36,807 bases of DNA from Desulfobacterales bacterium (GTDB lineage: Bacteria > Desulfobacterota > Desulfobacteria > Desulfobacterales > Desulfolunaceae), in assembly GCA_022360815.1 (NCBI GenBank), contig JAKSCC010000121.1:1-36807 (forward strand), given 5' to 3'. Under the pieces are notes generated by a model. It did no database searches. It was given only the letters and a program-made list of their open reading frames with translations, and was not told the origin of the DNA. Shown one piece after another: positions 1-36,807 of this stretch. Position 1 is the first letter of the stretch; each line of letters opens with the position of its first letter. A program made the position numbers and the translations under genes.

Positions 1-1344
1 ATTGTGGTCAAAGGGACCGGAAAGCCTGAACTCTTTGATCGTAAAGGGTATCTGGCCCTCTCCAAAGAGGACCGCCGGTTTATGGCCGAAGACCGGGTTC
101 AAAAGGATGTGGCCGCCATCTACGGCTCGCACTACGGCATCACCCACTGGTTTCCGGGTTATCGCAACTTTGAAAAAGAGCTCCCCCCCGAAGAGGTGCC
201 GGCTCAGATTCGCCACGACGCCTGGAAAGAGTATGAGATCGGCCGTGTGGGCTGTGCCACTTGCCACATCAAGTGCAAAAACCTCTACAAAATCCCAAAG
301 GGGCAGCGAAAAGGCGAAATCGGCGAAGGCATGGAGTATGAGACGGTCTACTGCCTCGGCACCAACTGCGGCATTGAAGACCCCATCGCCATCATGGAGA
401 TGGAGAACCTCTGCGATGCCTACGGCGTGGATGTCATCGCCATCGGCAACACCATCGCCCTGGCCAAAGACCTCTACAATCGAGGCATCATAGACGACAC
501 CGTCACAGGCGGCCTGGATCTCTCTTGGGAGAATGCAAAAGATCAGGTGGAGCTGGTCCACAAGACCGTCATGCGGGAAGGCTTTGGCAACCTCATTGCC
601 GAGGGAATGTACTCCCTTGCCAAGATCATTGGAGGCAAAGCCATGGACCACTGCTACCACACCAAGGGTCTGGGTCGCGGGGTCTACCCTGCCGGACTCT
701 TCTCTCTGGCCCACGCCATCGCAACCCGAGGGGCCGATCACCTGAGAGGCAGAAGCTGGGCCTGCGGCGACAACTCCGACGAAGACGTACTCAAAGAGCT
801 GGTGGAAAAGGGGATCATCACCGATGATCCGGTGCACTCCATGATCCATGGCGAGCGCGTCACCACCCTTGCCGACACCATCGGCCGCTGCAAAGGGGCC
901 GTCAACACCTGGACGGCCGCCCTTCCCCTTATCTGGAAAGGCTCCCTTTTTGATGGCCTTGCCGAGATGCTCACCAAAGCCACCGGCATCGAATTTACAG
1001 GCAAGATGGTGGAAGAGACATCCGACCGCATCGGAGCCATCGAACGGGCCTTCAACGCCCGACAGGGCATCACCATTGCCCACGACATGCTGCCCCAGCG
1101 CCCCGACTTTAAATACACCCCCGAAGGCGAAAAAGAGCGAAAGCAGCACATGGCCATGGTGGCGTCCTGGTATGAAGCCAATGGGTACGACCCGCAAACC
1201 GGCCTTCCGACACCTGAAACCTGCAAAAGACTGGGACTTGCGGAAATCACCCGGACCTTGAATGCAGAGGGCCCCTACAAGCCCTGGGGTGGACCGCCTC
1301 TGGCACCCCTGGAGAGCTACCCCAAAGGAGGCGAGCGCTTTTAA
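1..1344 (+). CDS. Aldehyde:ferredoxin oxidoreductase, C-terminal part (5' end outside window)
   Basis: Cytoplasmic tungsten/molybdopterin enzyme that oxidises aldehydes to acids and reduces ferredoxin. The frame is already open at base 1, so the N-terminal pterin-binding domain is missing and about 447 codons remain. Counting from the GTG at base 4, a C-x2-C-x3-C motif lies at residues 84, 87 and 91, and a further Cys at 296 sits in the DTIGRCK context. These match the three-plus-one cysteines that bind the [4Fe-4S] cluster in AOR. The AOR C-terminal signature with FNAR and LPQR elements follows near residues 350-365. Family membership is clear, but the substrate cannot be told from this fragment. 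The gene converges on the lipoprotein gene downstream, and the two stop codons lie in the arms of one inverted repeat. Confidence 0.93.
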   Translation: MVVKGTGKPELFDRKGYLALSKEDRRFMAEDRVQKDVAAIYGSHYGITHWFPGYRNFEKELPPEEVPAQIRHDAWKEYEIGRVGCATCHIKCKNLYKIPKGQRKGEIGEGMEYETVYCLGTNCGIEDPIAIMEMENLCDAYGVDVIAIGNTIALAKDLYNRGIIDDTVTGGLDLSWENAKDQVELVHKTVMREGFGNLIAEGMYSLAKIIGGKAMDHCYHTKGLGRGVYPAGLFSLAHAIATRGADHLRGRSWACGDNSDEDVLKELVEKGIITDDPVHSMIHGERVTTLADTIGRCKGAVNTWTAALPLIWKGSLFDGLAEMLTKATGIEFTGKMVEETSDRIGAIERAFNARQGITIAHDMLPQRPDFKYTPEGEKERKQHMAMVASWYEANGYDPQTGLPTPETCKRLGLAEITRTLNAEGPYKPWGGPPLAPLESYPKGGERF

Positions 1345-1376
1345 ACGCTTCCATAAACGAAGAGCCTTAAAAGCGC
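1335..1376. terminator. Shared hairpin between convergent genes
   Basis: A perfect 10-bp inverted repeat (GCGCTTTTAA at 1335-1344, its complement at 1367-1376) has an inner CTTC/GAAG pairing at 1348-1351 and 1359-1362. The arms are the last codons of the two convergent genes. There is no long T tract after either arm, so a bidirectional terminator or 3'-end-protecting hairpin is inferred from position and symmetry. Confidence 0.5.
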
Positions 1377-2089
1377 AGGGGCATCTTGATCCACATCTTT
1401 TCATACCCAAAAATGGCGTTCAGATGGTGAAGCAAAGCGTGCTGGCCCTCTCTGCGCCAGAGAAGGGTAAGCTCATGATGGGCTTCCATATACCGAATCA
1501 TCTTTTCAGAAAGGATTTCGCCCTCAGGGGCAGGACCGGCAAGCTCCTGCCCCAGCTTGAGCCAGAAGGCGCTCACCCCCATGATATAGATCGGCCAGTG
1601 CCTCTGAATGATCTCCGGCCAGGCCGCATCACTGGTTGCCCCAAGGCTTCTGCGGGTCGGCTTTTCCGGATCATCGCAAACCACCGTCTCAAGAAGGCCT
1701 GCCGAGAGCATTTCTTGAATCAAAGGGTCTTCTTTCACCTGAGAAAAGATCTCTTCGGCCACTCTGGACGAGCTGTAAAACATGAAGCTAAACTGATGCC
1801 CGGCAGCATCCGGAGCCGCCCGTCGGTGAAACCGCCAGAGGTGGATCTCCTTTGCGTAAGCTTTCAGCAAGGGGGCTGCAACCTCGGAAGCCAAAAGCAG
1901 ATCCACAGACATCTCGGCAGGTGAGTGTCTGTCCCACGAGGGCCTCAGACGACACTGCCACCAGGCCCCTTCTTCTGGAACGCTTTTGGCAGAGGTTTTC
2001 AGAAAAACGGCTGCAGGCTGCCGCACAGCGCAACCTGACAAGAGAAGCATCCATAACGCCAAGGCCCATATGACCATGCGATCTGCCAT
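1367..2089 (-). CDS. Predicted lipoprotein of unknown function
   Basis: 240-residue protein. The start is placed at the ATG at 2089 because GGAGGAGAG lies directly upstream and the protein then begins with a short charged segment, a hydrophobic stretch and the lipobox LSGC. It should therefore be a signal-peptidase II substrate anchored to a membrane. The mature part has many Trp and His residues and no further obvious membrane segment. I do not recognise a family. The neighbours (AOR on one side, arfB on the other strand) do not suggest a function. Confidence 0.75.
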   Translation of the reverse strand: MADRMVIWALALWMLLLSGCAVRQPAAVFLKTSAKSVPEEGAWWQCRLRPSWDRHSPAEMSVDLLLASEVAAPLLKAYAKEIHLWRFHRRAAPDAAGHQFSFMFYSSSRVAEEIFSQVKEDPLIQEMLSAGLLETVVCDDPEKPTRRSLGATSDAAWPEIIQRHWPIYIMGVSAFWLKLGQELAGPAPEGEILSEKMIRYMEAHHELTLLWRREGQHALLHHLNAIFGYEKMWIKMPLRF

Positions 2090-2210
2090 CTCTCCTCCAT
2101 GGTTTGTGATTAAAGGGTGGGGGGCACTTTCTGCAGGCAAGAGACATTTTTTAGTTTACCCAAAGGGAAACGTCCGGTCAAAACAAAGCCAGAATCATAG
2201 GGAGGCAAAT

Positions 2211-2627
2211 GTGCCCATTTTTATTTCACACCGCATCACCCTGGCCGACCACGAGGTGGAGTTTACCAGCGTCAAAGCCTCTGGCCCCGGAGGTCAGCAC
2301 GTCAACACAGCCTCCACAGCCATACACCTTCGGTTTGACATCCATCGCTCATCCCTTCCAGACGATCTGAAAACCCGGCTTCTGGAGCGATCCGACCACC
2401 GCATCACCGAATCGGGCGTTATTGTCATCAAGTCCAAAGAGCACCGAAGCCGAGAGATGAACCGCCAGGCGGCCATCGAGAGATTGGTCGCTTTTATTCG
2501 CCAGGCCCAGGTGATTCCGAAAAAGAGGCGCCCCACGCGCCCGACCCGAAGCGCAAAAGAGAAACGCCTCAAGGCCAAGGCAAAACGCAGTGAAACCAAA
2601 TCCATGCGAAAAAAAATCTCTCATTAA
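2211..2627 (+). CDS. arfB: Alternative ribosome-rescue peptidyl-tRNA hydrolase ArfB (YaeJ-type)
   Basis: 138-residue release-factor-like protein that enters ribosomes stalled on truncated mRNA and hydrolyses peptidyl-tRNA. The catalytic GGQ is at residues 27-29 in the context SGPGGQHVN, and there is no stop-codon-recognition domain. The last about 35 residues are very rich in Lys and Arg, matching the ArfB tail that occupies the empty mRNA channel. Length is close to E. coli ArfB (140). The start is GTG at 2211, chosen because GGAGG lies at 2201-2205 and because the protein then begins just before the family's N-terminal segment. The gene stands alone. It is worth reading together with the 24829-25059 gene, a second possible rescue factor. 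Confidence 0.93.
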   Translation: MPIFISHRITLADHEVEFTSVKASGPGGQHVNTASTAIHLRFDIHRSSLPDDLKTRLLERSDHRITESGVIVIKSKEHRSREMNRQAAIERLVAFIRQAQVIPKKRRPTRPTRSAKEKRLKAKAKRSETKSMRKKISH

Positions 2628-2803
2628 CTCTTTTCCCCGCCACACACAAAAAAGCTCGAAAAGCCGTACCATCAAAAAAGAAAAACACCCCGGCTCCTCC
2701 CCTCTCCCCTTTTCAGGTTGCACCACCTGCCACATCTGATATATCAGCTCCGTTCACCGCAAAAGGCGTCTGCCTTCACCTTCTATCAAAGCAGCCGTAA
2801 GAG

Positions 2804-3421
2804 ATGGTCATCTATATTATTGGAATGATCGGCATCGCAGCCTTCTCCATCACCGGGGTGGTGGCCGCCGGAAAAAAAGACATGGATCTGTTCAGCATCA
2901 TTCTCTTTGGGGTGGTCACCGCCTTGGGCGGTGGCACCATTCGGGATCTGCTCATGGATGCCAACCCCATCTTCTGGATCGGTGACGAAACCTACCTCTG
3001 GGTCTCTGTGGCCGCTGCCGTTGTGGCCTTCTTTTTTGTGCGGTTTGTCAAAAACACTTATCCCCTTTTTGTCTACGCCGACTCCTTTGGCATGTGCCTT
3101 TTTACCATCACAGCCGCCGAGAAAGCCCTTTCACTGGGGTTCTCCTACCCTGTTGCAGTGCTTATGGGCCTCACCACAGGCATTGCCGGGGGCATCTTGC
3201 GGGACATGCTCTGCGGACGCATGCCCCTTCTTTTGGGACGGGAGTTCTACGCCACACCCGCCCTTCTCGGAGCCAGCCTCTTTTGTCTGCTTCTCCACCT
3301 CTTTCCAGACTACCCCCACAGCAGATACTACGGCCTGGCCCTCGCCTTTGGCCTAAGGTGTGCTTCCATCCACTGGGATCTCTACTACCCCAGATGGCTC
3401 CTCTACCGAGGAGATGCCTGA
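2804..3421 (+). CDS. TRIC/UPF0126-family membrane protein (YicG-like)
   Basis: 205-residue inner-membrane protein made of two similar halves of about three membrane helices each. Each half carries a glycine-rich G-G-x-x-R-D element: GGGTIRD near residue 46 and AGGILRD near residue 127. This is the signature of the trimeric intracellular cation channel/UPF0126 family; bacterial homologues form cation-permeable trimers. The ATG at 2804 gives the usual family length, but no strong ribosome-binding site is visible in front of it. The neighbouring genes do not refine the role. Confidence 0.88.
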   Translation: MVIYIIGMIGIAAFSITGVVAAGKKDMDLFSIILFGVVTALGGGTIRDLLMDANPIFWIGDETYLWVSVAAAVVAFFFVRFVKNTYPLFVYADSFGMCLFTITAAEKALSLGFSYPVAVLMGLTTGIAGGILRDMLCGRMPLLLGREFYATPALLGASLFCLLLHLFPDYPHSRYYGLALAFGLRCASIHWDLYYPRWLLYRGDA

Positions 3422-3936
3422 GCTTTGCGACAGAAAGCGGCCCTTAAGCTCGCGCCCTTCCACTGACGACTATCCTACTTTTTTAACAAAAGCTGGCAGG
3501 CCAGCACCCTTACCCACCGCACGCCTTAAATATCTTTTCAAATAAGTAAGATAACCACACAACTCTTTTCTCACATCCAAACAAAGCACTCCACACAAAC
3601 GCAAGTTCAAACATGGCTATCCATAGAAAATACTTGATGTTCGCCTCAATTATGAGTTAAATACCCCATCATCATTAAGATCTCAAAACCCTGTATCACA
3701 AGCCATTTTCCGAACACCTCACCCTGCAAAACCCAGGTATATCACCCCATGGGTTCAGCATCTTAGGGTGAAAAGCACCCTTCGCCTGCTCGCTATACCC
3801 AAATAGCAATAGAGAAGCCAAAGGTGCTAACAAAAAAAGAGGTATGATCGAATAGGACAGGTTGCCATTACCGCAGCACGGCCTGTTTTCTGGCCGGCCC
3901 CCGACACACCGCTATCAAAGAAGAGGAGATGTGTTT
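3422..3936. other. Intergenic region, no gene supported
   Basis: About 515 bases, AT-richer than the genes, separating the TRIC gene from livK. It holds two weak dyads: GCTGG/CCAGC at 3492-3505 and AGGGTG/CACCCT with an AAAAG loop at 3765-3781. I see no convincing frame, terminator, tRNA or riboswitch. The livK promoter should lie here, but I could not identify boxes with confidence. Confidence 0.5.
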
Positions 3937-5052
3937 ATGAAACGAGTTCTGTTGTTCGCACTGTGCTTTTCTCTTATGGCCGGCTATGCAGCCGCCGCCA
4001 CCGTTAAAATTGGCCTCATGTGCCCCCTGACCGGATCCTGGGCCAGTGAAGGCCAGGACATGAAACAGATTGTGGAGCTTCTGGCCGACGAGCTCAACAC
4101 CAAGGGCGGCCTTTTGGGAAACGAGGTGGAGATCATCACCGAAGATGACGGTGGAGACCCGCGAACAGCAGCTCTGGCCGCCCAGCGCCTTGCCACTCGG
4201 GGCATCGTGGCCGTTATCGGAACCTATGGCTCCTCCATCACCGAGGCGTCACAAAATATCTATGACGAAGAGGAGATCATCCAGATCGCCAATGGCTCCA
4301 CCGCCATTCGTCTGTCGGAAAAAGGGTTGAAATACTTCTTCCGATCCTGTCCTCGGGACGACGAGCAGGGCAAAGTGGCTGTTAAAACCCTTCTTGCAAA
4401 GGGGTTTAAAAAGATCGCCATCCTCCACGACAACACCACCTACGCCAAGGGACTGGCCCAAGAGGCCAAAGCCCTTCTCAAAAAAGAGCCTGTAAAAATC
4501 GTCTTCTACGAAGCCCTTACCGCAGGCGAGCGGGATTACAGCGCCATTCTCACCAAAATGAAGGCGGCGGCCCCTGAGGTGGTTCTCTTTACCGGTTACT
4601 ACCCCGAAGCAGGCCTTCTTCTTCGTCAAAAGATGGAGATGGGCTGGAGTGTTCCCTTTATCGGGGGCGATGCCACCAACAACCCCGATCTTGTCAAAAT
4701 TGCCGGCAAAAAAGCGGCCAATGGCTTCTTTTTCCTCAGCCCTCCCGTCCCACAGGATCTTGACTCCCCTGCGGCCAAAGCCTTCATGAGTGCCTACACC
4801 AAAAAGTACAGCGGTGCCCCCGGCTCGGTGTGGGCTGTTCTCTCAGGAGACGGTTTCAACGCCATTGCCGCCGCCATCAAGGCCACCGGCACCACCGACC
4901 CGGGCAAGCTGGCCCGCTACCTTCACACCCAGCTCAAAGAGATGCCCGGCCTGACCGGGAAAATCTCTTTCAACGAAAAGGGCGATCGCGTGGGCGATCT
5001 CTACCGCGTTTACAAAGTCGATGCCGACGGCAACTTCATGCTTCAGCCCTGA
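3937..5052 (+). CDS. livK: Branched-chain amino-acid ABC transporter, periplasmic binding protein
   Basis: 371-residue periplasmic type-I binding protein (LivK/LivJ class). The start at 3937 follows GAGGAG and opens a clean signal peptide of about 21 residues ending AAAA, after which the mature protein starts TVKIGLMCPLTG, the typical first strand of this fold. The later G-x-Y-G-S-S element near residue 95 lies where ligand-contact residues sit in the family. Four importer subunits follow on the same strand. A strong terminator directly after the gene should make the binding protein more abundant than the membrane subunits. Exact ligand (leucine, other amino acids, amides or an aromatic acid) cannot be deduced. 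Confidence 0.92.
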   Translation: MKRVLLFALCFSLMAGYAAAATVKIGLMCPLTGSWASEGQDMKQIVELLADELNTKGGLLGNEVEIITEDDGGDPRTAALAAQRLATRGIVAVIGTYGSSITEASQNIYDEEEIIQIANGSTAIRLSEKGLKYFFRSCPRDDEQGKVAVKTLLAKGFKKIAILHDNTTYAKGLAQEAKALLKKEPVKIVFYEALTAGERDYSAILTKMKAAAPEVVLFTGYYPEAGLLLRQKMEMGWSVPFIGGDATNNPDLVKIAGKKAANGFFFLSPPVPQDLDSPAAKAFMSAYTKKYSGAPGSVWAVLSGDGFNAIAAAIKATGTTDPGKLARYLHTQLKEMPGLTGKISFNEKGDRVGDLYRVYKVDADGNFMLQP

Positions 5053-5074
5053 TTGCCACCCCTTGTGATACCCA

Positions 5075-5111
5075 AGCAGCACCTGGCGAATCCGTCAGGT
5101 GCTGTTTTTTT
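5075..5111 (+). terminator. Rho-independent terminator after livK
   Basis: Perfect 9-bp stem CAGCACCTG (5077-5085) / CAGGTGCTG (5096-5104) with a 10-base loop, followed by seven T at 5105-5111. It lies between livK and livH, so read-through or a separate promoter must feed the downstream genes. Confidence 0.88.
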
Positions 5112-5167
5112 CACGGCATGCACTCACCATATGGTTTCTGGGCGGTCGCCCCAGGTGGAGAGGTAAG

Positions 5168-6073
5168 ATGGAACTCTTTTTTCAGCAACTCACCAACGGC
5201 CTTGCCATAGGCGGAATCTACGCTCTGATCGCTTTGGGATACACCATGGTTTACGGGGTCCTCAAGCTCATCAACTTTGCCCACGGGGATCTCTTCACCA
5301 TCGGAGCCTACCTCGGCCTCACCCTTCTGTCGGCCTTGGGGCTCACCGAGCATCTGGGACCCTTTGGGGTGGTCATCACCCTGGCCATTATGGTCATGGG
5401 TCTTGTGGCTGTGGTGGGGGTGGTGCTGGAGCGCATCGCCTACCGCCCCTTGCGCGAGTCTCACCGGCTCTCGGCGGTGGTCTCTGCCCTGGGCGCCTCC
5501 ATCTTTTTCCAAAATGGGGTCATGCTGATCTATGGTGCCCGCTATCAGGTCTACCCCCACGACATTCTTCCCAAGGTGGTGATTCCCATCTTTGGGCTCA
5601 ATGTGCCCCTTCTTCGCATCCTCATCCTTCTCACCTCCATCATCATGATGGCGGCCCTCTACTTCTTTATTCAAAAAACCCGCATCGGCACCGCCATCCG
5701 CGCAGTGGCCATCGACCAGGGTGCGGCCAAACTCATGGGCATCAACGTCAACTGGGTCATCATGATCGTCTTTCTCATCGGCCCGGCCCTGGGTGGGGCA
5801 GCCGGTCTTATGGTGGGCCTCTACTACGGCCAGATCAACTTCACCATGGGCTGGATCTACGGACTCAAAGCCTTTACCGCCGCCATTTTGGGCGGCATTG
5901 GAAACATTCCCGGGGCCATGGTAGGAGGCCTTCTTCTGGGCGTGGTCGAGGCCCTGGGAGCTGCCTATATCTCCATCGCCTGGAAAGATGCCATCGCCTT
6001 TGTGGTGCTTATCCTCATCCTCATCGTCCGGCCCACCGGCCTTCTGGGCGAGCGGGTGGCAGAGAAAGTATAA
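5168..6073 (+). CDS. livH: Branched-chain amino-acid ABC transporter, permease LivH
   Basis: 301-residue inner-membrane permease. The ATG at 5168 follows GGAGAGGTAAG and gives the usual LivH opening, with the conserved GLAIGGIYALIALGYT element near residues 13-28 and the LKLINFAHGD motif soon after. Eight or more hydrophobic helices are visible. The GIGNIPGAMVGG motif near residue 255 is the coupling element characteristic of LivH. livM starts 9 bases after its stop, so the two permeases are translated from one message. Confidence 0.94.
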   Translation: MELFFQQLTNGLAIGGIYALIALGYTMVYGVLKLINFAHGDLFTIGAYLGLTLLSALGLTEHLGPFGVVITLAIMVMGLVAVVGVVLERIAYRPLRESHRLSAVVSALGASIFFQNGVMLIYGARYQVYPHDILPKVVIPIFGLNVPLLRILILLTSIIMMAALYFFIQKTRIGTAIRAVAIDQGAAKLMGINVNWVIMIVFLIGPALGGAAGLMVGLYYGQINFTMGWIYGLKAFTAAILGGIGNIPGAMVGGLLLGVVEALGAAYISIAWKDAIAFVVLILILIVRPTGLLGERVAEKV

Positions 6074-6082
6074 GGAGAAGCC

Positions 6083-7033
6083 ATGACTCGAAAAGCGATC
6101 TATCTTGCCCTGGCAACCCTTCTTGCCCTCTCCCCCTTTTTCCTTAACGCCTACTGGGTGGATGTGCTGAACAGCGTGGGGCTCTACGCCCTTCTCGCCC
6201 TGAGCCTCAATATCATCCTCGGCCACGCCGGGCTTTTTCACATGGGCCACGCCGCATTTTACGCGGTGGGGGCTTACACCACGGCCATCTTAAACACCAG
6301 CTTTGATATCCCTGTTCTCTGGCTGATGCCCGTCTCAGGAGTCGTGGCCGGACTCTTTGCCCTGGTGGTGGCCAGACCCATCATCCACCTGCGGGGCGAC
6401 TATCTCCTCATCGTCACCATCGGCTTTGTGGAGATTGTCAGGATCGCCCTGATCAACGATATCTTCGGGATCACGGGAGGTTCCAACGGCATCTTCGGCA
6501 TCGACCGCCCCTATCTTTTCGGATTTAAAATTCGAAAGCCCCACCACTTTCTCTACCTAATCTGGGGATTTGCTGGGCTCACCATCTTTCTTTTTCACCG
6601 GCTGGAAAACTCCCGGTTTGGAAGGGCCTTAAACTACCTGCGAGAAGATGAGGTGGCAGCAGAGGGCAGCGGCATCAACACCACCCACTACAAACTCATC
6701 GCCTTTGTCATCGGCGCGGTCTGGGCGGGTATGGTGGGCACCCTTTACGCAGCCAAAATGACCATTATCGCCCCGGAATCGTTTAACTTCTGGGAGTCGG
6801 TGGTGATGTTCATGATCGTGCTTCTGGGTGGATCCGGAAGCATTCGAGGTGTGATCTTAGGCGCTTTTATCGTTATCGGACTGCCCGAGCTCTTCAGAGG
6901 GCTCGGTGACTTCAGCCAGGCCCGCATGCTCATCTTTGGCGCGGCCATGGTGGTCATGATGATTTTTCGAAACGAAGGGCTTCTGCCCCCTCTGCCCCGA
7001 AAGTATCCACTCAAAGAAAATCAGATCTTATAA
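6083..7033 (+). CDS. livM: Branched-chain amino-acid ABC transporter, permease LivM
   Basis: 316-residue inner-membrane permease paired with LivH. A strong AAGGAG lies 6 bases before the ATG. The family elements NIILGHAGLFHMGHAAF near residue 45 and GGSGSIRG near residue 250 are present, the latter being the ATPase-coupling loop. It is shorter than E. coli LivM, which has an N-terminal extension, and is of the compact kind common in many bacteria. 17 bases separate it from livG. Confidence 0.93.
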   Translation: MTRKAIYLALATLLALSPFFLNAYWVDVLNSVGLYALLALSLNIILGHAGLFHMGHAAFYAVGAYTTAILNTSFDIPVLWLMPVSGVVAGLFALVVARPIIHLRGDYLLIVTIGFVEIVRIALINDIFGITGGSNGIFGIDRPYLFGFKIRKPHHFLYLIWGFAGLTIFLFHRLENSRFGRALNYLREDEVAAEGSGINTTHYKLIAFVIGAVWAGMVGTLYAAKMTIIAPESFNFWESVVMFMIVLLGGSGSIRGVILGAFIVIGLPELFRGLGDFSQARMLIFGAAMVVMMIFRNEGLLPPLPRKYPLKENQIL

Positions 7034-7050
7034 TCGTTTAAGGATACACC

Positions 7051-7821
7051 ATGAGCCTTTTAAAACTGGACCAGCTCATCAAAGATTTCGGAGGGCTTCG
7101 GGCCGTGGACCAGGTCTCCTTTGAGGTTGAAAAAGGGGACATCTTCGGCCTGATTGGGCCCAACGGTGCCGGAAAAACCACGGTGTTCAACCTCATCACC
7201 GGAAACTACGTCCCCGATGGGGGCAAGGTGATCTTCGATAACAACCTGCTCAACGGCATGGCCCCCAATAAAATCGTGGTGGGAGGCATCGCTCGAACGT
7301 TTCAGACCATCAGACTCTTTAAAACCCTTTCGGCCCTTGAAAATGTTCTGGCAGGAGCCCACTGCCGCATGAAATCAGGCTCCATTGCCGCCATGCTCAA
7401 GCCCCCCTTTCAAAAAAAAGAGGAGAAAAAAGCGCTGGAACTCGCCCTTTCTGAGCTTGATTTTGTGGGATTGAGCGGTGAGGCGGAGTCCCGAGCCGAC
7501 GGGCTCTCCTACGGCAACCAGCGGCTTCTTGAGATCGCCCGAGCCCTTGCCACGCAGCCTCGACTGCTCATTCTGGATGAGCCGGCAGGCGGCATGAACG
7601 AGCAGGAGACCGACGCCCTCATCAAGACCATCTCCAAAATCAAGGCGCGCGGCATCACCGTGCTTCTCATCGAACACGACATGAGCCTTGTGATGCAGGC
7701 GTGTGAAAAACTGGTGGTGATCGAATACGGACGAAAAATTGCCCAAGGCACCCCAGACGAGATCAAGGTGAACAAAAAGGTGATTGAGGCCTACCTCGGA
7801 TCCGATGAGGAGGAGATATGA
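7051..7821 (+). CDS. livG: Branched-chain amino-acid ABC transporter, ATP-binding protein LivG
   Basis: 256-residue cytoplasmic ATPase. Walker A is GPNGAGKTT at residues 36-44. The signature reads LSYGNQR, the LivG form of LSGGQ, and Walker B is LLILDEPAGGMN. Length and the MNEQET context after Walker B fit LivG rather than LivF. The last four bases overlap the livF start (ATGA at 7818-7821), so the two ATPases are translationally coupled, in line with their forming a heterodimer. Confidence 0.94.
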   Translation: MSLLKLDQLIKDFGGLRAVDQVSFEVEKGDIFGLIGPNGAGKTTVFNLITGNYVPDGGKVIFDNNLLNGMAPNKIVVGGIARTFQTIRLFKTLSALENVLAGAHCRMKSGSIAAMLKPPFQKKEEKKALELALSELDFVGLSGEAESRADGLSYGNQRLLEIARALATQPRLLILDEPAGGMNEQETDALIKTISKIKARGITVLLIEHDMSLVMQACEKLVVIEYGRKIAQGTPDEIKVNKKVIEAYLGSDEEEI

Positions 7822-8534
7822 TACTGGAGCTGAAAAACCTCCACGTCAAATACGGCAATGTCGAGGTTCTGCACGGCATCAACATCCATGTAAAAGAGGG
7901 TGAAATCGTCACCCTTTTGGGCGCCAACGGAGCCGGAAAATCAACCACCTTAAACACCATCAGCGGCCTTTTAAAGCCCTCTAAAGGCGAGATCTTCTTT
8001 GATGGAAACCCCATCCACACCCTGGCCGCCCACAAGGTGGTGGAAGAGAAGATCACCCAATCCCCGGAGGGACGCCGGGTCTTCGGCACCCTTACCGTGG
8101 ATGAAAACCTCAACATGGGAGCGTTTACCTCCAAAAACCACAAGAGAGTCGAAAAGACCAGAGACTGGATTTTCGATCTCTTTCCCCGTCTCAAAGAGAG
8201 AAAAAGCCAGCTGGCCGGCACCCTTTCCGGAGGCGAACAGCAGATGCTCGCCATCGGCAGGGCCCTCATGAACAACCCGCGCATCCTTCTTCTGGATGAG
8301 CCCAGCCTGGGGCTTGCGCCCATTTTGGTGAAAACCATCTTCGGCACCATCGCCGAGATCAACAAAAGCGGGGTCACCGTGGTGCTGGTGGAGCAAAACG
8401 CCAAAGCCGCCCTGAAGCTGGCCCACCGGGGCTACGTGCTGGAGGTGGGGAATATCGTGCTGGAAGACTCTGCCCAGGCCCTTCTGGCAAACCCCAGCGT
8501 GCGGGAAGCCTACCTTGGTGGCACCAAAAGCTAA
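7818..8534 (+). CDS. livF: Branched-chain amino-acid ABC transporter, ATP-binding protein LivF
   Basis: 238-residue cytoplasmic ATPase, partner of LivG. Walker A is GANGAGKST, the signature is LSGGEQQ and Walker B is LLLDEPSLGLAP, all standard for LivF. The start ATG overlaps the livG stop, and GGAGGAG lies just upstream inside livG. It is the last importer gene. The following methyltransferase gene starts 50 bases later after a repeat-derived sequence. Confidence 0.94.
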   Translation: MILELKNLHVKYGNVEVLHGINIHVKEGEIVTLLGANGAGKSTTLNTISGLLKPSKGEIFFDGNPIHTLAAHKVVEEKITQSPEGRRVFGTLTVDENLNMGAFTSKNHKRVEKTRDWIFDLFPRLKERKSQLAGTLSGGEQQMLAIGRALMNNPRILLLDEPSLGLAPILVKTIFGTIAEINKSGVTVVLVEQNAKAALKLAHRGYVLEVGNIVLEDSAQALLANPSVREAYLGGTKS

Positions 8535-8535
8535 T

Positions 8536-8554
8536 GTTGATGGCTCGGCAAAAA
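8536..8554 (+). repeat. Solitary copy of repeat-end sequence
   Basis: The 19-base stretch beginning GTTGATGGCTCGG and ending in five A matches 28704-28722 at all but two positions. It also resembles the left end of the element at 15463. It fills the gap between livF and the methyltransferase gene and has no partner end nearby. Confidence 0.45.
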
Positions 8555-8584
8555 CACACCAACAGCTACCAAGGAGAAAAAAAC

Positions 8585-9205
8585 ATGCCCCACCCAAGCA
8601 AGTGGGACGTCAGGTACGGCCAGGACGATTTTGCCTACGGCACCGAGCCCAACACCTTCCTCAAGGATCAGGGAAAACGGCTCTTCAGCTTCGAAAGTAA
8701 AAACAAAAAAAAAGCGCTCTGTCTGGCAGATGGAGAAGGACGAAATGGGGTCTTTTTAGCCAAACTGGGCTTTGACGTGACGGCCGTAGACAACTCCAGC
8801 GTGGGACTTGAAAAAGCAAAAAAGTGGGCAAAAAAAAACGGGGTTTCCCTCACCACAGTTTGCGAGGATCTGGCAACCTATGACCTTGGAGAAAAAAGCT
8901 GGGACCTCATTGTCTCCATCTTCTGCCACATCCCTCCTGAAATTCGAAAACCCATGCATGCCCAGATTTACAATGCCTTAAAGCCCGGAGGCATTTTCCT
9001 GCTTGAGGCCTACACCCCAGATCAACTGAAAAAAGAGACCGGAGGCCCTCCTTCTGTGGAGCTTATGATGGACAAAAATCTCTTACAAAAAGAGCTTGTC
9101 GGCCTCTCTTTTGAGCTGCTTCAGGAACTGGAGAGGGATGTCTCCGAAGGATGGCTTCACACTGGCGTTGGGGCGGTGGTTCAAGTGATCGGAAGGCGGC
9201 CATAG
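8585..9205 (+). CDS. Class I SAM-dependent methyltransferase (TehB-like)
   Basis: 206-residue cytoplasmic protein. SAM-binding motif I reads LADGEGRNG at residues 47-55, with the ribose-binding acidic residue in VTAVDNS at about 69. Later FCHIPPEIR and LKPGGIFLLEAY correspond to motifs IV and VI. The overall pattern, with an N-terminal SKWDVRYG segment, resembles TehB/thiopurine-type small-molecule methyltransferases. The ATG at 8585 is chosen because AAGGAGAA precedes it. Downstream of livF on the same strand, it could be read from the liv message, but a shared function is not evident. Confidence 0.85.
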   Translation: MPHPSKWDVRYGQDDFAYGTEPNTFLKDQGKRLFSFESKNKKKALCLADGEGRNGVFLAKLGFDVTAVDNSSVGLEKAKKWAKKNGVSLTTVCEDLATYDLGEKSWDLIVSIFCHIPPEIRKPMHAQIYNALKPGGIFLLEAYTPDQLKKETGGPPSVELMMDKNLLQKELVGLSFELLQELERDVSEGWLHTGVGAVVQVIGRRP

Positions 9206-9210
9206 CAAAT

Positions 9211-10299
9211 CTACCGAAGATCGCCCATGGCAAGGTAAGGGTCAAACAGTTCGCGAACAAGAGAAATATCCATGTACCGAGTCAGGGTATCCCATGTAGA
9301 AGCATTTGTAACACCGTCCCAGTTGGGATCCTGATACCTTATCCAAGCCATGGCCGACCAGGAGATGCCCCTTAAATAGACAAAGGGATCTCGAAAGCGC
9401 ACCCGCTCTTCAATGGTTTCAACCAGTCCGGGCTTTACGCTCTTCTCCGCATAGCTCTGAATAAAATCCCTTTTTTCAGCTGACGTAAGTCGCACCGGTT
9501 TTTTCCACATGGTGGTAAGCGGCGAGCAAAAATGGCTGAGATCTTGGGATGGATCGCCATATTTTGCCATCTCCCAATCCACCAAATGAAGGGTTTTTGC
9601 CCTTCGATTTACAATGAAATTGGTGGCGTTCACCTCAGTGTTGACAATGGCGTGCATGGGATATTGCGAAAAATAACGATCACAGATGCCCTTGTTCTCC
9701 TCCATCCAGCAGCGCACCTCTGAAAGATAACTCCCAAGGGTGGGGTCGGCTTTTTCTGAACTCAAATAAACATCAAGCATCGGAAAACACTCGCCCACAA
9801 GAAGGGTTGCAGCGGCCTCTTCTTTCACCAGATGAAGCGCTTGTTCTGGGGGTTCAACAGCATGAATCTCGGCAAAAAGCCGAGCGGCTTCGCCTGTATC
9901 TATTCGATAATCAAAGCCATCGTCCCCAGGCAAAAAAGCCATAATCCCCACACCGCGAGGGAGAATCTCTTTGGAGTCGTCATAAAATAGGGGCTGCGGA
10001 GTTCGCCCACTCTCTTTGAGCAGCGCCAACACCTTGAACTCATAAGTGATCTGATCTTCCAGGCCCATTTGTGAACCCATGTTCATGCGGAAAAGGTAGG
10101 CCACCTCCTTATTGGAAAGGGTGTAGTTGAGATGATACTCCCCTTTGGCCAAAGGGACGACGGGAAATCTCTGCCCTTGAAGCTCCGGTACCGGAACAAA
10201 GGTGTGCTGCCCCACATACCCCCGCACCTCATCAAGGTGAACCTCCAGTAGGTCCAAGGCATCTTGCTTGGACCCTTTTCTGGTTACCGAATTGTCCAT
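9211..10299 (-). CDS. APH-fold phosphotransferase-family protein with atypical catalytic loop
   Basis: 362-residue cytoplasmic protein of the aminoglycoside/choline kinase fold. The N-lobe has a glycine loop LAKGEYHLNY (residues 50-59) and a YLFRMN strand near 69-73. The C-lobe has the catalytic-loop equivalent at 218-229 and the metal-binding LVDWEMAKYGDP at 239-250. In place of the usual H-G-D the loop reads N220-T221-E222, while N227 and D241 are kept. The substrate is unknown; sugar, choline-like or nucleoside substrates are possible. It ends 5 bases from the convergent methyltransferase gene and has no clear operon partner. Confidence 0.75.
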   Translation of the reverse strand: MDNSVTRKGSKQDALDLLEVHLDEVRGYVGQHTFVPVPELQGQRFPVVPLAKGEYHLNYTLSNKEVAYLFRMNMGSQMGLEDQITYEFKVLALLKESGRTPQPLFYDDSKEILPRGVGIMAFLPGDDGFDYRIDTGEAARLFAEIHAVEPPEQALHLVKEEAAATLLVGECFPMLDVYLSSEKADPTLGSYLSEVRCWMEENKGICDRYFSQYPMHAIVNTEVNATNFIVNRRAKTLHLVDWEMAKYGDPSQDLSHFCSPLTTMWKKPVRLTSAEKRDFIQSYAEKSVKPGLVETIEERVRFRDPFVYLRGISWSAMAWIRYQDPNWDGVTNASTWDTLTRYMDISLVRELFDPYLAMGDLR

Positions 10300-10415
10300 A
10301 AGTACCTCATCTACAGGTGGTGACTTCGCAAAAATTCAGGAAGAAAGGGCCATAGAGATCAAAAAATGGTGAACCCTTTTACTCTTGATACTGAATAAAA
10401 CCAACAGCACACAAC

Positions 10416-10452
10416 AAAAAAAGTCCTGCAAGATCAACCATCTTGCAGGACT
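10416..10452 (-). terminator. Rho-independent terminator, minus strand
   Basis: Perfect 13-bp stem AGTCCTGCAAGAT (10422-10434) / ATCTTGCAGGACT (10440-10452) with a 5-base loop. Seven A at 10416-10422 on the plus strand read as a T tract after the stem on the minus strand. It ends transcription from the M20 gene side, about 200 bases after that stop codon. Confidence 0.85.
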
Positions 10453-10469
10453 CTATCATACCCTCTCGT

Positions 10470-10515
10470 TTCAGAGGCACAGGAGGAGCTCGTTGAGCCC
10501 CTCCTGACCACTGAA
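10470..10515 (-). ncRNA. Long imperfect hairpin upstream of the terminator; possible small RNA or structured 3' UTR
   Basis: On the minus strand TTCAG pairs with CTGAA at the base, GG with CC next, then CAGGAGG with CCTCCTG and GCTC with GAGC around an AAC loop, with single mismatches or a bulge between the blocks. It lies 17 bases before the perfect terminator stem at 10422-10452 and about 135 bases after the M20 stop. I do not recognise a known RNA family; the bases characteristic of SRP and 6S RNA are not seen. Confidence 0.35.
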
Positions 10516-10650
10516 CCCGAAAAGATTTTGCCTTGCATCCCCCGTTGTCACCATAGACGCGCTTCAATGGGACTTGATGAGAAAACGTTTAAAGGCAAAT
10601 TCTCCTCGTGAAACCAAACCGTAATGATTTTGTCTTCTGGGCAATCGACC

Positions 10651-11742
10651 TTAAAGCACCAACTCGCCTTTGTAGATCGCCTCAAAAAATCGATTCAAGA
10701 CCCCATGAATCACCTCGATACTCGCCAACGTCACATGCTCATTTTCTGTGTGGTGACTCATGTTTCCATTGGCCCCCCAGATCACCCCAGGGATATGATA
10801 GGGCATTAAAAAGCGAGCATCGCTGCCCCCGTGTTCGCCGCCCATCTCAATGTCGCCAGCAAGGTTTGCCAGATACCGGGTTACCTCGCCTTTGCCACCA
10901 TCAAAAACCGGGTCCACGGAGACCACCTCAAGCTCTGATTGCACACAGCCACGCATCTGTCCCACCAGCTTTTCGGCGTCATCTTCTTCTGTAAAACGAA
11001 TATCGAGAAAAGCCCGCGCTTCAGCAGGCACCTGGTTTACCGAGCTTCCCCCTTCAATGCGTCCGATGGTCAACGTGCGATGCCAGGCCGCCTCTTTTTG
11101 AGGAGGAAAAATCTCACGAAGGGTCATCAGGTCTTCCATAAGACGATCGATAGCATTTACCCCAAGCCACGGCCGTGCGCCGTGGGCACTCTTCCCTTTC
11201 GCTGTCAGATTAACCCGTAAAATGCCCTTTTCTTTCACCACCACCTTGGACGTGCATCCCCCATCCAAGGCCATACAATAGTTGCAACGAATTCGCTTCA
11301 AGGCCTCACACGCTCCGTTGTAGCCCCCAACCTCTTCATCTCCGGTCAGAAGAAGGCCAAAGGGAAGATCTGTCTGAGATTTTCCTTCGGATCGAAGCCG
11401 CTTCACCCAGTCGCGAACCAGAATCATTCCCAGAGCCACAGCGTATTTGTCATCGCAAGCTCCTCGCCCGTAAAGCTTGCCCTCTGCATGCCGGGGTTCA
11501 AAAAGCGAAGCATCACCCTCCACCACATCAAAATGGGCCATAATCAAGGCCGGACAAGCATCTGCCTCGGGCGTTACCCAAAGAGAGGGCACGCCGTTGT
11601 GATCCATTCGGTGGACTGTAACCCCCTCATTGGTAAACCACGCTTCAATCCAATGGGCACACGCCTCAATTTCGTCGGGTCTGTCTGCCACCGATTTGAA
11701 TCGAATCAGCTGCTCTAAAAGGGGTACCAACTCGTCTAACAT
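10651..11742 (-). CDS. M20-family metallopeptidase (dipeptidase/deacylase, ArgE/DapE/PepV type)
   Basis: 363-residue cytoplasmic di-metal hydrolase. H70-x-D72 in AHFDVVEGD, D97 in GRGACDD, the catalytic Glu pair E136/E137 in GDEEVGG, and a late SHHTENEH segment supply the usual metal ligands and catalytic base. The lid (dimerisation) domain lies between about residues 180 and 285 with GRIEGGSSVNQVP. No signal peptide is seen. The gene faces away from a complete peptide importer (12364-18817), so hydrolysis of imported small peptides is a reasonable inference. The exact substrate (dipeptide, acyl-amino acid or succinyl-diaminopimelate) is not determined by sequence alone. Confidence 0.88.
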   Translation of the reverse strand: MLDELVPLLEQLIRFKSVADRPDEIEACAHWIEAWFTNEGVTVHRMDHNGVPSLWVTPEADACPALIMAHFDVVEGDASLFEPRHAEGKLYGRGACDDKYAVALGMILVRDWVKRLRSEGKSQTDLPFGLLLTGDEEVGGYNGACEALKRIRCNYCMALDGGCTSKVVVKEKGILRVNLTAKGKSAHGARPWLGVNAIDRLMEDLMTLREIFPPQKEAAWHRTLTIGRIEGGSSVNQVPAEARAFLDIRFTEEDDAEKLVGQMRGCVQSELEVVSVDPVFDGGKGEVTRYLANLAGDIEMGGEHGGSDARFLMPYHIPGVIWGANGNMSHHTENEHVTLASIEVIHGVLNRFFEAIYKGELVL

Positions 11743-11938
11743 CTCTTGTATCGCCTTTCACACCCCGCCCCCCAGACTCAATTTAGCCTGTCCCTTTGCG
11801 TCTGGTTTCAAGCCTTGCAATAGCTGCACACTGGCTATTCAACCTGTATCAGGGTGAGATATTTTAAAATTTATAATTAAGAAATTATTTGATAGCTAAT
11901 TTCTCTTTTTGTGTCAAGCACACAGCCGTCCCCTCACA

Positions 11939-11976
11939 TCCTGAGTTAAAAGGCTTCAATCTCTTTTGACTCAGGA
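11939..11976. promoter_or_regulatory. 14-bp inverted repeat in the divergent intergenic region
   Basis: TCCTGAGTTAAAAG (11939-11952) pairs with CTTTTGACTCAGGA (11963-11976), with one T-G wobble, around a 10-base spacer. No T tract follows on either strand, so an operator or RNA hairpin is as likely as a terminator. It lies about 200 bases upstream of the M20 start. Confidence 0.35.
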
Positions 11977-12215
11977 CAATTACCTTCCAGCACACAACCC
12001 TTCAACAAAGGCATTTCTCCAATCATCCTCACCAGCCATAAAACGCATCAACACCACTTAAAATATCTTAATTTTTCTCCTTATCCGCCCACCCCAACAC
12101 TCTACACCAAATCTTTCCAGCTAAAAGCAGGCATTCCCTCTAACGCCATGTCTCATCAACCGGACAACCCAATTTTTACTCCCCCCCAAAAAGGGAGATT
12201 ACCTCGCAACACAAC

Positions 12216-12244
12216 TTGACGCGCCCTCTTAAAACCGGCATAAC
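12216..12244 (+). promoter_or_regulatory. Candidate sigma-70-type promoter for the peptide importer
   Basis: TTGACG at 12216-12221 and CATAAC at 12239-12244 are separated by 17 bases. The -35 box matches consensus at five of six positions and the -10 box at four of six. Transcription would start near 12251, so the hairpin at 12269-12299 would be in the leader. Confidence 0.4.
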
Positions 12245-12268
12245 GTTGTATTAGCCTAAATAACATTG

Positions 12269-12299
12269 TTTTGTTGGGTCATTTCAATACCCAACAAAA
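12269..12299 (+). promoter_or_regulatory. Perfect 11-bp leader hairpin before the importer
   Basis: TTTTGTTGGGT (12269-12279) and ACCCAACAAAA (12289-12299) pair perfectly around a 9-base loop, ending 64 bases before the binding-protein start. There is no T tract after it, so it is not a standard terminator. It may be an operator or a 5'-end-stabilising structure. Confidence 0.45.
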
Positions 12300-12363
12300 A
12301 AACTCTGTGGTTACTCTATTTCTTTCTAAAATGCAAAAAGCGTCCGCCAAAGGGGGAATCCTC

Positions 12364-14172
12364 ATGAACCACTCTCGTCTCATTCGGAGCCTGCTGGTCC
12401 TTTTCTTGACCTTTGCCCTCACCACCGCCTGCAGCGACCCCAAAGAAGAGCCCGCAAAAACAGATCAAGAGTCCACCATGATGAAGGTGGAAAAACACAT
12501 CAAAAACCCAGACACGTTTGTTCTTGAAGATTACGGCACCGTACAAACCATCGACCCGGCCTGTGCCTACGACAACGTCTCGCGCCAACGCATCATGAAC
12601 CTCTACGAGCCCCTTATCACTTTTGACGGCTCCTCCACCGACGCCTTTGTTCCCGTCCTTGCAGAGGAGGTTCCCACAGTGGCCAACGGCGGGATTACCG
12701 ATGGTGGAAAAACCTACACCTTCAAGATTCGAAAAGGGGTCTCCTTCCACAATGGAAATAAGCTCACCCCCGAAGACGTCGAGTATTCTCTAAAACGCCA
12801 CATGATTGTGGACCAGGACGGCGGCCCCATGTGGATGATGCTTTCGGCCTTGGTAGGAGAAAACAGCACTCGAGACAAATCCGGAACTCTCAAACCCGGG
12901 ATCTTCAAAAAAATTGACGAAAGCATTGAAGTAAAAGGAGACAGTGTCGTCCTCCACCTACCCAAGCCTTTTCCTCCCCTTCTCGCCGTTCTCGCTTACT
13001 CTTACGGCGGGATAATCATCGACAAAGAGTGGTCCATAGAACACGGATGCTGGGACGGCAACATCAAAAATGCCCTAAAATACAACAACCCCGCCTTTGG
13101 AGCCGAGCCCCTTCACAGCATTGAAAACGGAACCGCCCCCTATGCCATCTTGAACTGGGAGCCTTCAAAAACCTTTATTTTTAAAAGATTTGAAGAGTAT
13201 TGGGGCAAAAAGCCTGCCCTTAAAACAGCCATCATTCGGTACAACAAGGAGTGGAGTTCCCGAAAGCTTACCCTACAAAACGGGGACGCCGACCGCGTTC
13301 AGGTGGATGCCCAGTACCTCTCTGAAGTAGAAAACATGAAAGGTGTGGTGATTCATTCTGTGCCCCAACTCTCGGTTTCCGCCGCCCTCTTCTGCCAGCG
13401 GGTAAACCCCGAGGCCAACCCCAATATCGGCAGTGGAAAATTGGATGGCCAAGGTATTCCCCCGACCTTCTTCTCTGACATCCATGTTCGAAAAGCCTTT
13501 CTCCACGCCTTTGACCGTAAAACCTACGCCAAAGATGTCTGGGGTGATCGTGTTGTGATACCTACCAGCCCTAATGCAGAGGGGCTCCCGTTTTACAAAA
13601 AAGTTCCCGTCTACGCCTTCGACCTTTCCAAAGCAAAAGAAGAAATGCAGAAAGCCTGGGGCGGAAAAGTCTGGGAAAAAGGCTTTAAGATGATCATCAC
13701 GCACAACACAGGCAACGCCCAACGTGAAGCCGCTGCCCACATGCTGGCGGAAAATATCATGAGTTTAAACCAAAAATTCCAGATTGATGTGCGAAACGTC
13801 GATTGGAAAGACTACTCCGTAGCCTACCGCAAATACCAATTCCCCATCTTCCTTATCGGATGGGGCGCCGACTACCCCGATCCCGACAACTTTCTCTTCA
13901 CATTCATGAGCTCCGAAGGAATTTACGGCAGGTACATGGCCTATCAAAATCAAGAGGTAGATCACCTCTGCATGGAGGGCCGTTTTGAAGTGAACACGGA
14001 AAAGCGGCGCCCCATCTACGAACGCCTTCAGGACCTCTGGTATGAAGAGGCCATCGGGTGCATGATCTATCAGCAAATCGCCCATTTCGCTTATCGGGAC
14101 CACATCAAGGGTTTTGTTCCACACCCCATGAACGACCCTGCATGGGAAGATTTCAAACGTCTCTCGAAATAA
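12364..14172 (+). CDS. Peptide/nickel-type ABC transporter, substrate-binding lipoprotein (SBP family 5)
   Basis: 602-residue extracytoplasmic binding protein of the DppA/OppA class. The ATG at 12364 opens a lipoprotein signal: two Arg, a hydrophobic run, then LTTAC with the lipidated Cys at 23. The mature part contains the family signature YEPLITFDG and, later, the KIRKGVSFHNG element typical of SBP family 5. The C-terminal part has WGADYPDPDN, seen in many peptide-binding members. It is longer than DppA (about 535 residues), partly from extra segments around residues 160-200 and 330-360. Four importer genes follow. Ligand (dipeptide, oligopeptide, nickel complex or other) is undetermined. 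Confidence 0.9.
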   Translation: MNHSRLIRSLLVLFLTFALTTACSDPKEEPAKTDQESTMMKVEKHIKNPDTFVLEDYGTVQTIDPACAYDNVSRQRIMNLYEPLITFDGSSTDAFVPVLAEEVPTVANGGITDGGKTYTFKIRKGVSFHNGNKLTPEDVEYSLKRHMIVDQDGGPMWMMLSALVGENSTRDKSGTLKPGIFKKIDESIEVKGDSVVLHLPKPFPPLLAVLAYSYGGIIIDKEWSIEHGCWDGNIKNALKYNNPAFGAEPLHSIENGTAPYAILNWEPSKTFIFKRFEEYWGKKPALKTAIIRYNKEWSSRKLTLQNGDADRVQVDAQYLSEVENMKGVVIHSVPQLSVSAALFCQRVNPEANPNIGSGKLDGQGIPPTFFSDIHVRKAFLHAFDRKTYAKDVWGDRVVIPTSPNAEGLPFYKKVPVYAFDLSKAKEEMQKAWGGKVWEKGFKMIITHNTGNAQREAAAHMLAENIMSLNQKFQIDVRNVDWKDYSVAYRKYQFPIFLIGWGADYPDPDNFLFTFMSSEGIYGRYMAYQNQEVDHLCMEGRFEVNTEKRRPIYERLQDLWYEEAIGCMIYQQIAHFAYRDHIKGFVPHPMNDPAWEDFKRLSK

Positions 14173-14203
14173 AAAACAGAGGCTTGGTGATGTGATATGC
14201 CCG

Positions 14204-14241
14204 GCCCGTCCTTCCGAAGGACTCGGCAGGACGGGCTGTTG
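14204..14241 (+). terminator. Intercistronic GC-rich hairpin, likely leaky terminator
   Basis: GCCCGTCCT (14204-14212) and AGGACGGGC (14228-14236) form a perfect 9-bp stem, with a smaller TCCGAAGGA dyad in the loop, followed by TGTTGTT. It lies between the binding-protein and permease genes, the usual place for a hairpin that keeps binding-protein mRNA more abundant. Confidence 0.55.
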
Positions 14242-14384
14242 TTACCAAAAGAAAAAAACGGTATAATCCATGTTATTTTAACGCCTTGGCAAAAAGGTTG
14301 TCGTTCGTTTTTCGTCACACCCTGATCGTGCCCAGGCCATCCACCCCAAGTCCCTTCACTCACAATAAATACGGAACAAACCCC

Positions 14385-15416
14385 ATGACGGCATACATCA
14401 CACGCCGCCTGCTGCTTCTGGTTTTTGTACTCATTGGTGTCTCTTTGCTGATTTTCAGCCTCCTCATGACCTTCAGCCCAGAGAGGCGGGCAGCCGCCTA
14501 TGTCACCACCCCTCAGCAGGCCGAAAATATTCCCAAAATCATCAGACAATTCGGCTTAAACGATCCTTTTCACAAGCAGTATGTTCGCTGGCTCAACGAG
14601 GTGGCAGGCGGCAACCTGGGCTGGTCCCTTGTGGCGGTACGCCCTGTGGCAGACGCGTTTTGGAGCTATTTTGCCGTCACATTGGAGCTCAACATCTTTG
14701 CCTCCCCCCTGGTCATCATGATCGGCATTTGGCTGGGAACCCTCTCGGGTGTCAATCGAGATACCTGGCTGGACCACGGCACACGCATTGGAGCCATTGT
14801 GGGCTGGTCCCTGCCCACCTTTCTCTTTGCCCTTGTTCTTCTCATGATCTTTTATGGATACATGGACCTGTTCCAGCCGGGCATCATCTCCAACGAAACG
14901 GCCCTGTGGGTGGCCAATAACCCGGAGCAATTTGTGCGCTACACCGGCATGTACACCATCGACGGCCTGCTCAACGGAAAGCCAAGCATCACCATTGATG
15001 CCCTAAACCACCTGGTGCTTCCGGTCATCACTCAAATTATTGTGATTGTGGCTCTTCTCATGCGGGTCATGCGCTCGGGCATGATCGAAGAGATGGGAAG
15101 AGACTACATCATCACAGCCTGGGCCAAGGGAGCCGATAAAAAAACCGTCACCTATATCCACGCTCGACGAAATGCCCTCATCCCTGTCATCACCGTGGCC
15201 GGACAGTTGGTGGCGCTTGCCATGGAGGGCTCCATCGCCGTGGAGGTGGTCTTCAGCAGGCAAGGCATGGGGTGGTGGCTGGCCGAATCGGCCACTCAAC
15301 TGGACATGCCGGTACTCATGAGCGTCTGCATGTTCATGGGTGTGATTTTTGTCATCTCAAACCTCATCATCGACATCATGTACGCGTGGATCGATCCGCG
15401 CATCCGCTTAACGTAA
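14385..15416 (+). CDS. Peptide-type ABC transporter, permease DppB/OppB
   Basis: 343-residue inner-membrane permease. The ATG at 14385 gives the typical family opening, TRRLLLLVFVLIGVSLLIF, which is the first membrane helix. The large periplasmic segment and the block of helices that follows match the DppB layout. The cytoplasmic coupling loop with a YIITAWAKGA element (the EAA motif) is near residue 245. The ribosome-binding site is weak. A 217-base gap containing a repeat element separates it from dppC, unusual in this operon type. Confidence 0.9.
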   Translation: MTAYITRRLLLLVFVLIGVSLLIFSLLMTFSPERRAAAYVTTPQQAENIPKIIRQFGLNDPFHKQYVRWLNEVAGGNLGWSLVAVRPVADAFWSYFAVTLELNIFASPLVIMIGIWLGTLSGVNRDTWLDHGTRIGAIVGWSLPTFLFALVLLMIFYGYMDLFQPGIISNETALWVANNPEQFVRYTGMYTIDGLLNGKPSITIDALNHLVLPVITQIIVIVALLMRVMRSGMIEEMGRDYIITAWAKGADKKTVTYIHARRNALIPVITVAGQLVALAMEGSIAVEVVFSRQGMGWWLAESATQLDMPVLMSVCMFMGVIFVISNLIIDIMYAWIDPRIRLT

Positions 15417-15462
15417 CAGGCAACGAGTCAGCATGCCTTCGACGAGTCGCTTTTTTTGAATA

Positions 15463-15626
15463 ATGGCTCCCGCAAAAACTTTTCTATCGTCCTTTGGGCG
15501 ATTAAAAAAGCGTAGGATTCAAAACGTGCAGTTCAATTCTATTTATCAAATTTTTTAAACGCTTGGCCCCGGCAGGGCCGCCGGAGACGATCGCTGAGGA
15601 TCACCCTTAACTTTTTGCGGAGCCAT
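15463..15626. repeat. MITE-like element with terminal inverted repeats, between dppB and dppC
   Basis: The left end ATGGCTCCCGCAAAAACTTT (from 15463) and right end AACTTTTTGCGGAGCCAT (15609-15626) are inverted copies, apart from one extra C on the left. The roughly 164-base interior has no gene and contains a GC-rich dyad near CCGGCAGGGCCGCCGG. The right end supplies GGAG 11 bases before the dppC ATG, so the element may contribute the ribosome-binding site. Similar end sequences occur at 8536, 28704 and 31272. Confidence 0.65.
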
Positions 15627-15633
15627 CCCAAAT

Positions 15634-16560
15634 ATGGATACCACCATGAACGCCCATAAAACCGAACATCCCAGATGGCGAGAGTTTAAATTCACGCTTC
15701 AAAGGATCTTCAAAAACCCTTCGGCCATAATCGGATTTTCACTGCTTGTATTTTTTGTGGCGGTGGCCGTGGCCGCACCGGTTCTGGCTCCCCCAAAATA
15801 TGCGCACGCCCCATACAAAATGCCACACAAAGGCTTTTCACCCACGCCCAAGCCACCCAGCGCCGAAAACCTCTTCGGAACAACCTCCGGCCAATACGAC
15901 ATCTATTACGGAGTGGTATGGGGAACCCGAACGGCTTTTAAAATCGGTCTCTTTGTGGTGGGGGTGGCCGGCTTCATCGGCATCAGTTTAGGGGTGATCG
16001 CTGGCTATTACGGCGGATGGTTTGACGAAATCCTCATGCGGCTGGTGGACATCTTCTGGGCCGTGCCCCTTCTTGTGCTGGCCATGACCATTGTGGTGGC
16101 CTTTGGACGGGGCCTTGAAAACATCATGATCGCCTTGGCTCTGGTGGAATGGAGGTGGTACGTTCGGGTCATTCGGTCCGAGGTCCTGAGACTTCGAGAC
16201 CAAGATTTTATTCAAGCAGCCCGACTTATGGGGCTTTCAGACCTGAAAATCATTTTAAGACACATCCTGCCCAACTCCATTTACCCCGTGCTGATCATGG
16301 CCTCCATGGACATGGGATCCATGGTGATCTCGGCATCCTTCATGAGCTTTGTGGGGCTGGGTGCTCCCAAAGGCTATGCCGACTGGGGGCAGATGGTGGC
16401 CCTGGCTCGAAATTACATCGTGGGTCCGCCAGATGATCCATTGCGGTTCTGGTACACCGTGGTGATTCCCGGCACCTGTATCATCCTCTTTGTGCTGGCA
16501 TGGAACCTCATCGGCGATGCCCTGCGTGACGCCTTTGACCCCAAGCTGCGCCGCAAATAA
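15634..16560 (+). CDS. Peptide-type ABC transporter, permease DppC/OppC
   Basis: 308-residue inner-membrane permease, partner of the DppB-like protein. The family's cytoplasmic N-terminus is followed by the first helix at about residues 30-50, then the periplasmic LFGTTSGQYDIYYGVVWGTR element. The EAA-type coupling loop DFIQAARLMGLSD is near residue 190. The ATG at 15634 is the first in frame; an ATG at 15646 is an alternative. Its only nearby GGAG belongs to the repeat element upstream. dppD starts 30 bases after the stop. Confidence 0.9.
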   Translation: MDTTMNAHKTEHPRWREFKFTLQRIFKNPSAIIGFSLLVFFVAVAVAAPVLAPPKYAHAPYKMPHKGFSPTPKPPSAENLFGTTSGQYDIYYGVVWGTRTAFKIGLFVVGVAGFIGISLGVIAGYYGGWFDEILMRLVDIFWAVPLLVLAMTIVVAFGRGLENIMIALALVEWRWYVRVIRSEVLRLRDQDFIQAARLMGLSDLKIILRHILPNSIYPVLIMASMDMGSMVISASFMSFVGLGAPKGYADWGQMVALARNYIVGPPDDPLRFWYTVVIPGTCIILFVLAWNLIGDALRDAFDPKLRRK

Positions 16561-16590
16561 AAGCCTTAACTCATACTCAAGAGTCTCTGC

Positions 16591-17757
16591 ATGGCACATG
16601 AAAACATCATCGAAGCCAAGAACCTCACCACCCACTTTTACACCTATGAGGGTGTGGTAAAGGCCCTGGACCGAGTCAGCCTCACCATAAAAAAGGGCAT
16701 TACCTTTGGCCTGGTGGGAGAATCAGGCTGTGGCAAAAGCGTCACCGTGCGCTCCATGATGCGCATCATTCAGGAACCCGGAAAAATCGAAGGGGGGCAG
16801 GTCCGATTCTTTCCCGATACCGACGCCATGAGAGAGGGCGTGGAACTCCTCTCAAAATCCGAGGCGTGGATGCAGGAGCTCAGGGGCGATCGCATCTCCA
16901 TGATCTTTCAGGAACCCAATGCTGCCTTAAACTCCATCATGCGAGTGGGCGACCAGGTGGCCGAAAGTTTTATGTTTCATCGCCGCCGTTCCATGAGCAA
17001 AAAAATCCTTGAAGACCTTGAATCGACTAAGACCCGCGTTTTCCCCGGAACCCGATCTCTTCAGAAAAACCTCTACGCCATCTCAGCCAAATCACCCGAT
17101 GCCCCTGTTTTGCGCCTCGCAAAACAGGTTCCCATCCTCAAACACTGGCAATTCCGTATGAAAAAAGAGGCGTTTCGAAGGGCCACCGAAATCATTGGAC
17201 GCCTCGGCATCGCCCACCCCAAAGAAGTGGCCGAAAGTTACCCCCACAACCTTTCAGGCGGCATGAAACAGCGTATTGTGATTGCCATTGCCCTGGCCTG
17301 CAAACCCGACCTCCTTATCGCAGATGAGGCCACGTCCAACCTCGATGTGACGGTTCAGGCTCAAATTCTTGATCTTTTAAAAGAGCTCAAAAAAACCGAA
17401 ATCTCCTCCATCCTCATGATCACCCACGACCTGGGCGTGGTGGCTGAAACCTGCGATCGTGTGGGCGTCATGTATGCCGGTACCCTTTGTGAAGAGGCCG
17501 ACACCCAGCCTCTTTTTAAAACACCTCTCCATCCGTACACCCAAGCCTTGCTCGCCTCTGTGCCAAAATTCCATCAAGAAGGTGAGCTTAAAACCATTGA
17601 CGGTACCGTGCCCAATCTGGTGCACCCCCCTTTGGGGTGCCGGTTCCACCCCCGCTGCCCCTACGTCATGGAGATTTGCAAAACCCAAGTTCCTCTGTTG
17701 CAAGAGGCAAGGCCCAACCACCGTGTGGCCTGCCATCTTTATGACGCGATATCGTAA
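16591..17757 (+). CDS. Peptide-type ABC transporter, ATP-binding protein DppD/OppD, with internal insertion
   Basis: 388-residue cytoplasmic ATPase, against about 330 in typical family members. Walker A is GESGCGKS (43-50), the Q-loop Gln is 107, the signature is LSGGMKQ (221-227), and Walker B is LLIADE (241-246). The extra length lies mostly between the Q-loop and the signature, about residues 130-190, and is rich in Lys and Arg. After Walker B the usual DEPTTALD reads DEATSNLD. The C-terminal oligopeptide-transporter extension with GCRFHPRCPY is present. It should pair with the following DppF-like ATPase. Confidence 0.9.
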   Translation: MAHENIIEAKNLTTHFYTYEGVVKALDRVSLTIKKGITFGLVGESGCGKSVTVRSMMRIIQEPGKIEGGQVRFFPDTDAMREGVELLSKSEAWMQELRGDRISMIFQEPNAALNSIMRVGDQVAESFMFHRRRSMSKKILEDLESTKTRVFPGTRSLQKNLYAISAKSPDAPVLRLAKQVPILKHWQFRMKKEAFRRATEIIGRLGIAHPKEVAESYPHNLSGGMKQRIVIAIALACKPDLLIADEATSNLDVTVQAQILDLLKELKKTEISSILMITHDLGVVAETCDRVGVMYAGTLCEEADTQPLFKTPLHPYTQALLASVPKFHQEGELKTIDGTVPNLVHPPLGCRFHPRCPYVMEICKTQVPLLQEARPNHRVACHLYDAIS

Positions 17758-17779
17758 CCCCATTTTTTCTGGAGTCACC

Positions 17780-18817
17780 ATGGACAGTGAGACCATTCTT
17801 GAGCTGAAAAATCTGAAAAAGTATTATCCTGTACTTGGGGGCGTGCTCCGGCGTGAGGTCAATACCGTCAAAGCGCTGGACGGGGTAAATCTTCAAATCA
17901 AACGAGGGGAGTGCTTGGGCATTGTGGGAGAATCTGGCTGCGGCAAAACGACCACAAGCAAAGCCCTTATTCGACTTCACCCAGTAACCTCCGGCTCCAT
18001 CTTCTTTCATCCCAAGGGCAAAGAGCCCGTGGATATAGCAAAGATGAGCCCACGCCAAATAAAAAAAGAGGGCCTTCGCCACCGACTCCAGATGGTTTTT
18101 CAAGACCCCACCACTTCCATGAACCCGCGTATGCTGGTAAAAAATATCATCGCTGAACCCATCGCCGAGCAAGAAAATCTTTCGGCACGTCAGATGGAAG
18201 AGCGGGTGGTGGAACTCCTCAACCTGGTGGGCCTAAACAAAGACCATCTCTTCAGGTACCCCCATGAATTCTCCGGGGGGCAGCGCCAACGCATTGCCGT
18301 GGCTCGAGCCATTGCCACCCACCCCGATGTGCTTGTTCTGGATGAACCCACAAGCGCACTGGACGTCTCGGTTCAGGCTCAAATTCTCAACCTGCTGCAA
18401 CAGCTTCGCAAAAAACTGGGTCTCACTTACCTCTTTGTGACCCACCACCTTCTCGTCGTCAAATACATCTCCGATCGCATTGCCGTTATGTACCTGGGCA
18501 AGGTGGTGGAACTCTCCAAAACCGAACAACTTTTTACAGCCACCAGACACCCCTACACCTGGGCTCTGCTTTCGGGCATTCCCAGCACCGAATTAGAAGA
18601 GAGCCGAAGCCGCGTCCTTCTAGAAGGAGACGTACCCAGCCCACTCTCCCCCCCTCCAGGCTGCCGGTTTCACACTCGATGCCCCTTTGCCGTTGAAATC
18701 TGCCACCACATGGAGCCGCCCCTTGACGAGATCTCAGCCGACCATTTTGTGGCGTGTCACAGATCACATGAGACAGCAAAACTTTTTGCAGAGTACCGGG
18801 CCGACCAACAGCCTTAA
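17780..18817 (+). CDS. Peptide-type ABC transporter, ATP-binding protein DppF/OppF
   Basis: 346-residue cytoplasmic ATPase. The ATG at 17780 has TGGAG 5 bases upstream, and the protein then starts with the usual strand before KYYPVLGGVLRR, a DppF-type opening. Walker A is GESGCGKT, the signature is FSGGQRQR, Walker B is VLVLDEPTSALDV, and the C-terminal extension contains GCRFHTRCPF. It starts 22 bases after dppD and closes the importer unit. A hairpin about 105 bases downstream may end the message. Confidence 0.93.
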   Translation: MDSETILELKNLKKYYPVLGGVLRREVNTVKALDGVNLQIKRGECLGIVGESGCGKTTTSKALIRLHPVTSGSIFFHPKGKEPVDIAKMSPRQIKKEGLRHRLQMVFQDPTTSMNPRMLVKNIIAEPIAEQENLSARQMEERVVELLNLVGLNKDHLFRYPHEFSGGQRQRIAVARAIATHPDVLVLDEPTSALDVSVQAQILNLLQQLRKKLGLTYLFVTHHLLVVKYISDRIAVMYLGKVVELSKTEQLFTATRHPYTWALLSGIPSTELEESRSRVLLEGDVPSPLSPPPGCRFHTRCPFAVEICHHMEPPLDEISADHFVACHRSHETAKLFAEYRADQQP

Positions 18818-18921
18818 TCCGTCGCACGAGAAAGACGTTTCCCCTCACACGGCTTCCTTCGTATTCATTGGACCCAATCCCCAGACTCTGATATACAACC
18901 AGCTTATTTCATGATTCATAT

Positions 18922-18950
18922 ACCCGGGAGGTTACTCTACCCCGGGTTTT
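18922..18950 (+). terminator. Possible terminator after the peptide importer
   Basis: ACCCGGG (18922-18928) and CCCGGGT (18941-18947) form a perfect 7-bp stem with a 12-base loop, followed by a short T run at 18947-18950. It lies 104 bases after the dppF stop and 17 bases before the rlmK start. The T tract is short, so partial read-through is likely. Confidence 0.5.
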
Positions 18951-18967
18951 CATATATTGAGGAGACC

Positions 18968-19930
18968 ATGGAGACCGCACAAAGGGAAAAATATCGTCAG
19001 CAGGCTGATATGCTGGCCAACAAGGCAAAGAAAAAATTCAAACACCTTAAAAAACGATTTGCCCGTCAAAATATTTCGGTTTTTCGTCTCTACGACTGGG
19101 ATATTCCCGAAATCCGTGCGGTGGTGGATTGGTACGACGGACATTTGGTGGTGGGAGAGTACACACGAAGGCAGTCGACACCAGAGTGGCTGCCTATGAT
19201 GGGTACCGCCGTTGCCGACGCCCTTTCTGTGCCCAAAGAAAAACTGCACCTCAAAGAGAGAAAGGCGGGAAAGCAGGAGGGCAAGCGGTATAAACGCCTG
19301 GCCAAAACCAATGCCAAAATCGTCATGTCCGAACGGGATCTCGACTTTATTATCAACCCGTATGACTATGTTGACACCGGCCTCTTCTCCGACCACCGAA
19401 ACACTCGAGTCATGGTTCGGGAGATGGCAGAGGGCAAAAAATTTCTAAATCTCTACTGCTACACCGGATCATTTACCTGTTACGCAGCCAAAGGCGGAGC
19501 GGCCTCTTCCACCAGTGTAGACAGAGCCGAAACCGCCACCTCCTGGACTCAAGAAAATCTCACGCTCAATGGGCTTGATTCCAAGGCCCACGAAGTGATT
19601 CAGTTGCACACCCCTGATTTTCTTAAAATGGCAAAGCAAGAGGGCCGCACCTGGAACCTCGCCGTGGTGGACCCGCCCTCATACTCCACCACCTCGTCCA
19701 CCGGCGACGCCTTTGATATCGCCAAAGATCACCCCTGGCTTCTTGAGGCTGTGGTGGCGGTAATGGAGCCGGGTGGAACCATCTTCTTCTCCACCAACCA
19801 CCAAAACTTCTCACCCATGCTGGACGAACTAAAAATTCGAAGTGCCGAGGAGATCACCCACAAAACCATTCCCGAAGATTACATCAGCAAGAGAAAACAG
19901 ATCCATCGCTGCTGGAAAATTGAGATTTAG
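18968..19930 (+). CDS. rlmK: 23S rRNA methyltransferase, RlmK type (stand-alone)
   Basis: 320-residue cytoplasmic Rossmann-fold methyltransferase. It matches the second half of E. coli RlmKL, which makes m7G2069 in 23S rRNA: ISVFRLYDWDIPE near residue 36, DTGLFSDHRNTR near 136-147, SAM motif FLNLYCYTGSFT near 159-170, and the catalytic DPPSYS at 235-240. The RlmL half and its THUMP domain are absent. The ATG at 18968 is chosen because GAGGAG lies just upstream. It sits between the importer and a convergent OmpA gene with a terminator in between, so it is probably a single-gene unit or read through from the importer. Confidence 0.88.
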   Translation: METAQREKYRQQADMLANKAKKKFKHLKKRFARQNISVFRLYDWDIPEIRAVVDWYDGHLVVGEYTRRQSTPEWLPMMGTAVADALSVPKEKLHLKERKAGKQEGKRYKRLAKTNAKIVMSERDLDFIINPYDYVDTGLFSDHRNTRVMVREMAEGKKFLNLYCYTGSFTCYAAKGGAASSTSVDRAETATSWTQENLTLNGLDSKAHEVIQLHTPDFLKMAKQEGRTWNLAVVDPPSYSTTSSTGDAFDIAKDHPWLLEAVVAVMEPGGTIFFSTNHQNFSPMLDELKIRSAEEITHKTIPEDYISKRKQIHRCWKIEI

Positions 19931-19954
19931 AGACAAAAATCGCTCTTTCCCCAT

Positions 19955-19997
19955 CAAAAAAACAAAGCCCCCTGCCGGATTACGACAGGGGGCTTTG
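19955..19997 (-). terminator. Rho-independent terminator of the OmpA-family gene
   Basis: Perfect 12-bp stem CAAAGCCCCCTG (19963-19974) / CAGGGGGCTTTG (19986-19997) with an 11-base loop. A-rich sequence at 19955-19962 gives the T tract on the minus strand. No T tract follows on the plus strand, so it mainly serves the minus-strand gene. Confidence 0.9.
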
Positions 19998-20023
19998 CTA
20001 TCTGTATAGGATCGATCTTGAGG

Positions 20024-21133
20024 TTACTTCACAACGCGAAGCTCCACCCTTCGATTCATTTTCCGACCTTCCACGGTGCTGTTGTCTGCCACAGGTGCCT
20101 TATGTGAGTGACCCAGGTACTGCATACGAGAGCCGTCGATCCCTTTGTTGACCAAGTAGTCGTAAGCGGCCTTGGCACGCCCCAAAGAGATCTGCTCATT
20201 GACCATCGCCGATCCAATGTTATCGGCATGGCCTTCCAGTACGATGCGCACCTTGGGATTGGCTTTCAGAACCGCTGACACCTCATCAAGTTTGGACCTA
20301 TGCTCTTCAAGGAGTTCTGCTTTTCCAAAGGCAAAGTTCACCCCTTTAAGAACCCAGCAACCATGCATATCCACCATGGCACCTTTGGGGGTATCGAGAC
20401 ACTTATCCTTTTCGTCGCTCATCCCGTCGTTGTCGTCATCAACCACCACCGGACAGCCCAGCTCATCGACCATCTGTCCCATGGGTGTTTCAGCACACAT
20501 ATCCCGATCATCCGGCACGCCATCTCCATCGCTGTCCATTTTCATCGGCATCATCATCGGCTCCATGGGCTTCATAGACTCCATGGGTTTTGCCATCATC
20601 TTCTCTTTACCCAGAGTCCAGGTCAGCCCAACCTGCCCGGAAATGTTGTTGTGAAACTTATCCACAGGCATCACATGTCGCAGGTCAACCCTCAAGGCCA
20701 AGCCCTTCTTCAGGTCATACTTAAAACCCGCGCCATAGTTGACCATCACATCGGTTCGCCCCTCTCCATTTTCAGGATCAACGCGAAGAAGCCCAACCCC
20801 TCCCAAAACAAAAGGAGTGAACTTTTTTCCTCCCTTCAAATGGTAGAGCCAGTCAAAGCCGACTCGCTGAGCATCCACATCAATATCGCTTCGATCCTGT
20901 TCTGTTTTGATCCAGGTTCCTCCAACTTCCAGTGTCACTTTATCGTCCACAGGAATCCCAAGAATCAAGCCAATGCTGTAGCCATCTTCCAGATCCTGAT
21001 TTCCCTCAAAAAAATGACCACCCACAGTGGGGGTGATCTCAATTTTATTTTCGATTTCATCGGCATGCAGAGGGAGAGCCCAAAGCATTAGCAGAGCCAG
21101 TGCCCACAGCAAAAACGGCTTGCCTTGTTTCAT
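20024..21133 (-). CDS. OmpA-family outer-membrane protein with TSP3 calcium-binding repeats
   Basis: 369-residue outer-membrane protein. The signal peptide covers residues 1-24. Residues about 28-175 look like a small OmpA-type beta barrel, with alternating hydrophobic strands and aromatic girdle residues. A linker with ten Met in 21 residues (179-199) leads into two thrombospondin type-3 repeats, DSDGDG at 200 with Cys213/Cys227 and DDDNDG at 232 with Cys245/Cys259. The C-terminal OmpA peptidoglycan-binding domain (about 262-369) contains the LEGHADNIGS and RRVELRV elements. AAGGAGG lies 8 bases before the ATG. Likely role: tethering the outer membrane to the cell wall. Confidence 0.92.
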   Translation of the reverse strand: MKQGKPFLLWALALLMLWALPLHADEIENKIEITPTVGGHFFEGNQDLEDGYSIGLILGIPVDDKVTLEVGGTWIKTEQDRSDIDVDAQRVGFDWLYHLKGGKKFTPFVLGGVGLLRVDPENGEGRTDVMVNYGAGFKYDLKKGLALRVDLRHVMPVDKFHNNISGQVGLTWTLGKEKMMAKPMESMKPMEPMMMPMKMDSDGDGVPDDRDMCAETPMGQMVDELGCPVVVDDDNDGMSDEKDKCLDTPKGAMVDMHGCWVLKGVNFAFGKAELLEEHRSKLDEVSAVLKANPKVRIVLEGHADNIGSAMVNEQISLGRAKAAYDYLVNKGIDGSRMQYLGHSHKAPVADNSTVEGRKMNRRVELRVVK

Positions 21134-21624
21134 ACGACGTACCTCCTTAAGTGAATCGTGACCGAGAAGAACAGATACCTTTTGGCTTAGGTCTCCAGGA
21201 AAATCTGCTCTCTAAAACCGTCACAACTCATCAACGATCCCCGCACACAACGCAGGTCAACGTCTGTGGAAGTAAAGGGTCACTCAATGAAAGGGAGGAG
21301 AAAAAAGAGGATACTGCGAAAAGAGGAGAATCGCTTATGTCATGATGTGAAGAGAGTGCTGCACACTGTGCAGTGGCGCAATCTTTCCCAGATCAATGCG
21401 CCGGTATCAATTTCTGGACGTATCATACATCAAGGGACAGGAAAAAAACAACAAATAATTGCGTTTTTTTATTAAAAATACAACATGCAAACCTTCCACA
21501 TCGTGTGGCCCGCCATAACACCGATTCACGTTTTATGGAGCCACCACGTTTAACAATGCGCAAAACTTTTCTGCACAAGGCCCCGTATGGTATGGTTCTA
21601 CCCCAACCCCATTTGGAGGCGCTT
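21134..21624. other. Intergenic region with a perfect dyad, no gene supported
   Basis: About 490 bases between two divergent genes. Frames that cross it have no ribosome-binding site and no recognisable protein. The only clear structure is the 15-base palindrome CTGCACACTGTGCAG at 21359-21373, which could be an operator. Confidence 0.5.
21359..21373. promoter_or_regulatory. Perfect 7+1+7 palindrome, possible operator
   Basis: CTGCACACTGTGCAG is a perfect inverted repeat around one central base. It lies 226 bases upstream of the OmpA start and 252 upstream of the DUF362 start. It is too short for a terminator. I cannot name the regulator. Confidence 0.25.
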
Positions 21625-22749
21625 ATGACCACCCCTGAAATCCTTTTGTCATCTGTTTACGACGAAAAAATCATCATGGCCCAGGTGGGAGAACTCCTGG
21701 ATCGCCATCTTCCCCGGCCGCCCCACTCTGGCCAGCGGGTTCTCATCAAACCCAACCTCCTGCTCTCGGCCCCCCCAGAAAGAGGCATCCTGACGCACCC
21801 TTTTGTCGTAAAGGCAGCGGTCAAATGGGTTCTTGATCACGGCGGAAAAGCTATTGTGGCTGACAGCCCTGCCATGGGAACGGTTCAGCGAATCTGGAAG
21901 GCGGGTGGTTTTGCCGATGCCATGGAGGACATGGATCTTTCTGTATCGGAGTTTTGCTCTGAAAAAAAAGTGGCGGTAGGAGCCCCTTTCGGAACCATAG
22001 CCCTGGCCAAAGAGGCACTGGAGACGGACCTCATCATCAATCTTCCCAAGTTCAAAACCCACGCCATGATGGCCCTCACTCTGGGGGTTAAGAACCTTTT
22101 TGGATGTGTGGTGGGCTTTGAAAAGCCCAAATGGCATGCCCGCGCCTGTATTGAGAGGGATCACTTTGCCCGGCTTCTTGTGCGCATTGCCGAGGCCGTC
22201 TCTCCGAGCGTGACCCTTGTTGACGGCATCACAGGCATTCAAGGCCAAGGCCCTGGGAAAAGTGGAGAGCCGGTACACCTGGGGTGCCTCGTGGCTGGCT
22301 CAAATGTTCACGAGGTGGACGCCCTCTGTGCGGCCATGACACCCCTTTTGCCCTCTGAGCTGCCCACACTCACGGCAGCCCATGCCATGGGAATACTCCC
22401 ATACATTCCAAGCCCTCCCGTGGGTATCCCACACTTTCCCCACTTTAAACTTCCCACCCAGAGCCCGGTTACATTTGGGCCGCTTCCGTTAAAAAACCTC
22501 ATAAGACGCCATATGGTGCAGCGCCCGGTGGTGGATCCAGCCAAATGCCGACAGTGCAGCCACTGCCTTGAGTATTGCCCTGCAAATGCCATCTCAAAGA
22601 CATCTGATGCGATCGCCTTTGACCTCAAGGAGTGCATTCGATGCTATTGCTGTGTGGAGGTGTGCCCCCATGCAGCCCTTGAAGCGGCAGACCCGCCACT
22701 GGGTCGTCTGGTACAACGCACAAAAAACCTCATTGATAGAATATCCTGA
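21625..22749 (+). CDS. DUF362-domain protein with C-terminal two-cluster ferredoxin
   Basis: 374-residue cytoplasmic protein. Residues about 8-285 form a DUF362 domain, recognisable from the VLIKPNLL motif at 39-46 and from INLPKFKTHAMMALT near 138-152. The C-terminus carries two 4Fe-4S motifs, C308-x2-C311-x2-C314-x3-C318 and C337-x2-C340-x2-C343-x3-C347, each followed by Pro. DUF362 has no settled biochemical role; these fusions are common in anaerobes and are assumed to take part in electron transfer. The ATG at 21625 has GGAGG 5 bases upstream. The gene is convergent with the LysR regulator. Confidence 0.88.
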   Translation: MTTPEILLSSVYDEKIIMAQVGELLDRHLPRPPHSGQRVLIKPNLLLSAPPERGILTHPFVVKAAVKWVLDHGGKAIVADSPAMGTVQRIWKAGGFADAMEDMDLSVSEFCSEKKVAVGAPFGTIALAKEALETDLIINLPKFKTHAMMALTLGVKNLFGCVVGFEKPKWHARACIERDHFARLLVRIAEAVSPSVTLVDGITGIQGQGPGKSGEPVHLGCLVAGSNVHEVDALCAAMTPLLPSELPTLTAAHAMGILPYIPSPPVGIPHFPHFKLPTQSPVTFGPLPLKNLIRRHMVQRPVVDPAKCRQCSHCLEYCPANAISKTSDAIAFDLKECIRCYCCVEVCPHAALEAADPPLGRLVQRTKNLIDRIS

Positions 22750-22802
22750 CGTTTTTCCGAAACGAATGGTAGCTAAAGAGTGACAGGATGCTTAAAAACA
22801 GC

Positions 22803-23630
22803 TCAAGCCACCATCTGCTTCAAAACATCTCGAATCACACGGGAGCTGTCTCGAGCCGAGGGGTAACAGATTCCGATGCGGCGAAACATGCGAGGGCCAT
22901 CAAAGGGACGGGTCACCACACCTTGGCCGTATTCGGCCACCCCTTCGGGTAGAAAGGAGATGCCAAAACCTGCTTGAATGAGCTGAAGCACCTGCCCTTT
23001 GTGTTCGGCACGGGTGGAGATATTGAGTTTCATTCCTTCTCCAGCAAGAATTCCCATGGTCTGCTGATGGGCTTCGCATGGTGGGCACTCAATAAAGGGG
23101 TGGGCGTGAAGCATCTCTCCGGTGATAGAAGAGACCGATACAAGGGGGTGGGTTTCTGGAAGACAGACCAGGTAATCCTCCTCCCACAATGGGGTAAAGA
23201 GCTCGTCCTCTTTTTTAAAAAGGTCCAGTGTGAGTCTGGCATCGGAAGGGGCATCGTGGTCCACCACTTCCAGTTGCAACGAAAAAGATACCCGGCGCAT
23301 CTTTGCCAAAGTCTCTTTAAGCTGCATCGGAGAAAGGTCTGGAAAAAGCCCCAACTTCAATTGAACCGGGGCCTGCTCTTCAGTAAAAAGGGAGGTCAGC
23401 TCACGGGCATCTTTCAAAAGCTTTTTGGCCGAAGGATAGAGATGGTGGGCTTCGTCGGTCAGGTTCACCCCTTTTTTGTGCCGGGCAAACAGCGCCACCC
23501 CCAGCATCTCCTCCAGCTGTTTGATGGCGTTTGATAAGGAAGGTTGGGAGATATAGCAACGCCTCGATGCAGCCGTAATACTTTTTTCTTCATATACCGC
23601 CACAAAGTAGCGCAGCAATCTCAACTCCAT
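22803..23630 (-). CDS. LysR-family transcriptional regulator
   Basis: 275-residue DNA-binding protein. The start is placed at 23630, where GGAGAGAGAG precedes an ATG and the protein begins MELRLLRYFVAVYEE, the standard LysR opening. The winged helix-turn-helix occupies about residues 18-37 with AASRRCYISQPSLSNAIKQL. The remaining part is the two-lobed effector domain, with a CPPC pair in the second lobe. It lies 89 bases downstream of the short-chain dehydrogenase gene on the same strand. That gene or the 24525-24541 dyad in front of it may be its target, which is inferred from position only. Effector unknown. Confidence 0.9.
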   Translation of the reverse strand: MELRLLRYFVAVYEEKSITAASRRCYISQPSLSNAIKQLEEMLGVALFARHKKGVNLTDEAHHLYPSAKKLLKDARELTSLFTEEQAPVQLKLGLFPDLSPMQLKETLAKMRRVSFSLQLEVVDHDAPSDARLTLDLFKKEDELFTPLWEEDYLVCLPETHPLVSVSSITGEMLHAHPFIECPPCEAHQQTMGILAGEGMKLNISTRAEHKGQVLQLIQAGFGISFLPEGVAEYGQGVVTRPFDGPRMFRRIGICYPSARDSSRVIRDVLKQMVA

Positions 23631-23719
23631 CTCTCTCTCCTTCCTTCGATTCCACGCCTTGTCCCTTTGCCTGAACCTGGATGTGAAGGCCCACACAAGC
23701 CTCCACATCCGAGCTTACA

Positions 23720-24439
23720 TTAGGGCTCTTGACGTGTGGCGGCAATCACTATTTCTCGAATACACACGTTCTGGGGCTGCCCATAGGCAAAGGTGATGGA
23801 ACGCGCGATGTCATCGGCCACCAGGGCCCCTCCCATGCTCGCCTTCCAATCTTCGTAGCCGTCGACAATCTCCTTGGAGGTGGTGTGTCCAAGAAGTTCG
23901 GTCTCCACAGCACCGGGGGCGATGGTGATAAAGCGCACATCACTTAAGGCCACCTCTTCGCGAATGGTCTCGGTGATGGCGTGTACGGCAAACTTGGTGC
24001 CGCAGTATACAGCATGGTTTCCAAAGCTTTTGCGCCCAGCAATTGAACTGATATTGATCACCGTGCCCTGACCGCGAGACTTCATGCCAGTCAGCACCAG
24101 ATGGATACCATTTAAAAGCCCCATCACGTTGACATCAAACATCTTCTTCCACTCGGCAGGATCCTGAATATCGGCCTGACCCAGCAGCATCACACCCGCA
24201 TTGTTTACCAGGCAGTCGCATGGGCCGTAAAGCCCTTCGGCTTTCTGGATTGCCGCGGAAAAAGCACCCATATCGGTCACATCCACTGATTCGCAAAGGG
24301 TGTTGGGAAGATTCAAGGCCTCAAGGCGCTCAACACGCCTTGCAACAAGCAAAAGGGGGTGTCCGAGGTCTGAAAAGTGCCTGGCGGTTGCCGCGCCAAT
24401 ACCTGAACTTGCCCCTGTGATGATAACAAGTGGTTTCAT
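23720..24439 (-). CDS. Short-chain dehydrogenase/reductase (classical SDR)
   Basis: 239-residue NAD(P)-dependent oxidoreductase. The glycine motif TGASSGIG is at residues 8-15, NNAG at 79-82, catalytic Ser in NISSIAG at about 131-132, and Y145-x3-K149. The basic residues RRVER after the second strand favour NADP. Overall layout resembles YdfG-type serine/3-hydroxy acid dehydrogenases, but the substrate cannot be assigned. GGAGATATGACACC lies before the ATG. A LysR gene follows on the same strand. Confidence 0.9.
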   Translation of the reverse strand: MKPLVIITGASSGIGAATARHFSDLGHPLLLVARRVERLEALNLPNTLCESVDVTDMGAFSAAIQKAEGLYGPCDCLVNNAGVMLLGQADIQDPAEWKKMFDVNVMGLLNGIHLVLTGMKSRGQGTVINISSIAGRKSFGNHAVYCGTKFAVHAITETIREEVALSDVRFITIAPGAVETELLGHTTSKEIVDGYEDWKASMGGALVADDIARSITFAYGQPQNVCIREIVIAATRQEP

Positions 24440-24828
24440 GGTGTCATATCTCCTGTGGATCGTAAAATCTATGGATTAAAGAGGGCCTTTCCACAAGGCC
24501 TTGTGCCTTAAAGGCGCTAAGAAACCGGAGAGACTCTCCGGAAGATTGGTTAAATCACAATGCATTGCCTTGATATGGGCGGGAGTATGGGCCAGACAGA
24601 AGGTGAAGTAAAATACCTGTTTTATATGGTGACCATAGCCGCAAGCTATGATTACAGCACCATAAGCATTCAAATATAATTTCAAAGCATTATAGCAGCA
24701 TCAAGAGACGATGCCCCGTTTTTTTTAAAGAAATATTCCCTCGCAAGACACTTGCTCGTCAAGATACTTTGCGATAAAAGATTGACGACAAAATGGCACC
24801 CTTAAAAACAACAATAAGGAGGTTTTCC
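24440..24828. other. Divergent intergenic region
   Basis: About 390 bases between the SDR gene and the small basic-protein gene. It contains the 17-base palindrome at 24525-24541 and a small CATAGC/GCTATG hairpin at 24634-24650. No gene is supported; the one possible minus-strand frame has no ribosome-binding site and no recognisable product. Confidence 0.5.
24525..24541. promoter_or_regulatory. Perfect 8+1+8 palindrome upstream of the SDR gene
   Basis: CCGGAGAGACTCTCCGG is a perfect inverted repeat around one base, about 86 bases upstream of the SDR start. It may be a regulator binding site or a tight RNA hairpin. It does not show the T-N11-A spacing of a classical LysR box. Confidence 0.35.
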
Positions 24829-25059
24829 ATGGGAAAACGAAAAAAGAGGCAAAAGCCCATTGTCGAAACCGTTGAGTTAACGCGGCAAATGGGACGCATT
24901 CCCACCGCTCCCCCATCCAAGGCTTTTCGAGACAAATCCAAATACCGCCGAAATGAAAAGCACAAAAAATCCTGGACGCCCTCCGGGGCCGGTTGGCATC
25001 CAGGATTCCTCTTATATCTTCCCCAGCCATCCCTCTTTATGCCTGCCCATCTTTTCTAA
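24829..25059 (+). CDS. Small basic protein whose frame runs into a 3' hairpin; ArfA/BrfA-like architecture
   Basis: 76 codons with a near-perfect ribosome-binding site (AAGGAGG at 24817-24823) before ATG 24829. Residues 1-47 are strongly basic and carry the element PPSKAFRDKSKYRRNEKHK. Residues 48-76 are hydrophobic and look unrelated. The change falls where a hairpin (24968-25007) begins inside the frame, and there is no stop codon before it. In arfA of E. coli and brfA of Bacillus the message is cut or terminated at such a hairpin. The nonstop product is tagged by tmRNA when trans-translation works and acts in ribosome rescue when it fails. The Y-x-R-x-x-K-H spacing resembles E. coli ArfA, but the rest does not align well. 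Family assignment is tentative; the gene itself is likely real. Confidence 0.6.
   Translation: MGKRKKRQKPIVETVELTRQMGRIPTAPPSKAFRDKSKYRRNEKHKKSWTPSGAGWHPGFLLYLPQPSLFMPAHLF
24968..25007. terminator. Hairpin inside the 3' part of the small basic-protein gene
   Basis: AATCCTGGACGCC (24968-24980) pairs with GGCATCCAGGATT (24995-25007), with one C-A mismatch on the plus strand and a G-T wobble on the minus strand. Six A precede it and CCTCTTATATCTT follows. The T tract is better on the minus strand, but no minus-strand gene lies upstream within 1.4 kb, so it probably acts on the plus-strand message as a terminator or RNase III site. Confidence 0.6.
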
Positions 25060-25171
25060 AACACCGGCCCTGCATCTCTTTTCCTTCAACAATTGACACA
25101 CCCTTTTCCTTCACCTAAGCTGTTCTCCTGTGCCCTAAAAAGCCAAAGGAAATATTGACATGTAGAAAATA

Positions 25172-26515
25172 GTGCAACTGTTTTTTGACTCTTCTTCGCC
25201 TATCGTCCCACTCTTGGAGGCCCTTTTGTCGTTGGTTCAAGACTTCTACAAAAAAACCCTCTCATCCGTCCTAAATGCTTGCACCGCCTGCGGTGCCTGT
25301 GTGGCAGGTTGCCCCATTGTTCCCCATACCACCCTTGCAAACCGCCCGCCCAATGAGGTGGCCCAACAGCTTCTCGAATTCCTTGAATTCGGACAAGAGA
25401 AAAACAGTGCCAAAGAGAGGGCCCTCTCGTGCATGGAGTGCTTCAAATGCACCACCCTCTGTCCCCAGGGACTCTCACCCCTGCACCTTGTTGAGTTGGT
25501 CAAAACAAAACTGAAACAGTCGGTCCCCTTTCCCGATGCGGCACAATCAACCCAAGACAACCGCCTTCTCTGCGGGGCCCTCACAACGCTCGAAGAGTTC
25601 CATCGTCTCACCACCTCCAGCCCCATTCAAAAAAGAAAAACCCTCTTTTTCCCTGGCTGCAACGTCTACTGCCAACCGGAAAAACTGCTCAACGCCCTGG
25701 ATCTCCTTCATCGAGTGGACCCGCAAGCCGCTTTTCTTCCGGGGCTTTCACACTGCTGTGGAGATACGGACCTCTTTTTGGGTGACATAGACAAGGCCTC
25801 TCAAAAGGCTGAGGCACTCATGAAAGCCATCGCACAATATGAGCCCGAAACCCTTGTTCTCTGGTGCCCGACCTGCCAGTGTCGGTTTGAATCCACCTTG
25901 AAAGATCTTTTTTCGCCCTCGTTTGATATTGTCTCCCTGCCAGCCTTTCTCTATGCCCACATCGAAAAACTCCCTTTACAAGCCATTGGCCCTAAAAAGC
26001 TCACCCTGCACGACCCCTGCAAAAGCGCCTACCTCTCTCTGGAGACCCAGGCCACCCGCGATCTTCTGCAAGCCATCCCAGGGGCCTCCCTCGTGGAAAT
26101 GCCAAGACACGGCAAGAAAACGGCCTGCTGCGGAAGCGGCGCCACTGTCTTTTGTAAAGAAGGATTTCAAAAGGTAAGGGATGAAAGAATGCGGGAAGCC
26201 AAGGAGACCCAGGCCCATACGCTGGTGGACGTCTGCCACTTCTGCCACCAATGCTTCGGTCCTGAAATTCACCGATTTGGACTCGAGGCTGAAAGCTATA
26301 TCAACCTTCTTGCACAGGCCTCTGGCATCTATCGGCAAGATCGATTTATGGCGTGTGCAGCCCAAAGCCGTTTGTCAGATATCTTATATGAAATCAAATC
26401 CCAAAAACGAACGCCATGCGTTGAAAGGCTTTCGGACGCCGAACTTACCGAGCTTATAAAAGCATTTTTTCCAATGGCTGCATCAAAGAAAGAGAAAAAG
26501 CCCTATAAGGGATAA
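25172..26515 (+). CDS. Iron-sulfur protein with two ferredoxin motifs and two CCG domains (GlpC/HdrD-like)
   Basis: About 447 residues, cytoplasmic. Two 4Fe-4S motifs lie at C37/40/43/47 and C87/90/93/97. They are followed by two CCG domains: FFPGCNVYC with SHCCGDTD and CPTC, then LTLHDPCKSAY with ACCGSG and CHFCHQC. This order is shared by glycerol-3-phosphate dehydrogenase subunit C, glycolate oxidase GlcF and heterodisulfide reductase HdrD, all electron-transfer subunits. No catalytic flavoprotein partner is adjacent, so its redox partner is unknown. The start is uncertain: GTG at 25172 has no good ribosome-binding site. The 3' end overlaps the convergent nicO-type gene by 33 bases. Confidence 0.85.
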   Translation: MQLFFDSSSPIVPLLEALLSLVQDFYKKTLSSVLNACTACGACVAGCPIVPHTTLANRPPNEVAQQLLEFLEFGQEKNSAKERALSCMECFKCTTLCPQGLSPLHLVELVKTKLKQSVPFPDAAQSTQDNRLLCGALTTLEEFHRLTTSSPIQKRKTLFFPGCNVYCQPEKLLNALDLLHRVDPQAAFLPGLSHCCGDTDLFLGDIDKASQKAEALMKAIAQYEPETLVLWCPTCQCRFESTLKDLFSPSFDIVSLPAFLYAHIEKLPLQAIGPKKLTLHDPCKSAYLSLETQATRDLLQAIPGASLVEMPRHGKKTACCGSGATVFCKEGFQKVRDERMREAKETQAHTLVDVCHFCHQCFGPEIHRFGLEAESYINLLAQASGIYRQDRFMACAAQSRLSDILYEIKSQKRTPCVERLSDAELTELIKAFFPMAASKKEKKPYKG

Positions 26516-27340
26516 AAAAAGGCCGGAGGCAAATGTGAAAAGATGAGACAAATTTTTCGTCTTTCTCTCTTTCCCCTGAGAAGCGCCCCTCTTTCCCAAC
26601 ACCACAAAAAAAGTGGTGGCTGAAATGGTTACGGCCATGCCACAGGTGATGCACAAGGCGAGTCCCACGCCCAGGGGAAATTGTTTCACCCCCATGGCAA
26701 AGAGAAGCACCATAACCACCCCGGGGCACGGCACCATGCCAAAAGCCAGAGCTGCGGTAAAAGATGCTGGTTTTGACGAAGGGTTCCTTTTTTCAGAAGG
26801 TTTTAAGAGGCCCTTGATTCCTGTGATCATCAAAAAGCCTCCCAAGACGATGATAAGAAAAAAACTCACCTGACTCGTCATCTGGGTGGCTGCTTTAAGG
26901 CCCTTGGAAAATCGCAAATCCAGAACCCATTTCAAAAAAAAGACTGTCACTATCCCCGAAAGACCATGGGCAAAAGCCACCAGATTACCAAATAGCAGCC
27001 CCTCTTTGAGACGCCTATCACCATGAAGCATAAAAGCAGAGGCCACCGCCTTGCCATGCCCAGGCCCTGCGGCATGCACCACGCCATAAACAAAGGCCAT
27101 AACTCCCATAGAAAGAAAAGCTGAAACCCCTCCCTCCTGGCCAAAAAGGCGTACGGCCTCTGTCATCTGCTGCCTCAACTCAAACTGCAGCAGAAGAAGT
27201 TTTCGTGTCACACCGCTTAAAAAACCATGCGCTTCAGAGGGTTGTGCTGCTAATGCAGGAGTGGCAAGACAAAGTACAACAAACATCCAACACCACAGCG
27301 CCAGACAACCCCGGCTGCGGCACTCTCTTTTCCCATCCAT
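26483..27340 (-). CDS. NicO/RcnA-type nickel-cobalt transporter
   Basis: 285-residue inner-membrane protein with an N-terminal signal-like helix (about residues 11-32) and about six further helices. H89 and the GPGHGK element at 92-97 form the H-x2-GPGHGK motif of NicO/RcnA proteins, and a second conserved segment, FGMVPCPGVVMVL, lies near residue 200. Such proteins move Ni2+ or Co2+ across the inner membrane, usually outward. It starts 3 bases after the DUF1007 gene, the standard partner in many bacteria. The last 11 codons overlap the convergent iron-sulfur gene. Confidence 0.88.
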   Translation of the reverse strand: MDGKRECRSRGCLALWCWMFVVLCLATPALAAQPSEAHGFLSGVTRKLLLLQFELRQQMTEAVRLFGQEGGVSAFLSMGVMAFVYGVVHAAGPGHGKAVASAFMLHGDRRLKEGLLFGNLVAFAHGLSGIVTVFFLKWVLDLRFSKGLKAATQMTSQVSFFLIIVLGGFLMITGIKGLLKPSEKRNPSSKPASFTAALAFGMVPCPGVVMVLLFAMGVKQFPLGVGLALCITCGMAVTISATTFFVVLGKRGASQGKERKTKNLSHLFTFASGLFLSLIGLFLFL

Positions 27341-27343
27341 GGT

Positions 27344-27943
27344 TTACGCTCCGGGCCCATCAAAAGAGATCACCGCTTCAATGGGGTGAAGCATATCAAA
27401 ATAATAGGTCTCATCAGGGTTTTCGCGAATCTCTAAGTCGATGGTCTCAGGAACGTCTCCTTTAAAAATAAGCGGACTGCCTGAGGCCAAAAAAATCGCA
27501 TTGTAGTTTGAGGGATCGTATTGACTAATGCGTACAGGTGAGGAAGCAGAAGGGGGTGGAGAGACAGGCACTGAAAAACGAAAGTAGACAATGCCCTTCC
27601 GAGCAAGGCACTCAAAAGAAGTTGGAGCAACAGCATGCCGTTTCACGCCGCTGTGACAAATGAAGGTAAAGTAGCTGCTCTCTTTGAGGTAATCAAACGC
27701 CTCTTGGCGAATTACAGACGTCTCCTCTGGAGAGAAAACCGCATCCATATCGCTATCGTAATCGGTCAAAACAAGGGAGGAGAACGCCTCGTCAAAGGCC
27801 CACTCCACGTCAAGCTGCACAGGCTTCTTCTCTTTAAAGACAAGGGTCAGCTGGCTCGTTATAAAAACATGGGGATGAGCCCAACCGACAGAAGCCAGCA
27901 AGCACAGCCCCAAGGTCAACACGATTCCTCTCAAACAGACCAT
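27344..27943 (-). CDS. DUF1007 periplasmic protein associated with NicO transporters
   Basis: 199-residue exported protein. The signal peptide covers residues 1-22 (ending SVGWA), and the mature protein begins HPHVFITSQL, a hallmark of DUF1007 with a His pair that may bind metal. The later WAFDEAFSS and FSPEE elements also fit the family. It is tightly coupled to the NicO gene (3 bases), so a role in nickel or cobalt handling in the periplasm is likely. GAGAAAGGGCGGG before the ATG contains the ribosome-binding site. Confidence 0.85.
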   Translation of the reverse strand: MVCLRGIVLTLGLCLLASVGWAHPHVFITSQLTLVFKEKKPVQLDVEWAFDEAFSSLVLTDYDSDMDAVFSPEETSVIRQEAFDYLKESSYFTFICHSGVKRHAVAPTSFECLARKGIVYFRFSVPVSPPPSASSPVRISQYDPSNYNAIFLASGSPLIFKGDVPETIDLEIRENPDETYYFDMLHPIEAVISFDGPGA

Positions 27944-27967
27944 GGCCCGCCCTTTCTCTTATCGCTT

Positions 27968-28008
27968 ATGGTTCTGCAAAAAGCACACTCCTCTTCTTGC
28001 AGAACCAT
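27968..28008 (-). terminator. Perfect 12-bp hairpin between sulfite reductase and DUF1007
   Basis: ATGGTTCTGCAA (27968-27979) and TTGCAGAACCAT (27997-28008) pair perfectly around a 17-base loop, starting 10 bases after the sulfite reductase stop. The T-rich side is on the plus strand and not after the stem on the minus strand, so it is not a textbook terminator for the minus-strand message. It may set differential expression of the flanking genes. Confidence 0.45.
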
Positions 28009-28018
28009 TTTCATTTTC

Positions 28019-28687
28019 TTACGCCGCTTTATCAGCCAAAACAGCCGCTTTCACGGTGTCAAGGCCCATACGGTCAATCATGCGCCCTATTCGCTCCAAC
28101 TTCTTGCCATTTTCTTTGTAGTAGGTGACAAGGCGATCAAACAGAGCCAGAGCCTCTTCGGTGGAGAGCTCTTCGGCAATCACATCGGCCAGACGAGGGC
28201 GTCCGGTTCCTACGCCGCCTGCCATCAGGGTCCAGCCGTTTTTGGTACCGGAAAGAGAGATGTCCTTGATGCAGTTTTCGGCGCACTGGGTCGCACAACC
28301 TGAAACCGCCATCTTGGTTTTGCTGGGAAGCTCCATTCCGTGGTACTTCTCATCTAGGGTCATACCAAGTGTCAAGGCGTCCTGCTTGGCCAAAGAGCAA
28401 AACGTGGTACCCGGACACGCTTTGATGCTTCGAACCACATTTCCGATGGCCTGCCCCGGTGTCATGTCCAACTCGTCCCAAATTCGAGGAACATCTTCTT
28501 CCTTTACACCAACAATTGCAATACGCGCGGCACTGGTAATCTTAAGCGCCGCCGCTTCGTACTTTTCTGAAATATCCGCAATTTTACGGAGGCCTTCCGC
28601 ATTAATTACCCCGCAGGGTACGTGGGGAACCACAGCGTAGGTTTCTTTATCTCTCTGGCGTACAGTGGAATTTTTCTGCATGGTCAT
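28019..28687 (-). CDS. Low-molecular-weight assimilatory-type sulfite reductase (siroheme, P-590-like)
   Basis: 222-residue cytoplasmic enzyme reducing sulfite to sulfide with six electrons at a coupled siroheme-[4Fe-4S] centre. C91-x5-C97 and C131-x3-C135 are the four cluster ligands of the sulfite/nitrite reductase superfamily, in the contexts CPGTTFC and CATQC. Length and single-subunit layout match the small sulfite reductase of Desulfovibrio, rather than the large DsrA/DsrB or CysI. AAGGGA precedes the ATG at 28687; the second ATG two codons later is an alternative. The gene is the first of a minus-strand group with DUF1007 and nicO, but the hairpin between them may separate transcription. 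Confidence 0.9.
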   Translation of the reverse strand: MTMQKNSTVRQRDKETYAVVPHVPCGVINAEGLRKIADISEKYEAAALKITSAARIAIVGVKEEDVPRIWDELDMTPGQAIGNVVRSIKACPGTTFCSLAKQDALTLGMTLDEKYHGMELPSKTKMAVSGCATQCAENCIKDISLSGTKNGWTLMAGGVGTGRPRLADVIAEELSTEEALALFDRLVTYYKENGKKLERIGRMIDRMGLDTVKAAVLADKAA

Positions 28688-28703
28688 ATATTTCGTCCCT
28701 TAA

Positions 28704-28825
28704 GTTGATGGCTCCGTAAAAAGTCAGTAGGCGCCACAGCGCCCCACACCATCTGGATGTACCTGCTTCGCTTCAACCCACGGTATCGTGGGTGTTGGAC
28801 TGAGGCGTCAACTTTTTACGACTTT
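28704..28825. repeat. Short inverted-repeat element (MITE-like)
   Basis: CGTAAAAAGT (28715-28724) and ACTTTTTACG (28811-28820) are perfect inverted ends of an element of about 120 bases with an inner CCCACG/CGTGGG hairpin. The outer left flank GTTGATGGCTCCG matches the sequence at 8536 and the left end at 15463. It lies directly upstream of the sulfite reductase start. Confidence 0.55.
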
Positions 28826-29042
28826 GGTATTGTTCATTTCGGTTAAATACAACCCTCCCAGAATGTGGGGTTTCACCTAAACGGTTCCAAACCCCAAAGG
28901 GCCGTATGGTATCGACTCGGTTAACGACGTGCTTCCACGCCTCAAGGGGAGGATGCGGCACCTCATCTACCGAAGATCAAAGCGGTTTTACCCAATTTCC
29001 CCTGAAAAATCAAACACCATAGAGGGGATAGTGGGTAAGGAT

Positions 29043-29075
29043 AAAAAAAGAGCCACTCACATGAGGGCCCTCTTT
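29043..29075 (-). terminator. Probable terminator of the 58-residue gene
   Basis: On the minus strand AAAGAG and CTCTTT flank an inner CTCA/TGAG pairing, and seven T follow (A at 29043-29049 on the plus strand). It lies about 80 bases after the stop of the small gene at 29156. Confidence 0.55.
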
Positions 29076-29155
29076 AAACAGACGTATCAGACAGAAAAAA
29101 GCTCTGCCTGATACCAAAATACTATATTTTTTTCGCCCGACCGGACGTCTTTGAA

Positions 29156-29332
29156 TCACCCACCAATCCGAGAGGGACATCCCCCCCTCTGACGTAAAAT
29201 ATGGTTCACCACGTGAGGAATAATGGCCTCTTCACCCGGTTCAATGGAATCACTCACTGCGGCAACCAACGCTTCCAAAGTGACCTCTTCCAAACACTCT
29301 TCAGGGGTAATGCGGGTCTTGATGGGATTCAT
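29156..29332 (-). CDS. Small hypothetical protein, 58 residues
   Basis: The ATG at 29332 has AAGGAGG 6 bases upstream, the best ribosome-binding site in this part of the window, and a terminator lies downstream, so it is probably a real single gene. The protein is acidic in the middle (EECLEEVTLEALVAAV, then SIEPGEEAIIP) with a hydrophobic helix-like stretch and a basic, glycine-rich C-terminus. I do not recognise a family. Confidence 0.6.
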   Translation of the reverse strand: MNPIKTRITPEECLEEVTLEALVAAVSDSIEPGEEAIIPHVVNHILRQRGGCPSRIGG

Positions 29333-29533
29333 ACAAGCCTCCTTAAATATTAAGGGGTGAAGCATCCTGTTTTTTCTCTTTGCAAACCACCTTTACTTTT
29401 TGTTGAAAAACTATTCTGCAAAGGCGATGCCAAATTTAAAAAAGAAGCCAACATCCTTGTTTTACAAGCGCATTCACAAACACCCCTGCCGACAGAGTGT
29501 CACACAATAAAAAAACAATGACACACATATGTC

Positions 29534-30742
29534 TCACACCGAAAGACGATCCACCTTGATACGCAAAAGCACCAAAAAAAAGAGAGAGATCAATGCACTT
29601 CCACACATCACCCCAGCCAGGGGCTGAAGGGTACCATTATGAAAACTGCTGGCCACCACACCGGCAATGGCCCCACCGAGACAGTTGACAACCCCCATCA
29701 AAGCATGAGCAGTTCCGCTGCTTTCCGGAAAATGCTGAAGGTTTCCTGAGACAGTATTTCCCATAATCAACCCCAAAGAACCGATGTAAAAAAGGTTGAG
29801 AATCACCGTGGCCACCAGAGTGGGCTCCAGCCAGATAGCCTGAATCGCAAGCCCCAAGCCACACACCACCTGAAGCAAAATGCCACACGACAAAAGGGGC
29901 ATGGGTCCCACGCGCCTCACCAAACGTGCATTCAAACGCGAAAGCACAATAACGGCAGCCACACCAGAGCTGAAGAGCAGAGGAAAGACCCTTGCACTCA
30001 CTTTAAAGTAGCTCATATACATAAAGGCCGACTCCGTTAAAAAAGCGTAAAGCCCGCCACAGGCAAAGGTATGAACCATCATAAAAAGAGGGGAGACCGG
30101 ATGCTTTAAAACAGCCAGATACTGAAGGGCAACCGCTTTAAAGCTTGCTTTCTCTCCGGCAAGACCAGGGCGTTTCACCGAGGGATAACGCCTTGTCACC
30201 ACAACCACAAGAAACAGGGCGTACCCTGTCAAAAAAAGAAAAATAGACTCCCAGGCAAACTGAGAAAGAAGAAGCGTCCCCACAGCCGGAGCCACCAAAG
30301 GTGCCCCCATGGTTACCGACTGAACCAAGGACATCATTCGCGCACTTTCACGGCCCTCGTAGAGATCCCTCACCGTGGCTCCGGCCACCACCGTTGCAAA
30401 TCCACCGCCTATAGCTTGTAGCATTCGAAGGGCCAAAAGTTGCCAGACGTTCGAAATGGTGATCAAAAGAAGACTGGCCACCAGAAAAAGGGCCAATCCG
30501 TAAAGGGCCACCTTCTGTCGACCCAAACGGTCGGAAAGGGGGCCACCAAAAAGCTGACCCATGGCATACCCCACAAAAAAGGTGCTGATGGAAAGCTCCA
30601 CCTTATGGATAGGCGCAGAAAGGGTGTGGGCCATGGTGGGAATGGCAGGAATATAGGTGTCAATCGAAAAAGCCGCCAAAGCTGAAAGGGCGGCCAAAGT
30701 CACCACCGTATGGGTGGCCGAGGGAGGGGAAGATTGTCTCAT
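29534..30742 (-). CDS. MFS multidrug exporter, Bcr/CflA type
   Basis: 402-residue inner-membrane proton antiporter with about 12 helices. The family opening ALAAFSIDTYIPAIP is followed by the MFS motif A region GGPLSDRLGRQKV after helix 2, and RMLQAIGGGFATVVAGATVRD matches the Bcr/CflA motif in helices 4-5. Substrates of this subfamily include bicyclomycin, chloramphenicol, sulfonamides and cysteine. Which of these applies here cannot be seen. The neighbours on both sides are separated by intergenic regions, so it is probably a single gene. Confidence 0.9.
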   Translation of the reverse strand: MRQSSPPSATHTVVTLAALSALAAFSIDTYIPAIPTMAHTLSAPIHKVELSISTFFVGYAMGQLFGGPLSDRLGRQKVALYGLALFLVASLLLITISNVWQLLALRMLQAIGGGFATVVAGATVRDLYEGRESARMMSLVQSVTMGAPLVAPAVGTLLLSQFAWESIFLFLTGYALFLVVVVTRRYPSVKRPGLAGEKASFKAVALQYLAVLKHPVSPLFMMVHTFACGGLYAFLTESAFMYMSYFKVSARVFPLLFSSGVAAVIVLSRLNARLVRRVGPMPLLSCGILLQVVCGLGLAIQAIWLEPTLVATVILNLFYIGSLGLIMGNTVSGNLQHFPESSGTAHALMGVVNCLGGAIAGVVASSFHNGTLQPLAGVMCGSALISLFFLVLLRIKVDRLSV

Positions 30743-31322
30743 GGTTTCTATGTGTCTGCCTTAAAAATGGGGAGACTCTGCAAAAAGCATTTGAGAAATG
30801 CCCCTGCCTCGCCTCACAGTATCACGGGCGTCGACACGTTACAGATTCATCCAAAATATAAAATACGTTATGCCTAATTTTTTAAAACAATCTATGCTGG
30901 GTATCAAATTTCTCATCCAACCACAACGCCCCATTTTCAACGCATAGAGCCCTCAACGTGTGCCTCTGACACCCCACATCCTCCCTTTTGTTCAAAAGGA
31001 ACATCTTCAATCTGTTTACTTTGACACCGATTCTGATATTCTGGCGTGATTGAGTGTCGGGTGAGGTCTTCCCTGGAATCTCTTCTGTTTTATTCTCCTG
31101 CAACCCAAAACAGGCAACCATAGCAGGAACGTTGCGCGCCTCGGAAAAGCATTTCATCTCCCCCACACCAAAGTCGATAACGGTATCTCATGAAGTCGAC
31201 GTCCCAACGCGGCATCATCGTAAATAAACGAACAGGCATCCCAAAGGGTGTGGGTCGCTATGACGCAGACCGACTTTTTGCGGGGCCACCATATTCTAAG
31301 ATCACTTTGCAAGGAGTCTATC
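30743..31322. other. Intergenic region with degenerate repeat sequence
   Basis: About 580 AT-rich bases between divergent genes. GCATTT-rich sequence at 30770-30840, including CAGTATCACGGGCGTCGACA, resembles the interior of the 28704 element. A dyad CTTTTG/CAAAAG is at 30985-30998. A repeat end lies at 31272-31291. I see no supportable gene; promoters for both flanking genes should be here. Confidence 0.5.
31272..31291 (-). repeat. Solitary repeat-end sequence upstream of the U32 gene
   Basis: GACTTTTTGCGGGGCCACC (31272-31290) resembles the right end of the element at 15609-15626, with two changes in the shared core. It lies about 30 bases before the U32 start. Confidence 0.4.
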
Positions 31323-33317
31323 ATGCCGGAGAGCGGCATTGCCCATACCCCACCCAAAATCCTGGCCCCGGCCGGAAGCAGAGACGCTTTTTTGGCAGCC
31401 CTGGCCGCCGGAGCCGACGCCGTCTATTGCGGACTCAAAAGTTTCTCCGCCCGCATGGAAGCTGACAACTTTGCCATGGAGGAGCTGGCTGGCCTCACCC
31501 AGTTGGCTCACCAAAAAGGTGCCGAAGTTTATGTCACCATGAACACCCTGCTCAAAGAGCATGAGCTGGAGCGCGCGTTAAGCCAAATTCAAAAGCTTGC
31601 CAAAGTGGTCAAACCCGATGCCATTATCTTTGCCGACCCCGCGATTCCGGTACTGGCACGTGCCGCAGGGTTCAAGGGCGAGCTCCACCTTTCAACCCTT
31701 TCAAATGTTTCCTTCACACAAGGCTTTGAAGAGGCGGTTGCCACCACCGGAGCCAAGCGCATCGTGCTTCCAAGGGAGTACAATATCGAAGAGATCCGCG
31801 CAGCAGCCCAGGCAGCTCCTGAAGGTGTCGACCTGGAGGTTTTTATTCACGGGGCCTTGTGTTACGGGGTTTCTGGGCGCTGCTACTGGAGCAGCTACAT
31901 GGGAGGCAAAAGTGGTCTGAGGGGACGCTGCGTCCAGCCTTGCCGAAGGCTCTACCGCCAGGGACACAAAAACGAAAGATTCTTTTCCTGCCAGGATCTC
32001 TCCTTGGATACCCTGGTCAAGGTTCTTCTCGACATCCCTGAAGTGACCACCTGGAAGATTGAAGGACGAAAAAAAGGGCCCCACTACGTCTATTACGCCA
32101 CCATGGCCTACAAAATGCTTCGCGATGAAGGCAAAGACCCTCAGGCGAAAAAAACCGCTCTCGGCCTTCTTGAGATGGCTTTAGGACGCCCCGGCACCCA
32201 CTACAACTTTCTGCCCCACCGCCCCTACAATCCGGTAGACACCAAAACCCAAACCGGATCAGGACTTATGATCGCGCGGCTTCAAGGCAGCTTCAAAGCC
32301 CCCTGGATTACGCCCAGAGAAGGCCTTCTTCCTGGTGATCTGCTTCGCATCGGTTACGAAGATGAAAAAGGCCACCTCATTCGAAGGGTCAAAGGCAGTG
32401 TCCCCAAAAAAGGAAAATTCCATATCCAGACCGGAAAAGAACGCATTCCAGAGAAGGGAAGTCCGGTCTTTCTTATCGACCGCAGGGAAGAGGGGCTCAG
32501 AAAAGCAATCGCTGCCCTCGACAAAGAGGCGCGTGCCTTTGAGGTTCAGGAAGTGGCCCCTTCATCGGCAAAACTCCCCTTTGTCAAGCGCCACAAGGCC
32601 GGAAAAAAGACGCGATCCACCACACTCTACCTCTTCAGGGAAGACCGCCACGGGCCAAAAAACACGGAAAAGGCCACTTGGGTCTCTGAAAAATCGGTTC
32701 CAAAAACTCGAAAAGGAGGCGTGGGAAATCGCTGGTGGTGGCTCGATCCCGCCATCTGGCCATCACAAGAGAAAGAGTATGGGGCTCTGGTTCGTCGTCT
32801 CGTCAACTTTGGAGCCAAGCACTTTGTGCTGGGAGCCCCCTGGCAGATCGCCTTTTTCCCGGAAGAGAAGCGAAAGGGGCTCTCCATCTGGGCCGGCCCC
32901 TTCTGCAACATTGCCAACTCTCTAGCGATTCAGGCTTTGAAAGAGCGAGGTGTCACCGGTGCTCTGGCCTCTCCGGAGCTCTCTTCCGAAGATTTTCGGG
33001 ATCTGGCCAAAGCCTCTCCCCTTCCCACCGGTGTGGTGGTGGCTGGCTACTACCCCTTGACCATCGCGCGAACCTTAACGCCATCTTTAAACCCCCACGA
33101 AGCCTTTGCCAGCCCCAAAGGAGAAGAGTCCTGGGTCTCCAAATACGGAGAGAACCACTGGCTCTACCCCAACTGGCGTGTGGATATCACCTCCAAAGCC
33201 TCGGAACTGAAGTCCTGGGGATACTCTCTTTTTGTGCATATGCACGAACCCATCCCCAAAGGCGTCAAGCTTAAAAAACGCCCAGGAGAGTGGAACTGGA
33301 ATATTCGCCTGCTCTAA
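31323..33317 (+). CDS. Large U32-family protein (peptidase U32/RlhA-like)
   Basis: 664-residue cytoplasmic protein. The N-terminal half is a TIM-barrel U32 domain starting KILAPAGSRDAFLAAL, with the family signature around FIHGALCYGVSGRC (residues 174-187). Cysteines at 180, 187, 203, 207 and 223 include likely [4Fe-4S] ligands, as found in several U32 proteins. The C-terminal half has a second barrel-like segment. Length is near that of E. coli RlhA (YdcP), which hydroxylates 23S rRNA C2501, so RNA hydroxylation is more likely than proteolysis, but this is by family analogy. AAGGAG lies 7 bases before ATG 31323. Confidence 0.88.
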   Translation: MPESGIAHTPPKILAPAGSRDAFLAALAAGADAVYCGLKSFSARMEADNFAMEELAGLTQLAHQKGAEVYVTMNTLLKEHELERALSQIQKLAKVVKPDAIIFADPAIPVLARAAGFKGELHLSTLSNVSFTQGFEEAVATTGAKRIVLPREYNIEEIRAAAQAAPEGVDLEVFIHGALCYGVSGRCYWSSYMGGKSGLRGRCVQPCRRLYRQGHKNERFFSCQDLSLDTLVKVLLDIPEVTTWKIEGRKKGPHYVYYATMAYKMLRDEGKDPQAKKTALGLLEMALGRPGTHYNFLPHRPYNPVDTKTQTGSGLMIARLQGSFKAPWITPREGLLPGDLLRIGYEDEKGHLIRRVKGSVPKKGKFHIQTGKERIPEKGSPVFLIDRREEGLRKAIAALDKEARAFEVQEVAPSSAKLPFVKRHKAGKKTRSTTLYLFREDRHGPKNTEKATWVSEKSVPKTRKGGVGNRWWWLDPAIWPSQEKEYGALVRRLVNFGAKHFVLGAPWQIAFFPEEKRKGLSIWAGPFCNIANSLAIQALKERGVTGALASPELSSEDFRDLAKASPLPTGVVVAGYYPLTIARTLTPSLNPHEAFASPKGEESWVSKYGENHWLYPNWRVDITSKASELKSWGYSLFVHMHEPIPKGVKLKKRPGEWNWNIRLL

Positions 33318-33417
33318 GGAGCCACCTCATCTATGATACTTGAGCAAAAGCGAGCTTTTTTGCAAACGTGTCAAAAAGATGCGCACCGCTTCACTTGAGA
33401 GACGCCGGATTAAACGA

Positions 33418-33451
33418 AATCAGTGCCCCATCAAACTATGGGGTGCTGATT
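33418..33451 (-). terminator. Hairpin between convergent U32 and membrane-protein genes
   Basis: AATCAGTGCCCCAT (33418-33431) pairs over 14 bp with ATGGGGTGCTGATT (33438-33451), two G-T wobbles included, around a 6-base loop. It starts 6 bases after the minus-strand stop and is followed on that strand by the T-rich TCGTTTA. It could also end the U32 message. Confidence 0.55.
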
Positions 33452-33456
33452 CCCCC

Positions 33457-34629
33457 TCAATCTCGCCCATCTGTGGTCGGAGGGTGTGGATAGACACACT
33501 GAGAAGAGCTTGCCGCTTGGGAATTCTCTCCATTTTCTGTCTCCCCCACAAGCTTTCCACTGAAAAACATCAGATAGAGAAAAACGCCATAACCCAAAGT
33601 GCTCACCACCGCCATGGCCGGATAATTATCCCCCAGAGGCACACAGAGACACACCAGAATCCAGTGTCCTGAAATCAACTGGGTCGAATTGAGGCGAATG
33701 GGAAAATCAAACCGGCGGTAAATCACAGCCAATCCACTTAAGTTCCAACCGTATAGAGCAGCTACGGCATGGAGCCTTAACAGAATATCCCCCCACTGCA
33801 CATACCGATCCGAAACAATCTCAAGAAGAATATAGGCGATCCCGGTGATGGAGGTGTAGAGCAGAAAAAGCATGCCCGAAATCAAAAAGCTCTTCTGCTG
33901 CAACCCATGCACATATTTAACAAAGAGGGCAAAAATCAAGACCACCGTAAAAAAGAGAATCAGGGTCACCGCCACCTGAGGCCACAGTTTTCCAGCCAAG
34001 ATAAACAGAAAAAAAACGATCACCCCCAAATTCACAGCCCAGAAGGCAAATATCCCAGCCCCTTTCATCGCAGGCCGTTTTAAATCTGGAATCAGCGAAA
34101 ACATCACACTCATGGTGATAAGAGAGACGGGAAAGGAGAAACCAAGAAAAAAGGTATCGATGGTTAAATTTTCAAGGGTAAAAAGGTGAAACCAGGCGTT
34201 GTTTGCAATAACAAACACAGAGGTCACAAGCCCCAGAACCAGACAGAGAATCGAGGCGTGTGCAAACCGCCTTGCCGTGGTGTACCCCCCTTGAAAGAAC
34301 TCCCAGGGAAAGAAGGAGAAACTCTTCTGACGAACAGACTCTGCAATCGCGGCCAAAATCAAACCACAAACAGATGCGGCAAAAAAGAGTTCCATCCACG
34401 CCAGAAAAGCAAACCCGATGGAGAGAAGAAGAAAAACCCGCACCTTTACCGACATCCTCTTCTTCTCCTCAAGGTAGTAAAGAATCGACGTACCACCACT
34501 TGTCAGATTGAAGAGAAAGATGTGTAGCCGCTCGAAATTTGAGCGACCCTCCACAAAAAGATGCAGAAAGCCAAAGCCCAAAGCCATGACCATAAGAATC
34601 AGAAAAAGCAGTCGATAACGTTTTCGCAC
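33457..34629 (-). CDS. Polytopic membrane protein of unknown function
   Basis: 390 residues from GTG 34629, chosen because AAGGAGA lies 7 bases upstream and because an upstream ATG at 34731 would overlap the preceding gene by 83 bases. About twelve hydrophobic helices span the protein, which starts with a basic RKRYR and ends with a polar tail. I do not recognise a family or a conserved motif. It lies 19 bases downstream of the TIGR01777 gene on the same strand and is probably co-transcribed with it. Confidence 0.75.
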   Translation of the reverse strand: MRKRYRLLFLILMVMALGFGFLHLFVEGRSNFERLHIFLFNLTSGGTSILYYLEEKKRMSVKVRVFLLLSIGFAFLAWMELFFAASVCGLILAAIAESVRQKSFSFFPWEFFQGGYTTARRFAHASILCLVLGLVTSVFVIANNAWFHLFTLENLTIDTFFLGFSFPVSLITMSVMFSLIPDLKRPAMKGAGIFAFWAVNLGVIVFFLFILAGKLWPQVAVTLILFFTVVLIFALFVKYVHGLQQKSFLISGMLFLLYTSITGIAYILLEIVSDRYVQWGDILLRLHAVAALYGWNLSGLAVIYRRFDFPIRLNSTQLISGHWILVCLCVPLGDNYPAMAVVSTLGYGVFLYLMFFSGKLVGETENGENSQAASSSQCVYPHPPTTDGRD

Positions 34630-34648
34630 AGAATGTCTCCTTGCATCC

Positions 34649-36016
34649 TTAAATGACTTCAGAGAGCGCCGATTCCAGAGTGGGGTGAACAAAGGTATAA
34701 CCGCTTGATAAAAGGGCTCGGGGCAACGCATTCACCCCTTCCAATAGAATTTCGCGGCCCATGTCGCCAAAAGCGCCGACCACAACAGATGACGGCACAT
34801 GGGTAAAAGAGAAACGACCAAGGGTACGAGCCAGAGTTTGCGTAAACCCTCGATTGCTTTCAGGATGAGGTGCCGTCACATTCACAGGCCCCTTCAATCC
34901 TGGGGTATCCATAATGTGAGCCATAACGCCCAGCACATCCTCGATGGAGATCCAGCTCATGCGCTGATTCCCGCTTCCAATAACGCCGCCAAGCCCCGCT
35001 CGAAACACAGGCAAAAGCCTCGCCAGCGCGCCCCCCGCAGGAGTTAACACCACCCCAATACGAAGGATCACCAGTCGGCCATCTTCGCGATTCCAGTTCT
35101 CTTGAGCGGTCTTTTCCCAACGGTGGCATACATTGGAGATAAAGGCATCTCCAGGCCCTCTTTGTTCTGAGACGGGCTCTTCCCCACAATCCCCGTAATA
35201 CCCTACCGCAGAAGCCGATAAAAAAAGCTTTGGACCGCTCTTAAGCCGAGAGGATTCCCTTGCCAGAAGGGAGGTTCCCTTCTCCCGGCTGGCAATGATC
35301 TCTGCCCTCTTTTCTGGGGTCCACCGGCCGTCACCAATGTTTTCGCCGGCCAGATGAATGACCACATCACATCCCGAAAGCCCTTGGGTATCCAGTTCAC
35401 CTTTTGCAGGGTTCCAGTAGATTTCGGCGTCATTTTCAGCCCTTCGACGCACCAAAACCTTCACCCCATACCCTTGACTTTTTAAAAAAGGAACAAGAGC
35501 TGAACCAATCACACCGCTGGCTCCACTGATGGCCACCATTGGCTTTTTTCTACCGAATCGCCCCACAAACCGCCCAAGATCCCGAGCTGTAATGGCATGG
35601 CGATATCGAAACATCCGCTCAAGGTCCCGCTTGACCCAATACCCCGCCAAAAACCCCGACACCGGCTCCATGGGAAGCGAGTAGCGAATCTCATCCGTCA
35701 GGCAGCACCCGCCTTCCATCGCCTTAAAGGTATGGGTATGCTCAAAAGAGGCAAAGGGTCCCTTTACCATTCGATCTGCAAAGCAGCGCCCCGGCTCGTA
35801 TCGAGTGTGCTCCGACTTCCAGCCCAAATCAAGGGGCCCCATCTTCAACGTCATGGCCGTGGTGGCCCCCACCTCAAGCCCCCCCTGCCGTTTTAAATTC
35901 CCATACTGAACCCAAGGGGGCGTCAGCCGCTCCAGAACACCCGGCATCTCATGCCAGGAAAACGCCTCCTCCGCACGACAGGGAAGCACCACGGATCGTT
36001 CCAACCGATGCTGCAT
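34649..36016 (-). CDS. SRPBCC domain fused to TIGR01777-family NAD(P)-binding epimerase
   Basis: 455-residue protein. Residues about 1-150 look like an SRPBCC/START-like ligand-binding domain, seen in many TIGR01777 proteins. The Rossmann domain starts at about 159 with VAISGASGVIGS (Gly motif at 165-171), followed by DVVIHLAGENIGDGRW near 215 and SASAVGYYGD near 266, both hallmarks of the YfcH/SulA epimerase family. The C-terminal DUF1731-like segment ends with FVHPTLESAL. Substrate unknown. It is probably co-transcribed with the membrane-protein gene that follows, and is divergent from srkA. Confidence 0.9.
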   Translation of the reverse strand: MQHRLERSVVLPCRAEEAFSWHEMPGVLERLTPPWVQYGNLKRQGGLEVGATTAMTLKMGPLDLGWKSEHTRYEPGRCFADRMVKGPFASFEHTHTFKAMEGGCCLTDEIRYSLPMEPVSGFLAGYWVKRDLERMFRYRHAITARDLGRFVGRFGRKKPMVAISGASGVIGSALVPFLKSQGYGVKVLVRRRAENDAEIYWNPAKGELDTQGLSGCDVVIHLAGENIGDGRWTPEKRAEIIASREKGTSLLARESSRLKSGPKLFLSASAVGYYGDCGEEPVSEQRGPGDAFISNVCHRWEKTAQENWNREDGRLVILRIGVVLTPAGGALARLLPVFRAGLGGVIGSGNQRMSWISIEDVLGVMAHIMDTPGLKGPVNVTAPHPESNRGFTQTLARTLGRFSFTHVPSSVVVGAFGDMGREILLEGVNALPRALLSSGYTFVHPTLESALSEVI

Positions 36017-36234
36017 CAGAGAGTCCCCACTTTTTGCGACCGCAGGTATCGCTTTTTTTCAAAATCATCATTTTTGGAGTCAAAACAGAAAATGGCACGG
36101 CAGATGCCCATAAACCATCATAGTTCCAATTCCCGAAGATGCAAGAAAAGAGAGAAAAATGAATCGCCATAAAGAGTTCTTCCATCAAAGCCTGCATCAT
36201 TTTCTTAAGGGATGGAATCTGCTATAAAACGCCC

Positions 36235-36807
36235 ATGAATTCACAAGAGACATACCTCGCCGACGGATTTTCCAAACTCACCCCCGATGTGCTTCTAAAC
36301 GCTGTGGAGAAAGAGGTTGGCCAGCGCCTCACCGGACTCACCTCCCCCCTTCCCAGCTACATCAACCGAGTCTATGAACTGCTTGCGTTTACCGAGAAAC
36401 GCTATGTGGTAAAATTTTATCGCCCGGGCCGATGGAGCAAAGAGGCCATTGAAGATGAACACCGCTTTATGCTGGACTGCGTGGCAAACGAAATCCCCGT
36501 GGTGCCCCCCCTCACCTTGAACAACGGCACCACCCTGGGCCAAGTGAACGGCATTCACTTTGCCGTCTTTGACAAACGCTCCGGCCGCGAGATGGAACTC
36601 AATACCGATGAAGACTGGAAACGGGTGGGCACCCTTCTCGGAAGGGTCCACATGACCGGACAGTCCGGCGATGCTTCACACCGCGTCCAGCTTCACCCCG
36701 AGATGTCTCTCAAAGAGGACATCACCTGGCTTCTTAAAGGCGACGACGTATCCCGCCACCTTCATGCAGAAGTAAAGGGGGTTCTGGAATCGGTCTACGA
36801 TGCGGCC
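36235..36807 (+). CDS. srkA: Stress response kinase A (YihE), 5' part; 3' end outside window
   Basis: 191 codons from ATG 36235 to the window edge, frame still open. The start region shows the SrkA elements SYINRVYEL (about residues 41-49), YVVKFYRPGRWS (57-68) and HFAVFDKRSGRE, which closely parallel E. coli SrkA, an APH-fold Ser/Thr kinase that limits toxin-mediated death under stress. The catalytic loop is beyond the window (the family is about 330 residues). No clear ribosome-binding site is visible. A TATAAA box at about 36222 is close to the start, so the exact transcription start is uncertain. Confidence 0.88.
   Translation, partial: MNSQETYLADGFSKLTPDVLLNAVEKEVGQRLTGLTSPLPSYINRVYELLAFTEKRYVVKFYRPGRWSKEAIEDEHRFMLDCVANEIPVVPPLTLNNGTTLGQVNGIHFAVFDKRSGREMELNTDEDWKRVGTLLGRVHMTGQSGDASHRVQLHPEMSLKEDITWLLKGDDVSRHLHAEVKGVLESVYDAA

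Follow-up and report, generated by a model that had tools for sequence, protein, structure and literature searches.

A candidate backup ribosome rescue factor with a hairpin inside its reading frame in Desulfobacterales, and its distant relationship to DUF7230

A small gene from a Desulfobacterales bacterium has the layout of a nonstop gene, in which a stable RNA hairpin begins inside the reading frame ahead of any in-frame stop codon. It lies in a 36,807-nt stretch of contig JAKSCC010000121.1, which is hereafter called the window. The best explanation appears to be that the gene encodes an autoregulated, release factor-dependent backup factor for the rescue of nonstop ribosomes, which would be made from a nonstop mRNA and silenced by tmRNA; the probability of this reading is put at roughly three in four. 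It was reached from the combination of the arfA/brfA layout, a Y-x-R-x-x-K-H tail, and the presence of tmRNA, RF1, RF2, and ArfB. Comparative sequence directly shows the nonstop layout and its conservation, the covariation of the stem, the drop in coding conservation, the motif, and the presence of the partner factors. The same layout in distant sulfate-reducing and methane-oxidising relatives probably marks an unrecognised rescue factor family. The features of the window that bear on this reading are as follows.

2211-2627, + strand: ArfB (alternative ribosome rescue aminoacyl-tRNA hydrolase), by NF006718 (183.9 bits, cut-off 100) and PF00472
24816-24822, + strand: Shine-Dalgarno sequence AAGGAGG with a 6-nt spacer to the ATG, from the sequence
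24829-25059, + strand: open reading frame of the window gene, 76 codons (76 aa), called from the sequence
24829-24966, + strand: conserved coding core, codons 1-46, MGKRKKRQKPIVETVELTRQMGRIPTAPPSKAFRDKSKYRRNEKHK, from identity to relatives and a profile match to DUF7230
24968-25007, + strand: in-frame hairpin with stems of 9 bp, 3 bp, and 3 bp, from folding and equivalent hairpins in homologues
25008-25059, + strand: non-conserved hydrophobic remainder of the frame with the stop codon TAA (25057-25059), from the sequence and conservation in homologues; probably absent from the translated main product

Two genes of this design have been well characterised. In Escherichia coli, the in-frame stem-loop of arfA is cut by RNase III and transcription also terminates there; tmRNA tags the ArfA product for degradation, but the product builds up when trans-translation is overloaded, and the C-terminus produced by read-through is hydrophobic and unstable (PMC3989581). 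In Bacillus subtilis, a terminator inside brfA has the same effect, and the gene is silenced by trans-translation; ArfA and BrfA were both reported to insert a basic tail into the vacant mRNA channel and to activate RF2 (PMC6881298). A Lys-His pair common to the two proteins contacts U534 of 16S rRNA (PMC6881298, PMC8012679). By analogy, cleavage or termination at the hairpin around codon 47 would leave the mRNA of the window gene with no stop codon. As long as tmRNA and SmpB are working, a ribosome on this mRNA would undergo trans-translation, and the product of ~47-50 residues would be tagged and destroyed. Should trans-translation fail, the short basic protein would escape tagging and accumulate; its C-terminal Y-x-R-x-x-K-H tail would sit in the vacant mRNA channel, and a class I release factor recruited by the protein (probably RF2) would release the peptide.

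A small basic protein made from a nonstop mRNA might also be ribosome-associated or regulated by tmRNA in some other role, such as hibernation, stall sensing, or signalling of tmRNA failure; the layout indicates only likely control through trans-translation, and the N-terminal region is unlike that of ArfA. However, both well-characterised genes with the layout, arfA (PMC3989581) and brfA (PMC6881298), encode rescue factors, and the common Lys-His tail is an mRNA-channel element, so that such a role is considered improbable and a rescue factor remains the preferred reading.

An earlier, sequence-only reading of this DNA had described a strong ribosome-binding site, about 47 basic residues, and then a hairpin in frame with no stop codon before it, and this description was borne out. 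AAGGAGG precedes the start codon, the first 46-47 residues are strongly basic, and the only stop, at 25057-25059, lies 50 nt past the hairpin. An alternative in-frame ATG upstream, at 24793, would give a protein of 88 aa and is not preceded by such a site. The C-terminus of the core carries an F-x-D-K-x-K-Y-x-R-x-x-K-H motif, whose tail residues Y39, R41, K44, and H45 are encoded immediately 5′ of the hairpin.

The hairpin begins at the second base of codon 47 and has a minimum free energy of -24.7 kcal/mol. Its z-score was -3.0 for a 66-nt stretch (0 of 200 shuffles as good) and -2.5 for a 71-nt stretch (5 of 200), so that on its own it is moderately unusual and suggestive, but no more; its weight derives from the near universality of an in-frame hairpin after the same motif in homologues. 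The element is proposed to form the 3′ end of the functional mRNA, via termination and/or RNase III cleavage. Since it contains internal loops and its 3′ U-run (CCUCUUAUAUCUU) is weak, either route or both may be possible; the outer stem has 9 bp, a short length for an RNase III substrate. On the minus strand the stem is followed by TTTTTT, which corresponds to an A-run of Lys codons and could also terminate antisense transcription.

With regard to relatives, the 49-residue core was used as the query. It found Desulfoluna spongiiphila and D. limicola at 74-76% identity and also picked up a Proteobacteria MAG and one other genus from within the order; identity to two other genera is ~46-50%. 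A profile search added two more genomes and one Methylococcaceae MAG. Besides both Desulfoluna species, four other genomes of the window's order carry relatives. Carriage is patchy, the gene being present in three of the six genomes searched of the window's genus. In three genomes of that genus (G003-G005), the gene is absent and ArfB-type proteins are present. No relative of the window protein was detected in the plasmid sequences searched. A conserved operon was considered and rejected, as the flanking genes of the Desulfoluna relatives are unlike those of the window, save for one distant 4Fe-4S-type match.

In nearly all relatives, drawn from several genera and two major lineages, a strong hairpin or intrinsic terminator lies in frame directly after the Y-x-R-x-x-K-H end. 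The frame passes through intrinsic terminators with U-runs in L004 (GGGTATGGAC..GTCCGTGCCCTTTTT), L024, L025, L034, and L035, and in D. spongiiphila, D. limicola, and the genes of the methanotroph order it enters stems of 20-28 bp, mostly without a U-run. L034 and L035 contain a longer basic insert (FKDKKREAKKRGAYSKRR) with ArfA-like spacing, followed by their in-frame terminators. In some relatives (L002, L003, L030, and L031), the first stop codon sits in the 3′ arm of the stem; this is the case in the near-perfect stems of 24-26 bp of D. spongiiphila (L002:1657-1716) and D. limicola (L003, reverse strand). These stems bear little resemblance to the compact window hairpin, yet the 5′ flank is homologous. 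The window hairpin draws on a segment also present in D. limicola but pairs it with a different 3′ sequence, which suggests that what has been retained is a hairpin and not the peptide. Within the Desulfoluna trio, the cores are 76-87% identical at the amino acid level, and beyond codon 46 identity drops to 39-67%. Most homologues thus agree with two predictions of the sequence-only reading, namely that coding conservation would be lost at codon 47-48 and that a hairpin would follow at that place.

In a uniform scan permitting loops of up to 10 nt, 36 of 44 family members had a hairpin that scored at least 30 and whose 5′ arm lay ahead of the stop, and the hairpin usually started at codon 44-47. 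L005 and L048 were under-called because their stems have longer loops, and L053 also has an in-frame hairpin. Dinucleotide shuffles of the same stretches reached this score in 1 of 1760 cases. As a positive control, 21 of 29 true ArfA genes scored at least 25, a slightly lower cut-off than the one applied to the family, with the hairpin similarly placed and, in some of them, a stop codon that falls within the 3′ arm. Pairing in the larger branch points the same way. In 27 DUF7230 genes of the methanotroph order, a 23-bp stem is 95.0% paired, compared with 75.2 ± 1.2% in shuffles, two-sided (compensatory) changes occur at 19 of the 23 stem pairs, and the covariation score is 0.64, against 0.27 in shuffles and 0.09-0.15 in slid registers; none of the shuffles or slid registers approached the real stem. 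It is therefore concluded that selection acts on the RNA hairpin.

These data also bear on a simpler explanation, in which the element is a mere terminator, possibly bidirectional, that overlaps the end of an ordinary small gene and is read through in frame by chance. The stem followed by TTTTTT on the minus strand and the weak U-run on the plus strand would fit such a terminator. However, the in-frame position after the same motif recurs at loci without common neighbours, long stems lack a U-run in many relatives, and, among 193 ordinary genes of 200 codons or more used as controls, only 2 show such a hairpin starting ahead of the stop. In addition, the ORF list has no minus-strand gene ending near the window hairpin. 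A chance overlap is accordingly regarded as very improbable.

The sequence-only reading had named homologues with an ordinary stop codon and no hairpin as evidence against it. A few of these do exist (L032, L033, L036, L037, L141, and the viral L129-L136), set against the 36 of 44 members with a hairpin before the stop; in L032, L033, L036, and L037 the Lys-His end is absent as well. In L032, from a 1.2-Mb genome (G755), the last codons overlap the start of a gene resembling cysteine synthase.

The window genome holds tmRNA, RF1, and RF2, and the ArfB encoded at 2211-2627 is, judged by its profile matches, a second backup rescue factor in the window, outside the locus of the hairpin gene. The suggestion that the two genes form a layered rescue system is consistent with ArfB in the window and tmRNA in the genome. 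It does not extend to four other carriers, in which RF1 and RF2 only, and no ArfB, were found.

The only Pfam match of the window protein is a sub-threshold one to DUF7230 (PF23876), covering residues 31-48 (E 7.6e-5; 23.2 bits, compared with a gathering cut-off of 27 bits). Three further relatives from the window's order match DUF7230 at the same stretch, two with E <1e-3 and one with E 0.08. In a profile comparison by hhalign, the window family matched DUF7230 with a probability of 94%, an E-value of 9e-8, and a score of 36.5, whereas 200 column shuffles reached at most 15.4 (0 of 200 as good) and the reversed profile 9.6. The window protein and DUF7230 have in common a 17-residue F-x-D-K-x-K-Y-x-R-x-x-K-H block, and the same in-frame hairpin occurs in nearly all methanotroph-order members read. 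On the other hand, the window protein lacks the N-P-V-A-K segment and falls below the gathering score. No mention of DUF7230 was found in a literature search, and NCBIfam names neither the window protein nor the DUF7230 members. A search of PDB chains with the family profile gave chance matches only.

ArfA (YhdL, PF03889), known from E. coli and other beta- and gammaproteobacteria, resembles the window protein in being small and basic, in its hydrophobic dispensable tail, and, as far as the layout of the sequence indicates, in having a hairpin in frame before the stop. The C-terminal Y-x-R-x-x-K-H has identical spacing in both and even follows the E. coli ArfA numbering. The earlier claim of this common spacing in an otherwise different protein is upheld by Y39, R41, K44, and H45 and by the lack of an ArfA assignment in Pfam or NCBIfam; the KGKG(S) stretch and the N-terminal ...NA(I/L)xALxxxxLF... 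region of ArfA are missing from the window protein. The two also differ in the lineages that carry them. In the class of the Methylococcaceae MAG, DUF7230 was detected in 10 of 274 genomes and ArfA in 3; in its order, taken to be Methylococcales, DUF7230 occurs in 181 of 251 genomes and ArfA in none.

It is nevertheless conceivable that the protein is a true but highly diverged ArfA and not a member of a separate family, a view that overlaps with the rescue factor reading and competes with it on family assignment only. When compared with an alignment of 31 ArfA proteins, the profile matched in the C-terminal 14-15 columns only (probability 56-60%, score 24.0), and column shuffles reached at most 14.9-19.6 (0 of 200 as good) and reversed profiles 11.4-12.4. 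L034, L035, and some phage forms have an ArfA-like basic insert before the tail, which makes a remote kinship with ArfA possible, and L034 and L035 are possible intermediates between DUF7230 and ArfA. Some ArfA proteins end in ..YQRNGKHKGQEPYSI, close to the ..YQRKAKHSGLEPFSI of DUF7230. However, no PF03889 match was obtained for the window protein or nine relatives even at E up to 10, and the alignment spans the short basic tail only. This resemblance exceeds chance but may stem from convergent evolution towards one mRNA-channel site, an argument already made for BrfA (PMC6881298). A diverged ArfA is thus held to be unlikely, if less so than the alternatives discussed above.

A literature search for other described nonstop factors returned only ArfA, BrfA, ArfT, and ArfB. 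BrfA (YqkK), compared here by design only, is likewise a small basic protein with a KH tail, encoded by a nonstop gene with a hairpin inside the frame; it differs in its N-terminal helices, which contact H69/H71, and in being limited to Bacillaceae, and the U-run of the window hairpin is weaker than in an intrinsic terminator. ArfT of Francisella is similar as a small release factor-dependent rescue factor with a basic C-terminal stretch, but its gene ends in an ordinary stop codon that is preceded by neither a terminator nor an RNase III site (PMC6299226). ArfB (YaeJ) also rescues nonstop ribosomes but has its own GGQ hydrolase domain. On the evidence of sequence and analogy, the window protein is filed as a putative factor working like ArfA and BrfA, distantly related to DUF7230 and outside ArfA membership. 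The earlier proposal of an undescribed rescue factor is supported insofar as Pfam and NCBIfam do not place the protein in ArfA and DUF7230 is a distant relative, rescue being its probable activity.

DUF7230-like proteins are also encoded by viruses. The viral contigs L129-L136 (IMG/VR) encode proteins of the form NPVAKYAH..DKKK..KGYVKHKK, and large enterobacterial phages carry a DUF7230-like protein, such as Cronobacter phage S13 (KC954775.1, 1083-1256) and Citrobacter phage Ci1 (OR515478.1, 129362-129454). These viral proteins have relatives in phrog_1359, phrog_6310, and phrog_2701, none of which has an assigned function. The viral-contig copies, which have ordinary stops and no in-frame hairpin, may be constitutive versions. 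A broader view, tentative and given slightly less than an even chance, is that DUF7230 and the Desulfobacterota branch form a separate, widespread lineage of release factor-dependent nonstop rescue factors that would be coupled to the failure of tmRNA through an mRNA that truncates itself, and that the stop codon-bearing versions of phages would escape this control and be constitutive during infection.

To our knowledge, neither ArfA nor BrfA is known in Desulfobacterota. If the rescue factor reading is true, self-truncating backup rescue genes would extend to this phylum, a further lineage with the regulatory design of arfA and brfA would be added, and a domain of unknown function present in most genomes of a methane-oxidising order would gain a function. 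With several carriers lacking ArfB and an order of 251 genomes lacking ArfA, this reading also offers an explanation of how these bacteria might withstand losing trans-translation. The in-frame hairpin would then serve as a sequence signature in searches for further factors of this kind.
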